Source: Rhodospirillales bacterium
GTDB lineage: Bacteria; Pseudomonadota; Alphaproteobacteria; SMXQ01
Length of the DNA: 64,000 nucleotides
Assembly: GCA_018666775.1 (NCBI GenBank)
Contig: JABIXC010000017.1
Coordinates: 372,001 to 436,000 of the forward strand
Direction: 5' to 3'
How positions within the stretch are numbered: position 1 is the stretch's first letter; every line of letters begins with the position of its first letter. Under the pieces are notes generated by a model. That model was not told where the DNA came from. It saw nothing but the letters and a program-made list of their open reading frames with translations, and did no database searches. The position numbers were made by a program, and so were the translations under genes. Positions 1-64,000 of the stretch are shown here, piece by piece.

Positions 1-360
1 CGTTATCACCGTGATCAAAAAGCCAAAGCCTTCGATAAAGCGGGTCAGAAGAAGCACAAAGGCGCTTTCGGTATAGGCACCAGCCAGCGCACCAAGCGCC
101 ATCAGGGCCATTCCCAAAAGGGCAGGCCTAATATGTCCCAAACGGTCTGAAACCAGACCAACAGCCATGCCGAAAATCATGCCGGTGGCCGAAAAAATAG
201 AAACCACCCAGCCAGCCCGCACCATATCCATGGCAAATTCCACGCGCATGGCAGGCAAGGCCGCAGGCACCTTGCCAATATGGGCCGCGCCAATGATGCC
301 GGCACCAAAGGCCGCAATAACGGCGAACCAGCGGGTCGCCTCAGAAGTTTGTTGGTTCAT
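1..360 (-). CDS. MFS transporter, N-terminal part (runs off the window)
   Basis: The first 120 residues of a major facilitator superfamily carrier are visible; the rest lies beyond the left edge. It begins at an ATG at 358-360 (MNQQTSEATRWF). Hydrophobic segments follow at about residues 11-33 and 48-68, and GLVSDRLGHIRPALLG near residues 68-83 matches the MFS loop 2-3 motif (G-x-x-x-D-R-x-G). Two more membrane segments start before the edge. MFS proteins move small solutes across the inner membrane with proton or solute gradients; the substrate cannot be told. The same-strand aldo/keto reductase lies 36 bases upstream, so the two may be co-transcribed. Confidence 0.85.
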   Translation of the reverse strand, partial: MNQQTSEATRWFAVIAAFGAGIIGAAHIGKVPAALPAMRVEFAMDMVRAGWVVSIFSATGMIFGMAVGLVSDRLGHIRPALLGMALMALGALAGAYTESAFVLLLTRFIEGFGFLITVIT

Positions 361-396
361 GGCGATCTTATTTGGCCGCTTTTTGCATGGGCTCCA

Positions 397-1389
397 CTAG
401 ATATTAACCGCCGCCATTTGGCGTTCTGGGTAGCGGGTTCCGGCGGCTGCACCGGGGGGGCAAATTTCGCCAATCAATGCCAATTCTTCGGCACTGAACT
501 GAACCTCCATTGCCGCCAGATTGTCTTCCAGATGATTGCGCGATTTTGACGATGGAATGGGAATGATGTCATCGCCTTGATGCAACAACCAGGCAATGGA
601 AAGGCATGGCAGGGAGATGCCCTTGGACTTGGCAATGTCATTCAACTTGTTCAAAAGAACGGCGTTGTGTTCCATGTTTTCACCCTGATAGCGCGGGCTT
701 TCACGCCGGCGATCATCTTCGGGAATATCATCGACCTTGAAAAACTGGCCCGAAAGAATGCCCCGGCCCAAAGGCGCATAAGCCATAAAGCCCATGCCAT
801 GTTTGCGCACCGCATCGATGTTGCCAAATTCTTCTGGATCGCGGGTAAACAGGGAATATTCGATCTGCAACGATGCTATCGGGTGCACCGCCCATGCCCG
901 TTTAATGGATTCTGGTGATGCTTCGGAAAGGGCGATGTAGCGGGTTTTGCCCTCTTTCACCATTTCCGCCAATGTGCCCACGGAATCTTCAATCGGGACA
1001 GAGGGGTCCACCCGTGACATGCACAGCACGTCCAGGCAGTCTATCTTCAGGCGCTGGAGGCTTTCTTCGCAGGTTTTGCGCAAATAATCCGCCGTCCCGG
1101 AACCGGATTTATCGCCCGGGTCCTTGGAACGCATGGAGCCGGTTTTGGAATGGATCACGACCTGATCGCGCTTTCCGGCAATGGCCTTGCCGATCAGGGT
1201 CTGGTTGTGCCCTTCGCCATATGAATGAGAGGTATCCAGGAAATTCACCCCCATATCCATGGCCCGATGAATGGTTGCAATGCATTCATCATCATCCTGG
1301 GCACCGTAACACCCAGACATAGACATGCAGCCAAGGCCCATGCGGGAAACCTGATAATCGGTGACACTGCCAAAGGGGATCATTTTCAT
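397..1389 (-). CDS. Aldo/keto reductase family protein with a missing catalytic His
   Basis: NADPH-dependent aldo/keto reductase fold (AKR), about 330 residues, the usual size. I chose the ATG at 1387-1389 because an AGAGG-like ribosome site sits just upstream and the family motif MKMIPFG..VSRMGLGCMSMSG begins there. The family tetrad Asp-Tyr-Lys-His is seen as D52, Y57 and K82, but the His position, normally within an HRVDP motif, reads C-M-S125-R-V-D-P, so Ser replaces His. The cofactor-side motifs (ALSEAS, IEYSLFTRDPE, YAPLGRG) are present. It resembles the AKR13 group (YajO/auxin-induced-like). Activity on carbonyls may be weakened or changed. The cytochrome b561 gene lies 86 bases upstream on the same strand. 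Confidence 0.9.
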   Translation of the reverse strand: MKMIPFGSVTDYQVSRMGLGCMSMSGCYGAQDDDECIATIHRAMDMGVNFLDTSHSYGEGHNQTLIGKAIAGKRDQVVIHSKTGSMRSKDPGDKSGSGTADYLRKTCEESLQRLKIDCLDVLCMSRVDPSVPIEDSVGTLAEMVKEGKTRYIALSEASPESIKRAWAVHPIASLQIEYSLFTRDPEEFGNIDAVRKHGMGFMAYAPLGRGILSGQFFKVDDIPEDDRRRESPRYQGENMEHNAVLLNKLNDIAKSKGISLPCLSIAWLLHQGDDIIPIPSSKSRNHLEDNLAAMEVQFSAEELALIGEICPPGAAAGTRYPERQMAAVNI

Positions 1390-1475
1390 AAAAATTTGCC
1401 TCTCAAATTTCGGACGCGGTTTGCGATGTGGCAAAACCCTATCCTGCCAGCAGAACCAAGGCAAGATGACTGATC

Positions 1476-2048
1476 TTATCGCCGTTTTTTACCCGTAATC
1501 ATGGACCAGATCAGGTTTTCGCCATGAAGCAGAGACGAAAGGATCACCCCACAAAAATGAATAGCAATCAGTGCCAGAAAACCACTGGCCAGCACCTCAT
1601 GGACCTCCAAAAGGGCTTTGCCAAGCGAGCGCCCGAAAATCGCTTTCAAAAACCCGAAAGGCCCGGCACCCCAGCTCATGCCGTAACCGATCACACCACT
1701 GCCCACGACCAAACAGAGGCCAAACAGCAGGACCATAATCATGGCCCCGGCTAAAGGGCTATGGCCCATGGTGTGGGCCGGCTTCAATGCCACCGTATCT
1801 TTCAAGTCATTGATCACCACCGTTGGGCCATGAACAAAATCTGTAAAACGGGCATGAACCGGGCCGATAAAGCCCCAACCAACGCGCAGCGCAACCAAAA
1901 GGCCAATGAAATAACCTGACCACACATGGGCCAGCATATAATGGTCTTCAGTGAACCAGGCGACCGTAAACAAAATTACAACCGTCCAATGGGAAAACCG
2001 CACATACGGGTCCCAGACCTTTACCTGAATTTCGCTATCTTCGCTCAA
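1476..2048 (-). CDS. Cytochrome b561-type membrane protein
   Basis: A 190-residue, four-helix membrane cytochrome b of the b561/Ni-Fe-hydrogenase b-subunit type. It starts with the typical segment KVWDPYVRFSHW, with His in FSHW. Further candidate haem-b ligands are H41 in AHVWSGY, the HEVLA His in the third part and HFCGV near residue 163. A basic tail (GKKRR) ends it. Such proteins pass electrons between quinone and a periplasmic or membrane partner; no partner dehydrogenase or c-type cytochrome is adjacent, so its role is open. The ATG is preceded by AGAGGC at a good distance. It is divergent from the amidohydrolase gene at 2236. Confidence 0.88.
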   Translation of the reverse strand: MSEDSEIQVKVWDPYVRFSHWTVVILFTVAWFTEDHYMLAHVWSGYFIGLLVALRVGWGFIGPVHARFTDFVHGPTVVINDLKDTVALKPAHTMGHSPLAGAMIMVLLFGLCLVVGSGVIGYGMSWGAGPFGFLKAIFGRSLGKALLEVHEVLASGFLALIAIHFCGVILSSLLHGENLIWSMITGKKRR

Positions 2049-2235
2049 CGTTGCCTCTGAAATTACAGATAATTATTGGCTGTATCAACTTTACTTTACC
2101 CAACCCCGGCCTTTGTGGCAAAATGCTTTCACTTCTAATCAATGAGAAGACTTATCAACTGCGTCTCGGGATTTTTACGGTGCCCGATGGGTCTCTGTTA
2201 GACCCACAAAAGAACCGACAATGGGAGGATTAAAA
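2049..2235. promoter_or_regulatory. Divergent intergenic region with a 7-bp inverted repeat
   Basis: This 187-base gap separates two divergent genes and must hold both promoters. A perfect inverted repeat, TGGGTCT-N5-AGACCCA, lies at 2188-2206, about 30 bases before the amidohydrolase start. It could be an operator or a 5' leader hairpin. GGGAGGA at 2223-2229 is the ribosome site for the start at 2236 and argues against the in-frame ATG at 2221, which it overlaps. Confidence 0.45.
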
Positions 2236-3693
2236 ATGCGCGAAATTCATACACTCAACAGCAAGTCTGCGGCCGTTAAAAAAGGGCTGGATTATCCGGT
2301 CATCGATGCCGATGCCCATGTTCTGGAATGTGAATGGGCCATCATGGATTACATCCGTGATATTGGCGGACCAAAGTTGGCCGAAAGGTTCGAAAAATCC
2401 GGTGGCCGGCCTGGTTACAACAAAAAACATCGTTCCATGTTCTGGGCGGCACCATCGGGTAAATACACCATTGATCGCGCCACCTGCATGCTGCCAAGGC
2501 TTTATGCGGACCGCCTGGAAGATGCGGGCATCGATTTTGCCATCGTCTACACCACCTATGGCATTTCCGCCAATCAGGTCCGTGATCCTGAAATGCGCCA
2601 GGTCCTTGCCCGGTCTTTGAACTCGCTCTATGCGGAAATGTTTGATGACGTCAAAGATCGCATGACGCCTTCGGCGGTGATCCCCACCTGGACCCCCGAA
2701 GAAGCCATTGAGGAACTTGAATTTGCAGCAGGCCTTGGGCTCAAGACCATCACCATTGCCGGTGAAGTTCGCGATGCGGTGCCCGAAGTTGCCGCCGTTG
2801 ATCCGGCCCTTGGTGAACTGACCCAGCGCATTACCTCCATCTGTATGGAACCGCGCGATGGCAATGATTACGATCCATTCTGGCAAAGATGTGTCGATCT
2901 TAAAATGATGCCTGCGGGCCATGCTGGTTCCCAAAAAAGCCAGCGTCGCCAATCGCCCAATGTTTATTCCTTCAATCGTTTGGGCACGTTCAGCGTCGGC
3001 AATGAATTCTTTGCGCGTTCCTTGTTTTTCTCTGGCGTTCTCCAACGGTTCCCCACGCTCAACTTTGCCTTTTTGGAAGGTGGCGTTGCATGGGCCTGTC
3101 AGCTTTATAACGATCTGATGGAAATCTATGAAAAGCGGAACCTTGACTGGATCTATGAACATCAGGACCCGTCAAAACTGGACGTCAAATTGATGGAAGA
3201 AATGTTCGATCGCTTTGGCCATCTTGATTATATGACCAAGGAAAAATGGGGTGCGTGTCAGGAACTGCCACAATCCCAAAAGATCGAAGACCGGCCCATG
3301 AATGATTTCGAAGCCAGCGGCGTCGAATCGCGCGAAGACATCCGCGATCAGTTTGTGCCCAATTTCTATTACGGTGCAGAAGCAGATGACAAAATGACCG
3401 CGCTGGCCTTTGATGAAAAGATCAACCATTTCGGCGTCAATCTAAAGGCTGTCTTCTCGTCAGATATTGGCCATTGGGATGTGCCTGATATGTCAGGTGT
3501 CTTGCAAGAAGCCTGGGAAATGGTTGAAAAAGGCACCATCAACGAAGACAACTTCAAAGACTTCGTCTTCACCAACACAGCAGAAATGCACGCCCAGATG
3601 GACCCCGATTTCTACAAGGGTACCGTGGTCGAAGATGCCGTCGCCAAGGTCATGGCGACCCACCAACGACCCGCAGCAAGCGCTGCTGAATAA
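2236..3693 (+). CDS. Large amidohydrolase-2 family metal-dependent hydrolase
   Basis: A 485-residue protein of the amidohydrolase-2 (ACMSD/TIM-barrel) family, longer than the usual 300-400. The metal site segment reads IDADAH near residues 22-27 in place of the usual D-x-H-x-H, so the first His is Asp, a recognised variant. Further family signatures are GHAGS, FPTLNFAFLEGGVAWA and FSSDIGHWDVPDM near residue 410, the last carrying the metal-binding Asp. Members hydrolyse or decarboxylate ring-derived acids; the substrate here is unknown. The start at 2236 is set by GGGAGGA six bases upstream. A strong terminator follows. The SDR beyond it is convergent, so this gene is likely monocistronic. 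Confidence 0.9.
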   Translation: MREIHTLNSKSAAVKKGLDYPVIDADAHVLECEWAIMDYIRDIGGPKLAERFEKSGGRPGYNKKHRSMFWAAPSGKYTIDRATCMLPRLYADRLEDAGIDFAIVYTTYGISANQVRDPEMRQVLARSLNSLYAEMFDDVKDRMTPSAVIPTWTPEEAIEELEFAAGLGLKTITIAGEVRDAVPEVAAVDPALGELTQRITSICMEPRDGNDYDPFWQRCVDLKMMPAGHAGSQKSQRRQSPNVYSFNRLGTFSVGNEFFARSLFFSGVLQRFPTLNFAFLEGGVAWACQLYNDLMEIYEKRNLDWIYEHQDPSKLDVKLMEEMFDRFGHLDYMTKEKWGACQELPQSQKIEDRPMNDFEASGVESREDIRDQFVPNFYYGAEADDKMTALAFDEKINHFGVNLKAVFSSDIGHWDVPDMSGVLQEAWEMVEKGTINEDNFKDFVFTNTAEMHAQMDPDFYKGTVVEDAVAKVMATHQRPAASAAE

Positions 3694-3713
3694 GACGATT
3701 TGATCCTACCAAC

Positions 3714-3747
3714 CCCCGCGGGCCAAATGGTTCGCGGGGATTTTTTT
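3714..3747. terminator. Rho-independent terminator
   Basis: CCCCGCG at 3714-3720 pairs with CGCGGGG at 3733-3739 and is followed by seven T residues, 21 bases after the amidohydrolase stop. On the other strand the T tract is absent, so it serves mainly the plus-strand gene. Confidence 0.9.
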
Positions 3748-3751
3748 ATAT

Positions 3752-4585
3752 TTATTCCATGCCACGAAACGATGCTGGCTCGACGCACGCACCGGCGGCA
3801 TCATCGGGAGACAGGGCATCATCCCAAAGGCTGCCGTTGTATCGCGCACCCGTAACAGCATCTGAATTTTTAGAACACAGCCACACCAGAACCGGGTTCA
3901 TGACATCGACGGGCAAATAATTTCGGCCCGGTTTTACTTCACGTTCAGGATCAGAATCGCACGCTCCACCGGGTAACAAGGCATTACACGTCACCCCGGT
4001 ATTGGCGAGGTCTTTGGCCCAGATCCAGGTTTCTGCATCAACGGCCGCCTTGGTAACACCATAGGGGCTGTTTTTTGTGCCATAAAAATTATGCACTGAT
4101 GTTGTCAGGTTGATGATCTTGCCAAACCCCTGATCGATCAAATACGGCGCACACGTTCGCGCCATAAAAAAGGTGCCGGTCACATTAACCTCTACCGTTT
4201 GTTTATAAATATCAGGAGGGGTTTCCCAGAACAAAAATGAATTGCCAGAAGCCGGCAACCCCGGCCCACGATGGAGCCTGCGCGCATTGTTGATCAACAC
4301 ATCCAGGCCACCAAACCCATCAAGGGTTTGGGCCAGACAATTTTCGCAAGATTTAAGGTCCGTGATGTCGGTTTCGACAACCAACGCCCGTCCCTTTCCG
4401 ACTGCACTTTTAATTTCTTCTGCCACACCATTCAGGGCATCAATGTCTGGCGCTGCCAGCACAACCCGGGCACCGGTTTTGGCCAAAGCCACGACCATTG
4501 AACGGCCAAGCCCCCGGCTGGCGCCAGTCATAATGACAACCCGACCATCAAGGTCAATATCTGGTAATTTAAGTTCTTCGCTCAT
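3752..4585 (-). CDS. SDR family oxidoreductase
   Basis: Classical short-chain dehydrogenase/reductase of 277 residues. The nucleotide motif T20-GASRGLG is clear. NNARR at 99-103 replaces the usual NNAG. The catalytic residues are S163, Y175 and K179 (Y-G-V-T-K). The C-terminal 60 residues extend beyond the core and carry VCSKNSDAVTGARYNG. SDRs oxidise or reduce alcohol/carbonyl groups with NAD(P)H; the substrate is not evident. It is convergent with the amidohydrolase gene and divergent from the LpxR-like gene. It may act in the same unknown catabolic programme as the neighbouring oxidoreductases (inference). Confidence 0.92.
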   Translation of the reverse strand: MSEELKLPDIDLDGRVVIMTGASRGLGRSMVVALAKTGARVVLAAPDIDALNGVAEEIKSAVGKGRALVVETDITDLKSCENCLAQTLDGFGGLDVLINNARRLHRGPGLPASGNSFLFWETPPDIYKQTVEVNVTGTFFMARTCAPYLIDQGFGKIINLTTSVHNFYGTKNSPYGVTKAAVDAETWIWAKDLANTGVTCNALLPGGACDSDPEREVKPGRNYLPVDVMNPVLVWLCSKNSDAVTGARYNGSLWDDALSPDDAAGACVEPASFRGME

Positions 4586-4664
4586 GTGATGATTTTTCCC
4601 TGTAATTTTTTCTGACTATAGGTCGGCGCTGGCAATGTGGAAAGAGCGGGTCTATCGTTTGCAC

Positions 4665-5681
4665 ATGATCAGAAAACATTTTTTGAGCCCGTGTCTTGGC
4701 TTATTCGTCCTGTTGGCGACCCTGTCCCCAGCTTGCGCGCAATCCCCTGTTCCCGCCCCGGATCAGCGCGGCAGTTTTTCTGTCTTGATTGAAAACGATG
4801 CCCTGAACGGCACGGACCGCCATTACACCAATGGGCTTAAGCTCACCTGGTTATCCGCCGAAGATGATCTGCCCGAGTTCGGCCACTGGTTAGCCAAAAA
4901 CCTGCCATTGCTATCAAACCGGGGGCGCAAACGCATTGGCTATGCGTTGGGCCAGAACATGTACACGCCCGCAAATATTTCCGTTGATACCCTGCAACCA
5001 AATGAACGCCCCTATGCGGGCTGGCTTTATGGCGAAGTTGGCATTGTTTCAGAAACCGGGTCACGCCTTGATAACGCGACCCTTTCCTTTGGGGTGGTAG
5101 GCCCACTGTCTCAGGCCCAAAACACCCAAGAGGTCTGGCACAAATTGTTTGACCTCAACCGCCCCCGTGGCTGGGCCCATCAACTGAATAATGAACCGAC
5201 GCTAAACCTTACGGTGGAACGGAAATGGCGCAACATCTGGCCGCATTCGTCATATTTGTTCGGGCTTGATGGGGATGTAACCCCCCATGTAGGCGCTGCC
5301 CTTGGTAATGTTTTTACCCATGGGGCTGGCGGAATCACGCTGCGCATTGGCCAAAATCTGCGCAATGATTTTGGCCCACCTCGCATTCGGCCATCCCAAC
5401 CGGGATCAAGCCATTTCACACCGTGGGATGATTTTGGATGGTACCTGTTTGCCGGGGTCGAAGGCCGGTTGGTTTTGCGCAACATGTTTCTCGATGGCAA
5501 CACATTTTCAAACAGCCAAAGCGTTGATAAAAAAACCTTGGTCGGTGATGCCCAATTGGGCGTCGCCTTGGTCTTTTCACGCTTTCGTCTGGCCTTCACC
5601 CAGGTCTTTCGCAGCATTGAATACGTTGGACAGGCAAATGCCGACCGCTTCGCAGCCGTCAGTCTGACCGCACGGTTTTAA
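4665..5681 (+). CDS. LpxR-like outer-membrane lipid A deacylase (DUF2219)
   Basis: Predicted outer-membrane beta-barrel of the DUF2219/LpxR family, which removes the 3'-acyloxyacyl chain of lipid A. The ATG at 4665 gives a clean signal peptide (hydrophobic core then ACAQ/S); an in-frame ATG at 4635 would add ten residues. Family landmarks are ENDALNGTDRHYTNG after the signal, ERPYAGW, and GPLSQAQNTQEVWHKLF, which contain the Asn-Asp, Thr and His positions used by LpxR. Alternating hydrophobic strands and a C-terminal Phe fit a Bam-assembled barrel. It ends directly against the convergent dioxygenase gene. Enzyme activity is inferred from family. Confidence 0.85.
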   Translation: MIRKHFLSPCLGLFVLLATLSPACAQSPVPAPDQRGSFSVLIENDALNGTDRHYTNGLKLTWLSAEDDLPEFGHWLAKNLPLLSNRGRKRIGYALGQNMYTPANISVDTLQPNERPYAGWLYGEVGIVSETGSRLDNATLSFGVVGPLSQAQNTQEVWHKLFDLNRPRGWAHQLNNEPTLNLTVERKWRNIWPHSSYLFGLDGDVTPHVGAALGNVFTHGAGGITLRIGQNLRNDFGPPRIRPSQPGSSHFTPWDDFGWYLFAGVEGRLVLRNMFLDGNTFSNSQSVDKKTLVGDAQLGVALVFSRFRLAFTQVFRSIEYVGQANADRFAAVSLTARF

Positions 5682-6557
5682 CTAAGCGACTTGTTTAGCA
5701 AAGCTGCGGTCACCGGCAACGACGGTGCGGTGCATGCGACGCAGGGTGGCATAGCCGCCAACGGCGCGGTGGCACAAACAACGATTATCCCACATCACAA
5801 CATCACCGGTTTTGTATTTATGGCGGTAATGATAGGAACGTTTTCTATCCGTGATATAGGGAAATAGCGCATCCAGAATGGGGTCTGCTTCGGCTTCATC
5901 CATGCCTTTAATGCCAATGGTAAAGCGTGGGCTGCAATACAGCGCCTTTCTGCCCGTCACCGGATGGGTCAGCACCAAGGGCTGGACCACTTCGTGACGG
6001 TTTTTGGCCTGTAATTCATAGAAATCTTTTGCCCCCGGGCGCGATGGTGAAATGGTCACCCGTTTGTTCACGGTCTTTGAGACATGGTGGATGGCATAGA
6101 GACCATCGATTTTTTGTTTTAAATCTTCGGGCAGCGCGTCATAGACCGCATACATATTACAAAATTCTGTATCCCCACCCTTTTCCGGGTTGGTCACCGA
6201 TTGCAAGATTGTGATCATCGATGGGACGTCATGATGGGAAGAATCTGAATGCCAGAAATCACCACCATCCACCACGCCAACGGCGGTGCCGTCTTCGCGT
6301 ATTTCGTTGGAAAGGATCATGACATTGCGACTGTCTTCGGACGTGTGATCCACATTGTCTGGAATTTCCAAATCGCCGAACTGTTTGGAAAAGGCGACCT
6401 GTTCGAGGGGGCTCATATTTTGATCGCGGATCACCAGAACCTGATAGCGAAGAAAGGCATCGCGCAGGCCTTCAAGGGTTTCCCCATTTAGGGGCTGGGA
6501 TAAATTGATCCCGGTTACCTCTGCGCCAAGAATATCTGAAACTGGTGTTACCTTCAT
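5682..6557 (-). CDS. TauD/TfdA family Fe(II)/2-oxoglutarate dioxygenase
   Basis: A 291-residue non-haem iron dioxygenase of the TauD/TfdA family. The iron triad is visible: H103-x-D105 in the WHSDSSHHD segment and H263 in NRCLCHRAVGGY. Arginines in TLRRMHRTVV (R274, R277) fit 2-oxoglutarate binding. The family hydroxylates sulfonates, aryloxy acids or other small molecules next to a leaving group. No sulfonate transporter is adjacent. The stop codon abuts the stop of the LpxR-like gene with no spacer. The 113-base AT-rich gap upstream separates it from the next SDR. Confidence 0.92.
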   Translation of the reverse strand: MKVTPVSDILGAEVTGINLSQPLNGETLEGLRDAFLRYQVLVIRDQNMSPLEQVAFSKQFGDLEIPDNVDHTSEDSRNVMILSNEIREDGTAVGVVDGGDFWHSDSSHHDVPSMITILQSVTNPEKGGDTEFCNMYAVYDALPEDLKQKIDGLYAIHHVSKTVNKRVTISPSRPGAKDFYELQAKNRHEVVQPLVLTHPVTGRKALYCSPRFTIGIKGMDEAEADPILDALFPYITDRKRSYHYRHKYKTGDVVMWDNRCLCHRAVGGYATLRRMHRTVVAGDRSFAKQVA

Positions 6558-6670
6558 GGGGACTCCGCTTAATACAAATAACTTTGAAGTCTAATTATAA
6601 ATTTACCGCGAACACACGTCAAATAGACCGAATAATATGGCTATAAAACAATAGGTTGGGGATTCCAGCC

Positions 6671-7420
6671 TTAATGCATGGCCGCCCCGCCGTCGACCAA
6701 CATGGTCTGGCCGGTCATGAAATCACTGTCATGGGATGCCAGAAACACCATGGCCCCGGTCAGATCATCGGGAAGCTGGTGGCGTTTGAAACACCGCGTA
6801 TTGGGTGTTGTGGAATTAATATATTCTTCCTTGTTTTCCACCCCTTCAGACATCGTCATGCCCGGTGCCAGGGCATTGACGCCAATGTTGTCAGCGCCCA
6901 ATTCCCGGGCCATCACACGGGTCATGGCGATCACCGCACCCTTTGAGGCAACATAATGACACAGTCCAGGCGACCCCTTGAACACGGTGCCAGAGGCAAT
7001 ATTGATGATTTTGCCATATTTTTGCTTGCGCATTTCCGGGACCACGGCCTTCACGCATTCAAACACGCCCCGGGTATTAACATTCATCACCTTGTCCCAT
7101 TCATCGGACGTAATATCCATGAAATGGCCCCGCTCCAGCACTGAAAAAACGGCAGCATTGTTGGCCAAAACATCCACATGACCAAAAGCATCAACGGTTT
7201 GGGCCACCATATCTGCCACAGCCTTGGTATCCGTCACATCGGCTGTCAGGCCGATGGCCTCGCCGCCTTGTTGTTTGATGATCTCTACCGTCCGTGTGGG
7301 GTCCAGAATGTCCACAGCTGCAACGCGTGCACCCTCTTCTGCCAAAGATTTGGCATAAGCAACGCCAATCCCTTGTCCTGCACCAGTAACAATCGCAACG
7401 CGTCCATCAAGCCTACCCAT
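6671..7420 (-). CDS. SDR family oxidoreductase (FabG-like)
   Basis: Classical 249-residue short-chain dehydrogenase. Seen are the cofactor motif TGAGQGIG (12-19), NNAA (88-91), and catalytic S143, Y156 and K160 (Y-V-A-S-K). D37 after the second strand favours NAD(H) over NADP(H). The start at 7420 is preceded by AAGGGGAAG; the open frame extends upstream but without a ribosome site. It diverges from a VOC protein gene across 77 bases, suggesting shared regulation with the VOC/2-hydroxyacid dehydrogenase pair. The substrate is unknown. Confidence 0.92.
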   Translation of the reverse strand: MGRLDGRVAIVTGAGQGIGVAYAKSLAEEGARVAAVDILDPTRTVEIIKQQGGEAIGLTADVTDTKAVADMVAQTVDAFGHVDVLANNAAVFSVLERGHFMDITSDEWDKVMNVNTRGVFECVKAVVPEMRKQKYGKIINIASGTVFKGSPGLCHYVASKGAVIAMTRVMARELGADNIGVNALAPGMTMSEGVENKEEYINSTTPNTRCFKRHQLPDDLTGAMVFLASHDSDFMTGQTMLVDGGAAMH

Positions 7421-7497
7421 AATATACTTCCCCTTATTTAATCCTGTTGGTTTTGCCCTATAATACACGATAACAAAGATAAAATTGGGAGGAAAAA

Positions 7498-7908
7498 ATG
7501 ACCATAGAGCCACAGGGAATTCTTCATTTCACCATTGGCGTCACCGATCTGGACCGGGCGTCCGATTTTTATCAAAATGTCGTCGGTTGCAAACTGGTTC
7601 GGGTGAACAAGAAAAACACCATGGCCTTCATGTCTGCGGGCAATGATTATTTCGTGCTGACCAATACAGGCCGCCATGTTCGCCCCAATGATGATGGCGA
7701 CACCGTGTTTCACCATTCTTTTATTGTAAAACCCGAAGATTACGATCATGCCGTTTCCTTTGTTGAATCCCATGACATCGAAACCATGGTGCCCATTGGA
7801 AAGCTGGACCAGCACAACACCTTTCCCGGCCGGCATATCTATTTCTATGATCCAGATGGCAATGGTGTTGAAATCACTGAATGCACTGGCCCTGCAGCGG
7901 GGCTATAA
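7498..7908 (+). CDS. VOC (glyoxalase/bleomycin resistance/dioxygenase) family protein
   Basis: A 136-residue single-module vicinal-oxygen-chelate protein. It opens with ILHFTIGVTDLDRASDFYQ, the first beta-alpha-beta unit with a candidate metal His (HF), and ends with GRHIYFYDPDGNGVEITE, carrying the typical Glu ligand. VOC members isomerise, cleave or sequester small molecules through a bound divalent metal. GGGAGGA lies seven bases before the ATG. A 2-hydroxyacid dehydrogenase starts 61 bases downstream on the same strand, so the two are probably one transcript. Confidence 0.9.
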   Translation: MTIEPQGILHFTIGVTDLDRASDFYQNVVGCKLVRVNKKNTMAFMSAGNDYFVLTNTGRHVRPNDDGDTVFHHSFIVKPEDYDHAVSFVESHDIETMVPIGKLDQHNTFPGRHIYFYDPDGNGVEITECTGPAAGL

Positions 7909-7969
7909 TAAATATTCGGGTATGCGAAACGCAGCCCATATAAAAAACGAACAAACAGGGAGTCCCCAC

Positions 7970-9040
7970 ATGTCCAAGCCCAAAGTATTTGTCTTCGCGC
8001 CCATTCTGGAAAATACCGAATGGCAAGACGCCTTCAAAGATGCCGGTTGTGAACTGGTTCTGGGGAAGGCCGATTGGCACGACCCCCACGGCAATAACGA
8101 AGACGAAATGATTGAAATGGCCAAGGGCGCGGTTGCCATGATGGGCACCTCTATCCGATCTTGCCCCATTTCAGGGCGGATTATGGATGCAGCCGGACCA
8201 AATTTACGCATCGTTGCCAAATGCACCATCGGGGTTGATGATGTTGAACTGGGCAGCGCCACGGCGCGCAATGTTTTGGTAACGCACGCCCCTACAGAAT
8301 CTAACTGGGGCGGGGTTGCCGAAGGCACCATCGCCATGATGCTGACCATTTTAAAACAGGCCCGCGAACGCGATGTCTCTATGAAAAAAGGCATCTGGCG
8401 CAAGCCAGAGCTTCAGGGCCTGTATTTAGGGGAGCGCGAATCAGATGGCTATCCCGGTATGACAGTTGGCATCGTTGGCATGGGCCGCATTGGCAGCCGG
8501 GTTGCAAAATTACTAAAACCCTGGGGCTGTCCCATCATTGCCTGTGATCCTTATGTCCCTGATTCGCATTTTGAAGAACTGGGCGTTGAACGGGTCGATT
8601 ACGACACGCTGTTGTCGCGGGCAGAAATCATCACCTTCCACGTTACCCTGACCCCTGAAACGCGCCAGATGTTTGATGAAGCGGCCATTGCCAAATGCCA
8701 AAAAGGCACCATCTTGATCAACGATTCCCGTGGTCAGGTTGTCAATGGCGATGCGCTTTGTGATGCACTGGAATCAGGCCATATTGCATCGGCCGCCATG
8801 GACGTGTTTGAAGATGAACCCCTCACTGCTGATGCCCGCATCCTGACCATGGGAGACAAGGTTTTGCTGTCGCCTCATATGGTGTCATCCAACCTGCGCG
8901 GCGGCCTGCACCCCGGGCTGATTTGGGCGACCCAACGGGTGTTAGAAGCACTGCGCGGTGAAACGCCTATTTCTGTCTATAACAAGGATGTCATCCCCAC
9001 TTGGGAACAGCGCTATACCGCCAAGAACATCCTGCCGTAG
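7970..9040 (+). CDS. D-isomer specific 2-hydroxyacid dehydrogenase
   Basis: NAD-dependent dehydrogenase of 356 residues from the D-2-hydroxyacid (phosphoglycerate dehydrogenase-like) family, interconverting a 2-oxo acid and its D-2-hydroxy acid. The start at 7970 follows CAGGGAG; the frame is open for 74 codons upstream but overlaps the VOC gene. Landmarks are the Rossmann motif GIVGMGRIGSRVA near residue 166, the catalytic Arg in NDSRGQVVNGDAL, Glu in DVFEDEPL and His in LSPHMVSSN. It is slightly longer than the usual 310-330 at the N-terminus. Its substrate could be a product of the VOC or dioxygenase neighbours (inference). Confidence 0.93.
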   Translation: MSKPKVFVFAPILENTEWQDAFKDAGCELVLGKADWHDPHGNNEDEMIEMAKGAVAMMGTSIRSCPISGRIMDAAGPNLRIVAKCTIGVDDVELGSATARNVLVTHAPTESNWGGVAEGTIAMMLTILKQARERDVSMKKGIWRKPELQGLYLGERESDGYPGMTVGIVGMGRIGSRVAKLLKPWGCPIIACDPYVPDSHFEELGVERVDYDTLLSRAEIITFHVTLTPETRQMFDEAAIAKCQKGTILINDSRGQVVNGDALCDALESGHIASAAMDVFEDEPLTADARILTMGDKVLLSPHMVSSNLRGGLHPGLIWATQRVLEALRGETPISVYNKDVIPTWEQRYTAKNILP

Positions 9041-9058
9041 AAAAATGGCGCAAACCTT

Positions 9059-9397
9059 ATGAACCTTGATCCCCTTCGCCTCCAGATCGAGGAAGAGCTT
9101 CGGGCATTAGAAGCCCAAGATGAAGAGACCAAGGCTTCACGCGCACCCGTGGAACTGGACCAGCAATCCGTCGGGCGGTTGTCACGCATGGACGCGATGC
9201 AGGTCCAAGCCATGAGTGCAGAAACGCACCGGCGCCGCTCGGTGCGGATCACCGCACTTCGCTCTGCGCTAAAGCGCATAGACGGTGATGATTTTGGATT
9301 TTGCGCAATCTGTGATGAGGAAATACCGGAAAAACGCCTGACCCTTGATCCCGTGCTCACAACCTGTGTTGGATGTGCGTCAAATCTTTCCGGCTAA
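9059..9397 (+). CDS. TraR/DksA family zinc-finger protein
   Basis: A 112-residue relative of DksA/TraR, proteins that enter the secondary channel of RNA polymerase and modulate transcription with ppGpp. The C-terminal finger is C-A-I-C-x17-C-V-G-C, followed only by ASNLSG. An N-terminal helical stretch (residues 1-75) fits the coiled coil, but it is shorter than DksA and without a clear DxxDxA tip, so a direct polymerase role is uncertain. The gene starts 18 bases after the dehydrogenase stop, and its last 18 bases overlap the tail of the convergent ABC-F gene. Confidence 0.85.
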   Translation: MNLDPLRLQIEEELRALEAQDEETKASRAPVELDQQSVGRLSRMDAMQVQAMSAETHRRRSVRITALRSALKRIDGDDFGFCAICDEEIPEKRLTLDPVLTTCVGCASNLSG

Positions 9398-11239
9398 AAA
9401 GGCTTCTTGCATGGCTTCCAACGCCAGCCAGCGTTCCTCACTGGCCATAAGGTCAATCTTTGCCTGCTCCAGGCGTGCGGCAGCTTTCGCAAAACCATCC
9501 GCGTTCTTTTGAAAGAATTCCGGATCATCCAACTGGACATTCAAATCTATAATTTCAGCTTCAAGATTTGAAATCACCTTGGGCAGACCATCCAATTCCC
9601 GTTGGTCCTTGTAGGTCAGTTTCGTGGCGTCTTTAGATTTGGTCGGGGTTTTTAGGGCGCCCTTCCCGCCAACATCCTTCGTGGATATTTTTTTCGGACC
9701 AAATGTTTTGCGCTGGCGCAAATAATCATCATAGCCGCCTACATATTCCCGGGTGTCCCCGGCCCCTTCCATGACGATCAAGCTGGTCACCAGTTTGTCC
9801 AAAAAGTCGCGATCATGGCTAACCACGATCAACGTTCCATCGTAATTCGACAAAGTTTCCTGGAGCTGATCAAGGGTATCCATATCAAGATCATTGGTCG
9901 GTTCATCAAGGACCAGAAGGTTTGAAGGTTCAGCCAGTATTTTTGCGAGCATTAACCGATTTCGTTGTCCACCGGAAAGGGTGGCAATGGATGACCTGGC
10001 ATCGTCTTCATCAAACATGAATTCTTTGAGATACCCAACCACATGACGGGCATTGCCACGGACATTGATCTGATCGCCGCCTTCGGGGCATAAAAACTGC
10101 CAAGGCGTCAGGGTGATATCAATTTCACGACGGGCCTGATCAAAATATGCCGGTTCTGTGCGCTGGCCCATTTTAACACGGCCAGTATCTGGTTTTAATT
10201 CGCCCAACAACATCTTCAGCATTGTGGTCTTGCCCGCGCCATTGGGACCTAACAATCCGATGCGGTCCCCCTTTATGATGCGCGTCGAAAAATCTGAAAC
10301 GATTTCAATCACGGTGCCATCGGGGCCATCAAACTGTTTTCCAATACGGTGAATATCAGCAACCAGCTGAGATGCAGGGGGGCCTTCGGATGCGCCCATG
10401 GAAACCGTGGTGCGCCCCACCTGTCGTGAACGACGGGTTTCACGCAGGTCTTTCAGATTTCGCAACCGGCCTTGATTGCGTTTTCGTCTGGCTGTCACGC
10501 CACGGTGCAGCCATTCAGTTTCCCGATCAATTAATTTATGAAGCTTTTTATTTTCCTTTATTTCAAGATCGATGATCTGTTCAGACCAGTTTTCATATTC
10601 AGAAAACGGATGATCCATCCGCAAAAGGTGGCGGCGCTGTAGCCACAGGGTTGCGCTTGAAACGGCATTCAAAAAAGCCCGGTCATGGCTGATTAAAATG
10701 AATGCTCCGGGATAGCCGTTCAGGGCGGTTTCCAGTGTTTTGATGGCTTCAAGATCAAGATGGTTGGTGGGCTCATCCAACAACAACACATCCGGCTGGC
10801 GTGCCATGGCACGGGCAAGGGCTGCGCGGCGGTTTTCACCCCCCGATAACGGCCCCCCCACCATGTCGGTGCTGAGCCCAAGGCGAACCATTGTCTGTTC
10901 GGCAACATGTTCTGATAACACTGTCTTTTCTCCACGCACACCATCGCGCACTTCATCGAGACCACGGACGAAATCAATCACCCGCTCTCCTTCTGGCACG
11001 GCAATGTCTTGGGGCACCAATGCAATGGTGGTGCCAGGCTGCACAAACCGTTCCCCAACATCCAGTTCCAGCATCCCCGCCAGACAATTCATCAGGGTCG
11101 ATTTGCCAGTACCATTGGCCCCAACCAGACACAAACGGTCACGGGGCGATACATACAAAGACAATTGATCGAAAAGAAGCTTGTCACCAAAGGCAAGACG
11201 CGCATCTTTAAGTGCCAGAATTGGTGCAGAAGAAGCCAT
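9380..11239 (-). CDS. uup: ABC-F family ATPase, Uup-like
   Basis: Soluble protein of about 619 residues with two ABC ATPase domains and no membrane segment, typical of ABC-F factors. Domain 1 (about 10-240) has Walker A GANGTGKST and signature LSGGE; domain 2 (about 310-530) has GPNGAGKTT and LSGGQRNRL, with Walker B LLVLDEPTNDLD. A lysine-rich linker and a helical C-terminal tail (about 550-619) match Uup, linked to DNA structure and ribosome function. I chose the ATG at 11237-11239 from family alignment (ILALKDARLAFGDK); no clear ribosome site is visible. The 3' end overlaps the DksA-like gene by 18 bases. Confidence 0.9.
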   Translation of the reverse strand: MASSAPILALKDARLAFGDKLLFDQLSLYVSPRDRLCLVGANGTGKSTLMNCLAGMLELDVGERFVQPGTTIALVPQDIAVPEGERVIDFVRGLDEVRDGVRGEKTVLSEHVAEQTMVRLGLSTDMVGGPLSGGENRRAALARAMARQPDVLLLDEPTNHLDLEAIKTLETALNGYPGAFILISHDRAFLNAVSSATLWLQRRHLLRMDHPFSEYENWSEQIIDLEIKENKKLHKLIDRETEWLHRGVTARRKRNQGRLRNLKDLRETRRSRQVGRTTVSMGASEGPPASQLVADIHRIGKQFDGPDGTVIEIVSDFSTRIIKGDRIGLLGPNGAGKTTMLKMLLGELKPDTGRVKMGQRTEPAYFDQARREIDITLTPWQFLCPEGGDQINVRGNARHVVGYLKEFMFDEDDARSSIATLSGGQRNRLMLAKILAEPSNLLVLDEPTNDLDMDTLDQLQETLSNYDGTLIVVSHDRDFLDKLVTSLIVMEGAGDTREYVGGYDDYLRQRKTFGPKKISTKDVGGKGALKTPTKSKDATKLTYKDQRELDGLPKVISNLEAEIIDLNVQLDDPEFFQKNADGFAKAAARLEQAKIDLMASEERWLALEAMQEAFLAGKI

Positions 11240-11324
11240 GAATGATAGATGCCAGAAATCAGGTAAATGCGCGAAAATTGCGCACATTAAATTTGATGAT
11301 CAGTATACCTGAAATAAATCGTTG

Positions 11325-11726
11325 CTAGCGATTTTTCCTGAATTGGAGATAGGATTTGATCTGGGAATCCCCCTTGACCACATCATCCAACAGCAAAGAA
11401 ACCGTATCAATGTAACAATTGATGATCTTGCCGGATTCGACCTCCTCGGCACAGGTCATTTTCAAAGCTTTCGCCTTATCAAGCATATCGCGATGATAAT
11501 GGCTATGCGCCTCAACATCGGGATATTCTTCTTTTGATAAAAGGCTTTCCTCTGCTTCAAAATGCCTTCTGGATGCCTCTAAAAAGGCATCAACTAATTT
11601 TGAACATTTATCCAATTCGTCCGCTTGTGCCGCGATTTCAACTTCTTTAACGATATCGAATAATGTTTGATGATCACGGTCGATCTCATCAACCCCGATC
11701 ATATAACTATCAGACCATACAAGCAT
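11325..11726 (-). CDS. Bacteriohemerythrin-like protein, one iron ligand changed
   Basis: A 133-residue single-domain hemerythrin, a four-helix bundle that holds a di-iron site and binds O2. Ligands seen are H19 in IDRDHQTLF, H55 and E59 in HFEAEE, H74 and H78 in HSHYH, and D120. The last His, normally in an H-I-x-x-x-D motif in helix 4, is replaced: the segment reads D115-V-V-K-G-D120. The Trp of the standard W-L-x-x-H motif is also absent. The iron site may be altered or partly filled. Roles in family: oxygen storage, delivery or sensing. It diverges from the NMT1-type gene at 11893. Confidence 0.88.
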   Translation of the reverse strand: MLVWSDSYMIGVDEIDRDHQTLFDIVKEVEIAAQADELDKCSKLVDAFLEASRRHFEAEESLLSKEEYPDVEAHSHYHRDMLDKAKALKMTCAEEVESGKIINCYIDTVSLLLDDVVKGDSQIKSYLQFRKNR

Positions 11727-11836
11727 TTACTGTCCCCACCTGAACGCAACTAATTACAATGCAATCATCGGTTTCTTAAGAACCATATGATTACATAAGT
11801 ATGTTATGATGAATTTTCAGGGCGCGTCAATTGATG

Positions 11837-11853
11837 GTTAATTTTTTATTAAC
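11837..11853. promoter_or_regulatory. AT-rich inverted repeat in a divergent promoter region
   Basis: GTTAAT at 11837-11842 and ATTAAC at 11848-11853 flank five T residues. It lies about 40 bases before the start at 11893, within a strongly AT-rich gap between the hemerythrin gene and the binding-protein gene. It could be an operator; this is inferred from symmetry alone. Confidence 0.3.
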
Positions 11854-11892
11854 ATGCATAAAATGGTTCGCACAAATTGAAAGCTGAACTGA

Positions 11893-12822
11893 ATGACTCT
11901 CATCCCCTTCAAAATCGGAAAAACAACACCGGCCAATACCTTCCTTGCCATCTGGGTGGCACGGGCTGCAGGGTTCTATGAAGAACAGGGATTGGATTTA
12001 GAAATCGTCGATATGATCGGCGGCACTGAAACCGGACCGGCGCTGAGTTCAGGCAAAGTTCATCTAATGCACATTGGCATGTCATCGGTTGTGCGCGCCA
12101 ATGCACAAGGTGCCAACGTCACCACCATTGGATCGCTTAGCAACATTGTTCGCAGTGCAATGTTTTTATCCCCCAGTGTGAAGGATGCCAATGACCTCAA
12201 AGGCAAAAATGTTGGCATCAGCAGCACCGGCTCTGAAAGTGACCTGACCACCACTTTGGCCTTAAAAAAGCTTGGCTTGAACCGTACTGATATCACCATC
12301 AAGCAAGTTGGTGTTGAGCGCCTTGCCCCGTTGCTTGATGGCACGGTGCAGGCAACCATGTTGGGTGAGCCCCATCGTTCCAAGGCGATAAGCCTGGGGC
12401 TTTCCCCGATCATGGATTTATTTGCTGACCAAATTCCTTGGCTCTATACCGGGCTTGTCGTGGATCAGGTCTATCTGGAAAATAATTTTGCACCCGTCAA
12501 ACAATTCATGAAGGCAACCGTTGAAGGCAATTATCTGGCCATCAGCAACCCCCGGCAGGCCAAGGCCGTCTTGGCAGATGAATTGGGGCTAACAGACGCA
12601 AATGTTATTGAAACCAGCTATGAAAATTTCAGGAAATTAACACCCCCAAATGCCAACATGACCCGCAAAGGTGCCGAAAATATCCTTGCCGCCATAGATA
12701 TGACCGGCGATTTTCCTGGTGCCAGCTCCAACCTTGATGATCACATGGATTCATCTGTGTTCGACGCATTGAAAGCCGATGGATTTTTCAAGGATATGGA
12801 ACGCAAATATAACGTGTCCTGA
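11893..12822 (+). CDS. NMT1/THI5-type (NitT/TauT-like) binding protein without signal peptide
   Basis: A 309-residue protein of the NMT1/THI5/SsuA periplasmic-binding fold. Typical segments are FLAIWVARAAGFYEEQGLDL near the start, ALSSGKVHLMHIGMSSVVRA, LKGKNVGISSTGSESDL and the LDGTVQATMLGEP hinge. Relatives bind nitrate, sulfonates or pyrimidine precursors and pair with an ABC permease and ATPase. No permease or ATPase gene is adjacent, and no signal peptide precedes the domain: the domain starts at about residue 5. It may therefore act in the cytoplasm, as a sensor or THI5-like enzyme, or the true start may be misread. No clear ribosome site precedes the ATG. Confidence 0.82.
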   Translation: MTLIPFKIGKTTPANTFLAIWVARAAGFYEEQGLDLEIVDMIGGTETGPALSSGKVHLMHIGMSSVVRANAQGANVTTIGSLSNIVRSAMFLSPSVKDANDLKGKNVGISSTGSESDLTTTLALKKLGLNRTDITIKQVGVERLAPLLDGTVQATMLGEPHRSKAISLGLSPIMDLFADQIPWLYTGLVVDQVYLENNFAPVKQFMKATVEGNYLAISNPRQAKAVLADELGLTDANVIETSYENFRKLTPPNANMTRKGAENILAAIDMTGDFPGASSNLDDHMDSSVFDALKADGFFKDMERKYNVS

Positions 12823-12831
12823 AAACCACTA

Positions 12832-12860
12832 CGCCCCGAAAGCCATAGGGCTTCGGGGCG
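12832..12860. terminator. Strong hairpin between convergent binding-protein genes
   Basis: CGCCCCGAA at 12832-12840 pairs with TTCGGGGCG at 12852-12860, and an inner GCC/GGC extends the stem after one bulged A. It lies between the two convergent genes ending at 12822 and 12890. T tracts are weak on both sides (GATTT on plus, GGTTTT on minus), so termination is likely but may be inefficient. Confidence 0.65.
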
Positions 12861-12889
12861 CGTGATTTAAATGACAGCTTTAAAAATGA

Positions 12890-14203
12890 TCAGTTTTTGC
12901 AGATCACTTGCTTAGCTTCGGCACCGGCACGGCTGTAGACAAACGTGCATGTCATGCCAACCTTGACGGCTTTGCGTTTGACCTTCTTGCCATTCAGGGT
13001 GACCTTGGTTCTGGAACCAGAAACCTTGGCCTTCACTTCTTTACCCTTAAACATAAGGTAAATCCGCCGGTTACCCCGTTTGGTCTTGGTGACCTTTCCG
13101 GTGTGGCGTGCCAGTTTGACGACAACCTTTTTGACCGCACCTTTATAGGTGATCATGGTCTCCAGCTTTTTGATGATGGGTTTCGGCGTGGAAGCAATTT
13201 CCATAATCATCTTTTGCACATCATCCCCGCTTAGCGGCGTCACTTCGCGGCCCTGGGCATTGGCATCTTTGATGAATCCAGGATCATTGACGGTCGCCAT
13301 ATAGGCAGCTCTCAAGGCCTTAACCCTGGCCTTTGGAACATTTGGACCAACCACGTGTGGGCGTCCCATCGCCTTGGAAACCAGCATAAGCTTCCAGTAT
13401 GTCTTGGCTTCTTCAACACTGAAGTCCGGCAACACATGCTTGCGATCAACAATATCCATGATCAACGGGATACCCATTTTTTGCAGTTCGGGATTCTGGG
13501 TCAGGGACAATTGGGCGAGGAAGATAAACTTCCCTGCTTTGATTCCCCGCTTGTTCAGAACCTTGAACGATGACCAGGACTGGCTGATGCCGTGAGTCTC
13601 TCCACGCTGCATTGCCAGATGGACATCAGGTGAGCCTGGATAGCCCCGAATGATCTTGAACTTGGCGCCCATCAGGTTGTTCATCAGGGCTGGATAAATT
13701 TCAGTATCACTGGGCCCGGTTGAGCCAAGGAAGGCCGATTTCGTGAACACGTCTTCAAGGGTCTTGACCTGTGACTTCTTGTTCACCACCAAAACGCCCG
13801 CTTCACTACTCACACTGCCCAACCAGTTGAACTTGGTCGAAATAAATTTAGGTCCCTTGTGCCCCATGATCTGAGCCATGGGGACGGTGCGCTGAACACC
13901 ACCAATGACGCTGCCGTCCTGGGGGGCGATGTTATATATAAAATTAGCAGCAAGGATGCCGCCGGCGCCGGGCATGTTCTGGACAATAAACGTTGGGTGT
14001 CCGGCAATATGTTTGGGCATGTGGCGGGCAAGCGTCCGGCCATAGGTGTCATAACCACCACCCGGGGGGGAGCTTTGAATATATTTGACCCGTTTGCCTT
14101 TGTAGAAATCTGCAATGGCATCAGCAGAAACTTCTTGGGGGGCTGATACCAGACATAATGCCGCCGCACAGGTCGCAACAGCCAATCCTTTAAAAGTATT
14201 CAT
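12890..14203 (-). CDS. TctC-like solute-binding protein with basic C-terminal extension
   Basis: A 437-residue secreted protein of the tripartite tricarboxylate (Bug/TctC) binding type. A signal peptide ends near VSA-DA (residues 26-29). The binding-protein body spans about residues 30-350, with SPPGGGYDTYGRTLARHM and IVQNMPGAGG as the ligand-loop motifs. The last 85 residues are not part of the family. They are rich in Lys/Arg and Val/Thr, look like short beta strands and hold two Cys (MTCTF and VICKN). No tctA or tctB membrane gene is adjacent, so the receptor is an orphan here. The extension may bind an anionic envelope surface or form a separate domain (inference). Confidence 0.85.
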   Translation of the reverse strand: MNTFKGLAVATCAAALCLVSAPQEVSADAIADFYKGKRVKYIQSSPPGGGYDTYGRTLARHMPKHIAGHPTFIVQNMPGAGGILAANFIYNIAPQDGSVIGGVQRTVPMAQIMGHKGPKFISTKFNWLGSVSSEAGVLVVNKKSQVKTLEDVFTKSAFLGSTGPSDTEIYPALMNNLMGAKFKIIRGYPGSPDVHLAMQRGETHGISQSWSSFKVLNKRGIKAGKFIFLAQLSLTQNPELQKMGIPLIMDIVDRKHVLPDFSVEEAKTYWKLMLVSKAMGRPHVVGPNVPKARVKALRAAYMATVNDPGFIKDANAQGREVTPLSGDDVQKMIMEIASTPKPIIKKLETMITYKGAVKKVVVKLARHTGKVTKTKRGNRRIYLMFKGKEVKAKVSGSRTKVTLNGKKVKRKAVKVGMTCTFVYSRAGAEAKQVICKN

Positions 14204-14337
14204 TTCATATCTCCCTGTATAAAATTCATCGTTTTTTTCTTTTTATACATTGAGCCTAACACTCCCCCATGTAACTGCAATCAGTTTAAACATCCTGACA
14301 GACCCACTGGGCCCTATTGGAACTTGATCAGATGGCC

Positions 14338-14733
14338 CTAATCCACCTTGTGGGCGGTCAGGAACAGGGCTTTTTCAAGGGCTGCAAAAAATTGCTGGTA
14401 TGGCTTGGCATCACTGACAGCAACCAAATTATGCTGGGCGCTGGAACGAACGGCCGTCTGACCACCTGTACGGCCACGCAAGGTCACGGTCATACGCATA
14501 CGATACCCATCCAACTTTGTGGCACTGACGGTGCCCAATATATTGTCTGCTATATCCACCACAAACCCAAGATCCTGCAATGTGGCAATAACGGCGCGCA
14601 GCAATTTATTATTGTCGGTGGTATCAAATGCCCGCGTTTGTACTGCCCGCAAGGAAACCTGGCTTTTATCTGTAAATAAAATCTGGCGTTTGGAATCAGC
14701 CTGACGCCCCCCAGAACATGGGTGTTGATCCAC
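14338..14733 (-). pseudogene. N-terminally truncated lipoprotein-like gene
   Basis: The readable frame encodes a conserved domain found in small bacterial lipoproteins: QTRAFDTTDNNKLLRAVIATLQDLGFVVD, GTVSATKLDGYRMRMTVTLR, and PYQQFFAALEKALF. The expected leader, a hydrophobic signal and a lipobox, is absent. The frame begins after a TAA nine codons before a GTG at 14733, with no ATG and no hydrophobic stretch. A Cys at P-C-S-G-G may be the remnant of the lipidated residue. I therefore treat it as a decayed copy. It could still be expressed from the GTG as a cytoplasmic protein. It lies beside another broken gene. Confidence 0.55.
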
Positions 14734-14991
14734 CCATACTTGTTTTCGATGATTCTCTTATGGTTGTACTATATCGCAACCCGCTACGCTTGAAAGCATC
14801 AATACGCACTAACTCACTGTATATAGAGGGTAATTGGTTGAATTTTATGCAATTAAAACGGGTGCAGCGATGCGTTCTCTTGAATTGGTCGTATGCAGAA
14901 ATTAGGGGCATTATAAAAAACACCCGCAATACGGGATGCATTTTACGTCAAAAAGACTGGCTTAAAATGAAGAGTTAACAGCAAAGCTGAC
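14734..14991. other. AT-rich gap without a recognisable gene
   Basis: About 258 bases between two damaged genes. Open frames exist on both strands (for example 14718-14978 plus, 14696-14941 minus), but neither has a ribosome site, a family motif or coding-like composition. The stretch is clearly richer in A+T than its neighbours, which fits a scar of deletion or insertion. Confidence 0.5.
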
Positions 14992-15438
14992 TTATGCTTT
15001 GGCCATTTCTTCTAGCTGGGCGCGGAGCAGTTCATTATCTGCTTCCAGGGTCCCCAGCCGAACCGCGACAATATCGCGGATACTAAGCAGGGTCAGGGGT
15101 TTCCCTTCATCCTGGATGGGCAAATGGCGAATACCGTTTTAGATCATCATATCCGTTGCATCCCGAATATCGGTAGCCGGGTTACAACTGATGACATTGC
15201 TGGTCATCACATCGCCAACCAATTTATCAAGGACATCCAACCCGAATTCCTGAAGCCCCCGTGTCACGTCTCGTTCTGAAATAATACCAACAAGGAGGTC
15301 GTTCTGGTCAACCACCACCAAGGCACCAATCCGATTTTCAACCATTAATTTATTGGCATCCCCAAGCGATGAGCCCGGCCTGACCGGGCCAATTAACCCA
15401 CGGTCCATGTCGATAACATCAGAAACGGTAACAGTCAT
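14992..15438 (-). pseudogene. CBS-domain protein gene with an in-frame stop
   Basis: The reading frame from 15438 codes for a two-CBS-domain protein, a type that binds adenine nucleotides and senses energy state. CBS 1 spans VSDVIDMDRG..GIISERDVTRG (residues 5-60). CBS 2 begins at VGDVMTSNVISCNPATD. It is cut by a TAA at 15139-15141 after residue 99 (ATDMMI-stop). The same frame continues without interruption for 48 more codons, NGIRHLPIQDEGKPLTLLSI..RDIVAVRL, then a helical tail, and ends with TAA at 14992-14994. The full product would be about 148 residues. Possible explanations are a nonsense mutation, a sequencing error or stop readthrough. Confidence 0.75.
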
Positions 15439-15454
15439 TTAATTGCCTCACTTG

Positions 15455-15478
15455 CCAATTCGCATACCAATTCGCATG
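15455..15478. repeat. Short tandem repeat upstream of the CBS gene
   Basis: CCAATTCGCATA is followed directly by CCAATTCGCATG, a 12-base unit repeated twice with one mismatch, 17-40 bases before the CBS start. It could be a duplicated binding half-site or a replication slip. Confidence 0.4.
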
Positions 15479-15620
15479 TTTGTGCGATTATGGCAGGAAT
15501 CATGGCGGGCATTGGTTAATATGGCCCTAATTCGAATATATAACTTGATGAAAAAACATCAGCCGCTGACATACGGACACAATCAAAAAGCAGGCCCCGG
15601 ATCACATCATAGGTTGGGCT

Positions 15621-17234
15621 TTAAGCTGCGCGGCCAGATTTGCCGGACTGTTTGCGTTTTGTCGGCGTGTTTTTGCCAGACAAGAGGAATCGATGATAAT
15701 CATCAAGGTCCCCATCAAATGGCTCTACCCTTCCATCGGAAACCAGCAAGAACTTATCCGTGGTCGCTTCCAGCAAGCGCCGATCATGGCTGACCAGAAT
15801 AACCGCACCTGCAAAATTGTTGAGCGCCGTCAGCAATTCTGTTCGGGCATCGATGTCCAGATGGTTGGTTGGCTCATCTAGAATCAACATATTGGGCTTG
15901 TCCAATGTGGCCAGCGCCAGCATCAATCGGGCACGCTCTCCACCAGATAAATCTGAAACTTTGGTCAAAACCTTATCGGCCGAAAAACCAAAGCCCCCCA
16001 ATTGTGTGCGCAACTGTTCCATAGGGAGTTTCGGGCGCAATTGGGCCAAGGTCTGGACCGGTGTTAACGACCCGTCCAGTTCTTCCAACTGGTGCTGGGC
16101 AAAATAGCCAGGGACCCATTTTCTGGCCCGCACCAGCTCGCCGCCCATCAAGGGAAGTTTATCGGCCAGCAATTTGGCCATGGTTGATTTGCCATTGCCG
16201 TTTTTACCCAGCAATGCAATGCGATCATCGGGATCAAGGCGCATGGAAAGGTTCGACAAAATCGGTTTGCCCGGCTCATAGCCGACAGATGCCCCATGCA
16301 TGCTGATCAAGGGGGGGCTGGCTTCCACTGGCTTTGGAATGCGGATCGGTGCCACCCGCTCGTCCACAGGCAGCTCAATGGTTTGCATTTTTGCTAAAGC
16401 CTTCATACGGCTCTGGGCTTGGCGGGCCTTTGAAGCTTTGGCTTTAAAGCGATTAACGAAAGCCTCCATATGGGCGCGCGCTGCTTCATGTTTTTTGGCA
16501 AATGCTGCATCAAGGGCGCGCTTGGCAGTGCGCGTGGTAACAAAGGTTGAATAATCACCGGTATAAAGGGAGAGCTTGCCATGTTCGAGATGCAAAATAA
16601 ATTCAGCGGCATTATCCAAAAGATCGCGATCATGGCTGACGATCAAAACCGTGCCGCGATAGCGTTTCAGGAAGTCCTGGAGCCACAACACCCCTTCTAA
16701 ATCCAGATAGTTGGTTGGTTCATCCAGCAACAAAAGATCAGGATTTGCGAACAAAATGGCCGCCAGTGCCACACGCATGCGCCAACCCCCGGAAAATTCC
16801 GAACAGGGGCGCAGTTGTTCTTCTTCGGCAAAGCCAAGGCCCGATAAAATAGAAGCCGCGCGGGACGGTGCCGAATAGGCATCAATGTCTGCAAGACGCG
16901 TGTAAATATCGCCCAGCGCATCAGGGTCTGTTTCCGTTTCGGCATCTTCAAGCAAGCGTTCGCGTTCATGATCAGCGGCCAAAACTGTGTCCAGCAGGCT
17001 GATATCATTGCCCGGCGCTTCCTGGGCCACCGCCCCTATTTTCCAATTTCTGGGCCATGAAACATCGCCACCATCGGTGCTCAGCTGGCCTAGAATGATC
17101 TTCAACAGCGTCGATTTACCCGCGCCATTGCGACCCACAAGACCAATACGCCGCCCTGCTGGTAAACTCGCCGTAGCGCCACCAATAATTTCGCGACCCG
17201 CAATACGGATGGTGACGTTATCAATGTTCAACAT
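15621..17234 (-). CDS. ABC-F family ATPase, YheS-like
   Basis: Soluble protein of about 537 residues with two ABC ATPase domains, a second ABC-F factor in this window. Domain 1 starts at MLNIDNVTIRIAG with Walker A GRNGAGKST and signature FSGGWRMR; domain 2 has GKNGNGKST and LSGGERARL with Walker B MLILDEPTNHLD. The linker is helical and basic (FKAKASKARQAQSRMKALAK). ABC-F proteins bind the ribosomal E site and tune translation. The FSGGWRMRVALA signature fits the ABCF3/YheS branch rather than Uup. The ATG at 17234 is preferred over an upstream TTG. The basic tail (TPTKRKQSGKSGRAA) is short. Confidence 0.92.
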   Translation of the reverse strand: MLNIDNVTIRIAGREIIGGATASLPAGRRIGLVGRNGAGKSTLLKIILGQLSTDGGDVSWPRNWKIGAVAQEAPGNDISLLDTVLAADHERERLLEDAETETDPDALGDIYTRLADIDAYSAPSRAASILSGLGFAEEEQLRPCSEFSGGWRMRVALAAILFANPDLLLLDEPTNYLDLEGVLWLQDFLKRYRGTVLIVSHDRDLLDNAAEFILHLEHGKLSLYTGDYSTFVTTRTAKRALDAAFAKKHEAARAHMEAFVNRFKAKASKARQAQSRMKALAKMQTIELPVDERVAPIRIPKPVEASPPLISMHGASVGYEPGKPILSNLSMRLDPDDRIALLGKNGNGKSTMAKLLADKLPLMGGELVRARKWVPGYFAQHQLEELDGSLTPVQTLAQLRPKLPMEQLRTQLGGFGFSADKVLTKVSDLSGGERARLMLALATLDKPNMLILDEPTNHLDIDARTELLTALNNFAGAVILVSHDRRLLEATTDKFLLVSDGRVEPFDGDLDDYHRFLLSGKNTPTKRKQSGKSGRAA

Positions 17235-17321
17235 GGGCCATTTATCCAAACATGGTTACATCGGCGCGAAACGGATTAATGAATCGCGTTGGAAAGCATT
17301 CTCGATGTCGGAAGATAAAAG

Positions 17322-17345
17322 TGGCTTCAGTGGTAACTGAAGCCA
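17322..17345 (-). terminator. Terminator-like hairpin downstream of tRNA-Glu
   Basis: TGGCTTCAGT at 17322-17331 and ACTGAAGCCA at 17336-17345 form a perfect 10-bp stem with a GGTA loop. On the minus strand it is followed by CTTTTATC, a short T tract, about 90 bases after the tRNA. Confidence 0.65.
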
Positions 17346-17432
17346 ACTTGGGTATAACGACGACGATTTTTTCACCACTGCACTCGAAGGCCTAGGACTC
17401 CCAGAAGCACAATGTTGCGTTACCAATTTAAT

Positions 17433-17508
17433 TGGCGACCCCAACGGGATTCGAACCCGTGTTGCCGGCGTGAAAGGCCAGTGTCCTAGGCCTCTAGACG
17501 ATGGGGTC
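17433..17508 (-). tRNA. tRNA-Glu (anticodon UUC)
   Basis: On the minus strand a 76-base cloverleaf is seen. GACCCCA at the 5' end pairs with TGGGGTC. The D arm reads GTCTAGAGGCCTAGGACAC, the anticodon loop CTTTCAC contains TTC, and the T arm is ACGGG-TTCGAAT-CCCGT. The discriminator is G and the CCA end is encoded (17433-17435). Confidence 0.97.
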
Positions 17509-17651
17509 GCCGGGAGAACGCAACCTTTGCAAGCGCGTTCTCAGGGGCATGACTTAAGGGGGTTCCGCCCCAAAATCAAGCCGTTTCCACCCTTTTTGAA
17601 AGATTACTTTTACAAATGCCAAGATTGGCCAAAAACGGACCGATTAAAGGC

Positions 17652-18854
17652 CTAATTTTCGTACCCAAAAAGAGGGCGAAGCCTGACACCCGCCCAGGTT
17701 CCGGCAAAAGCCGAAAGAATCCAGATCCAGCCATGAAGGCTTTGCGAAGCAATGCCCGAAAAAAATGCCCCGATATTACAGCCATAAGCGAGCCTTGCCC
17801 CATATCCCATCAACAATCCGCCGATCACGGCACCAATAATGGGGCGCAATGGAATGGTAAATCCTGGCCGATATCGCCCACCAAGACTGGCCGCCAACAT
17901 GGCGCCGCCAATGATGGCAACATTCATCAATGATGTCGTATCCTTCCAGAACGGTGCCGCCAATGCACGGCCTGTAAAGCCTCCGGACCAAAATGCGCTT
18001 CCTGTGGGGTCCCAACCGAGGATCATGGCCCCCTTGGCACCCCATAAGGTCAATCCCCATGTAATGGACCAAGGGTGGCCCGCAACCACAAGGGTGGCAT
18101 AATTCAATGCAGCCAAAGCAAGCCCAGCCCACAAGACAGTCCATGGTCCAAAAAATATGCGCTTCAGGCCTGAATTTTGCTGGTTTTGGGGCAAATCTGG
18201 CGCAGGTTTGGGTTCCCTGCCCCAACGACCAAGCCCGACCCAGGCAAGCCCCAACAGGGTCAAGGTCAGCGGCACCGCCACTTCCCAGCCCCATAGTTTG
18301 GCAAAAGAAACCGTGCCAAACCCGGGCATAGACTGCCAGAAGCCAAAATTCAACGTGGCCAGAAATCCGCCGATGCAAAAGAAAACAAGGGTGATAACCA
18401 TGCGGACATTGCCACCCCCAACGGTAAACAACGTGCCCGATGCACAGGCCCCGGCCACCTGCATCCCGATGGCAAACATGAACGCACCAATCACGACTTC
18501 CAGATCGGCCGGTGCCAAGGACCCACCAACGCCATGGCCAAAAGCAGAGCCCTTGGCCAAAACCGGTGCAAATAACAAACTGGCGACACCAATCATAATC
18601 AGCTGGATACGAATGCCTGTCACATCACGGGTCAGGACGGCTTGACGATAACTCCAGGTAAAGCCAAAGGTGCCGTGATAAAGCGCCACCCCCATCAACC
18701 CGCCAATGATCACCAGAAATCCGGGCCGGATGTCCCCAGCCATCGTCAGGCTTATTGCCGCAACAGCAAAAGCCGCGACAAGCGCCACAACAGGCACCGT
18801 TTGCGTAGGCAAACGCGTCGGTTTTTCAAGGGATGGGATAGTTTGATCAGCCAT
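17652..18854 (-). CDS. YeeE/YedE (TsuA-like) thiosulfate/sulfur transporter
   Basis: A 400-residue polytopic membrane protein of the YeeE/YedE family (DUF395), with about ten hydrophobic segments and both half-repeats in one chain. Conserved Cys lie in GACASGTLF (C137) and YGCNIGAFFSG (near 361), the kind of relay that passes thiosulfate through TsuA. A hydrophilic linker near residues 215-235 joins the halves. The expected role is uptake of thiosulfate or related sulfur across the inner membrane. It starts 14 bases after recJ on the same strand, so it probably shares that transcript. No TusA-type partner (YeeD) lies beside it. Confidence 0.9.
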   Translation of the reverse strand: MADQTIPSLEKPTRLPTQTVPVVALVAAFAVAAISLTMAGDIRPGFLVIIGGLMGVALYHGTFGFTWSYRQAVLTRDVTGIRIQLIMIGVASLLFAPVLAKGSAFGHGVGGSLAPADLEVVIGAFMFAIGMQVAGACASGTLFTVGGGNVRMVITLVFFCIGGFLATLNFGFWQSMPGFGTVSFAKLWGWEVAVPLTLTLLGLAWVGLGRWGREPKPAPDLPQNQQNSGLKRIFFGPWTVLWAGLALAALNYATLVVAGHPWSITWGLTLWGAKGAMILGWDPTGSAFWSGGFTGRALAAPFWKDTTSLMNVAIIGGAMLAASLGGRYRPGFTIPLRPIIGAVIGGLLMGYGARLAYGCNIGAFFSGIASQSLHGWIWILSAFAGTWAGVRLRPLFGYEN

Positions 18855-18868
18855 GGAAGGGGGTTTTA

Positions 18869-20653
18869 TCAGGAAGCAGGCGCTGCGTCATCAATCAAAA
18901 ACTGCACCCCGTTTTTACCCATCCAGTCATCAATCCGAAGTTTTCCGGCCAAATGGATAGGCAAACCGCCTGATTCAAGCAAAGCCTTGCCCAAAGGCCG
19001 GTCTGCGGTGCGAAATGCCATGGCTTTTATGCGCCCGCCATCGGGACCGGTTACAAAACAACGCACATGATTTTCCCCAACAACATCAGCCTTGCCGATG
19101 CGCACCCCGGCCAGCACGAAGCGCGGCTCTGAATTGCCGGCACCAAAGGGGGCTAGGCGGTTAATCTCATGAACCAGTTCCGGATTTGCCCCAGCGGGGG
19201 TCAGCGCACCATCAAAATACAGAATGCGCCCCAGTTCTTCACCCAGCGCTGCTTGCTGGGCGGCAATGCGTGTGATCATGAAATCGCGCAATTCATCCAT
19301 GCGATCGCGGGCCACGGTGAATCCTGCAGCCATGGCATGGCCACCCCCATTGATCAAAAGCCCTTCTTGGCGTGCAGCAATCACGGTGGCACCCAAATCT
19401 ATTCCCTGAATAGATCGTCCTGACCCCTTGGCCGCATCCCCATCAATGCCCGCAACACAAACCGGGCGGTGATAGCGTTCACCCAACCGGCTGGCAACAA
19501 TGCCAATAACGCCCGGGTGCCAACCATCCCCTGACACAAAAATCAAAGGCTGATTGCCCATGTCATTTTCTTCGGCCTTCAACAATGCTTCTTCCAAAAC
19601 CCGCGCTTCTATTTCGCGGCGCTCGGTATTAAAGCCATCTAGTTTCTTAACAATGTCGGATGCTTCTGCTCTGTCATCGGTGCTGAGCAATCGGCTGCCA
19701 AGATCGGGCTGGCCCACCCTTCCGCCGGCATTGATCCGGGGACCTAAAAGAAATCCCAGATGCCATGCTTCGGGCCGGGATTCTAAACGGGCAACATCGG
19801 CCAGGGCCACCAGACCAGGATTTTTTCTTGTCGCAAGTACTTTCAGGCCCTGGGCCACCAACGCACGATTGACGCCCGTCAATTTTACCTGATCACACAC
19901 CGTGCCCAATGCCACCAGGTCCAGCCATTGCATCATATCCGGTTCGGCCCGGCTTTTATAAAAGCCCCGATTGCGCAATTCCCGGTTAACCGCAATCACC
20001 AAAAGATAGGCAACGCCCACAGCCGCCAACTGGCCATGAGGACTGTCATCATCCAGACGATTGGGGTTGATGATGGCGCAGGCATCGGGCAATGCCGGTT
20101 CGGCCACGTGATGATCCACCACCACCACGTCCAGACCGGCCTTGGCAGCGATGGCCAAAGGTTCAAAGGCACTGATACCACAATCAACCGTGATCACGAT
20201 CTTTGCACCGCGTGCCTGCAGTTCCAGCAAGGCCGCCCCGTTGGGGCCATAGCCTTCCTTGATGCGGTCCGGAATATAGACATTGCAATCAACGCCAAGG
20301 GCTGCAAAAAACCGTTTTAAGACAGCCGAAGATGTTGCGCCATCCACATCATAATCGCCGAAAACGGCTATGCCTTCGCCCTTTTCAACCCCGTCTGCCA
20401 AACGCCCAGCCGCAACATTCATGTCTTTCAGATGCGCCGGATCAGGCAATAGATCGCGCAAGGTCGGGTTCAGAAAAGTTGCAGCATCATCGGCACCAAT
20501 GTGGCGACCAGCCAGCACCCTTGCCAGCAATTCCGGCAATTCAAGCCGCTGGGCAAGCATCAACGATTCACGACCATCTTCAAGTCGCGGGCGCCAGTTC
20601 ATGCCCCCAAAGGAGCGCTCAACGGAAAAAGAATCTGATACGTTGCCTGTCAT
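18869..20653 (-). CDS. recJ: Single-stranded-DNA-specific exonuclease RecJ
   Basis: 5'-3' exonuclease used in recombinational, mismatch and replication-fork repair. The 594 residues match the usual size. The DHH core shows GDYDVDGATSSAV near residue 100 and VVVDHHVAEP near 177, followed by NPNR. The DHHA1 half has SGDGWHPGVIGIVASRL and NGGGHAMAAGFTV near 430. The C-terminal OB-like domain holds LAPFGAGNSEPRF. It sits between glpX (17 bases upstream) and the YeeE-type gene, in a run with hom and an aminotransferase. Confidence 0.96.
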   Translation of the reverse strand: MTGNVSDSFSVERSFGGMNWRPRLEDGRESLMLAQRLELPELLARVLAGRHIGADDAATFLNPTLRDLLPDPAHLKDMNVAAGRLADGVEKGEGIAVFGDYDVDGATSSAVLKRFFAALGVDCNVYIPDRIKEGYGPNGAALLELQARGAKIVITVDCGISAFEPLAIAAKAGLDVVVVDHHVAEPALPDACAIINPNRLDDDSPHGQLAAVGVAYLLVIAVNRELRNRGFYKSRAEPDMMQWLDLVALGTVCDQVKLTGVNRALVAQGLKVLATRKNPGLVALADVARLESRPEAWHLGFLLGPRINAGGRVGQPDLGSRLLSTDDRAEASDIVKKLDGFNTERREIEARVLEEALLKAEENDMGNQPLIFVSGDGWHPGVIGIVASRLGERYHRPVCVAGIDGDAAKGSGRSIQGIDLGATVIAARQEGLLINGGGHAMAAGFTVARDRMDELRDFMITRIAAQQAALGEELGRILYFDGALTPAGANPELVHEINRLAPFGAGNSEPRFVLAGVRIGKADVVGENHVRCFVTGPDGGRIKAMAFRTADRPLGKALLESGGLPIHLAGKLRIDDWMGKNGVQFLIDDAAPAS

Positions 20654-20670
20654 TAGGCCCCCATCAAACC

Positions 20671-21651
20671 TTATGAATCCATAGGATCAAAACCAGATTT
20701 CATATCAAAGTTATGTTGGGTCTCGATGCGACGAATGGTTCCGGTCTTGGAACGCATCACGATGGAATAGGTGGTTGCCCCATGGGCAAAACGCCGAACC
20801 CCATCCACCATGGCACCATCGGTAACACCCGTCGCTGCAAACATGACATTGCCAGATGCAAGATCCAGAAGTTCATATTTACGATTGAGGTCATCAATGC
20901 CCCATTTTGCGGCACGGCCCCGTTCATCATCATTGCGGAACATCAAACGGCCTTGCATGAAACCACCAATACAACGAAGCGCCGCTGCCGCCAAAACCCC
21001 TTCGGGCGCGCCACCGGAACCGATATAAATATCGACACCGCTATTGGGTTCAGACGTTGCAATCACACCAGAAACATCACCATCGGAAATCAACATGATC
21101 CGTGCCCCGGAGGCGCGAACATCACGGATGAGTTCTTCATGGCGGGGACGATCAAGAATACAAACCAAAAGATCGGAAACATCGCGCTTCAGTGCCTTTG
21201 ATAATTCGGCCAAATTGGTGGCCGGGGTTTCATCAAGATCAACCACCCCTTCAGGAAGCCCGGTGCCCACGGCAATTTTGTCCATGTAAACATCCGGTGC
21301 ATTCAGAAAGCCGCCTTCTTCGGCCATGGCAATCACCGCCAAGGCATTGTTGCCGCCTTTGGCTGTAATGGTCGTGCCTTCCAGTGGGTCAAGGGCGATG
21401 TCGATCTTTGGTCCGCCCTTCCCGACCTTTTCACCGATATACAGCATGGGCGCTTCATCGCGTTCCCCTTCGCCGATCATCACAGTACCGTCTATTTCAA
21501 GGCTGTTGAGTGCATTGCGCATGGCGTCAACAGCAGCCTGATCGGCTGCCTTTTCATCACCACGACCCATAAGCCTCGAAGCACTCAGTGCTGCGGCCTC
21601 TGTCACACGCACAACCTCAAGCGCCAAATTGCGGTCCATGATTGTATCCAT
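20671..21651 (-). CDS. glpX: Class II fructose-1,6-bisphosphatase
   Basis: GlpX-type phosphatase (326 residues) that removes the 1-phosphate from fructose-1,6-bisphosphate in gluconeogenesis. Metal and phosphate motifs are IGEGERDEAPMLYIGE, DPLEGTT and the SDGDVSG loop; RLMFRNDDERGRAAKWG follows. The ATG at 21651, preceded by GGGGTGAAG, is preferred over a TTG five codons upstream. It lies 84 bases downstream of hom and upstream of recJ on the same strand, an arrangement often seen in alphaproteobacteria. Confidence 0.95.
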   Translation of the reverse strand: MDTIMDRNLALEVVRVTEAAALSASRLMGRGDEKAADQAAVDAMRNALNSLEIDGTVMIGEGERDEAPMLYIGEKVGKGGPKIDIALDPLEGTTITAKGGNNALAVIAMAEEGGFLNAPDVYMDKIAVGTGLPEGVVDLDETPATNLAELSKALKRDVSDLLVCILDRPRHEELIRDVRASGARIMLISDGDVSGVIATSEPNSGVDIYIGSGGAPEGVLAAAALRCIGGFMQGRLMFRNDDERGRAAKWGIDDLNRKYELLDLASGNVMFAATGVTDGAMVDGVRRFAHGATTYSIVMRSKTGTIRRIETQHNFDMKSGFDPMDS

Positions 21652-21735
21652 ACTCTTCACCCCCAAATATTGAATTTTTGGTAACGATTACCAGCCGCCA
21701 GTCAGCTAACCAGACCGGGCCATTATAAAGATAGT

Positions 21736-23028
21736 TTACAGCGCTTCCATGCGAATCATGCGTGGCGCGGACAACATTGTGGATAACTTTCCAATTTGTT
21801 GAAGCGCGGCCACCATGGATGCCTCACGGGTTTCATGGGTAATGAGAACCACCAGAACGGGTTCCCCCGGAGAACGGCCACGCTGAAGCATGGATTCAAG
21901 GGAAATAGACTGATCCTTGAACGCCGCTGTGACATCCGCCATAACGCCCGGTTCATCGCGCACGGTCAGGCAAATGTAATAGGCCCCGACATGATCTTCC
22001 ATGGGTGCCGGGCTTGATTTAGCCAAATCATTGACGCCAACCGCAAAGGTTGGCACCCGGGAACCACGGGCAATATCCACCAAATCAGCAACAACCGCCG
22101 ATGCCGTTGGACCGCCCCCTGCCCCTTTGCCCTCATAAACCGTGCTATCGACGAAATCGCCATCGGCGACCACGGCATTAAAAGCACCCGGAACATGGGC
22201 AATGGGCGTTACATCGGCCACCAAACAGGGATGGACCCGCTGTTCAATCGCACCGTTGATCCGGGTCGCAATCCCCAAAAGCTTGATGCGGTATCCCAGT
22301 TCGTCGGCAAAACTGATGTCATCGGCCGTGATATGGCGGATACCTTCGGTATAAACAGCGTCGAAATCAACTTCACACCCAAACGCCACTGCGGTCAGGA
22401 TCGCTAGCTTATGGGCCGTATCAACACCATCAATATCAAAACCGGGATCGGCTTCGGCATATCCCAATGCCTGGGCATCGGCCAAAACCGCATCGAATCC
22501 CAGACCCTGATCACGCATGGTGGACAAAATGTAATTACACGTCCCGTTCAGAATGCCGTAAACGCGTTCAATCCGGTTTCCAGCCAGCCCTTCGCGCAGG
22601 GCCTTGATGATGGGAATGCCGCCTGCCACGGCTGCTTCATACGCCAATGACACACCCGCGCCCTCAGCCAATTGCCCAAGTGCGTTACCATGATGGGCCA
22701 TGAGGGCCTTATTGGCTGTCACCACATGACGGCCAGCCTTAAGCGATGCTTCCACCAGATCACGGGCAATCCCTTCGGAACCCCCAATAAGTTCCACCAC
22801 CACATCGATATTATCGGTGGTGGCAAGGGCCATTGGATCATCGACCCAGGCAATACCGGCAAGGTCTAGTCCCCGGTCACGATTGCGATCGCGCGCACTG
22901 ACATGGGTGACCACAAGGTCCCGCCCACAGCGTTGGGATAAAATATCAGCCTGTGCTTGAATCAGTTGAAGCGTTGCCCCCCCAACCGTGCCAAGACCAG
23001 CCACAGCAATCTTTAAGGGGTTGTTCAA
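21736..23028 (-). CDS. hom: Homoserine dehydrogenase
   Basis: NAD(P)-dependent homoserine dehydrogenase of the aspartate pathway toward Thr and Met, 430 residues. Parts: Rossmann motif GLGTVGG (11-17), catalytic core with YGILNGTCNYILSTM, AEADPGFDIDGVDTAHKL, and a C-terminal ACT domain from about 350 (YYICLTVRDEPGVMADVT) for feedback by threonine. The start is a TTG at 23028, whose TTGA overlaps the stop of the upstream aminotransferase gene; AAAAGGCGAG lies before it. The overlap implies translational coupling. Confidence 0.95.
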   Translation of the reverse strand: MNNPLKIAVAGLGTVGGATLQLIQAQADILSQRCGRDLVVTHVSARDRNRDRGLDLAGIAWVDDPMALATTDNIDVVVELIGGSEGIARDLVEASLKAGRHVVTANKALMAHHGNALGQLAEGAGVSLAYEAAVAGGIPIIKALREGLAGNRIERVYGILNGTCNYILSTMRDQGLGFDAVLADAQALGYAEADPGFDIDGVDTAHKLAILTAVAFGCEVDFDAVYTEGIRHITADDISFADELGYRIKLLGIATRINGAIEQRVHPCLVADVTPIAHVPGAFNAVVADGDFVDSTVYEGKGAGGGPTASAVVADLVDIARGSRVPTFAVGVNDLAKSSPAPMEDHVGAYYICLTVRDEPGVMADVTAAFKDQSISLESMLQRGRSPGEPVLVVLITHETREASMVAALQQIGKLSTMLSAPRMIRMEAL

Positions 23029-24254
23029 GACGCGCTCGCCTTTTCATTTTCTGGATTGTTTTTGGGCGGAACGCCCGATGCCCGGAAAAATTGCCTGACA
23101 TTGCGCGCAGCTTGGCGAATACGCTGGCGGTTTTCAACCAGCGCAATCCGAACATAACCATCTCCATATTCCCCAAAGCCAACGCCGGGAGAAACCGCAA
23201 CCTTGGCTTCACGCAACAATAGCTTGGAAAATTCAAGAGAGCCCATTTCCTTAAACTGCTCAGGCAAGGGTGCCCATGCAAACATGGTCGCGGCAGGGGG
23301 CGGTATATCCCAACCGGCCTGCGCCATGCCGGTCACCAGAACATCACGCCGTTCACGATACAGATTGCGGATTTCCTCAACGCAATCCTGCGGCCCATTC
23401 AGCGCCGCAGCTGCGGCGGCCTGAATGGGCGTAAACGCACCATAATCCAGATAGGATTTGATCCGGGTCAGGGCATGAATCAGGCGTTTGTTCCCCGCAG
23501 CAAAGCCAATGCGCCAGCCCGGCATGGAATAGGTTTTGCTGACCGACGTAAATTCGATGGCAATGTCTTTGGCTCCCGGAATCTGGAGGATCGATGGCGG
23601 CGGGTCATCATAATAAATTTCCGCATAAGCAAGATCCGACAAGATGTAAATACCGTGAAAACGGCAGAAATCAACAACCTGACCATAAAAATCCAGATCA
23701 ACAACCTGCGCCGTCGGATTGGCCGGAAAATTCAGAATTAACGCCGTTGGCGGTGGTACTGAATTTTTGACCCCGCGCTCAAGACCAGCCAGAAAATCCA
23801 CCCCGGGACCGATGGGAATATGACGGACATTGGCCCCCGCTATGATGAATCCATAGGGATGGATCGGATAGCTGGGATTGGGCACCAAAATCACATCACC
23901 GGGTGCCGTGATGGCCTGTGCCAGATTGGCCAGACCTTCTTTGGACCCCAAAGTGACAATATTTTCTGATTCTGGATCAATATCAACATTGAAACGGCGC
24001 TTGTAATAAGCCGAATGGGCACGGCGCAATCCCGTGATGCCACGGGAATTGGAATATCGATGGGTACGCCCGTCCTGGGCTACCTCAATTAGCTTGTCCA
24101 CAATATGGCGAGGCGTTGGCTGATCAGGATTGCCCATGCCAAAATCAATGATATCGTCCCCCGCCGCACGCGCGCGGGCCTTCATCGCATTAACTTCTGC
24201 GAAAACGTAAGGCGGTAAACGCTTTATTCTCTGAAATTCTTCATCCATATCCAT
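23025..24254 (-). CDS. AlaC/DapL-like class I aminotransferase
   Basis: PLP enzyme of fold type I, about 409 residues, close to the AlaC/LL-diaminopimelate aminotransferase-like group. Landmarks: DFGMGNPDQPTP near the start, YSNSRGITGLRRA, NFPANPTAQV (substrate/PLP Asn), SDLAYAEIYYD, and the Schiff-base Lys in TSVSKTYSMPGWRIGF. It is placed directly before hom, with which it overlaps by four bases, so a role in aspartate-family or pyruvate/alanine metabolism is likely. I chose the ATG at 24254; a TTG-initiated extension to 24290 is less likely. Confidence 0.92.
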   Translation of the reverse strand: MDMDEEFQRIKRLPPYVFAEVNAMKARARAAGDDIIDFGMGNPDQPTPRHIVDKLIEVAQDGRTHRYSNSRGITGLRRAHSAYYKRRFNVDIDPESENIVTLGSKEGLANLAQAITAPGDVILVPNPSYPIHPYGFIIAGANVRHIPIGPGVDFLAGLERGVKNSVPPPTALILNFPANPTAQVVDLDFYGQVVDFCRFHGIYILSDLAYAEIYYDDPPPSILQIPGAKDIAIEFTSVSKTYSMPGWRIGFAAGNKRLIHALTRIKSYLDYGAFTPIQAAAAAALNGPQDCVEEIRNLYRERRDVLVTGMAQAGWDIPPPAATMFAWAPLPEQFKEMGSLEFSKLLLREAKVAVSPGVGFGEYGDGYVRIALVENRQRIRQAARNVRQFFRASGVPPKNNPENEKASAS

Positions 24255-24347
24255 GATCCAAGCCAAAGACTGACCGCAGATTGCGACCAAAGCGTGACAG
24301 ACAAAGCAAAAATGCCTGCCGGGCGATGTGGTTTAACGCCTGCTTGC

Positions 24348-25502
24348 TCAATAATCGAGATAAATTTCGGCCCGTCGATTGCCCGCCTCACCTGACGGCA
24401 TGAATTCGTGATAAATTGGCTGGCTGTCCGCTTGGGCGATCACGATCAATTTGCTTGCCGGAACCCCATATTGCATCAACAGTTTTGCAACGATGTCGGC
24501 CCGTGCCATCGAAAGCCGAAAGTTGGTAATGCGATGGGTATAAGGGTCGGTGTTACGAGTCCGGCTTGATGCATGGCCAACCACGCGCACACCCCCCCCC
24601 CGTTCCTTGAATTTTTTAACAATACTTTTCAATTGATTACGTGATTTACCTGATACTTTAGATGACCCATGAGAAAAGTGAACAACGCCCACTTTCGCGG
24701 TCGATGCGGCAGGTGAAAAAGCGGCCTTATGATGCATCGAGCTACCAGCCTGGACCCCGGGTGGTGGGGTCAATTTGATGCCCCCACGTTGAGAGGACAA
24801 TGCCGGCATGGTGTTACGCCTGATCGGCGCTGGTGCCATAGCTGCGCTGCGCTGCGTGATGGGTTTTATCAATGGCACCGACGACGAAACAGGACGCTTG
24901 CCATCTTGTTGGGCAATGGCCAAGCGCATGGTTTCATTGATGCTACCCGTCTGTGCCAATGAAGCTGCGGATGGGGCGTTTGATACAGGGCGCGTTAAGC
25001 GCTGCGCCCGCCTGCGTTGGGGCGGTGCAGAAGGTTGACTGGATGATCTGTATGATCGTGTGCCTTTAGGGGCAGGTGGGGCGGCAATAACCGGCGGCGG
25101 CGGTGAGCCAGCGACACGCGCCCTGCGCGGAAGATTGCTGGGGGCAAGGGCTGCATGGCGGGCCTGAGCCCTGTCGGCAACCAGTCCACCTTCTATCGTG
25201 CTGCGCTGAGTCGATGAAGCGATGCCAACGGGGCGCGGCGGCACGGAAGAAAGGCTAGGGAAAGACTTTCCGGCACCGGGGATTTCATTGCCCCTTCTTT
25301 TATTAACTGTACGGGCCTTTTTGGCGGTTGAAAAAGAATCATCCCCCCAAATCCAATCAGAGGTATCTTGATACCATTCCACCGGATTGGCCCAATCGGG
25401 CACCGAAGAACAAGCCCCAAGGGTGATCGACAAAGCTGCCATCACACTTATATGAATGATTACCTTACGGTTTTTAGACCGATTTTTTTGGCTTTTCGCC
25501 AT
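24348..25502 (-). CDS. OmpA-family peptidoglycan-binding lipoprotein
   Basis: A 384-residue predicted outer-membrane lipoprotein. GGAGGAAG precedes the ATG at 25502. The leader ends in a lipobox LGAC with lipidated C31. A Pro/Arg/Ser-rich low-complexity region (about 60-265) then leads to a C-terminal OmpA domain (about 275-384): VHFSHGSSKVSGKSRNQL, VVGHASSRT, ARADIVAKLLMQYGVP and GNRRAEIYLDY. This domain anchors the envelope to diaminopimelate in peptidoglycan. DWANPVEWYQDTSDWIWGDD after the lipid Cys recalls small alphaproteobacterial envelope lipoproteins. A run of ten G residues lies in the coding strand within the OmpA domain. Confidence 0.9.
   Translation of the reverse strand: MAKSQKNRSKNRKVIIHISVMAALSITLGACSSVPDWANPVEWYQDTSDWIWGDDSFSTAKKARTVNKRRGNEIPGAGKSFPSLSSVPPRPVGIASSTQRSTIEGGLVADRAQARHAALAPSNLPRRARVAGSPPPPVIAAPPAPKGTRSYRSSSQPSAPPQRRRAQRLTRPVSNAPSAASLAQTGSINETMRLAIAQQDGKRPVSSSVPLIKPITQRSAAMAPAPIRRNTMPALSSQRGGIKLTPPPGVQAGSSMHHKAAFSPAASTAKVGVVHFSHGSSKVSGKSRNQLKSIVKKFKERGGGVRVVGHASSRTRNTDPYTHRITNFRLSMARADIVAKLLMQYGVPASKLIVIAQADSQPIYHEFMPSGEAGNRRAEIYLDY
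24592..24601. repeat. Ten-base homopolymer (C on plus, G on coding strand)
   Basis: Ten consecutive C residues on the plus strand encode R-G-G-G in KERGGGVRVV of the OmpA-family lipoprotein. It is the longest homopolymer of G or C that I noticed in the window. A gain or loss of one base would frameshift the peptidoglycan-binding domain. Confidence 0.9.
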
Positions 25503-25776
25503 TTGGCTTCCTCCACCTATGGGAAAACACCTCAACGCCATGCGAAGCCCCCCCCTAACAATCCGGTCCTAACAGACCTGTCATCCACGCATCATACAAT
25601 TCAAGTTCCAGCCTAGAGCTATATGAAACCGGATACCATGGCAGTATTAAATTAATACCCTAAAATCGTAAAGGATGGTTAACAAAAGCTTACTTCCCCT
25701 CTCTTGCCGCCACATCGGAACCCGTGATAGAATTTTGAGAACAATAAAAAAGTAAATATCAGGGAGTGCCCAATCA

Positions 25777-27024
25777 ATGACCCCAGCCCAGCTGTTCTGC
25801 TGGCATTTCATGGCTTACCCCCATCTGCCTGACGATTTTGATGAAAAGCATGATTCTGCTTGGGTGACGGTTCCCAATTCGCTTTGGGATTCTCAAAAAT
25901 CAAAAGGCCTGTATCAGGAGTATATCGCCCAGATGGTTCTGGCCGATCAATTGGGGTTTGATGGCTTTGTCCTGAACGAACATCACCAAAATGTCTATGG
26001 CATGGCGGCATCCCCCAATCTGATTGCCGCAGCCCTGACCCAGGTCACCACCAACGGCAAAATTGTCGTCCTTGGCAATCTGTTGCCATTGCACATGAAT
26101 CCCATGCGGGTGGCCGAAGAATACGCCATGCTGGATATGATGTCGGGTGGGCGCATTATTGCGGGCTTTGCCCCGGGTGGTGGTCCGGAAACGTTCAATT
26201 ATAATGTGCCGTCGGCCAAATCACGGGATCAGTTTTGGGAATCACTTGATCTGATTGTCCGTGCATGGACCGAAGATGGGCCTTTCACCCATGAAGGCAA
26301 AAATTTCCCGCTGCGCTATGTCAATCCATGGCCCCAGCCCCTGCAGAAACCCCATCCCCCGGTCTGGGTTCCCGGATCGCGATCTCCGGGCACGTTGATC
26401 GAATGTGCCAAACGTGGATATTGCTATTTCCTGTCATCGCGCAGCCATGGCAGCGCCACGGGGCGAGCCAAAGATCAATTTGCAAAAGTGCTGGAAGACC
26501 ACGGTAAACGATACCATCCCTTCCGCATGGGGATTTTGCTGTCGGTTTATGTTGGCGAAGAAGATGCGACAGCCCGTGATGAATGCGAAGAAGGGGTTTG
26601 GTATTTCCTTAAAAATTGTCTGAAGGGTCACCTGCGCACCGAAGGCCGGCAACTGACCTTTGGTCCGGGTGTGCCATATATCCCAACCAAAGCATGGCGG
26701 CAGTATCTTGAAACATCACAGCCCGGGCGCAAGCTTTTGGGGGATGCTGAAAACTGGGAAGAACTGGACAGTTCAAATTCAATCATCGTTGGCGGCCCTG
26801 ACACCGTGTATGAGCGTTTAAAAGAACTGATCGATAATTCAAGCGTCGGCAATCTTTTGATCCAGTTCCACATTGGCAACATGTCCGATGATGTTACCCG
26901 CGCATCGATGGAGCGTTTTGCAACGAAGGTCGCCCCCCGCCTGCGCGAATATTCGGCAAAAGTGTTTGCTGAAAAGTTCCCCTATATGGAAGAAGACCTG
27001 GCCGAAATGGAAACCACAAAATGA
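25777..27024 (+). CDS. LLM-class flavin-dependent monooxygenase
   Basis: A 415-residue bacterial-luciferase-like (TIM-barrel) flavin oxidoreductase. Landmarks: ADQLGFDGFVLNEHHQNVYG, LLPLHMNPMRVAEEYAMLDMM.SGGRI, GFAPGGGPETFNY, and PHPPVWVPGSRSPGTL. Relatives use reduced FMN or F420 with O2 for hydroxylation, Baeyer-Villiger or C-S/C-N cleavage. CAGGGAGTG precedes the ATG. The last four bases (ATGA) overlap the start of the alpha/beta hydrolase, a sign of tight coupling. A ring-opening or ester-forming oxidation followed by hydrolysis would fit the pair (inference). Confidence 0.9.
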   Translation: MTPAQLFCWHFMAYPHLPDDFDEKHDSAWVTVPNSLWDSQKSKGLYQEYIAQMVLADQLGFDGFVLNEHHQNVYGMAASPNLIAAALTQVTTNGKIVVLGNLLPLHMNPMRVAEEYAMLDMMSGGRIIAGFAPGGGPETFNYNVPSAKSRDQFWESLDLIVRAWTEDGPFTHEGKNFPLRYVNPWPQPLQKPHPPVWVPGSRSPGTLIECAKRGYCYFLSSRSHGSATGRAKDQFAKVLEDHGKRYHPFRMGILLSVYVGEEDATARDECEEGVWYFLKNCLKGHLRTEGRQLTFGPGVPYIPTKAWRQYLETSQPGRKLLGDAENWEELDSSNSIIVGGPDTVYERLKELIDNSSVGNLLIQFHIGNMSDDVTRASMERFATKVAPRLREYSAKVFAEKFPYMEEDLAEMETTK

Positions 27025-27860
27025 CCGCTCCAAAAATCAACCGCCATACCATAACTGTGAACGGCCCCGATGGTGGGCGCGGTGTCGATGTTGTGGAAAT
27101 GGGTGATGGTGCGCCACTGGTTTATCTGCATGGGTTTGCTGATCTTCATGGGGTCATGGAAAACCCCGCCCCCTTCCACGAAGGACTGAGCATTAACCGC
27201 CGACTGATTGCCCCCGCCCACCCCGGCTGTGCAGGCACCGATGAATACAAAGACCTGGATGAAATTGAAGATGCGGTCTTTCATTATCTGGATGTCTTTG
27301 ATGCAATGGGGCTCGATCAATTCGATCTGGTGGGCCATTGCATGGGTGGCTGGATCGCCGCTGAGATCGCTGTGCGTCACCCGGAAAAAATTAACAACCT
27401 TGTCCTGATCGGGGCCAGTGGCCTGTTTGTCAAAGGCGCGTCTATTGGCGATCTATTTATGATGGCCCAGCCTGCACGCGGGGTTGATTACTGTGATTTC
27501 AGGCACATGCTTTTTTCAGACAGCGACCATGAAATTGCTCGGGCACTCTACCCCAATGGGCGCGGTGAAATGGAAGACGAGGTTCGGCGCTATCAAATGC
27601 TGCGGTTCGGTTCTTTTATCGGATTCAAGCCGCCATACTTTTATAACCGACCCTTGGTCGACCGCCTGCACCGGGTCACCTGCCCTGCATTGGTGCTGTG
27701 GGGTGAAAAAGACCATTTGGTCCCTATCAGCCACGGCGAAGCCTATGCCAATGGCCTAAGGGGTGCATCTGGCCTGCAAGTGGTGAAGGGTGTGGGCCAT
27801 GCCGCCCATCTCGAAGACCCCTTAGGGGTTGGGGCGCTGGTTTCAGGATTCCTCGGCTAA
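27021..27860 (+). CDS. Alpha/beta hydrolase with Cys nucleophile
   Basis: Alpha/beta hydrolase fold, 279 residues. The nucleophile elbow reads G-H-C107-M-G-G instead of the usual G-x-S-x-G; the other triad members are D231 (WGEKDHLVP) and H260 (GVGHAAHLEDP). The oxyanion segment is YLHGFADLHG. Cys nucleophiles occur in dienelactone hydrolases and favour lactones or activated enol esters. It starts within the stop of the monooxygenase gene (ATGA) and probably acts on its product. Its last 18 bases overlap the convergent carbonic-anhydrase-family gene. Confidence 0.9.
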   Translation: MTAPKINRHTITVNGPDGGRGVDVVEMGDGAPLVYLHGFADLHGVMENPAPFHEGLSINRRLIAPAHPGCAGTDEYKDLDEIEDAVFHYLDVFDAMGLDQFDLVGHCMGGWIAAEIAVRHPEKINNLVLIGASGLFVKGASIGDLFMMAQPARGVDYCDFRHMLFSDSDHEIARALYPNGRGEMEDEVRRYQMLRFGSFIGFKPPYFYNRPLVDRLHRVTCPALVLWGEKDHLVPISHGEAYANGLRGASGLQVVKGVGHAAHLEDPLGVGALVSGFLG

Positions 27861-28373
27861 GTACTTACCTGCCAGTTCGGAATAATGATCGGCTGACACC
27901 TGAAAATAGGCGATGTCTTCTTCTGATAAATCACGCATGTGTTTTGCAGGCATCCCGGCCCAAAGCTGTCCGGCAAGAACGCGTTTGCCCGGTGTGACCA
28001 CAGCACCGGCCGCAACCATGGCACCGGTTTCAACCACCGCACCATCCAGCACTGTTGCTGACATGCCGACGAAAGAACCATCTTCCAATGTGCACGCATG
28101 CAACATGGCCATGTGACCAACGGTGACATTATCGCCAATGTGTGTGGGCATCCCGTTCCAGTGTTCGCCATGGGCATCAACATGGATCACCGTGCCATCT
28201 TGAATGTTGGTATTTTTGCCAATGCGGACTTCATTGACATCACCCCGAATGGTGACGCCGTACCAGATGGAGCTTCCTTCGCCAATTTCTACATTGCCAA
28301 TGACGGCCGCGGTTTCGGCAACGAAGACGTTATCGGCAATTTTTGGGCTGGTGCCACTAAAGGGTCTGATCAT
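27843..28373 (-). CDS. Gamma-carbonic anhydrase family protein
   Basis: A 176-residue left-handed beta-helix hexapeptide protein of the gamma carbonic anhydrase/YrdA/PaaY family. Zinc-ligand positions are visible as H in IHVDAHGE and the two His in GHMAMLHAC. Hexapeptide turns repeat across residues 10-140, and a helical C-terminus follows (EEDIAYFQVSADHY). It may hydrate CO2 or act as a thioesterase-like accessory; many members have no proven activity. It is 13 bases downstream of argC on the same strand and overlaps the hydrolase gene tail by 18 bases. Confidence 0.9.
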   Translation of the reverse strand: MIRPFSGTSPKIADNVFVAETAAVIGNVEIGEGSSIWYGVTIRGDVNEVRIGKNTNIQDGTVIHVDAHGEHWNGMPTHIGDNVTVGHMAMLHACTLEDGSFVGMSATVLDGAVVETGAMVAAGAVVTPGKRVLAGQLWAGMPAKHMRDLSEEDIAYFQVSADHYSELAGKYLAEES

Positions 28374-28386
28374 GATAAAACGTTCC

Positions 28387-29436
28387 TTACGGGAAAAGTG
28401 GATGTTGTTGAAGGGCTGTAATCTCTGGCAATCCGGAAATCAAATTGAAATTTTGCACGGCTTGGCCCGCGGCACCTTTGACCAGATTATCAATCACCGA
28501 GACAATAATCGCCCGGCCTTTAATCCGATCTTCAAAGACACCCATCAAGCAATGGTTTGATCCCCGAACGTGGCGCGTCGATGGGGTCATGCCTTCGGGC
28601 ACAACCCTGACAAAAGGCTCGGAGCTATATTTTGCGCATAAATTTTCCCGCAGGTCTTTGGCGGTTGTCTTGCCAGAAAGCCGGACATAAATGGTCGCCA
28701 GGATGCCCCGGTTCATGGGCACCAGATGAGGCGTAAAGGTGACGGTCACATCACCCTTTGATGCAAGGGAGAGTTCCTGTTCGATTTCTGACACGTGGCG
28801 ATGGTGGCCAACGCCATAGGCATTGATGCCGCCGGAGACTTCTGTGAACAAGGTTTCTTCTTTCGCCCCCCTGCCCGCGCCGGACACGCCGGACTTTGCA
28901 TCGATGATAATGTCATCAGCCTCAATCAAACCAGATTCCAACAAAGGCACCAGCGGCAACAAGCTCGCCGTGGGATAACAGCCCGGGTTGGCAATGATCC
29001 GCGCGGCCTTGATGGCATCGCGGTTCAATTCCGGAATGGCATAGATGGCATCTTTTTGAAGATCAGGTGCCCGATGATCGTGGCCATACCATTTCGCATA
29101 GGTGGCATGATCTGACAGCCTGAAATCAGCCGATAGATCGATCACCCGCAAGTGATCTGGCAATTTTGCAACGACGTCCTGGGTGGTGCCATGGGGCAGA
29201 CCCAGAAATACTGTGTTGAGGCCAGAAAAATCAGCATCTTCGATTTTTGTCAGGTCTGGCAAATCTGTGCCGCCCAGATGTGGGAACACCTGTTCAATGC
29301 CAAGTCCCGCCTTGCGGTCCGCCGTCAACAGCTGGATGTCCACATTTGGATGCAGGTCCAATAGGCGCACCAATTCCGCACCCGTGTAGCCAGAGGCCCC
29401 GAGAATCCCAACCGGGATAGATGTTGCGGGTTTCAT
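28387..29436 (-). CDS. argC: N-acetyl-gamma-glutamyl-phosphate reductase
   Basis: NADPH-dependent third enzyme of arginine synthesis, 349 residues, type 1. Landmarks: GILGASGYTGAELVRLL at the N-terminus, LGLPHGTT, catalytic Cys in NPGCYPTAS (C153), and PHLVPMNRGI. The ribosomal protein operon lies upstream behind a bidirectional terminator, so argC has its own promoter, probably in the 76-base gap. Confidence 0.97.
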   Translation of the reverse strand: MKPATSIPVGILGASGYTGAELVRLLDLHPNVDIQLLTADRKAGLGIEQVFPHLGGTDLPDLTKIEDADFSGLNTVFLGLPHGTTQDVVAKLPDHLRVIDLSADFRLSDHATYAKWYGHDHRAPDLQKDAIYAIPELNRDAIKAARIIANPGCYPTASLLPLVPLLESGLIEADDIIIDAKSGVSGAGRGAKEETLFTEVSGGINAYGVGHHRHVSEIEQELSLASKGDVTVTFTPHLVPMNRGILATIYVRLSGKTTAKDLRENLCAKYSSEPFVRVVPEGMTPSTRHVRGSNHCLMGVFEDRIKGRAIIVSVIDNLVKGAAGQAVQNFNLISGLPEITALQQHPLFP

Positions 29437-29512
29437 AACGTCTTCCTTTGCTCAGCATTTACGCGCATTCACGCGTCACATTACATGATGGCTTTCATCA
29501 CTGTCTAAAACA

Positions 29513-29543
29513 AAAAGGGCGCCCCCATCCGGGGCGCCCTTTT
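29513..29543. terminator. Bidirectional terminator after rpsI
   Basis: GGGCGCCCC at 29517-29525 pairs with GGGGCGCCC at 29531-29539, flanked by A and T runs on both sides. It lies about 20 bases after the rpsI stop on the minus strand, where it is followed by TTTTTG. Confidence 0.93.
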
Positions 29544-29564
29544 ATAAGGTGCAAACCAAATGGT

Positions 29565-30137
29565 TTAGCGTTTCGAGAACTGATGGCTACGTCGTGCTTT
29601 ATGACGGCCAAATTTCTTCCGTTCCACAACACGTGAATCACGGGTAAGAAATCCACCCGCCTTCAAGGCCGCGCGCAATCCGGGTTCGAACATTGTCAGC
29701 GCCTTGGAAATGCCGTGACGCACGGCCCCGGCCTGACCGGATAAACCACCACCCGATACGGTGCAAAAAACATCGTATTGATTGAGGCGTTCAACAGCCG
29801 TAAACGGCTGGCTGATCAACATGCGAAGCACAGGACGGGCAAAATAGACTTCCTGGGTGCGACCATTAATGGAAAAGGCACCGGAACCGGGCTTGATCCA
29901 AACACGGGCAACGGCGTCTTTGCGTTTACCGGTGGCATAAGAACGCCCCTGAGCATCAATTTTAGGCTCAGGCAATACTTCTTCAACGACAACACTGGAT
30001 GCTTCCACACCCGTTGCAGCGCCAAGATCAGCAAGATCGGTAATCACTTTTGTTTCTTCAGCTGCTTCTGCAGGTGCTTCAACTGCTGCTTCTGTCGGTG
30101 CTTCCGTCTTCACGGCTTCTTTTTCTTCTTCAGCCAT
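29565..30137 (-). CDS. rpsI: Ribosomal protein S9 with acidic N-terminal extension
   Basis: Small-subunit protein S9. The canonical domain covers residues about 65-190: [44 protein letters not shown], and the C-terminal [11 protein letters not shown] tail that reaches the P-site tRNA. The first 64 residues are an acidic Ala/Glu-rich extension absent from the typical 130-residue S9. It begins one base after the rplM stop. Extensions of this sort are known in some alphaproteobacteria; function unknown. Confidence 0.95.
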
Positions 30138-30138
30138 G

Positions 30139-30603
30139 TTAGGCGCTCCTTGTGTTTTTCGGGTTCATAGACCCAATGTCCAGGACTTCCGGCTGCTGAC
30201 CATCATGATGATGCTCGCTGCCGGCATAAACCCGGAGATTTTTCAACTGTTGCCGACCAAGGGGACCTTTGGGGATCATGCGCTCAATGGCTTTTTCCAC
30301 AACCCGCTGGGGATGATCGCTCGCCAAAATCTTTTCTGGCGTCGTTTCCTTGATGCCGCCGGGATGACCGGTGTGGCGATAATATTTCTTATTGGCCAAT
30401 TTGTTGCCCGTCATAACGATCTTTTCTGCATTGATGATGATGACATTGTCACCACAATCCATATGCGGGGTGTACGTGGTCTTGTGCTTGCCCCGAAGCC
30501 GCAATGCGATGATCGAAGCCATGCGGCCAAGAACAAGGCCTTCGGCATCGACAAGAATCCATTTCTTGTCAATATCCTTTGGCGTTGCAGTAAACGTTTT
30601 CAT
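30139..30603 (-). CDS. rplM: Ribosomal protein L13
   Basis: Large-subunit protein L13, 154 residues. The ATG at 30601-30603 follows GGAAGGAAG, an excellent ribosome site; a longer frame to 30618 is not needed. Landmarks: [53 protein letters not shown] and [22 protein letters not shown]. It is first in the rplM-rpsI operon. An inverted repeat lies 75-115 bases upstream. Confidence 0.97.
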
Positions 30604-30678
30604 AATACTTCCTTCCAAAAAACACTTGGGCCCAATGCCCTCAATGTCTTGCGTCTTAATTGCCAGTGGCAGATGGGT

Positions 30679-30718
30679 CTGATACCGTCCGCCTTAATAA
30701 GGTGGCGGAGTATGTCAG
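30679..30718. promoter_or_regulatory. Interrupted inverted repeat between rplM and metY
   Basis: CTGATAC (30679-30685) and CCGCC (30689-30693) can pair with GGCGG (30704-30708) and GTATGTCAG (30710-30718), giving a long hairpin with one bulge. It is upstream of both divergent genes: about 75 bases before rplM and 105 before metY. It may be a leader structure or a binding site. I could not match it to a SAM riboswitch. Confidence 0.35.
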
Positions 30719-30824
30719 AGAAATTTTCCAAGTCAACTGCAAAAACCGTTTATTTTCCAATGCTTGCAGCTGGGTTACTATAGTACCGTAACGGTTCCCC
30801 TCCTCCAGATCAGGACCATAAAAA

Positions 30825-32105
30825 ATGACAGAAAAAAAAGATAATCAGGGACTATCCACCCGGGCAATCCATGCCGGATCTGCACCCGACCCAACGACAA
30901 GGGCACGGATAACGCCGCTGTATCAGACGGCATCGTATGCCTTTGATGACACCGATCAGGCAGCAAGACTGTTCAATCTGGAAGAATTCGGGGCTATTTA
31001 CTCGCGCATTACCAATCCCACCGTTCAGGCATTGGAAGAAAAAATGGCAGCCCTTGATGGTGGCGTCGGGGCAACGGCCTGTGCTTCGGGCCATGGGGCC
31101 CAGTTTTTGGCCTTTTTGCCATTGATGGAAAACGGCGATCATTTCGTTGCATCGCGCAATCTGTATGGGGGGTCTATCACCCAATTCAGCCAAAGCTTTT
31201 CCAGGCTGGGTTGGAATGTCACCTTTGTAGACCCAACCCGGCCTGAAAACTTTGCCAATGCCATGACGGATCGCACCCGGTTGGTGTTCACCGAAACCCT
31301 TTCTAACCCGGGGGGGCTAATGGTGGACCTTGAAGCCATCGCCAAGGTGGCCAATGCTGCAAAGGTGCCCTTGATTGTCGATAATACGCTGGCGACGCCC
31401 GCATTGCTGCGCCCCTTTGAATGGGGCGCCGATATCGCAGTTTATTCCACCACCAAATATATCTGCGGCCATGGCAATTCCATCGGCGGGGTTGTGGTCG
31501 ATTCCGGGAACTTCCAGTGGGACGATCGCACCCCTGCCCTGACCCAACCCAACAGCGCCTATCACGACATCTGTTTTGCCGATAATTTCGGCCCATTGGG
31601 CTACACCGTGTACGGCCATGCCGTTGGTCTGCGCGATTTCGGGCCTTGTATGGCGCCAATGAATGCCTTTTTGACCCTGACCGGGGCCGAAACCCTGACG
31701 CTTCGCATGGCGCGCCATTCAGAAAATGCCCTTGCCCTTGCGCAATGGCTTGAAACCCGAACCGGTGTCACAAGCGTTTCCTACGCAGGTCTTTTGGGCA
31801 ACCCATCTTATCAATTGGCCCAAAAATACCTGCCCGATGGGGCGAGCGGTGTTTTGACCTTTTGTCTGGATGGCGGCTATGAAGCCGGAAAGGCCGTCGT
31901 GGAAGGGTGTAAACTGTTTTCCCACGTTGCCAATATCGGTGACACCCGAAGCCTGATTATCCACCCGGCGTCCACGACCCACCGCCAATTATCGAACGAA
32001 GACCGTACCCTGGCTGGTGCCGGTGACGAAGTGGTCAGGCTTTCCGTTGGGCTGGAAGATCTTGATGATTTGATCGCTGATCTGGATCAGGCAATCGGGG
32101 CCTGA
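30825..32105 (+). CDS. metY: O-acetylhomoserine sulfhydrylase (MetY/MetZ-type)
   Basis: PLP-dependent Cys/Met-metabolism enzyme, 426 residues, the length of O-acetylhomoserine aminocarboxypropyltransferase. It makes homocysteine from O-acetylhomoserine and sulfide. Landmarks: TRAIHAGSAPDPTTRARITPLYQTAS, YSRITNPTVQALEEKMAALDGG split by spacing, SRNLYGGS, and the PLP Lys K211 in YSTTKYICGHGNS. The C-terminus has IGDTRSLIIHPASTTHRQL. The YeeE-type sulfur carrier at 17.7 kb could supply the sulfur (inference). Confidence 0.95.
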   Translation: MTEKKDNQGLSTRAIHAGSAPDPTTRARITPLYQTASYAFDDTDQAARLFNLEEFGAIYSRITNPTVQALEEKMAALDGGVGATACASGHGAQFLAFLPLMENGDHFVASRNLYGGSITQFSQSFSRLGWNVTFVDPTRPENFANAMTDRTRLVFTETLSNPGGLMVDLEAIAKVANAAKVPLIVDNTLATPALLRPFEWGADIAVYSTTKYICGHGNSIGGVVVDSGNFQWDDRTPALTQPNSAYHDICFADNFGPLGYTVYGHAVGLRDFGPCMAPMNAFLTLTGAETLTLRMARHSENALALAQWLETRTGVTSVSYAGLLGNPSYQLAQKYLPDGASGVLTFCLDGGYEAGKAVVEGCKLFSHVANIGDTRSLIIHPASTTHRQLSNEDRTLAGAGDEVVRLSVGLEDLDDLIADLDQAIGA

Positions 32106-32106
32106 A

Positions 32107-33321
32107 CTATTCAGCCGCGACTGGCACGGGGGCTGCCTTGTCATTGTCTGACGGTAACAACAAAATACCGATGATAATCACCATGGCTGCACTGCCCAGA
32201 ATAGCAAACAACCAGAAAAAGCCCCCCGTGGCCCCCTGAATGGTGGCCACCAATTGAACTGCAACGGGGGCCACGCCCAAGGACAGCACGAATTTTGCCC
32301 CAAAAGCGGCACCGCGCCAGCGTTCCGGTGTGTATTTGGCCAGCAGGCAATTTTCCGCAGGCAAGGCGCCAACGTTCAGCACCACCATCACCAGGGCGGC
32401 AACAACAAAGGGCAGGCCCACCAGTGCCGATGCCGCAAATAGAAAGGGCACCTGCAAAATATAGGTCCAGAGATAAACCCATTTCAGGGCAAAGCGGTCC
32501 GACAGCCAGCCACCCACAAGCTGTAATAAGCCGCTGATCAGATAAATCCCTGTAAACAGCCCCCCTGCCGCCAAAATGCCGCCTTCTGCCACCAAATCAG
32601 GCAACCGCAGGCTCAACGCTTTGGGCATCGCCACCTGGGTTCCCTGATAGATCAGGCCACCTAAAAAGACTGTCAGCGACAGCACGAAAAAGGTGCGCAT
32701 CATGTCCGAACGGCTGGCCGCAGCTTGGGGCGCGCGATCAACCCGTTTGTCGTGAACCAATCCAGTCAGAATGCATAAGAAAAGGGCGATGCCGATGGCG
32801 ATGCAAATGATGCCCGGAATCATGAAGGCAGCCTGCCAGCTGATTGAATCCACCAAAACGGCGGCCACGGTTCCGGCCATTGCCACACCAATGGAGCCAA
32901 AAACCCCAAAGACCCCAAGCGCCATGCCCCGATTAACAGAATTGCGAACCAGCCACGACATCCCCACGGGGTGATAAATGGCCGCAAACGCCCCAAGTGC
33001 CCCAAGACCTGCAATCAATTGGACGGCTGAATCAGCAAAACCGCAGGCAATGGTCGCCATTCCGGCACCAATAAAGAAAATCACCATCATCCCCGGCGTT
33101 GACCAGCGGTCCCCTAGATAGCCAGCCAACGGAGCCAATCCCCCCACCAGAAAGGCCCCAAGGGTCCAAAGTCCGATCAAATCTGCATAGGCCATCCCCC
33201 ATTGCGTTTCCAACGCCAAAACGATGGTCAGATAGAGCGCCACCAAAAGATGCATGAAGGTATGGCCGATCATGGAAAATCCCTGGGATATTTGTGCGGA
33301 TACTTTGGGGGTAACTGCCAT
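32107..33321 (-). CDS. MFS transporter
   Basis: A 404-residue carrier with 12 predicted membrane segments. The ATG at 33321 is preferred over a TTG two codons upstream. The loop 2-3 motif reads GYLGDRWSTPGMM, and a central basic loop (HDKRVDRAPQAAASRSD) splits the two six-helix halves. The substrate is unknown. The segment GAFAAIYHPVGMSWLVRN resembles the FsmR/CynX-like fold. It ends one base from the convergent metY stop. Confidence 0.9.
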   Translation of the reverse strand: MAVTPKVSAQISQGFSMIGHTFMHLLVALYLTIVLALETQWGMAYADLIGLWTLGAFLVGGLAPLAGYLGDRWSTPGMMVIFFIGAGMATIACGFADSAVQLIAGLGALGAFAAIYHPVGMSWLVRNSVNRGMALGVFGVFGSIGVAMAGTVAAVLVDSISWQAAFMIPGIICIAIGIALFLCILTGLVHDKRVDRAPQAAASRSDMMRTFFVLSLTVFLGGLIYQGTQVAMPKALSLRLPDLVAEGGILAAGGLFTGIYLISGLLQLVGGWLSDRFALKWVYLWTYILQVPFLFAASALVGLPFVVAALVMVVLNVGALPAENCLLAKYTPERWRGAAFGAKFVLSLGVAPVAVQLVATIQGATGGFFWLFAILGSAAMVIIIGILLLPSDNDKAAPVPVAAE

Positions 33322-33543
33322 GGTCAAGCCTTCGGTTGGATTCAGATCAACAGCGTTTATAGGGTGGCCAAACCCGTTCCACCAGCGCTTTCACGACTGC
33401 ACACTTCTAATTGAGAACATTATCTTTTTTATAAAACCTATTGAAATATCACAATTAAACCATATATAAGTCTCAAAGGAGCCGCAAAGCGACTCTAGTT
33501 AAATTGCACTGCAGTAAGTCTGAACGTCCAGAGGAACTGAGCT

Positions 33544-33711
33544 ATGCAAAGAAATGCGATCAGAAAACCCGGCAAGTTTGAGCCAAAACACACGAGCCCC
33601 GAACAGGTTGATCTTGACCGTCTGGTGTTCGATCCGGAATATCGCGCCCGGATGCGCGACCGCCTGAATTCAAGTCGGCGTCCAAAGGCTAAAAGGGCAC
33701 CCGGGGCCTAA
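33544..33711 (+). CDS. Small basic protein of 55 residues, unrecognised
   Basis: An ATG at 33544, seven bases after AGAGGAAC, starts a 55-residue frame ending TAA at 33709-33711. It is rich in Arg, Lys and Pro at both ends, with an acidic patch (SPEQVDLDRLVFDPEYRARMRDRL) in the middle, broken here: SPEQVDLDRL then VFDPEYRARM. The amphipathic middle looks helical. The stop lies five bases from the convergent cutA stop. Frame length, codon usage and ribosome site support expression. I do not recognise a family. Confidence 0.65.
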   Translation: MQRNAIRKPGKFEPKHTSPEQVDLDRLVFDPEYRARMRDRLNSSRRPKAKRAPGA

Positions 33712-33716
33712 AACCA

Positions 33717-34040
33717 TCAGCGAGGCCCGGTTTCGTCCTGTACCCATTCCAGAAATGGCACATTCCCCCCACTGACGGGCAAACAGACCACACACGCCAA
33801 ATCATAGCTGTGCAGACATGTAATTCGCGCCACTGCGGCATCGGTCAGGCTTGCCGTCGTCTTTGCAATCAGAACCGCTTCGCGTTCATCACAAAGCGTC
33901 CCTTCAAACTGATACAGGCTGCGCACGCCCGGAATGATATTCACGCAGGCACAGAGCCTTTCTTCGACCAAAGCCTTGCCAATGCGTGCGGCTTCTTCTT
34001 CATCAATGGTGGTGACATATAAAAGGACAATTTCTGCCAT
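33717..34040 (-). CDS. cutA: CutA divalent-cation tolerance family protein
   Basis: A 107-residue ferredoxin-like trimeric protein of the CutA1 family. Motifs: VTTIDEEEAARIGKALVEE, CACVNIIPGVRSLYQFEG, and the conserved SYDLACVVCLPVSGGNVPFLEWV. Copper binding and tolerance are reported for some members; the exact role is unclear. The Cys count (five) is higher than usual. The ATG at 34040 is chosen from the family N-terminus. Confidence 0.93.
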   Translation of the reverse strand: MAEIVLLYVTTIDEEEAARIGKALVEERLCACVNIIPGVRSLYQFEGTLCDEREAVLIAKTTASLTDAAVARITCLHSYDLACVVCLPVSGGNVPFLEWVQDETGPR

Positions 34041-34195
34041 GGCACACAAACCCCATTGATAAAATTGCTGGTCGATTTCAACCTATCACAGGCCAGCTGG
34101 CAAAATGCGGGGATTTACGCTAGGGTCTTGGCTCTGCATACAGACGATCATAAAGTCTGATCTGCCTTCCAAGGTGCCGGACTCAGGGAACAATC

Positions 34196-34456
34196 ATGAC
34201 AAATACCGCCGCAAAACCTTCAACCAAGCCAACCACCCCCACCCCATCACAGCGGGCGTGGCTTGCCCGGGGGCTTGATCAGGCCGGTGGTAAATTGCCC
34301 CTGTTTGACCTCAATGGGCGCAAGGTGTCACCGCGCACGGTACGAACCTGCATGGATCATGGATGGGTCGCACCCTGGTTCATGAACCCCACCAAACCTG
34401 ACTGGATCGTCTGCCGGCTAACCGATCAGGGCCGCAAACTCGCCGAAACCACCTAA
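34196..34456 (+). CDS. Small conserved-looking protein, possible winged-helix
   Basis: An 86-residue protein behind CAGGGAAC. The first 18 residues are a Thr/Pro/Lys-rich flexible tail. The remainder, RAWLARGLDQAGGKLPLFD, VSPRTVRTCMDHGWVAPWF and WIVCRLTDQGRKLAET, has the pattern of a small winged-helix fold: a helix, a turn with T-V-R, and a strand ending L-T-x-x-G. Related short proteins occur in alphaproteobacteria, as far as I recall. A DNA-binding role is possible but unproven. It is divergent from cutA. Confidence 0.75.
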   Translation: MTNTAAKPSTKPTTPTPSQRAWLARGLDQAGGKLPLFDLNGRKVSPRTVRTCMDHGWVAPWFMNPTKPDWIVCRLTDQGRKLAETT

Positions 34457-34504
34457 TAAGCCAAACACGGCTGCGTTGAACCCGCATTTGTCGTGATGAT
34501 CGGG

Positions 34505-35224
34505 CTATTTCAGTTTGGCATCAAAAAATGCCAGCAATTTCTCCCAGGCATCATCGGACTGAACTTGGCGATAGCGGTCCGTGTTTACGAAATCCTGAAA
34601 GCCATGACCGGCACCGTCATATTGATGAAAAACATGTTCAACCCCCACCGCATCAAGGGCTTTATCCAGATCATCAACATCATCGGGTGACGGATTTTTG
34701 TCATCATTGCCGAAAATTCCCAGCACCGGACAGGGAATTTGGTCAGCCAACGTGATCAACGAAACACTGCCATCCCCCAAGCCAGTCTTGATGCGCCCGC
34801 CATACAACACCGCACAGGCCTTATAATCAGGATTGTGGCAGGCCCCAAGCCAGCTCAGCCGACCGCCCCAGCAATGCCCCATGATGCCAATTTTTGTCGC
34901 ATCCACATTGTCCATATTGGCCGTAAATTGATAGGCCACCTGTAAATCTGCCGCCGCCCGGTCGTCGCGAAATTCATCGCGCTTAAGTTCTTTCTCTTCT
35001 GCTTTTGGCCACCAATGGAACATAAACGGGATGATCGCGACATATCCAGCCTTGGCCAGTCGTTCGCCCACATCCAGGGTAAAGGGATCGGTCTCCAGTC
35101 CCCCATGGGCAACCGGCAGATGCTGCATCACAATGACGCCCGGAAACGGACCCACCCCTTTGGGGCTAAAAACCAGCGTTTCCATAGGGCTGCCGCCCAC
35201 CTCCAGTATTTCCATGTCATGCAT
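34505..35224 (-). CDS. Dienelactone hydrolase family protein
   Basis: A 239-residue alpha/beta hydrolase of the dienelactone hydrolase family. The nucleophile is C118 in GHCWGGR; the Asp is in FGNDDKNPSP and the His in GAGHGFQDF. This family opens lactones such as dienelactone in chlorocatechol breakdown. AAGGA precedes the ATG at 35224 by nine bases. It is convergent with the small winged-helix-like gene and divergent from the cupin gene. Confidence 0.92.
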   Translation of the reverse strand: MHDMEILEVGGSPMETLVFSPKGVGPFPGVIVMQHLPVAHGGLETDPFTLDVGERLAKAGYVAIIPFMFHWWPKAEEKELKRDEFRDDRAAADLQVAYQFTANMDNVDATKIGIMGHCWGGRLSWLGACHNPDYKACAVLYGGRIKTGLGDGSVSLITLADQIPCPVLGIFGNDDKNPSPDDVDDLDKALDAVGVEHVFHQYDGAGHGFQDFVNTDRYRQVQSDDAWEKLLAFFDAKLK

Positions 35225-35343
35225 TGTTAATTTTCCTTCCCATGCTTGATCAACCTTTGGACCCCACGTTACCGGGCTCTGGCGTACGCCACAACATGGC
35301 GCTAAACTCCTTCAAAAATAACCGACCCAAACAGGAGGAAAGC

Positions 35344-35868
35344 ATGGCAACAGTTCAGACCGATGACATCCCCGAAGAATTAAGCGACAAAACCACGAAG
35401 ACCATCGAATTACGCGGTGCCGCCAAAAAAGAAGCCTTCTTTCGCAAGAAAGAAGAAGACTTCCAGCCCTTTTCATTTAAACGGCCCGATGACATTCCCG
35501 AAGGACGGCGCGCCCATGTGCGTTTGGCCAAAGGCTCGATCCTGCGCGGCACGGTGCAAGTTTTACCGTCCGGCGGCGATACCAACGTTCATTGCCACCC
35601 CGATGCAGACGGTTTCTGGTTCGTCATCCAGGGCTGCGTTGAATGGTACAATGTCGATGGCGAACTGCTGGGATCATTCAAGGCCGGCGAAGGCATTCTT
35701 GTGCCCCGTTATGCCCGCTACCGCTTTAATCAGGCGGGCGATGAAGAACTGCATTTGCTTCAGGTTGTCGGCAGCGCCAATGACGGATCGAAACGCCGCG
35801 TCGGCATCGGAGAGCAGAATCAGGCGCTTTTCAACACGTTGCACTACAATTACCCCGAAGACGAATAG
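35344..35868 (+). CDS. Cupin-domain protein
   Basis: A 174-residue protein with one cupin barrel (about residues 60-140). Metal-binding His are seen in NVHCHPDADGFWFVIQG, and the second cupin box runs through FKAGEGILVPRYARYRF. The N-terminal 55 residues are charged and helix-rich (KKEAFFRKKEED). Start at 35344 is fixed by AGGAGG seven bases upstream, though the frame is open from 35224. Cupins act as dioxygenases, isomerases or sugar/hormone-like binders; the activity here is unknown. Confidence 0.88.
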   Translation: MATVQTDDIPEELSDKTTKTIELRGAAKKEAFFRKKEEDFQPFSFKRPDDIPEGRRAHVRLAKGSILRGTVQVLPSGGDTNVHCHPDADGFWFVIQGCVEWYNVDGELLGSFKAGEGILVPRYARYRFNQAGDEELHLLQVVGSANDGSKRRVGIGEQNQALFNTLHYNYPEDE

Positions 35869-35898
35869 ACCGGGCTAATCTTTACCTGCGTTCCGGGC

Positions 35899-36786
35899 TC
35901 AGGTGTCACGTGCGTTCCGTGCAATCACGGCTTCGCGCCTTGCGATGTACAGGGTTGAGGCGATGATGATCCCTGCCCCGATCCAGCTCCAGATTTCCGG
36001 CACTTCTCCGAAGGCGAAATACCCAATGGCGGCCAGAAATGGCAGCCGCAGGTAATCGAACGGCATCACCACCGATACATCGGCGATGGCCAGAGCGCGG
36101 GAAAAACAATAATGCGCCATGCTGCCCGTGGCCGCCAAAACCAGAACCCATGGCAATTCTGCCCAGCCCGGCCAAACCCAATAGGGTATGGCACCCGCCA
36201 GTGCCAGTGGCAGGGTCATGATATGAAGATAGAAAACCACGGTGACCGCATTTTCGGTCTTTAGCATCTTTTTGATGACAATATTGGCAGATGCATAAAT
36301 TGCAGCAGACAGTACCACCAGCAATGCCGCACTGTTCACTTCGGCAAACCCCGGGCGGATGATGATCAACGCACCGATAAAGCCCATCAAAATGGCCATC
36401 CAGCGCCGAAGACCGACCTGTTCTTTGAAAACAGCGATGGCAAACAGGATGGTGAACAAAGGCAGGGTGAACTGTAGCGCCACCGCATCGGCCAACACCA
36501 CGTTCTGAATGGCATAAAACCAGGCCATCATGGCAAGGTAGCTGAGCACCCCGCGCAGCCCAAAAAACTTCATGTTCTTGCGCTCAGCCATGCCCCCTTT
36601 GGGCAGCTTTAACCACGGCAACACCATGACCAAACCAAACAGGCTGCGCATAAAGATGATTTCTGACGGCCCCATTGGCACCAATGCCCGGATAGACCAT
36701 GTCATAAGCGCAAAACTTGCTGCTGCCGCGGTCATCCATAGCGCGCCCTTAACCGGGGCGACCATGACCGGGGTTGAATCTGCCAT
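35899..36786 (-). CDS. EamA/RhaT family (DMT) transporter
   Basis: A 295-residue inner-membrane carrier with ten predicted helices in two EamA repeats, the first ending near ALIIIRPGFAE (residue 145), the second near GIIIASTLYIARRE. Such transporters export amino acids, metabolites or drugs. The substrate is not known. It ends 30 bases from the convergent cupin gene and is divergent from the ornithine cyclodeaminase-like gene. Confidence 0.9.
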   Translation of the reverse strand: MADSTPVMVAPVKGALWMTAAAASFALMTWSIRALVPMGPSEIIFMRSLFGLVMVLPWLKLPKGGMAERKNMKFFGLRGVLSYLAMMAWFYAIQNVVLADAVALQFTLPLFTILFAIAVFKEQVGLRRWMAILMGFIGALIIIRPGFAEVNSAALLVVLSAAIYASANIVIKKMLKTENAVTVVFYLHIMTLPLALAGAIPYWVWPGWAELPWVLVLAATGSMAHYCFSRALAIADVSVVMPFDYLRLPFLAAIGYFAFGEVPEIWSWIGAGIIIASTLYIARREAVIARNARDT

Positions 36787-36941
36787 GAAGATTAAGTCCT
36801 AAAAGTTTGAACCCTATTCTAGCCCACAGCGATCCCTTGGGAAAGCGTAGAGCGGCTTGCCATTCCCCTTCCTGAGGGCTAAAAAAAAGGATCATAATAA
36901 ATGGCCACAAACGGGCCTAAGAACATAGAACAGGGATAGCC

Positions 36942-38078
36942 ATGCTGATCATCAACAACCAAATTGTCGCCGACCTTCTGACCATGGAGGACTGTATCAA
37001 GGCCCAGGAAGAAGCGTTTAAAAAAATTCCCACCGGTGGCGCCATTCACCGCCCCCGCATTGACATGTATGTGCCCTGCAAACGGGATGATGGCTATTTC
37101 CGCTGGGGCACCATGGAAGGCGCCAATGATGGGTATTTCGCCATCCGCATGAAATCCGACATCATGCATTGGCCCGAAGACGAAAATGGCAACTGGACGG
37201 AAGAAAAATACTGCCGGGAACCCGGCACCTATTGCGGGATGATCTTGCTGATCTCCACCGAAAATGCAGAACCACTGGCCTTCATCAATGATGGCATGCT
37301 GCAACATATGCGCGTGGGCGGTGGTGCTGGCATCGGGGTTAAATATCTGGCCCGCGAAGACAGCCACGTGGTTGGCATGTTGGGATCTGGCGGCATGGCC
37401 AGAACATTTCTTGAATCCTTTAAATCCGTTCGCGATATTCGCCAATGCAAAGTCTATAGCCCAACGCCCGAACACCGCGAAGAATACGCCGAAGAGATGT
37501 CTAAACGGTTGAACATCGAAGTCATCGCCGTGGACACCCCACAAGAAGCGGTCAAGGGCGCCGACATTCTTTCAAGCTGCACCGATGCCATGAACCCGGT
37601 CTATGACGCAGAATGGATTGAACCCGGCATGCATGTCACCAATCTGGGCCGTCGTGAAATGCCCGATGATTCAGCCAATCATTTTGATGTGGTCATTCGC
37701 CAAGGCACCGCCGGATTGCAAATGAAACAGACCGAACGCTTTCAGGCCGAACGCGGGCTGTCCCCTGCGGCCTATATCGCGGGCTCTGAAGAAGAGATGA
37801 AACGCATCCCTGAAAAGAATCCACAGCCGGGCTTTGGTGGTGATGATCCCGAATTTACGGACCGTGGCAAAGGTGGCGACAAGCCCGATTTTTCTGATCT
37901 GGTTTCAGGCAAAGCCAAGGGCCGCACCAGCCCCGATGACGTCACATTTTATCGCAATGTTGGCAATCAGGGATTGCAGTTTTCATCCGTTGGACAAGTG
38001 GTCTATCGCCTGGCCAAGGCACAAGGTCTGGGTCAGGAAATTCCCACCGATTGGTTCCTGCAAGACATTCGCGACTGA
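36942..38078 (+). CDS. Ornithine cyclodeaminase/mu-crystallin family protein
   Basis: A 378-residue NAD(P)-dependent enzyme of the OCD family, which includes ornithine cyclodeaminase, alanine dehydrogenase and ketimine reductases. Landmarks: MLIINNQIVADLLTMEDCI, GAIHRPRIDMYVP, GGGAGIGVKYLARED, Rossmann motif GMLGSGGMA and ADILSSCTDAMNPVYDAEW. About 50 polar residues (EEMKRIPEKNPQPG..KPDFSDLVSGKAKG) are inserted near 290-335, before the conserved C-terminal end. AGGGATAG precedes the ATG. The VOC gene follows after 20 bases, so they probably form one transcript. Confidence 0.88.
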   Translation: MLIINNQIVADLLTMEDCIKAQEEAFKKIPTGGAIHRPRIDMYVPCKRDDGYFRWGTMEGANDGYFAIRMKSDIMHWPEDENGNWTEEKYCREPGTYCGMILLISTENAEPLAFINDGMLQHMRVGGGAGIGVKYLAREDSHVVGMLGSGGMARTFLESFKSVRDIRQCKVYSPTPEHREEYAEEMSKRLNIEVIAVDTPQEAVKGADILSSCTDAMNPVYDAEWIEPGMHVTNLGRREMPDDSANHFDVVIRQGTAGLQMKQTERFQAERGLSPAAYIAGSEEEMKRIPEKNPQPGFGGDDPEFTDRGKGGDKPDFSDLVSGKAKGRTSPDDVTFYRNVGNQGLQFSSVGQVVYRLAKAQGLGQEIPTDWFLQDIRD

Positions 38079-38098
38079 TGACAAAAAAAGGAAACCCC

Positions 38099-38458
38099 AT
38101 GTTCAAATCAATTGACCATGTGGCCGTGCATTGTTCTGACCTTGAAAAGTCCACGGCCTTTTATCGCGACGTCATGGGGTTTGAACCCTGGGTCGGCCAC
38201 GATGCGCGCATCCAGTTTTTCAAGGTTGGCACCACCCTCTTGGAACTGTCCATGAAACAGCCAGCTCAGGTGATGTCGGGATTGCATTTTTGTCTGAATA
38301 CCGATGATGTCAGCGCAGCTGTTGAAACACTTCGCGCCCAAGGCGTCGAGGTGGTGCTTGAACCAAAACCCACCACCCCGCGCGAACCCAGTGAAGAAAG
38401 TTTTCTTCGCGCCATCGTCAAGGGGCCTGATGGCGAGCTGATCGAAATTCGCGGCTAG
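38099..38458 (+). CDS. VOC family protein
   Basis: A 119-residue vicinal-oxygen-chelate protein. It starts MFKSIDHVAVHCSDLEKST, with the usual first metal His (H7), and ends GPDGELIEIRG with the Glu ligand; LHFCLNTDD is the third strand motif. It is close to methylmalonyl-CoA epimerase/lactoylglutathione-lyase-like members. AAAAAGGAAA precedes the ATG. It follows the OCD-like gene by 20 bases and is convergent with the amidohydrolase (three-base gap). Confidence 0.9.
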   Translation: MFKSIDHVAVHCSDLEKSTAFYRDVMGFEPWVGHDARIQFFKVGTTLLELSMKQPAQVMSGLHFCLNTDDVSAAVETLRAQGVEVVLEPKPTTPREPSEESFLRAIVKGPDGELIEIRG

Positions 38459-38461
38459 GTC

Positions 38462-39382
38462 TTATTTCCCAAACCGGGGAACCAGCCTGATGGCGTTATC
38501 GTGTTCGATGGCTTTGATCTCAGCCTCATTCAGGTTGCAATCATCCAGGCCTGCGATTGTCGGCCCAAGAAGGCCATAGGGAAAATCACTGCCCAGCAAA
38601 ATCTGGCTGACCGGAACGACGCTCGTCAAGGCATCAAACGAGATCGGGTTGGTTGAGGTTGCCGTGTCAAAATGAAGCCGCGCCAGTTCTGCCCGGTAGC
38701 CATCGGGTGCCAATTCCGCAAAATTACCCATGCGAACCGTGCCCCATTCGATGCGCCCGGTAAGGGCCGGTAACGTGCCGCCTGCATGGCAAAACACAAA
38801 GCGGATATCGCGACACCGAACGAACGTCCCTGAAAATAACAGGCTCAAAATCGCCCGGGTGGTGTCATGGGGATATTCAATCAAGGATGCGCTGACGCCC
38901 AACAACCCTTCACAACAAAACGGTGTGGTGGGATGGACATAGACCAAAGCCTTGCGCCGGTTTAGCTCGTCAAAAATGGCGGCGTATTCTGGATCACCCG
39001 GCCACTTATCGCCAAAGCTGGTGGCGATCCCCACCCCATCTGCACCCAGGGTATCAAAGGCATATTCGATCTCGGCCAGGGTGCCGTCCACATCGCGCAT
39101 CGACAAAAATGCAAACAGGCCAAAACGGTCCGGGCGGTCCTTGACCATCTCAGCACCATATTCATTGAACCGACGAATTGTTTTTCGTAACCACGCATCA
39201 TCATGACGCCACCAATCAGGGGGAATCGATGACGCCGAAAGTGCCACGGTGCACACTTCGTTTTCATCCATTTCATCCAGAGATTTCTGGGGCGTCCAAT
39301 CTCGCGTTGGCCCGCCACCCAAAACATCTTTCAGGTCTTGGGGGAAAAAATGATGATGAACATCGATCCTGTGGCCAGTCAT
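38462..39382 (-). CDS. Amidohydrolase-2 family protein (ACMSD/decarboxylase-like)
   Basis: A 306-residue TIM-barrel metalloenzyme. Unlike the larger paralogue at 2.2 kb it keeps the full metal motif D-V-H-H-H at residues 7-11, plus VHPTTPFC, the FCHAGG His, and LLGSDFPYG Asp. The closest families are aminocarboxymuconate-semialdehyde decarboxylase and gamma-resorcylate decarboxylase. The paired Gfo/Idh gene 29 bases upstream on the same strand suggests a joint pathway of aromatic or sugar-acid breakdown (inference). Confidence 0.9.
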   Translation of the reverse strand: MTGHRIDVHHHFFPQDLKDVLGGGPTRDWTPQKSLDEMDENEVCTVALSASSIPPDWWRHDDAWLRKTIRRFNEYGAEMVKDRPDRFGLFAFLSMRDVDGTLAEIEYAFDTLGADGVGIATSFGDKWPGDPEYAAIFDELNRRKALVYVHPTTPFCCEGLLGVSASLIEYPHDTTRAILSLLFSGTFVRCRDIRFVFCHAGGTLPALTGRIEWGTVRMGNFAELAPDGYRAELARLHFDTATSTNPISFDALTSVVPVSQILLGSDFPYGLLGPTIAGLDDCNLNEAEIKAIEHDNAIRLVPRFGK

Positions 39383-39411
39383 GTTTTTTACCTTATTTGT
39401 TAACGCATCAA

Positions 39412-40377
39412 TTACGAAAGCGTGATGGTTTTTCCCTGTTGTGCCGATTGGCCCATGGCCTCAATCACCCCAACCCCATGCACGGCATCGGAGGGGGATA
39501 TTTCAAATTCAACCTCACCCGTGACAGCACGGGCGAAGGCTTCTAACTGCGCGTGTTCGGGCTCAAATTTGGGAAATTTAATTTCTTCTAATTTGCCACC
39601 AATGGGTTGGAAGGAAAAGTTTCCCGTGCCCCGAAGCTCGGCCCAGCCCTTGTCGCCAAACATAACCAGTCGATGGTAATTACCCGTGGCCCCGATGGCC
39701 GTCAAAAGTCCACTGGTCCCGTCAACAAACTTCAAGACAGTGGCGGCGGTATCCATCAGGGATGTTTCCGTGGCCCGGCCCGATGCTACGGTGGTGACTT
39801 CCGCTATGGGCCCCAAAATGGAAATCATGTTGTAGAGCATATGATCAGCAAGAGAACCCGCAGGGGATTGTTCAAGGTCAGATTTCCAGCTGCCCGGTTT
39901 CAAACCCAGGTAACGATCAACACAGAAATTACCTTCTGCGTGCAAGATGGTGCCAAGGTCTCCCGCGCGCACCCGGCGACGCAATTCCACGATCTCTGGC
40001 ATGAAGCAACGATTGTAGCCAAGCGCCAACAACACCCCTGCTTTGTCTGATGCCGCTTGTAATTGTTTGGCCTCTGCCAGATGCAAGGCCATGGGTTTGA
40101 TCACCATGGTAGGCTTGCCCGCATCAAGGGCAGCTAAGCCATGGGGCACATGAAGGGGGTTCGGCCCCGCCACCACAACAGCATCAATGGCCGGGTCCGC
40201 CAGCACCGAGGCAAGATCGTCTCCCAATGCCATATCGTGGGTTTTGGCAAAATCTTCGGCCTTGGATACAGTCCGCGTGACGGCGGATGAAAAACGAATC
40301 TGGTCGCTTTTTCCCTGAACCGATCCAACCAGTTTTCGGCCCCAAGACCCCAAGCCAACAATTGCAGCATTTATCAT
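39412..40377 (-). CDS. Gfo/Idh/MocA family oxidoreductase
   Basis: A 321-residue NAD(P)-dependent dehydrogenase. The Rossmann N-terminus is INAAIVGLGSWGRKLVGS, followed by VVVAGPNPLHVPHGLAALDAGKP and the catalytic-type segment IKPMALHLAEA. In place of the usual E-K-P the motif reads I-K-P, retaining the Lys. The C-terminal sheet holds YNRCFMPEI and SLADHMLYNMISILG. The family acts on inositols, sugars or related compounds. AGGGGGAAT precedes the ATG. Confidence 0.9.
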   Translation of the reverse strand: MINAAIVGLGSWGRKLVGSVQGKSDQIRFSSAVTRTVSKAEDFAKTHDMALGDDLASVLADPAIDAVVVAGPNPLHVPHGLAALDAGKPTMVIKPMALHLAEAKQLQAASDKAGVLLALGYNRCFMPEIVELRRRVRAGDLGTILHAEGNFCVDRYLGLKPGSWKSDLEQSPAGSLADHMLYNMISILGPIAEVTTVASGRATETSLMDTAATVLKFVDGTSGLLTAIGATGNYHRLVMFGDKGWAELRGTGNFSFQPIGGKLEEIKFPKFEPEHAQLEAFARAVTGEVEFEISPSDAVHGVGVIEAMGQSAQQGKTITLS

Positions 40378-40531
40378 TTTTTATTCCCCCTGTTCAGACT
40401 ATTTCAACACCTTCTTGGTACATTTTCTACAAAGTATTTATTCGTGTATTTATTTAACCGAACCAGGAACGGTCCGGTCAGTTTCTCAACGGTCCTTACC
40501 GGAGAAACGATGCCCAGGAAGGGAATAAATT

Positions 40532-40633
40532 GTGACTTTAAGTGTCTTTCTTGTCTCAAGCGGTGCATTTCTCGTGATTGCAGCCTATAGCGCCCGGTTG
40601 GTGCTTTGGTGCCTGGAGCGTTTCACGAACTAG
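40532..40633 (+). CDS. Possible 33-residue membrane microprotein
   Basis: A GTG at 40532, preceded by AGGAAGGGAATAAATT, opens a 33-residue frame with one hydrophobic helix (LSVFLVSSGAFLVIAAYSA) and a short C-terminus RLVLWCLERFTN. A second frame from ATG 40509, behind GGAGA, overlaps it (40509-40589) and would give 26 residues with six Cys. Both lie in a gap otherwise free of genes; only one, if either, is likely real. The downstream hairpin at 40709 could terminate it. Confidence 0.3.
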   Translation: MTLSVFLVSSGAFLVIAAYSARLVLWCLERFTN

Positions 40634-40708
40634 CACCCTATTTGGCCCATAATGGCTCTCTTTACCTGCATACAAGGGCAGGCAAATGGCGGCCTGCTTG
40701 AAACATAG

Positions 40709-40740
40709 AAAAAGCTGGCAGAATAGTCTGCCAGCTTTTT
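40709..40740. terminator. Strong bidirectional terminator by tRNA-Pro
   Basis: GCTGGCAGA at 40714-40722 and TCTGCCAGC at 40727-40735 form a nine-base stem with an ATAG loop, flanked by five A and five T residues. On the minus strand it lies just after the tRNA-Pro CCA end. Confidence 0.95.
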
Positions 40741-40747
40741 GAATTTT

Positions 40748-40824
40748 TGGTCGGAGCGGCGGGATTCGAACCCACGACCCCTTGTCCCCCAGACAAGTGC
40801 GCTACCAGGCTGCGCTACGCTCCG
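40748..40824 (-). tRNA. tRNA-Pro (anticodon GGG)
   Basis: A 77-base minus-strand cloverleaf. Acceptor CGGAGCG pairs with CGCTCCG. The D arm is GCGCAGCCTGGTAGCGC, the anticodon arm CTTGT-CTGGGGG-ACAAG gives GGG, and the T arm is GTGGG-TTCGAAT-CCCGC. Discriminator A and encoded CCA at 40748-40750. Confidence 0.97.
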
Positions 40825-40906
40825 ATAAAGCCTGCCAAAATGTGCAAGCGGCGCGCACCATAGGCCAAAATGGTCGATGGGAAAAGCAGCAAATGCACTT
40901 TTGGGA

Positions 40907-41380
40907 TTAGCCTTTAAGAAGGACCTTCAATGCGGTCAATTCATCAATGGCGGCACGGATTTCCAGCTTTTGGGAATCATCAAGGCCTGAGCCATTAATC
41001 GCGGCTTTCTTGGGCGCTGGATCGCTTACAGCACCATCATCGGCAGCCCCATTGGCTGCTTTGCGGATGCGCCCGACCTGGCCTTCACGCAAAAGCTTTT
41101 GGACACCCTTGATGGTATAGCCATCGCGGTACAACAAAGTCTGGATATTTCGGAGCAAATCAACGTCTTCTGGCCGGTAATAACGCCGACCACCGCCCCG
41201 TTTGAGCGGTTTTACCTGTGAAAATTTGGATTCCCAAAAGCGCAGGACATGCTGGGGGATTTCCAGTTCATTGGCGACCTCGCTGATGGTCCGAAAGGCA
41301 GCGGCTGATTTGCCAGCTCTACGGCCCTCAACAGGGGCTGCTGGGGCTGAACCGACGGCTGACACAACATTTGTCGCCAT
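40907..41380 (-). CDS. MerR family transcriptional regulator
   Basis: A 157-residue protein with an N-terminal MerR winged helix (about 28-100): [22 protein letters not shown], then [19 protein letters not shown] and [14 protein letters not shown]. An Ala/Pro/Lys-rich linker precedes a short C-terminal helix. No effector-binding Cys is present. It begins immediately after the ihfA stop (TAAATG), a conserved arrangement in alphaproteobacteria. The target genes are unknown. Confidence 0.93.
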
Positions 41381-41761
41381 TTATATCTGGCCCCCGCCAC
41401 TGTGATCGCCATCCGGAAGACCGCCAGGTTGACCGTCAGAGGATGGTTGTACCCCAGCGGTGCTGGAAAGCAGGTCTTTCACACGCCCTTTAAGGACGTG
41501 GGATGCCCGAAAGACAAGGACTCTGCGGGGCAGAATGGGAACTTCTTCGCCAGTTTTGGGATTGCGCCCAATACGCTCGCCCTTTTGGCGAACAGAGAAA
41601 CTGCCAAACGAAGAGATTTTTACGTTTTCCCCGCTGACAAGCGCATCGCTGATTTCAGAAAGGACAGCCTCAACCAGATCACCGGATTCGTTCCGCGATA
41701 ACCCAACTTCTTGATAAACCGCTTCGCCTAATTGTGCGCGCGTAATTGTGTTGCCTGTCAT
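41381..41761 (-). CDS. ihfA: Integration host factor, alpha subunit
   Basis: DNA-bending HU/IHF-family subunit, 126 residues. Landmarks: [39 protein letters not shown] and the beta-arm [18 protein letters not shown] with the intercalating Pro. A 30-residue Gly/Ser-rich tail follows the core (about 96 residues). GGGAGGGAAAT precedes the ATG at 41761; the frame upstream to 41818 is not needed. It lies 137 bases downstream of fabH and upstream of merR. Confidence 0.95.
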
Positions 41762-41881
41762 ATTTCCCTCCCAAGAAGTCACAAGGGTACTCTCGGGCAA
41801 GAAAGACGTCAAGATCAAAGGGATGGAAGATGTTGTTTATGTTACCCTAGGACACGAATTTGGGGCTCATCAGGGTAAATA

Positions 41882-41900
41882 AAGGCCCATCAGTGGCCTT
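41882..41900 (-). terminator. Weak hairpin at the fabH stop
   Basis: AAGGCC and GGCCTT at 41882-41887 and 41895-41900 form a six-base stem. On the minus strand it starts at the fabH stop codon and is followed by TATTT. It may attenuate read-through into ihfA. Confidence 0.45.
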
Positions 41901-42873
41901 ACCAGCGCAGTGCAGCCGATGCCCAGGTGAATCCGGCCCCCATGGCCTCCATCAAGACCAGGTCGCCGCGCTTGATGCGCCCGTCGCTCGCTGCCTCATT
42001 CAGGGCAAGGGGAATGGACGCTGCAGAGGTATTCGCATGACGATCGACGGTCACCACCATTTTTTCAGGCGGAAGCCGTAGTTTTTTTGCCGTCGAATCA
42101 AGGATGCGTTTGTTTGCCTGATGGGGGACCAGCCAATCCACATCATCGGCGGAAAGATTATTGCACTCCAGTGCTTCTTCAACCACCTCAGACAGGCGGC
42201 CAACAGCATGGCGGAACACTTCACGGCCAACCATCTTCACCACCCCGGCTGTCTGGGTCGATGATGGCCCGCCATCGGCATATAAAAGGTCATGTTGACG
42301 GCCATCTGAATGAAGATGGGTCGAAAGGATACCCCGATCATCACTGGTGCCCGGGTTTTCTTCGCTTTCCAGCACCACCGCCCCTGCACCATCACCAAAC
42401 AGGACACACGTGGTTCGGTCTTCCCAGTCCAGAATACGGGAAAATGTTTCAGCCCCGATAACCAGTGCCTTTTTTCCCTGCCCAAGGCGCAAAAAATTGT
42501 CCGCCATGGTCAAGGCATAGACAAAACCAGAGCATGCCGCCGCCACATCAAAGGCACAGGCCCCATTGGCCCCAAGACGCTCCTGAATGCGCGTCGCCGT
42601 GGAGGGAAAGGTCTGGTCCGGGGTTGCCGTCCCTAAAACAATGAAATCAATGTCATCACGACTGACCCCGGCACGCTCCATCGCCTGCAGGGCTGCGTTG
42701 TAGCCAAGGTCTGAGGTGTTTTCCCCATCGGCGGCCACATGGCGCTGGCGAATACCAGTGCGTTCGATAATCCATTCATCGGAAGTATCAATAATTTTTG
42801 CAAGATCATCGTTGGTGACAATTTTTTCGGGAAGATACGCGCCCCACCCTGTTACAACTGAACGTGTCACCAT
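41899..42873 (-). CDS. fabH: Beta-ketoacyl-ACP synthase III
   Basis: Initiates fatty-acid chains by condensing acetyl-CoA with malonyl-ACP; 324 residues. Catalytic Cys C114 in [11 protein letters not shown], His in VPHQANKRI and Asn in [10 protein letters not shown] are present. It overlaps the plsX stop by one base (TGATG), the classic plsX-fabH coupling. Confidence 0.97.
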
Positions 42874-43916
42874 CAGGAACTGGCCACATTCTGTGTCGGG
42901 ACGCCAAAACTGCCAATATGGTCAAATTCTTCACTGATGCGCTCATTAAACTCGCCTTCAATCATGTCTACGGCAACGCCGACTGCATGAGAAAAGCCAA
43001 AAGCATCCGTTCCACCGTGGCTTTTGATAACGATGCCATTCAGCCCCACCAGCATGGCGCCGTTGTAACGCCTGGGGTCCAGCTTGGCCCGCATCTTGTT
43101 CAAAGCACGCCTAGAGAAGAAATAACCCAGCATTGCCAACGGTGAGCTTTTGTAAGCATTGCGCAGGAAGGTTGAATACATTTTGACGATGCCTTCGGCC
43201 GTCTTTAAGGCCACGTTGCCTGTGAAACCGTCGGTCACCACAACATCTGCAGCACCGGACCAAACGGCATCTCCTTCGACAAAACCAATAAATTCAATGG
43301 GCAGATCAATGTCGCGCAATGTCGCTGCGGCTTGGCGAACTGATTCATGGCCCTTCATATCTTCTTCGCCAACATTCAACAGCGCAATGGTTGGCTTTGC
43401 CAACCCCAGCACCGTTCGCGAGAAGACTTCACCCATAATGGCAAATTCAACCAGATTTCGTTCATCACATTGGATATTGGCACCAAGGTCGAGCATCACA
43501 CATTCAGACTTGTCTGTGGGTACCATGGTGGCAATGGCCGGACGGCTGATGCCTGGAAGGGTTCGAAGCGCCAATTTGGCCATGGCCATCAAAGCGCCTG
43601 TATTGCCGGCAGAAACGACCCCCTGAGCATCCCCTTTTTTGACCGCATCAATAGCAAGCCCCATGGAAGACCCGCGACCTTTACGCAAGGCACGCGATGG
43701 CTTCTCTTCGCCACTGACAACAATATCAGTGTGCTGAATGGTGGAAATTGCTGCCAGTTTGCTATGGGCAGCAACCAGCGGGGCCAAGCGGGCCTCGTCT
43801 CCATAAAAAATAAAGGAAACATTGGGGTGACGGACGCGGGCTAAATCTGCCCCATCAACCACGATTTCGGGAGCGCCATCGCCCCCCATCGCGTCAAGGG
43901 CTATCGTCAGGGACAT
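42873..43916 (-). CDS. plsX: Phosphate acyltransferase PlsX
   Basis: Converts acyl-ACP to acyl-phosphate for phospholipid synthesis; 347 residues. Landmarks: [48 protein letters not shown] and [16 protein letters not shown]. It follows rpmF after 103 bases and precedes fabH with a one-base overlap, forming the yceD-rpmF-plsX-fabH block. Confidence 0.97.
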
Positions 43917-44019
43917 AGGTCGTAATCCATCACAGAAACCGTTACCGGTGGCATCTCAAACAGCCACCCATCATGAAAAAAATGATGTTAGCAGTGACGT
44001 CGTGTAAAGGCACGGTTGT

Positions 44020-44205
44020 TTATACCGTGTCTTTCGCTTCGACAACTTCGCGATTGTTGTAATAGCCACAGGCGCCACACACATGATGGGGACGCTTCAA
44101 TTCACCACAATTGGGGCATTCGCCATGGCTATCCGCCTTTAGCGCATCGTGGGACCGACGCTGGCCACGTCGGGATTTGGATATTTTAGTTTTAGGTACC
44201 GCCAT
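44020..44205 (-). CDS. rpmF: Ribosomal protein L32
   Basis: A 61-residue large-subunit protein. N-terminus [19 protein letters not shown]; the zinc ribbon keeps four Cys, C-P-N-C and C-G-A-C, the zinc-binding form. It sits between yceD and plsX as usual. Confidence 0.97.
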
Positions 44206-44380
44206 TTTCTAATCTTTCTGTTCGGGACTTCAAATCCTAAATCGGGGTCTAATGCTCACCCAGATTTGTCACCTGATTTTGTGGTCTGTTCCGATTGCTA
44301 AACAGCCATCCATTGACCGGAGGCATCTATTACCCAAAATTAGCCCATGGCGCAAGCAACATCACCATTTAAGAGCAGTT

Positions 44381-44998
44381 TCAGCTCTTTTTCAGCTGTT
44401 TGAGAACCGAAAACGGCGATGCAGCGGCTTTTTCAGAAACTGGGTCCCCAGTTTCTGTTGTTTCTCTAGCTTCTGTGGTTTCAGCTAAAAATTCTGCATC
44501 TTCCGATCTTGGGTACGGCTCAAGGGAAACCCCAAGCAATTCTGCTGCTGCTTCACCCAGATCAATCCCTTCATCGGTCATGGGCTCGACAATTTCTTCT
44601 TCCAGGCTCATATCCAGAGCGACTTCACGATTTTCACTGACGACATCACTTTGGGTGCTGTTTTCAAAAGAAACGGTGAAACGTTCCTCTATATGCGCAG
44701 GTACGGGCGCCAATGTCACAATACAAGCTTGAACCACATCACCCTTTATCGATCCCTCTACACGTGCAATGGCCCCACCATCAAAGACATGCACCACCCC
44801 GGTTACAACGAACATATCGCAAGAAAGCAGGTCAAACCGATTTGCAAGGGCCACCCGTTCGTCTTCATCGGCAATCAGTTCAAACGGTTCCCCATTCGCC
44901 AACCGTTCCATGTTCGCATGAATTGGATGAATCCTAGAAAATTCAGGCACAGCGGTGTTTTTCATCATCGTTGGTGATTGCGAGGCTTTTTTGGTCAT
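44381..44998 (-). CDS. yceD: DUF177/YceD family protein
   Basis: A 205-residue member of the YceD (DUF177) family, linked to 23S rRNA maturation and plastid/bacterial ribosome assembly. The core segment DVVQACIVTLAPVPAHIEERF contains the conserved C-x-R/T-C-like region with one Cys only. The acidic middle (EEEIVEPMTDEGIDLGEAAAE) is typical. The start at 44998 follows GGAGTG; longer readings overlap the chaperone gene stop. A 175-base gap to rpmF shows no gene. Confidence 0.9.
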   Translation of the reverse strand: MTKKASQSPTMMKNTAVPEFSRIHPIHANMERLANGEPFELIADEDERVALANRFDLLSCDMFVVTGVVHVFDGGAIARVEGSIKGDVVQACIVTLAPVPAHIEERFTVSFENSTQSDVVSENREVALDMSLEEEIVEPMTDEGIDLGEAAAELLGVSLEPYPRSEDAEFLAETTEARETTETGDPVSEKAAASPFSVLKQLKKS

Positions 44999-45003
44999 GA
45001 TTT

Positions 45004-45603
45004 TCACTCCTGTATCGGGGCGGTTATGGCATCTGGTGGCAAATCTGAAAAGCAAAAATTGCCAGCCATGATTTCCCCATCCCCCACCCCGGACAGGTGC
45101 GCGACATTGGCGCGCAGATAGGCTGCCAGGGCCTCTGGCGCGCCCCGAGGGGGCACATTTGTCGCTTCGGCACCTTCTTTGCTACCATCTTCGCCACTGT
45201 AAAGATTGCGTTTAATGGCATCCACCAACAGGCTATCCGTTGCACCTTCTGCCAACCCCGTTTCATAGGCGCCAACACGGCCATAAAATTCCTTGGCCAT
45301 CACCTTCACCCGAGGGCCAATACGCAAATCAGGGATTCCCATTTCACGCAAATTCCGATCCATATCGGCAAACATCAGGTCAAACAAGGCCTGGCCGATT
45401 TCTGGGTCCATGCCCGGTTTTTTCAGGCGATGTAAGACCATGAATGCATGAAGCGCCAACATTTCAAACCGCCCCTCGGGACTGTCCATAACGCCCATAT
45501 CACGATAAAATGCAGGTTGGCGCGATTGCGCCATAATCTTTTGGTAAAGATCATGGACACACGCACTGATACGGCGGCGAGACAGGAAAGCTGAAAAAAA
45601 CAT
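45004..45603 (-). CDS. CBP3-type ubiquinol-cytochrome c chaperone
   Basis: A 199-residue member of the CBP3/UQCC1 family needed for assembly of the cytochrome bc1 complex. The domain spans CVHDLYQKIMAQSRQPAFYR, FEMLALHAFMVLHRLKK and MFADMDRNLREMGIPDLRIG, then the family stretch KEFYGRVGAYETGL. I chose the ATG at 45601-45603. It is followed by yceD after five bases, as in other alphaproteobacteria, and is divergent from bamE. Confidence 0.92.
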   Translation of the reverse strand: MFFSAFLSRRRISACVHDLYQKIMAQSRQPAFYRDMGVMDSPEGRFEMLALHAFMVLHRLKKPGMDPEIGQALFDLMFADMDRNLREMGIPDLRIGPRVKVMAKEFYGRVGAYETGLAEGATDSLLVDAIKRNLYSGEDGSKEGAEATNVPPRGAPEALAAYLRANVAHLSGVGDGEIMAGNFCFSDLPPDAITAPIQE

Positions 45604-45785
45604 AGTGACCCGGAAATAACGGTTGAGAGCGCCTGACAGCAGTTGACAGTGGGAATGGCCCGATGCGATTGTTCCGCGAAACATGGCGATAGAGCTGACC
45701 TCCGTCAAGTCTGCCCTTTATCCTTATTGCTATTTAGAAGATTAAACACAGAATTAATTACAAAATAAATGATGGTGATAAACAG

Positions 45786-46265
45786 GTGATTTTCTTTTCA
45801 TCTCACAAAAAAAATAAATCTGGCCAGAAAACTGGTGCACTTGCATCAATCGCGATTGCCTCAGTGTTGATCAGTGCCTGTGCGGCAGATGTCAACGTAC
45901 GCGGAAATATCATTGATCCAGATCAATCTAAAATCATCAAACCAGGCGTTCAAAACAAAGCTGCTGTGCGCAACCTGCTTGGTTCACCAACCAATGTTTC
46001 TACCTTTTCTAATGACACTTGGTACTACATTACCCAGCTTGACCATGCCCGCGCCTTTCGTGAAAACACATCCCTTAGCCGAAATATTTTTGCGGTCTCC
46101 TTTGACAAAACCGGAATTGTAACCAAGATCAAAACCTACACGCTTAAAGATGGGCGCAAGGTGCGTTATGCAAAAAGGGTAACCCCAACGCCTGGACGGG
46201 AATTCACACTGATTCAGCAGCTCATGGGGAACTTGGGTCGCTTCGAAACCAAAGACAACGAATAG
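45786..46265 (+). CDS. bamE: Outer-membrane assembly lipoprotein BamE
   Basis: A 159-residue SmpA/BamE lipoprotein of the outer-membrane protein assembly complex. Signal and lipobox ISAC end at C32. The BamE fold follows: GNIIDPDQSKIIKPGVQNKA, VRNLLGSPTN and WYYITQLD. Start is GTG at 45786; no good ATG is in frame and the ribosome site is weak. It is divergent from the CBP3 gene, and a strong terminator follows. Confidence 0.93.
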   Translation: MIFFSSHKKNKSGQKTGALASIAIASVLISACAADVNVRGNIIDPDQSKIIKPGVQNKAAVRNLLGSPTNVSTFSNDTWYYITQLDHARAFRENTSLSRNIFAVSFDKTGIVTKIKTYTLKDGRKVRYAKRVTPTPGREFTLIQQLMGNLGRFETKDNE

Positions 46266-46285
46266 ATCACCTAGAATTCCCAACC

Positions 46286-46319
46286 AAAAAAGCCCCGGAT
46301 GATACATCCGGGGCTTTTT
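46286..46319. terminator. Bidirectional terminator between bamE and hppA
   Basis: GCCCCGGATG at 46292-46301 pairs with CATCCGGGGC at 46305-46314 around an ATA loop, with A6 and T5 runs on the two sides. It serves the convergent bamE and hppA genes. Confidence 0.95.
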
Positions 46320-46343
46320 CGTTTACTCAGAAGAACCGATTTA

Positions 46344-48428
46344 CTAGAAGCCTTTGGCTACCAGTGCCAACAACAAGATCGCAACAATATTGATGATCTT
46401 GATCATCGGGTTAATCGCCGGACCAGCGGTATCCTTGTAAGGATCGCCAACTGTGTCCCCGGTAATCGCAGCGTGATGGGCATCTGAGCCCTTGCCACCA
46501 TGATTACCGTCTTCGATATATTTCTTGGCGTTGTCCCAGGCACCACCACCGGATGTCATGGAAAGGGCAACGAACAACCCGGTCACAATAGAACCAAGCA
46601 GCATGGCACCAAGGGATGTAAAGGCTTGGGCCTGACCTGCGACCAAAAGGATCACCACATAAAGGACCACTGGTGCCAGAACTGGCAACAGGGACGGCAG
46701 GATCATTTCCTTAATCGCAGCACGGGTCAGAAGGTCAACAGCACGACCGTATTCAGGCTTGGCTGTGCCTTCCATGATGCCAGGGATTTCCTTGAACTGG
46801 CGACGGACTTCGATCACCACGGAACCAGCGGCGCGGCCAACGGCCTTCATCCCCATGGAACCAAACAAGAAGGGAAGCATGCCGCCAAAGATAAGCCCCA
46901 CTACAACAAAGGGGTCTTGAAGTTCGAACGTCACTTTCAAATTTGGAAAGTAATGACCCAAGTCCTCAACGTAAGCTGCAAACAAAACCAAAGCTGCAAG
47001 CCCGGCTGAACCAATGGCATAGCCTTTGGTAACGGCCTTCGTGGTGTTGCCGACCGCGTCGAGGGCATCTGTTGTTTTACGAACGTCTTCTGGCAATTCT
47101 GCCATTTCAGCAATGCCACCAGCATTGTCCGTAACAGGACCGTATGCATCAAGGGCAACAACCATCCCGGCCATCGCCAGCATCGCCGTTACCGCAATCG
47201 CGATCCCAAACAGGCCCGCCGTAATAAAGCTGAACACAATGCCTGCACAAATCACCAACGCCGGCAGCGCTGTCGATTCCATGGAAACCGCAAGCCCCTG
47301 AATGATGTTGGTGCCGTGGCCCGTTGTGGAAGCCTCGGCAATGGATTGAACAGGGTTATGATCTGTACCGGTGTAATATTCCGTAATCCACACCAAAAGC
47401 CCGGTCACACCAAGGCCAATAAGTGCTGCAACAAAAAGGCTTGAACCGGTGACCACTGTGGTCCCGAAATTATATTTTGTCGCAAAGCCAATATATTCAG
47501 AAATCACATATGCAATTCCGCCTGCAGAGAGTACGGCTGAACCGATGAATCCTTTGTACAAGGCCCCCATGATATTCTGGGATGCGCCAAGGCGGACAAA
47601 GAACGTCCCTGCAATGGAGCTGATGATGCAAATGGCTGCGATCAGAAGCGGCAACTGCATCATGGTAGCCTGTGCAGCACCGGTAAAGAAAATCGCTGCC
47701 AACAACATGGTTGCCACCAGGGTCACTGCGTAGGTTTCAAAAAGATCCGCAGCCATGCCGGCGCAATCACCAACATTGTCGCCAACGTTGTCTGCAATCA
47801 CGGCTGGGTTGCGGGGATCATCTTCTGGGATGCCCGCTTCAATCTTGCCAACAAGGTCAGCGCCGACATCGGCACCCTTGGTGAAAATGCCGCCACCGAG
47901 ACGGGCGAAAATAGAAATAAGCGATGCGCCAAAGCTGAGCGCCACAAGCGCTTCAAGGACTGGACGAACGGCAACGCCGGCATTCAGAAGATACCAGTAA
48001 TAACCAGCAACACCCAAAAGCCCGAGACCAACCACCAACATGCCTGTCACTGCGCCTGACTTAAAGGCAACGGACAAAGCTTCAGCCATTCCCTTGCGGG
48101 CGGCTTCGGCGGTGCGCACATTGGCACGAACAGAAACGTTCATGCCGATGTAACCTGCAAGTCCCGACAAAACGGCACCAATGATGTAACCAATGGCAAC
48201 GTGATGTCCCATCTGCCACCACAAAAGGGCACCGATCACAACACCAACAATGCCAATGGCCCGGTATTGACGGTTAAGATAGGCGTTTGCGCCTTCTTGA
48301 ATGGCGCTTGCGATTTCTTGCATGCGTTCCGTACCCGCATCAGCATTTAACACTGATCGCGAAGCATAAATTCCATAAAGAATGGCCAGAATGCCACAAC
48401 CAAAAATCAACATATAAGCGCTTGTCAT
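46344..48428 (-). CDS. hppA: K+-independent H+-translocating pyrophosphatase
   Basis: Membrane pyrophosphatase of 694 residues and about 16 helices. It couples PPi hydrolysis to proton export. The catalytic segment has [19 protein letters not shown] and [20 protein letters not shown]. The [16 protein letters not shown] motif carries Lys where K+-dependent enzymes carry Ala, which places it in the K+-independent class. The ATG at 48428 follows GAGGGGTACC; the open frame upstream is not needed. A 239-base gap upstream holds its promoter. Confidence 0.95.
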
Positions 48429-48667
48429 CAAGGTACCCCTCATATTGCCAGGATTGTGGCCCCAAATGGACGGAAAACCCGTACAAATGCCCCAACCTTT
48501 AAAAGTGGCCGGAAGATGCCAGAAGTCCCCAACAGACGCAACCACAGATTCCCGGCACCACAAACAAGCAGATTTGAGGATAAAGTCAAAAGGGTGAAAA
48601 ATTTCTCTGAATTTGGGTGGGGGAACTTAAAACCCGGGCCATAATGGCCTGAATAAAGCCTGAAAGC

Positions 48668-49120
48668 CTAATTGATCTGGCGTTGATAAATCCGGTCGAT
48701 CAGAATGTCTTTAATAATGCCCTTGCCATGGATTTTGTTGGCAATTTTCATGAGCCGTACTTTAACACCCTTGGCATGGAACGTAATGCCCTGTCGGTAT
48801 CGAAACCCCATGACCCCGTGCAAATCGCGCAGGAAGGCATTGTAAAGTCTCCGTCGCTTTGAAATGACCTTGTCCCGGTTCGTATAACCCAAGGTTTCTA
48901 TGGTAATGCGGATATTAACATGGCTGACGATGCGCTCACCTTTGATGATCGGCACATGAAAGGTGGGGAGCGTAAAATGGATCGGCTCCATCCCAAACAG
49001 CCAATCCCCAAGATTTTGTTTCCCAGAGCCCTTTTGATTTGTCTCAGCCATGACCGGAACACTCTGGCAAACAAGAAGTGCCAGACAGAAAACGCCCAAA
49101 ATTTTTCTCAAATTGACCAT
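48668..49120 (-). CDS. FliL-like secreted protein
   Basis: A 150-residue protein with a cleavable-looking signal (LGVFCLALLVCQSVPVMA). The mature part resembles the FliL/basal-body-associated domain: PTFHVPIIKGERIVSHVNIRI split by spacing, RRRLYNAFLRDLHGVM, and KIANKIHGKGIIKDILIDRIYQ. FliL supports stator function; the motA-motB pair in this window is 14 kb away. A true FliL keeps an N-terminal membrane anchor, so this one may be periplasmic. GGAAAG precedes the ATG at 49120. Similarity is judged by eye. Confidence 0.65.
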   Translation of the reverse strand: MVNLRKILGVFCLALLVCQSVPVMAETNQKGSGKQNLGDWLFGMEPIHFTLPTFHVPIIKGERIVSHVNIRITIETLGYTNRDKVISKRRRLYNAFLRDLHGVMGFRYRQGITFHAKGVKVRLMKIANKIHGKGIIKDILIDRIYQRQIN

Positions 49121-49230
49121 AAGAACTTTCCAAAACACGCATCAATACTGCGCGCTTTAGAACTATCTCTTAAATTCCTGAAAAATGCGTAAACCCATGG
49201 AACCCTATGAATAATAAGGGAAAGTAGGGC

Positions 49231-50235
49231 TTAAAAATGGCGATATCCGGAACGGGGTAATTCCAGACCTAGGGTTTCCAAGTCTGTTACCACCACCCCT
49301 TTACCTGAATCCTCGACAATCGTGCCGATTTTGGTCACCTGAACTGATTCTTTTTCTGCCCTGTCGCGTATCATTTCGTTATGAACAGCCGGGGCTGTGA
49401 ACAGCAGTTCATAGTCATCCCCCCCACCCAGAATGCGCCCCGGCAACCCGGGCTCAATACGCAAAGCGGTCTGGATGGCCTTTGATAATGGCAAAGCATG
49501 GGCGGAAATTTCAGCACCAACCCCGGAGCATTCACAAATATGGCCCAAATCACCCAGCAGACCATCTGATATATCGATGGCAGCATTGGCCACGCCCAAC
49601 AACGCTTGCCCCAACCCAAGGCGTGGCGTGGGAAGCCTAAACCGCCGCAATACGAAATCGCGATGCGCGCCAGATAGCGCCTCCCAACCGCCTTTGGCGA
49701 CCTCAAGCCCAACCAGCCCATCCCCAAGGGTACCTGAGACATAAATCCCATCACCAACATCGGCACCTTGGCGGGTCAGGGCTTGATCGCCGGGCACATG
49801 CCCCAACGCGGTCAAGGCCAGGGTCAACAGGGGCTTGATCCCATCAACGGCAACGGTGTCGCCGCCAACCAGCGGCACGCCGAATTCAGCAACATCTTCA
49901 CCAAGCCCTGTTGAAAAAGCGGTCATCCAATTATCGTTAGTATTTTTGGGGAAAACTGCAGCCAGTAACATCGCAAACGGGGATGCCCCCATGGCGGCAA
50001 GGTCTGAAAGATTAACCCGCACCAGCTTTTTGGCAATATCGCCCGCGGGATCATCGGGCAGGAAATGCACCCCCGCCACCAACGCATCGGTGGCGGCAAC
50101 CAACCGTTTGCCCGGGGCCAATTCAAGGATGGCTGCATCATCGGTCAGGTTCAAAGCCCCTGGTGCACCCACAGAAAGTGGCGCAAAATGGCGCTTGATC
50201 AGGTCGAATTCATCTTCGCTGCCCATATCGGCCAC
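49231..50235 (-). CDS. thiL: Thiamine-phosphate kinase
   Basis: Phosphorylates thiamine phosphate to the diphosphate; 334 residues, AIR-synthase fold. Landmarks: DDAAILELAPGKRLVAATDA, HFLPDDPAGDIAKKLVRVN, GGDTVAVDG, DISDGLLGDLGHICE and LGGGDDYELLFTAP. The start is GTG at 50235, placed well behind GGGAGGATCATC; the ATG nine bases in is too far. It follows nusB after 14 bases and ends the riboflavin-nusB-thiL run. Confidence 0.95.
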   Translation of the reverse strand: MADMGSEDEFDLIKRHFAPLSVGAPGALNLTDDAAILELAPGKRLVAATDALVAGVHFLPDDPAGDIAKKLVRVNLSDLAAMGASPFAMLLAAVFPKNTNDNWMTAFSTGLGEDVAEFGVPLVGGDTVAVDGIKPLLTLALTALGHVPGDQALTRQGADVGDGIYVSGTLGDGLVGLEVAKGGWEALSGAHRDFVLRRFRLPTPRLGLGQALLGVANAAIDISDGLLGDLGHICECSGVGAEISAHALPLSKAIQTALRIEPGLPGRILGGGDDYELLFTAPAVHNEMIRDRAEKESVQVTKIGTIVEDSGKGVVVTDLETLGLELPRSGYRHF

Positions 50236-50249
50236 GATGATCCTCCCGC

Positions 50250-50738
50250 TCAGGTTTCTGCTGTCTTCGCAGCGGCTTTATCTTTTGCAATGGCATTCAA
50301 AATACCGTTGATAAAACCGGGCTCTGATCCCGCAAAAAAGCCATGGGCGACGTTCAGATATTCATTCATAACAACCTTTGGCGGAATGTCGTCTCTTTCA
50401 ACTAATTCATAAATTGCGGCTTCTAGAATAAGGCGCACCAGAATTTCCAGCCGCTCCAAACGCCACTCTGCCGACAGGGCCGCCTTGATCCTGTTATCCA
50501 GCGCCCCGCGTTTGGCACTAACACCACGAACAATCTCGGCAAACAGTTTCGGGGCCGGGCGAACAATTTCGGCCTGTTCTGCATCTTCACCATCGGGAAC
50601 CGGGCGATCGGGGCTGGTAAATTCCTCAATGACCTGTTCAACAGGCGCGCTGGTCAGTTCAATTTGATAAAGAGCCTGAACGGCAGAAAGTCTGGCCGTT
50701 GTTCGACGTTTGGCACCGGTTTCATTTTTTTCACTCAT
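50250..50738 (-). CDS. nusB: Transcription antitermination factor NusB
   Basis: All-helical 162-residue NusB, which with NusE (S10) binds boxA RNA and promotes rRNA antitermination. Landmarks: ARLSAVQALYQIEL, ERLEILVRLILEAAIYEL and PPKVVMNEYLNVAHGFF. The start overlaps the ribH stop by one base (TAATG), indicating coupling. Confidence 0.95.
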   Translation of the reverse strand: MSEKNETGAKRRTTARLSAVQALYQIELTSAPVEQVIEEFTSPDRPVPDGEDAEQAEIVRPAPKLFAEIVRGVSAKRGALDNRIKAALSAEWRLERLEILVRLILEAAIYELVERDDIPPKVVMNEYLNVAHGFFAGSEPGFINGILNAIAKDKAAAKTAET

Positions 50739-51187
50739 TACGCGCTAAATTCCCTGGAAAGCCCAATCATGGCAAGACATGCTTCAACCGCGGCCCGGCC
50801 CTTGTTCCCACGACCGACTTCCGCCCGGGCCATGGCTTGATCCCGGTTTTCAACGGTGAGAATACCGTAACCAACCGCCTGTTTATGGATCATCGCAAGA
50901 TCCATCATGCCGCGCGCCGATTCGCCACACACATAATCATAATGGGTGGTTTCGCCACGAATAACACAGCCAAGGGCAACATAGCCATCAAACCGGGGAC
51001 GACCGTCTTTTTTGGCATCCATGGCCAAACGAATGGCACCAGGGATTTCAAAGGCGCCGGGAACGGAAAACCGTTCATAGCTGGCCCCGGCCTCGGTCAG
51101 GGCTTCGGTGGCCCCTTTGACCATTTCATCCGCAATATCGGCATAAAAACGGGCCTCGATGATCATAATATTGAGTTTCTCAGTCAT
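50738..51187 (-). CDS. ribH: 6,7-dimethyl-8-ribityllumazine synthase
   Basis: Penultimate enzyme of riboflavin synthesis, 149 residues. Landmarks: IIEARFYADIADEMVKGA, VPGAFEIPGAIRLAM, VALGCVIRGETTHYDYV and GILTVENRDQAMARA. In many related genomes ribBA sits between ribE and ribH; here a 99-base gap without a gene takes its place. Confidence 0.96.
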   Translation of the reverse strand: MTEKLNIMIIEARFYADIADEMVKGATEALTEAGASYERFSVPGAFEIPGAIRLAMDAKKDGRPRFDGYVALGCVIRGETTHYDYVCGESARGMMDLAMIHKQAVGYGILTVENRDQAMARAEVGRGNKGRAAVEACLAMIGLSREFSA

Positions 51188-51286
51188 CCCTTAGCCCCTT
51201 TGACTTGCGTATCATAAAATCTGCCGCGCAACATAACCCTTGTGTGGCCTTCGGGAAAGCCCGGAACACGAAAAAGCAAATGCGCC

Positions 51287-51913
51287 CTAGCCCAACCGTT
51301 CCACGTAGCGGGCAATGGGATCAACTTCAAAGTTCAGTTCTGTTCCCTCCCCCGCATCGCCAAAGGTCGTATGCGCCAAAGTGTGGGGAATAACATTGAC
51401 GGTAAAGCGTGTCTCGCCTCCCGGAATATCGGCAACCTCATTCACCGTCAAGGAAACCCCATCAAGGGCAACAGACCCCTTGGCAGCTATAAAACGCCCC
51501 AGACCATCGGGTGCGATCACCGTAAATATCTGACTGCCCGCTTCAACACCATCGGCATCACTGGCCCCATCACGGGTCATAATTCTAGCAATCCCATCGA
51601 CATGGCCGCTGACCATATGGCCGCCCAGTTCATCACCAAAACAAAGGGCACGTTCCAAATTAACGGGGCGCCCCACTGCCCATGTGCCAATGGTGGTGCA
51701 TTTCAGGGTTTCAGCAGATGCCTCCACTGCAAACCAGTTTTGGCCATTAAGGGTGCCCTTTTCGATCACCGTCAGGCATGGCCCGGAACAGGCAATGGAA
51801 GCACCAATATCCACCCCATCCATATCAAATGCCGTGTCAATTTCAAGACGTGTATCGGTTCCGGGTTTAATGGCCCGCACCAACCCGATATCTGTAATGA
51901 TTCCTGTAAACAT
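51287..51913 (-). CDS. ribE: Riboflavin synthase, alpha chain
   Basis: Dismutates two lumazines to riboflavin; 208 residues with the two lumazine-binding repeats. MFTGIITDIGLVRAI and GASIACSGPCLTV open the first repeat; the second holds GSVALDGVSLTVNEV. AAGGATCA precedes the ATG. It follows ribD by six bases. Confidence 0.96.
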   Translation of the reverse strand: MFTGIITDIGLVRAIKPGTDTRLEIDTAFDMDGVDIGASIACSGPCLTVIEKGTLNGQNWFAVEASAETLKCTTIGTWAVGRPVNLERALCFGDELGGHMVSGHVDGIARIMTRDGASDADGVEAGSQIFTVIAPDGLGRFIAAKGSVALDGVSLTVNEVADIPGGETRFTVNVIPHTLAHTTFGDAGEGTELNFEVDPIARYVERLG

Positions 51914-51919
51914 TGATCC

Positions 51920-53041
51920 TTAACCCGGGTTTCGTTCATAAATTTCAAGCATGTCTCTGCCAGCCGTAATATTTCGCAGGCGATAAAAAGATGCCATCTG
52001 GTCCAAACCATCAACGCCAAAACCTACCGTGGCCGGAATGCCATCACCGCCAATAACATCGGGGGAGCGAAACCAGACGATACGATCAACAACGCCCGCA
52101 CGAAACAAGGTTGCAGCCATTGTCCCGCCCCCCTCTGCCAAAACCCGGGTGATGCCGCGTTCGGCCAAAACAGACAAAGCAGCCTTTATTTGTGGTCGGC
52201 CCCCATCATCCGCTGGCACCTCAATCACATCAACACCACACCCGGTGAAGGCTGATTTACGCGTTTCATCAACGCCTTGGGCTGTCACCATCCAGGTTGG
52301 GGGTTCGTTGGGCGTTGCTATAATTTTTGACGTCAACGCCGTCGTCAATCGGCTGTCCATAATAACCCGCACTGGGGAATGGGACTCCATGCCTGCCAAT
52401 CGACACGTCAATTCCGGATTATCCGCCCGCACCGTTGATGATCCGCTCAAGATGGCATCGTTTGACGCCCTGAATCCGTGCCCCCATTGACGGGCAAGAT
52501 CGCCCGTAATCCATTGGCTTTCACCGGAATGGGTGGCAATGCGGCCATCAAGGGTGGTGGCCACTTTCAAGGTCACCAATGGTCTGTTGTTCGTGATCCG
52601 CGACATAAAGCCGGCATTCAGGCGTTCCGCATCACGGCGGCAAACCCCAACACGAACCTCTATGCCCGCTTTTTCCAAAGCCGCAATCCCCGAACCCGAA
52701 ACCCGGGAATCAGGGTCTTCGACGGCAACCACCACGCGGGCCAATCCGGCTTCGATCAAAGCCTGGGCACAGGGGCCGGTTTCGCCGGTGTGATTACAGG
52801 GTTCCAGACTGACATAAGCCGTGCCACCGCGGGCCTGATCGCCTGCCCGTTTAAGGGCTTCGGTTTCACCATGGGGACGCCCACCGGGCTGAGTCCACCC
52901 GCGCCCAACCACTGTGCCATTTGATGCCAAAATCACGCATCCAACCGCAGGGTTAGGCCACACCCGTCCCAGTCCGCGCCGCGCAAGAGAAAGCGCGGTC
53001 AGCATATGGCGGGTATCATTGGGTTCAGTCGCTATCGCCAC
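51920..53041 (-). CDS. ribD: Bifunctional riboflavin deaminase/reductase RibD
   Basis: Two domains: deaminase (about 10-155) with the zinc motif HGETEAL and [12 protein letters not shown], and reductase (about 155-373) with [20 protein letters not shown] and [14 protein letters not shown]. Together they turn the GTP-cyclohydrolase II product into 5-amino-6-ribitylamino-uracil phosphate. The start is GTG at 53041 because the family motif D-T-R-H-M begins before the internal ATG at 53005; this makes it overlap nrdR by 17 bases. Confidence 0.93.
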
Positions 53042-53483
53042 CCAGTTTGCCCACAAAATCTTCGAAGTCTTTTGCTTCTCGGAAGTTACGATAAACCGAT
53101 GCAAACCGGACATAAGCCACCTGATCCACCTCAGCCAGCGCTTCCATCACCAGCTCGCCGATATGAGATGCAGAAATTTCACTTTCGCCCAAGGTTTCTA
53201 ACCGGCGTTGTATAGACGTTGCAATCCGTTCCACCGTGTCATCATCAACGGGGCGCTTGCGTACAGAAATGCGGATCGAACGCGCCAGCTTGTCTCTATC
53301 GAACGCTTCTTTTTTCCCCCCACTTTTTAAAATTACCAGATCCCGCAGTTGCACCCTTTCAAAGGTGGTCCACCGTGAAGCGCATTTATTGCAGAACCGG
53401 CGCCTGCGAATTGCAGCGCCATCTTCGGTGGGACGGGAATCCTTCACCTGGGAATCATCATGACCACAGAAAGGACAACGCAT
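53025..53483 (-). CDS. nrdR: Transcriptional repressor NrdR
   Basis: Zinc-ribbon and ATP-cone repressor of ribonucleotide reductase genes, 152 residues. Zinc ligands: MRCPFCGH and FCNKCASRW. The ATP-cone is [33 protein letters not shown] precedes the ATG. It is first in the nrdR-ribD-ribE-ribH-nusB-thiL run. Confidence 0.97.
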
Positions 53484-53534
53484 ATTCAGGCCTCCTTGGG
53501 CTTTTGGTTTTTGTTATTAACAACATTCATTAGC

Positions 53535-54833
53535 TTACAAATCCGAATAAATTGGGAACCGGGCACAGAGTGCTGCAACTTTTTCACGCACGGCGGCCTC
53601 TGCATTGGCATTATCATCGGGCGATTCCACCAGGCCATCCAGCACCTCGCCGATACATTCGCCCACTTCACGCCATTCATTTTCGCCAAAGCCCCGCGTT
53701 GTGACGGCGGGTGTGCCAAGGCGAACCCCCGATGTGACAAAAGGCTTTTCAGGATCAAACGGCACGGCGTTTTTATTACAGGTGATAGACGCGCGTTCCA
53801 GACTGGCCTCGGCCGCTTTGCCCGTCAGCCCCTTTGGCCGAAGATCAACCAACATCAAATGCGTGTCCGTACCACCTGACACGATATCCACACCCTGGCC
53901 CTGCAAAACATCGGCAAGGACGGCGGCATTTTTCTTGACCGCGGCGGCATAGGATTTGAATTCAGGGGTAAGCGCTTCACCAAAGGCGACGGCCTTGGCC
54001 GCAATCACATGCATTAATGGCCCGCCCTGGGTTCCTGGAAAAACGGATGAATTAATTTTTTTGGCAATGGCTTCATCATTGGTCAAAATCATACCGCCCC
54101 GGGGGCCGCGCAATGTTTTATGCGTGGTGGTGGTAACCACATGGGCGTGTTCCAACGGGTTGGGGTGTACCCCACCGGCGACCAAGCCTGCAAAATGTGC
54201 CATATCCACCATGAAAATGGCCCCGACCTCATCGGCGATTGCCCGAAAGCGTGCAAAATCGATCTCCCGGGGATAGGCCGAACCACCGGCCACGATCAGC
54301 TTTGGCTTGTGTTCTTTTGCCAGACTTTCAACTTCATCAAAATCAATCCGGGCATCCTGTTGGCGCACACCATATTGAACCGCGTTGAACCATTTGCCCG
54401 ATTGATTGGGTTTCGCACCATGGGTCAGATGGCCACCGGCGGCCAATGACATGCCCATAAAACAATCACCCGGCTGCAACATGGCGAAGAACACCTGTTG
54501 GTTGGCCTGTGAACCGGAATGGGGTTGCACATTGGCAAAATCACATCCAAACAATTTTTTGGCGCGTTCAATGGCCAGTGTTTCCGCAATATCGACAAAT
54601 TCGCAGCCGCCATAATAACGACGCCCTGAATACCCTTCTGCGTATTTATTGGTCAGCACGGAGCCTTGCGCTTCTAACACGGCACGGGAAACGATGTTTT
54701 CTGATGCGATCAATTCAATCTGGCTTTGCTGGCGGGCCAGTTCCTTATTGATGGCAGTCGTGATCTCCGGGTCCCTTTGGGCCAGAGTCTCACTGAAAAA
54801 AGCGTCTTTTGCGGCAACATCTACGGACGACAT
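53535..54833 (-). CDS. glyA: Serine hydroxymethyltransferase
   Basis: PLP enzyme that moves a one-carbon unit between serine and tetrahydrofolate; 432 residues. Landmarks: [38 protein letters not shown] and the Schiff-base Lys in [16 protein letters not shown]. It precedes nrdR by 51 bases on the same strand and follows rpiB by 34. Confidence 0.97.
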
Positions 54834-54867
54834 AATTCTAAAAATTCCTCACGCATGATTGATTTGG

Positions 54868-55311
54868 TTATGACATCTTGGCGACACGCCGTTCATGGCG
54901 GCCACCCTCTTCAAATTCTGTATCCAAAAAGATAGAAAGGCAGGTCTTGGCAACATCGGGCGATGTAAACCGTCCCCCCATGACCAAAACATTGGCATTA
55001 TTGTGTTGGCGCGCCAGCCCGGCAACTTCTGGATCACTGACCAGGGCTGCCCGTATTTCGGGGTGCCGGTTGGCAGACATGCTCATGCCGATCCCAGACC
55101 CACACAGCAAAACCCCCCGGCCCGCGCGGCCTTCAATGATGGCCGCAACCACACGTTCTGCAAAATCAGGGTAATCCACGGCTTCTTCGGTGTTGGTCCC
55201 AAGATCAAGAACCGTAAGACCACGGGCTTCCATGACCGCAATCAGGGTTTCTTTCAGGGCAACGCCACCGTGATCGGCAGCAATAGCAATGGTTTCAGGC
55301 GGCACAGGCAT
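54868..55311 (-). CDS. rpiB: Ribose-5-phosphate isomerase B
   Basis: A 147-residue RpiB/LacAB-fold isomerase. IAADHGGVALKE at the N-terminus binds phosphate, and the catalytic Cys is in VLLCGSGIGMSMSANR. TPxxAxxAR-type end is LARQHNNANVLVMGGRF. AAGGAAA precedes the ATG. It heads the rpiB-glyA-nrdR stretch. Confidence 0.96.
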   Translation of the reverse strand: MPVPPETIAIAADHGGVALKETLIAVMEARGLTVLDLGTNTEEAVDYPDFAERVVAAIIEGRAGRGVLLCGSGIGMSMSANRHPEIRAALVSDPEVAGLARQHNNANVLVMGGRFTSPDVAKTCLSIFLDTEFEEGGRHERRVAKMS

Positions 55312-55352
55312 TTTCCTTCAATACCGACAGTATGGGCGGTTTCAATACCATA

Positions 55353-55378
55353 TGTCGGGGTCCCACGCTACCCCGACA
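55353..55378. promoter_or_regulatory. Perfect 9-bp hairpin upstream of rpiB
   Basis: TGTCGGGGT at 55353-55361 pairs with ACCCCGACA at 55370-55378 around an eight-base loop. No T tract follows on either strand, so it is not a clear terminator. It lies between livJ-type gene end and rpiB; it could be a mRNA 3' stabiliser or regulator site. Confidence 0.4.
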
Positions 55379-55403
55379 CAAAGTATTCGAATAAAAAAGG
55401 ATG

Positions 55404-56525
55404 TTAGAAACGGGCGTAATCGTAGGTACCGCCCTTCCATTCGTAAAAAACATACCCCGGCGCACTGACGTCCCCCTTGGCATCAAAGCCGATATTGCCA
55501 AGTACCGTTTCAAACTTTTCCTTGCCCAAAATGGTCCGGATTTTGGCCATATCCACACCCCCGGCGCGACGCACCGCCTCAACAAAAACCTGGATCGCGC
55601 CATAGGTATAAAGGGTGTAACCCTCTGCCGAATATCCCTGATCTTTGAATTTCTTGACCAATGGCGCCACTTTGGGATTTTTTCTGGGATCGGGACTAAA
55701 CGTCATCAACGTTCCCTCTGCCGCTTTGCCGGCAATGTTCCAAAGTTCCTGGGTCACCAACGCATCGCCCGAAACCATGCGGGTTTGAAGGCCTTGTTCG
55801 CGCATTTGACGCAAGATCAACCCGGCTTCGGCATGGTAGCCACCATAATAAAGAATATCGATTTTGGCGGCCTTCAGCTTCGTGACTAGAGACGAATAAT
55901 CCTTTTCACCCGGCGTTACCGTTTCAAGCAAGGCCACGGGTACAGCGCGCCCCTTCAACTGCTTCAGGGTTTCATCGGCCAAGCCCTTTGAATAGGCCTG
56001 TTTGTCGTGAACCACGGCAATATTTTTACCTTTGAAATGCTTGGCGATAAAATTACCGGCAACCTTTCCCTGTTGGTCATCGCGCCCACACACCCGGTAC
56101 ACATTAGACATGCCCCGTTCGGTGAGTTTCGGATTAGTGGAAGCCGGAGAAATCATCAAAAGATTTTCGGCCTGATAGACCTGAGAGGCTGGAATAGAAG
56201 AGCCGGAACAGAAATGCCCGGCAACAAACCGCACGCCCTTGTTCACCAAATGATTGGCAACGGCAACGGCCTGTTTGGGGTCACACTGATCATCGCCAAT
56301 TTCCAGCTTCAGCTTTTTACCCAAAACACCGCCGGCCGCATTGATGTCTTTAACCGCCTGAATGGCACCAAGGCGCATCTGTTCGCCAAAGGATGCGTAC
56401 TGGCCGGTCATGGGACCCGCCGTCGCGATGACGATAACGTTAGCATCTTCTTTCGAATCACACCCGCTCAACGCCAACATCATTATGAATAAAACAGAAA
56501 AGAACCCAGACCGCTTTGCGACCAT
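55404..56525 (-). CDS. Branched-chain amino-acid ABC transporter binding lipoprotein
   Basis: A 373-residue LivJ-type periplasmic binding protein anchored by lipid. The start at 56525 follows GGGGGATG; the lipobox LSGC ends at C22. Binding-fold segments: GPMTGQYASFGEQMRLGAI, GDDQCDPKQAVAVANHLV, HFCSGSSIPASQVYQ and KDYSSLVTKLKAAKIDILYYGGYHAE split by spacing. It closes the liv cluster and probably delivers Leu/Ile/Val or a related acid to the permeases upstream. Confidence 0.94.
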   Translation of the reverse strand: MVAKRSGFFSVLFIMMLALSGCDSKEDANVIVIATAGPMTGQYASFGEQMRLGAIQAVKDINAAGGVLGKKLKLEIGDDQCDPKQAVAVANHLVNKGVRFVAGHFCSGSSIPASQVYQAENLLMISPASTNPKLTERGMSNVYRVCGRDDQQGKVAGNFIAKHFKGKNIAVVHDKQAYSKGLADETLKQLKGRAVPVALLETVTPGEKDYSSLVTKLKAAKIDILYYGGYHAEAGLILRQMREQGLQTRMVSGDALVTQELWNIAGKAAEGTLMTFSPDPRKNPKVAPLVKKFKDQGYSAEGYTLYTYGAIQVFVEAVRRAGGVDMAKIRTILGKEKFETVLGNIGFDAKGDVSAPGYVFYEWKGGTYDYARF

Positions 56526-56591
56526 ATCAACATCCCCCAGATAAATAAGACAACCAGACACTAACACTGTCTGCACATTCGCAAAATGGCT

Positions 56592-56915
56592 TTAAAGGGT
56601 TCGCCAACCAAACAAACCAGAACGCGCATAAATCCATGGATATTGGCGCACCATCATATGCGCCTTCATGAGCCGCCAGGAAAGCAGGCCAATGCTGGTG
56701 ATCACCATAAAATCGATCAAGAACCCCGAAACAGACAGGGGTGCCAAGCCAAACAAGCTCCAGCCAAGGAACCGGTCAAACAGGGTCAAGCCAATGGCAT
56801 ACGCAACCACTTGGCACGGATTGCGCCATGTTGTGGCTACGGCCTTGCCCGTCATCCAGGCAACCAAACCAAAGCCAATAACGGTCAAACCAATGAAAAC
56901 CCCATAATTGCTCAT
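56592..56915 (-). CDS. Small membrane protein of the DUF6867 type
   Basis: A 107-residue protein with three hydrophobic segments (about 5-24, 42-58, 61-80) and a basic tail. It overlaps livF by four bases (ATGA) within a Liv cluster, as DUF6867 proteins do in alphaproteobacterial Liv operons. The family name is from memory and the function is unknown; it could be a small permease partner. Confidence 0.75.
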   Translation of the reverse strand: MSNYGVFIGLTVIGFGLVAWMTGKAVATTWRNPCQVVAYAIGLTLFDRFLGWSLFGLAPLSVSGFLIDFMVITSIGLLSWRLMKAHMMVRQYPWIYARSGLFGWRTL

Positions 56916-57643
56916 CGCACCGAATGCCCTCCTTCGAGATAGGCAGCCCGGACATTTTCATTCGATAGCAGTTCTTTACCCGTGCCTGTCATCTGAATTT
57001 CGCCATTGGCCATGACATAAGCCCGATCTGCCAAGCCTAAGCCGTGATAGGCATTTTGTTCGACCAGAAAAACCGTCATGGCACGGCTTTTGTTTATGTC
57101 TTGGATGGCCTTGAATATATCGCGCACCACCAAAGGGGCCAGCCCTAAAGACGGTTCATCCAGAAGTAACAATCGTGGCCTGCTCATCAATGCACGGCCA
57201 ATGGCCAACATCTGCTGTTCACCGCCGGACAAAGTGCCGCCGCGCTGGTTTTTACGTTCTTCTAAAATTGGGAACAACTCAAACACATCTTGGGAATCAG
57301 CCTCGATGTTTGTTCCATCTGTGGGCGTTGCGCCAATCAAAAGATTTTCAAGAACGGTCATGTGGGCAAAAATTCTGCGCCCTTCCGGCACATGGGCAAT
57401 GCCCAGCCGTGCAATTTCGTGGGTCGCATGATTGGTGATGTCCATGCCATCGAACATGATTTTCCCTGCGCGCGCGCGCGGATTGCCACAGATGGTCATC
57501 AACAGGGTTGATTTCCCCGCCCCATTGGCTCCGATCAAAGTTACAATTTCACCTTCCCTGATTTCCAGATCAACGCCGTTCAGGGCCTGAATCGGGCCAT
57601 AAAAAGACTGGACGCCGTTGACGCTTAAAAGAGGCTGGCTCAT
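56912..57643 (-). CDS. livF: Branched-chain amino-acid ABC transporter ATPase LivF
   Basis: A 243-residue ABC ATPase. Walker A GANGAGKST, signature LSGGEQQMLAIGRALM, Walker B LLLLDEPSLGLAP and H-loop in VFLVEQNAYHGL are clear. An alternating GC tract of 13 bases lies at 57468-57480 in the codons for PRARAG. It overlaps its neighbours by four bases on both sides. Confidence 0.95.
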   Translation of the reverse strand: MSQPLLSVNGVQSFYGPIQALNGVDLEIREGEIVTLIGANGAGKSTLLMTICGNPRARAGKIMFDGMDITNHATHEIARLGIAHVPEGRRIFAHMTVLENLLIGATPTDGTNIEADSQDVFELFPILEERKNQRGGTLSGGEQQMLAIGRALMSRPRLLLLDEPSLGLAPLVVRDIFKAIQDINKSRAMTVFLVEQNAYHGLGLADRAYVMANGEIQMTGTGKELLSNENVRAAYLEGGHSVR

Positions 57644-59769
57644 GAATGCCCCCCATCTTCTTCACCCAGATAGGCCCTGATCACGGCTGGGTTTTTGCGG
57701 ATTTCATCTGGTGTGCCATCGGCAATGCGGGCGCCATGATCAAGGACGATGATGTGATCTGAAATATCCATCACCATTGCCATGTCATGTTCGATCAACA
57801 AGATGCCAATGCCGGTTTGGTCCCTGATATCGGTCAGAATTTTATTCAACGCCTGGGTTTCATTTGGATTAAGCCCGGCGGCTGGTTCATCCAGACACAG
57901 CAATCTTGGCCGTGTACACATGGCCCGCCCGATTTCAATTTTTCGCTGCACCCCATAAGACAGGGTCCCCGCTTCTGTGTCCGCCACATCGACAAGATCG
58001 AGGCGTTCCAGCCAGATTTTAGCATCGGCCACCGCGCGGGCTTCGGCATTTTTAAAGCGTGAAAGCCCTAAAAGTCCGGCAAAAGAATACCACGATGCAC
58101 GCATCAATTTTCCATGCTGGGCCACCATCAGGTTTTCCAGCACCGTCATCCGTGGAAACAGCCGAATGTTTTGAAAGGTCCGCGCGACCCGGGCGGTGGC
58201 AGATATCTGATATCCCTCCATTCGCTCCAGAAGAAAAACACCGCCGTCATGGTCCATACACATGCGCCCGACATCAGGGCGATAAAAACCTGTGATGCAA
58301 TTAAACACCGTTGTCTTGCCCGCACCATTGGGGCCGATCACCGCAGTGATATCACCGGCACGGGCAGCGAAGGAAAGATCGTCAATTGCCGTTAATCCAC
58401 CAAACCGCATGGTCAGGTGTTCGATCTGCAATAAAGGGTTTGTGCCAGAATTTTTAGGGACAACTTGGGTTGTGCCAGCGACAGGCAAATCAAACCCATG
58501 CAGCATGACGGACGGGTCACGGGTGACCAAAAGCCCCCGGGGCCGCCACACCATGATCGCCACCATGACCCCGCCAAATAACAGCATCCGAAATTCAGCA
58601 AAATCCCGTGCCAGTTCTGGCAATAAAATCAGCACAAGGGCCGCACAAATAACCCCGACCTGACTGCCCATGCCACCCAGCACGACAATTGCTAAAATGA
58701 TTGCCGATTCAATAAAGGTAAACGAAGACGGATTGATAAAGCCCTGGCGGGTAGCAAAGAAAGAACCCGCAAACCCTGCCAACACCGCGCCAATGCCAAA
58801 GGCCGATAATTTAATCAGGACCGGGTTAAGCCCCAAAGACCGACACGCCGTTTCATCTTCGCGCAATGCTTCCCATGCGCGGCCAACGGGCAATCGCCTG
58901 ATGCGGACTGAAAACAGGTGGGTCACCAAAGCCAATGCCAAAATGATGTAATAAAGAAAAATAAGTTTATGAATGCCCGCAAAGGGGATCGAAAAAAACT
59001 GGTGAAAGGCGGTCTCCCCTGCCCCCGGCGTTGGGGTGAATTTAAGACCCATCAACGATGGCCCCGGAATTGCCGTGATGCCCTCAGACCCGCCGGTCAG
59101 ATCGGACCAGTTGATCAAGATAATACGCACCATTTCACCGAACCCAAGGGTCACAATAGCCAGATAATCGCCGCGCAGTCGCAATACGGGAAACCCCAAC
59201 AACACCCCGAACAAGCCCGCAAACAACCCGGCAAGGGGCAGGCATTGCCAAAAACTGAGGCCGAAATTAACCGCCAACAAAGTGTAGGAATAGGCCCCCA
59301 CGGCATAGAACGCGACATAGCCAAGGTCCAGCAGCCCCGCCAACCCGACCACGATGTTCAACCCCCAGCCCAACATGATGTAGATCATCACCAAAGTGCC
59401 AAGATCCACCATGCGGCGATCGGCAAAAGGCATCAGGGGCAACAGGGCCACCAAGGCAAAAAAACCGATAAAAATTATTCGGCTATAAGGTGCCAGTGCA
59501 GAAAGTATGCGGTCGAAAATGCCTGCGCCATGAGAGATTGATCTGTTATGCCGCCACAGGGCGAATGCCATCCGCCCCACAAAAACAACCACCACCGCAA
59601 CAACCACCCACCAAGGGCGCGTGGTAAACGCACTGCCCCCACCATCAGGCAGCCTGAACCCGGCCAACGGCAGTGCCAACGCCAAAGCGATCAACGCCGC
59701 AATGCCTGCTTCTTTTAAGGTGGCCCCTAAATTGATTGGTGGTTTTTCGATTGCGTTTGAAGCGGTCAT
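57640..59769 (-). CDS. Fused LivM permease and LivG ATPase
   Basis: A 709-residue fusion. Residues about 1-430 form the LivM-type permease with an extra N-terminal helical region (about 20-130) and the motifs GLAGLLDLGYVAFYAVGAYS, and REDETACRSLGLN (EAA-like loop). Residues about 447-709 form the LivG ATPase: Walker A GPNGAGKTT, signature LSYGVQRKIEIGRAM, Walker B LLCLDEPAAGLNP. A polar linker (DLPVAGTTQVVPKNSGTN) joins them. In most operons livM and livG are separate. Both partners overlap its ends by four bases. Confidence 0.95.
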   Translation of the reverse strand: MTASNAIEKPPINLGATLKEAGIAALIALALALPLAGFRLPDGGGSAFTTRPWWVVVAVVVVFVGRMAFALWRHNRSISHGAGIFDRILSALAPYSRIIFIGFFALVALLPLMPFADRRMVDLGTLVMIYIMLGWGLNIVVGLAGLLDLGYVAFYAVGAYSYTLLAVNFGLSFWQCLPLAGLFAGLFGVLLGFPVLRLRGDYLAIVTLGFGEMVRIILINWSDLTGGSEGITAIPGPSLMGLKFTPTPGAGETAFHQFFSIPFAGIHKLIFLYYIILALALVTHLFSVRIRRLPVGRAWEALREDETACRSLGLNPVLIKLSAFGIGAVLAGFAGSFFATRQGFINPSSFTFIESAIILAIVVLGGMGSQVGVICAALVLILLPELARDFAEFRMLLFGGVMVAIMVWRPRGLLVTRDPSVMLHGFDLPVAGTTQVVPKNSGTNPLLQIEHLTMRFGGLTAIDDLSFAARAGDITAVIGPNGAGKTTVFNCITGFYRPDVGRMCMDHDGGVFLLERMEGYQISATARVARTFQNIRLFPRMTVLENLMVAQHGKLMRASWYSFAGLLGLSRFKNAEARAVADAKIWLERLDLVDVADTEAGTLSYGVQRKIEIGRAMCTRPRLLCLDEPAAGLNPNETQALNKILTDIRDQTGIGILLIEHDMAMVMDISDHIIVLDHGARIADGTPDEIRKNPAVIRAYLGEEDGGHS

Positions 59770-60680
59770 ACCTTTTCCACTTCGGGACGGCCCAAAAGAC
59801 CGGTGGGGCGAAAGATCAGAACCAAAACAAGAATTGAAAATGCCGCGACGTCTTTATATTCAGCCGTGAAATATGCAGACCAGAAAGCCTCAACCAATCC
59901 AATGATGACCCCACCCAACATCGCACCAGGCAAGGAACCAATGCCGCCCAGAACGGCGGCCGTAAATGCTTTTAAGCCCACCAGAAATCCGATGTAAAAA
60001 TCGATCACACCGTAATAAAGCGTGTTCATAACCCCCGCTACCGCCGCCAGTCCCGCACCTAGAATGAAGGTCAAAGAAATGATCTTGTCGACATTAATGC
60101 CCAGCAAGGCTGCCATGGTTTGGTCTTGTTCACAGGCCCGCTGCGCACGCCCCAAAACCGTCCGCCCAATCAATTGGCTGAAGCCCACCATCAAAATGAC
60201 CGTCAGTCCCATGATCATGATTTGAAGGTAACTAAGCGTCACCTGAAACCCGCCGCGTTCCATCAAAACAAACCCGCCAGAAATCATCGGCTCCATTGCC
60301 TTGACCCTGGCACCTTGAATCAACTGAACGTAATTTTGCAAAAAAATCGACATGCCAATGGCCGATATCAAAGGCGCGAGGCGAAACGACCCCCGCAAGG
60401 GACGATATGCCAATCGTTCCACAGTCCAGCCATAAGCACCGGTAAACAACACCGTGACAATCAGCACAATCAAAACGGCCATGGGTACAGATGCAATGCC
60501 CACAAACCCTAAAATGGCAAAAACGATCATGGCGATAAATGCCCCGATCATATAAATCTCGCCATGGGCAAAATTGATCATGCCAATGATGCCATAGACC
60601 ATGGTGTAGCCAATGGCGATCAATCCATAGATCGACCCAAGGGTGAGGCCGTTGATCAGTTGCTGTGAGAAATATTCCAT
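59766..60680 (-). CDS. livH: Branched-chain amino-acid ABC transporter permease LivH
   Basis: A 304-residue inner-membrane permease. Landmarks: QQLINGLTLGSIYGLIAIGYTM at the start, GMINFAHGEIYMIGAF, and the EAA loop RAQRACEQDQTMAALLGI. It heads the Liv cluster; ATGA overlap with the LivMG fusion shows a common transcript. Confidence 0.95.
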   Translation of the reverse strand: MEYFSQQLINGLTLGSIYGLIAIGYTMVYGIIGMINFAHGEIYMIGAFIAMIVFAILGFVGIASVPMAVLIVLIVTVLFTGAYGWTVERLAYRPLRGSFRLAPLISAIGMSIFLQNYVQLIQGARVKAMEPMISGGFVLMERGGFQVTLSYLQIMIMGLTVILMVGFSQLIGRTVLGRAQRACEQDQTMAALLGINVDKIISLTFILGAGLAAVAGVMNTLYYGVIDFYIGFLVGLKAFTAAVLGGIGSLPGAMLGGVIIGLVEAFWSAYFTAEYKDVAAFSILVLVLIFRPTGLLGRPEVEKV

Positions 60681-60695
60681 GCAGGCCCGGCCGGG

Positions 60696-60929
60696 TTACC
60701 GGTCTCGGTCCGTCCGCCTGGGCTGTGCCCTACGATCACCCTTTGCTTCGACATAGGCCAGCTTTCGCAAAACATTGTCGGTCATTTCTTTTTCAGTACA
60801 ATTAACCGGCGCGACGATTGAAACTTCGAGCATGGTTACCGTATTGATCGCAGAAACCTTTACCGAATTTCCAACCTGGTGGAATTCAACAATAATCCCA
60901 TCGGCATCGCTAGATTTGGACAAATCCAC
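60696..60929 (-). CDS. Small conserved-looking protein upstream of livH (possibly DUF6898-like)
   Basis: A 77-residue soluble protein 15 bases before livH. The central part IIVEFHQVGNSVKVSAINTVTMLEVSIVA, split: IIVEFHQVGNSVKV and VTMLEVSIVAPVN, looks like a small beta fold, followed by a basic tail of RRTDRDR. The annotated start is GTG at 60929, which is one base from an AGGGG site; the TTG at 60923 fits the spacing better. Function unknown. Confidence 0.6.
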   Translation of the reverse strand: MDLSKSSDADGIIVEFHQVGNSVKVSAINTVTMLEVSIVAPVNCTEKEMTDNVLRKLAYVEAKGDRRAQPRRTDRDR

Positions 60930-61028
60930 CCCCTGTTTAAAACGTGTCCCTCAGGACATTCAAAAGCTCTCGACAAAGTCTAATAGAATTAGAATAAGGT
61001 TTCCAGTCGCCAAACAATCACTAAAGAT

Positions 61029-61064
61029 AAAAAAAAGGCCGCACAGGCGTGCAGCACTTTTTTT
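61029..61064. terminator. Terminator downstream of the MarR-family gene
   Basis: GCAC at 61041-61044 pairs with GTGC at 61049-61052 around AGGC, and further imperfect pairing extends outwards. A and T runs flank it. On the minus strand it ends in eight T residues, 20 bases after the MarR stop. Confidence 0.8.
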
Positions 61065-61083
61065 AAATATAGATGTGCCTCAA

Positions 61084-61575
61084 TCAGGCGGCAGTAACGT
61101 CCTTGGCGGGCTCATTTTGAGCGCGCGTGCCGAATGCAAGAATACGTGTCCAGAACTGCTCTAGATGACGCAGATGACCAGAAGCCCCGGTCAATTCATC
61201 AAGGGTAATCGGGCCTTCAGAAATATCATCAATCTGATTTTCGAACATCTCGGTCATTTTTTTGAACAAGACCAATCCCTTTTCCGAAAGGCTGACACGG
61301 ATAGAGCGGCGATCATGGGTGGACCGTTCATGAACCAGATAGCCATTTTCAACCATCTTTTTGACGTTATAGGAAACGTTTGAGCCAAGGTAATATCCCC
61401 GGTTCGTCAATTCGCCTACCGTCAGTTCATCATCCCCAACATTAAACAAGATCAACGCCTGAACGTTGTTGATGTCTTCCATCCCATGACGATCAAGCTC
61501 TGATTTGACCACTTCAAGGAAGTGACGATGAAGCCTTTCAATCAGAAAAATGACGTCTTTATAAATGTGATCCAC
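61084..61575 (-). CDS. LdtR-like MarR family regulator
   Basis: A 163-residue winged-helix regulator. The core is DINNVQALILFNVGDDELTVGEL, split: DINNVQALILFNVGDDE and LTVGELTNRGYYLGSNVSYN, then KKMVENGYLVHERSTHDRRSI. This matches LdtR, which in alphaproteobacteria controls L,D-transpeptidase and envelope stress genes. The start is GTG at 61575 with GAGGATGCT before it; the frame is open further upstream. It is divergent from hemB. Confidence 0.88.
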   Translation of the reverse strand: MDHIYKDVIFLIERLHRHFLEVVKSELDRHGMEDINNVQALILFNVGDDELTVGELTNRGYYLGSNVSYNVKKMVENGYLVHERSTHDRRSIRVSLSEKGLVLFKKMTEMFENQIDDISEGPITLDELTGASGHLRHLEQFWTRILAFGTRAQNEPAKDVTAA

Positions 61576-61694
61576 AGCATCCTCGCTTGGCCATAATTTT
61601 GGCCGCAGAAAAAAAACAAAATTTCGTGATGCCAGTATCACTAGATAATGTTTAAAAGTTTGCTAATGTTTCATAGTGTAGTAGAGAAGCCTGA

Positions 61695-62819
<1,125 letters not shown>

Positions 62820-62959
62820 ACGCAGCTTTCCCAACAACAAGCTGCCAATGGTGGGGGATTTGGCTGAGAAATTCGCCATTTCTGCCCGCATCTAAACCGC
62901 ATATTAACCAAATACCTGCAATTGTTGCCTAACTCTATTGGTAACTATGGCAAGATTTT

Positions 62960-63823
62960 ATGCTCTTCTTTGTTGGTGTTGGTTTGGTTCTTGTATGCGT
63001 CTTCGGTGGCTATTTGGCCATGGGGGGGCATCTATACGTTTTGTACCAGCCTTTTGAGCTGGTCATCATTGGTGGCGCAGCTTTGGGCGCTTACATTATC
63101 GCCAACCCCAAATCCGTTTTGGCCGCCACAGGCGGGGGCTTCAAGAAATTAATCGCCGGGTCCAGATACGACAAGGAAGCATACATTGAGCTTCTGACCC
63201 TGCAATACAGCATCTTCAAACTGGCAAAATCAAAAGGCATGCTGGCTTTGGAAGCGCATGTGGAAAACCCTGAAGAAAGTGAACTGTTTCAGAAATTTCC
63301 GATCATTCACAAGGACCATCACGCCCTGACCTTTCTCTGCGATTACCTGCGGATGATGGTGTTGGGTGCCGAAAATCCTTTTGAAATGGAAACCCTGATG
63401 GACGATGAGCTTGATACCCACCACGCCGCAGAATTGCGCATCTCTGATGCCCTTCAGGCCGTTGCTGACGGCATGCCCGCCCTTGGGATTGTCGCCGCTG
63501 TTCTGGGTGTGATTCACACCATGGGGTCAATCACTGAACCCCCTGAAGTGCTGGGTAAATTGATTGGTGGCGCCCTTGTCGGCACCTTCTTGGGCGTGTT
63601 GATTGCGTATGGCTTTTTTGGACCCTGTGCATCATCGCTCAAATTGATCATTGAAAATGAAGGCAAATACCAAAATTGCATCAAGGTTGGGCTGCTTGCG
63701 CATATGCAGGGAAATGCCCCCAGTGTGTCTGTTGAATTTGCCCGCAAGACCTTGTTCCACGACGTTAGACCCACATTCTATGAAGTCGAAGAAGCCGCTG
63801 AAAATGCGCCTTCGCTTTCATAG
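62960..63823 (+). CDS. motA: Flagellar motor stator protein MotA
   Basis: A 287-residue inner-membrane stator subunit with four helices. Helix pairs lie near residues 1-45 and 165-215, with the cytoplasmic domain between. Landmarks: FELVIIGGAALGAYIIANP, LADGMPALGIVAAVLGVI-like stretch here reading ADGMPALGIVAAVLGVIHT, and GALVGTFLGVLIAYGFFGP. motB follows after 56 bases. Ribosome site is weak (GGCAAG). Confidence 0.95.
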   Translation: MLFFVGVGLVLVCVFGGYLAMGGHLYVLYQPFELVIIGGAALGAYIIANPKSVLAATGGGFKKLIAGSRYDKEAYIELLTLQYSIFKLAKSKGMLALEAHVENPEESELFQKFPIIHKDHHALTFLCDYLRMMVLGAENPFEMETLMDDELDTHHAAELRISDALQAVADGMPALGIVAAVLGVIHTMGSITEPPEVLGKLIGGALVGTFLGVLIAYGFFGPCASSLKLIIENEGKYQNCIKVGLLAHMQGNAPSVSVEFARKTLFHDVRPTFYEVEEAAENAPSLS

Positions 63824-63879
63824 CGCCGGGATAAAGGCCACCACAGTGAACCTACCAACAGGCAAACTCTAGAAAGCTC

Positions 63880-64000
63880 ATGGCAACCGGCGCAACAACC
63901 ATCATCGTCAAAAAAATCAAGAAGGGTCATGGTGGTCATCACGGTGGTGCCTGGAAAGTGGCTTATGCCGATTTCGTGACGGCAATGATGGCATTCTTTC
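63880..64000 (+). CDS. motB: MotB stator protein, N-terminal part
   Basis: The first 40 residues of MotB. After a basic His/Gly-rich cytoplasmic tail ([17 protein letters not shown]) the membrane helix begins with [14 protein letters not shown], whose Asp (D in YAD) is the proton-carrying residue. The rest lies beyond the right edge. Confidence 0.93.

Follow-up and report, generated by a model that had tools for sequence, protein, structure and literature searches.

A predicted OB-fold module at the C termini of TctC-like and ABC-type solute receptors, and poly-lysine tails on TctC-like receptors, in an alphaproteobacterial clade

The window analyzed here is a stretch of 64,000 nucleotides from a Rhodospirillales bacterium (GenBank assembly GCA_018666775.1; contig JABIXC010000017.1, positions 372,001 to 436,000). 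On its minus strand lies a TctC-like open reading frame (ORF) (12890-14203; 437 aa, start ATG), the product of which begins with a probable Sec signal peptide (residues 1-28; 14120..14203), judged from the basic start, hydrophobic stretch, and Ala-rich end of the sequence. This is followed on the same strand by a TctC/Bug solute-binding domain delimited with PF03401 and VIA-align (residues 32-352; 13148..14110), a linker that runs from the end of the TctC fold to the first long strand of the next domain (residues 353-364; 13112..13147), and a cationic module with a predicted OB-fold (residues 365-437; 12893..13111), which was delineated from its other copies in the genome, AlphaFold2 modeling, and structural matches to OB-folds. 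Two Cys codons, both invariant in two module alignments, fall within the module on the minus strand, namely, that of Cys419 in a G-M-x-C motif (12947..12949) and that of its probable cross-strand partner Cys435 (12899..12901).

The Pfam TctC profile (PF03401) matches only residues 56-154 of the protein (E = 3.5e-8; 33.8 bits versus a cut-off of 27), and in a six-frame search of the genome the same locus scored 25.3, which is below the cut-off. An AlphaFold2 model of the full protein, built from 33 TctC rows of the source genome, reached a mean pLDDT of 91.6 and a pTM of 0.80, with residues 1-21 being the sole part below a pLDDT of 50. VIA-align matched residues 32-352 of this model to 4x9t (Z = 27.0; rmsd 2.9; 282 aligned residues), 7ndr (Z = 25.9), and 2qpq (Z = 25.5), and the product shows the two-lobe TctC fold. 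The earlier note had placed the end of the family near residue 350; indeed, the TctC structural matches end at residue 352, which places the C-terminal 85 residues outside the family fold, and none of the VIA-align matches listed for the product extends past residue 362. The same note had described the remainder as Lys/Arg-rich and beta-like with two Cys, and the model agrees: the 85 residues are Lys/Arg-rich and all-beta and include C419 and C435, with a net charge of +19 over the last 70 residues. We conclude that the product is a TctC/Bug receptor with an 85-residue basic, folded C-terminal domain.

Neither tctA nor tctB adjoins the gene, as was noted before. On one side is an NMT1-like ORF (11893-12822, plus strand), and the interval from 14203 to 15621 holds no ORF of 150 aa or more. 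The former ORF is convergent with the TctC gene and encodes an NMT1/THI5-like solute-binding protein (SBP) with no evident signal peptide at its listed start. A promoter and terminator scan around the TctC gene gave weak consensus matches only. Orphan receptors are reported to be usual in the TctC/Bug family (PMC5812351), and adjacency to tctA/tctB is no strict criterion of membership. Elsewhere in the window, an ORF at 4635-5681 (plus strand) encodes an LpxR-type outer membrane lipid A deacylase (PF09982; E = 1.4e-106), indicating that lipid A is probably present.

When folded alone with an alignment of 42 module rows, the C-terminal segment (69 to 71 residues in its various copies) attained a pLDDT of 94.4 in AlphaFold2. 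Prediction therefore yielded an ordered domain and not disorder, in keeping with the suggestion from the sequence that the receptor has a new architecture, its C terminus forming a module of its own. Foldseek searches with this model recovered OB-folds, including cold-shock proteins, CusF, lysyl-tRNA synthetase, and the DUF1344 protein 3k6o, with a best E-value of 8.8e-3 and nothing under 1e-3. VIA-align likewise matched it to the self-assembly domain of an S-layer protein (9fs9; Z = 8.5), PriB (7.6), CusF (2vb2; 7.5), and YobA (4qy7; 6.5). On the strength of the models, the module is predicted to be an OB-fold barrel, the call of fold being good and that of homology weaker. The model pairs strand 418-423, which carries Cys419, with strand 432-436, which carries Cys435, and from this pairing the two Cys probably form one cross-strand disulphide.

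Sequence searches gave no comparable placement. A Pfam scan of the last 100 residues of the product recovered no family, and scans of each of the 42 modules gave scattered weak matches with no consistent family: B3 in five modules (best E = 9e-4) and the OB-fold family tRNA_anti-codon in one (1.1e-3), assignments that we dropped as too inconsistent across the set. The BOF family (PF04076) is absent from the 25 listed of the 29 weakly matching families and from two stand-alone modules (see below). The CusF profile (PF11604) matched one module of 42 at E = 0.014 and none of the other 41 at E-values up to 1. NCBIfam returned no family for the module alone at E-values up to 1, the best match in a PDB sequence-profile search had an E-value of 0.17, and plasmid and viral sequence collections yielded no relative. 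Sac7d/Sso7d proteins (PDB profile; E = 0.19 and up) were set aside because Foldseek placed the model among OB-folds. Within the scope of these sequence comparisons, the module is a domain missing from Pfam, NCBIfam, and the sequences of the PDB; in open-licence PMC literature, we found no description of the receptor extension or of the poly-lysine tails described below.

The source genome (2.41 Mb in 19 contigs; 98% complete) has 42 copies of the module at the C termini of 40 receptors, two of which bear tandem copies; in all 40 hosts it occupies the extreme C terminus. The motif G-M-x-C ... C is strongly conserved, with the Gly and both Cys invariant in 42/42 copies and the Met present in 90% or more. 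Such recurrence in 40 proteins, with both Cys kept in every copy, makes the segment far from a chance extension. The hosts comprise 35 TctC proteins, called by similarity to the 12890-14203 protein over the receptor domain as well (two of those scanned had no Pfam match), and five ABC-type SBPs (SBP_bac_1/6/8). The module is hence a clade-specific accessory domain on periplasmic receptors of two unrelated families, the TctC proteins of TTT transporters and the ABC-type SBPs. It is not special to one orphan receptor and is thus more widespread than the earlier note had seen, given that 39 other receptors of this genome carry it, in some cases with TctA as a neighbor.

One further copy, the 43rd, constitutes a secreted protein of 101 aa by itself (C17:465552-465854; L182:3553-3855, plus strand), encoded in a row comprising TctA, a putative TctB, the stand-alone module, and a TctC with a module. 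The putative TctB has no Pfam match, and this stand-alone module carries two additional Cys. Stand-alone modules of 99 to 101 aa adjoin module-bearing TctC genes in three genomes, i.e., this one, G001, and G005; the copies in the other two are at L349:2576-2872 (minus strand) and L348:1481-1777 (plus strand). TctC proteins with tandem modules also occur in G003 and G009. Among TctC proteins with two modules in tandem are those at L045, L358, and L359, the two modules of one of them sharing 80% identity, and tandem-module TctC genes directly adjoin TctA in the source genome and in G003.

The receptors without the module are mostly not devoid of a tail. Among the 47 TctC proteins identified in the genome, a count that might miss more divergent members, 35 have the module, 11 have a poly-Lys end (defined as KKKKK or six consecutive K/R within the 25 C-terminal residues, with two of the 11 having just five K), and one has neither. 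Such an end was found in 0/142 other ORFs of at least 120 aa in 164 kb of sampled genome, including the window. Likewise, neither a poly-Lys end nor a module was found among 30 full-length TctC ORFs drawn from 20 genomes, each representing a different outside family, a control set picked by homology in which one protein is counted twice and from which one ORF cut by the end of its locus was dropped. The C terminus of the 12890-14203 product, whose presence on ordinary TctC proteins would in the earlier note refute its reading, does occur on them within the clade but is absent from the 30 control ORFs of the 20 other families. Six or more consecutive Lys codons are found at 12 genomic positions, seven of which are TctC C termini; the other five are in or near TolA-like, HlyD-like, Lys-rich, and FtsH-like ORFs or antisense to a ClpA-like ORF (names assigned by eye). 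Poly-lysine is, accordingly, an unforeseen second form of tail at the same receptor end as the module. Many poly-Lys tails (e.g., L056:294-1427, minus strand) are preceded by a short stretch that contains two Cys and perhaps forms a disulphide loop, and two TctC proteins of genus g3 have a similar Cys segment without the lysines.

When the 47 TctC cores were placed in a quick tree with their tails removed, at least six changes between module and nonmodule states were needed, three of them forced by well-supported branches, with long branches leaving some placements unsure. The module and poly-Lys forms interleave on this tree, and it follows that each replaced the other, or arose, several times.

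The phyletic spread of the module is narrow. It was found in 11/11 examined genomes of the order, all from one family, with 7 to 69 matches each, and after the addition of 30 genomes from 30 other families it was still confined to 11/41. With at most 15 candidates scored per genome, it was recovered in 10/385 genomes of the class (five of the own family, four of family f105 with two to four matches, and one of f124) and in 1/398 genomes of the phylum, namely, the source genome itself; these samples overlap. The carriers that are named are uncultured metagenome-assembled genomes titled Alphaproteobacteria, Rhodospirillales, or Proteobacteria. This is a real, new, and clade-specific receptor architecture.

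For the tails of TctC proteins in relatives, we turned to the TctC rows listed across the order's 11 genomes, taking 30 as loci and reading the ends of the first 60 of the 114 other rows from outside the source genome; all are best matches to a poly-Lys TctC query and not a random draw. In the sister genera g4 and g5, 45 TctC rows comprised 17 with a module, 19 with poly-Lys, and 9 others, eight of which nevertheless show an eight-residue stretch with at least five K/R. Genus g2, seen among the 30 fetched loci, contributed two poly-Lys tails and two modules. Genus g3 yielded one module in 15 rows, with neither tail in the other 14 and hence no poly-Lys. In family f105, 7 of the 19 TctC proteins read have a module, and just 2 of the 12 others end in poly-Lys.

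The charge of the module differs among these lineages. Its mean net charge is +18.5 in g1 (n = 43), +19.4 in f105 (n = 11), +15.5 in g2 (n = 10), and +15.3 in g4 (n = 27), and it is lower in g5 (+9.8; n = 16), f124 (+6; n = 1), and g3 (+1.4; n = 7). The TctC core (residues 31-330) follows the same course, with means of +21.4 in g1, +20.8 in f105, +14.8 in g2, +17.0 in g4, +12.5 in g5, and +2.9 in g3. This covariation argues against charge as a private property of the module; the module's charge may instead reflect a trend that runs through these receptors in general. That the proteome as a whole is basic was rejected for the source genome, where the mean charge per 100 aa is -1.3 for cytoplasmic ORFs and +1.0 for other exported ORFs, by classes that come from a rough script with visible false positives among the "exported" ORFs. 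At the opposite extreme, TctC proteins of another family (L366 and L386; G025) are extremely acidic, with a core charge of about -28 to -41. The g3 modules keep the fold signature and the Cys at near-neutral charge, which implies that charge alone does not define the module; charge alone as its function is similarly weakened by this genus, given its mean of +1.4 and the 14/15 TctC proteins with neither tail. Five positions of the 69-position profile, R12, R31, K39, R43, and K47, are basic in 89 to 97% of 142 unique modules, a set heavily weighted to family f1, and of four g3 modules inspected, three retain the complete set and one retains three of the five. In the alignment, these positions look like a specific site.

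With regard to transporter context, 12 TctA matches (11 of which were listed) were recovered in the genome against the 47 TctC proteins. Module-bearing TctC genes adjoin TctA at four sites (TctA at C17:609500, C11:109797, C17:463182, and C17:549691), poly-Lys TctC genes do so at three (TctC at C17:223745, C16:62083, and C10:199002), and the sole plain TctC does so at one (C10:136359). Two of the ABC-type hosts adjoin BPD_transp_1 permeases, one of them together with an ABC ATPase. The occurrence of module hosts beside both TTT and ABC permeases indicates that the carriers serve transporters of two kinds. Some TctA proteins, of about 650 to 700 aa (e.g., L183:2798-4771, minus strand), extend about 220 residues past the part that the TctA profile matches and are perhaps TctA-TctB fusions. 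Two regions (C17:545000-595500 and C17:355000-372000) have TctC/SBP genes amid genes for cupin, glyoxalase-like (VOC), UbiX/UbiD-like, and amidohydrolase proteins (cupin and amidohydrolase by Pfam, the other names by eye), which suggests the use of aromatic acids.

The simplest property common to the OB-fold module and the lysine run, which occupy the same terminus of exported receptors, is binding to something anionic in the envelope. We propose, tentatively and at somewhat less than an even chance, that the two are interchangeable cationic C-terminal anchors that would hold the receptors at an anionic face of the envelope, such as peptidoglycan, the outer leaflet of the inner membrane, or lipid A. 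Dozens of receptors so held would stay near a few shared permeases. The presence of the module on TctC and ABC-type receptors alike argues against a ligand-specific role, and a precedent for anchoring by an OB-fold is furnished by VisP, a periplasmic OB-fold (BOF) protein that is reported to bind peptidoglycan (PMC5636140). The tether to an anionic surface raised by the earlier note, which here too we infer, has become more plausible in that module-less paralogs mostly bear poly-Lys at the same end. Against it stand the near-neutral modules of genus g3, the shared charge trend of module and receptor core, and family f105, in which module-less TctC proteins are basic but only 2/12 have poly-Lys. 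More doubtful is the broader form of the proposal, in which a general, exchangeable cationic anchor, either an OB-fold with a specific anion site or poly-lysine, would retain the soluble receptors of several families of transporter at the surface of the peptidoglycan or membrane in these Gram-negative cells.

Other readings account for part of these observations. OB-folds commonly bind oligo-anions, and the module might offer anionic substrates (carboxylates or aromatic/humic acids) a second, low-specificity site or an electrostatic funnel that feeds the TctC cleft. The retention of most of the five basic positions even in near-neutral g3 modules, as expected of a specific anion site, and the basic receptor cores would fit this role; however, ABC-type SBPs bear the same module, and a lysine run in its place cannot make a binding site. 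Further, the pocket of TphC, in the published description of it, has no positively charged residues (PMC8556258), so that the charge of a ligand need not be matched, and we regard the funnel as unlikely. We hold it equally improbable that the module is a docking or self-assembly domain, whether between receptors, with the stand-alone module, or with a shared acidic partner at the transporters. Here, the top structural match is itself a self-assembly domain (9fs9), secreted modules are encoded beside module-bearing TctC proteins in three genomes, tandem copies exist, and the module signature outlives the loss of charge; yet the 9fs9 score is close to those of the unrelated OB-folds PriB and CusF and may reflect the fold only, poly-Lys tails are ill-suited to a specific interface, and the hosts lie beside permeases of both the TTT and ABC types.

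C-terminal sorting domains are found in bacteria (T9SS and similar systems), and by analogy a C-terminal domain that dozens of secreted proteins share could be a signal that sorts them to the cell surface. This we consider very improbable, since every classified full-length host is a solute receptor, with no enzymes or adhesins among them, no NCBIfam model matches the module, and it alternates with poly-Lys. Finally, the module might have no specific function and be a stabilizing cap, spread by gene duplication in receptors drifting to basic sequence. The joint rise and fall of module and core charge and the very large TctC sets (14 to 122 matches per genome in the 11 genomes of the order) accord with such drift, whereas the repeated alternation with poly-Lys, the two unrelated host families, and the near-invariant Gly, Cys, and basic positions point to selection, making a functionless cap improbable to a marked degree. 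The anchoring of receptors by cationic tails is the best single reading of the data.

That reading bears on a standing puzzle, namely, the dozens to hundreds of TctC receptors that are reported alongside few permeases (PMC5994714). A C-terminal device shared by two receptor families, together with its poly-lysine form, offers a handle on this excess and suggests that the receptors are held in place. In its large TctC set with fewer TctA genes, the source genome resembles Bordetella and Rhodoplanes, for which such paralog sets have been reported (PMC5994714 and PMC5812351). The 12890-14203 product has the TctC/Bug fold of Bug27 (2qpq), TphC (7ndr), and 4x9t over residues 32-352; what sets the receptors of this genome apart from ordinary members, as represented by the control ORFs, is the added OB-fold module or poly-Lys. 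With CusF (2vb2), YobA (4qy7), and BOF/VisP, the module has in common an exported, in our case predicted, OB-fold barrel, and the stand-alone form is alike in build; in contrast to them, it has an invariant Cys pair, a strong positive charge, and a role as a receptor tail, and neither form has a consistent Pfam match. DUF1344 (3k6o) shows a weak structural likeness (Foldseek E = 0.066; probability 0.60) with no match in sequence. In lipoprotein SBPs, the receptor is anchored by an N-terminal lipid. The proposed outcome, a receptor kept at the envelope, would be the same here, with a C-terminal domain or a lysine run in place of the N-terminal lipid; if the proposal is true, the cationic anchor would be a protein-based counterpart of the lipoprotein anchor.
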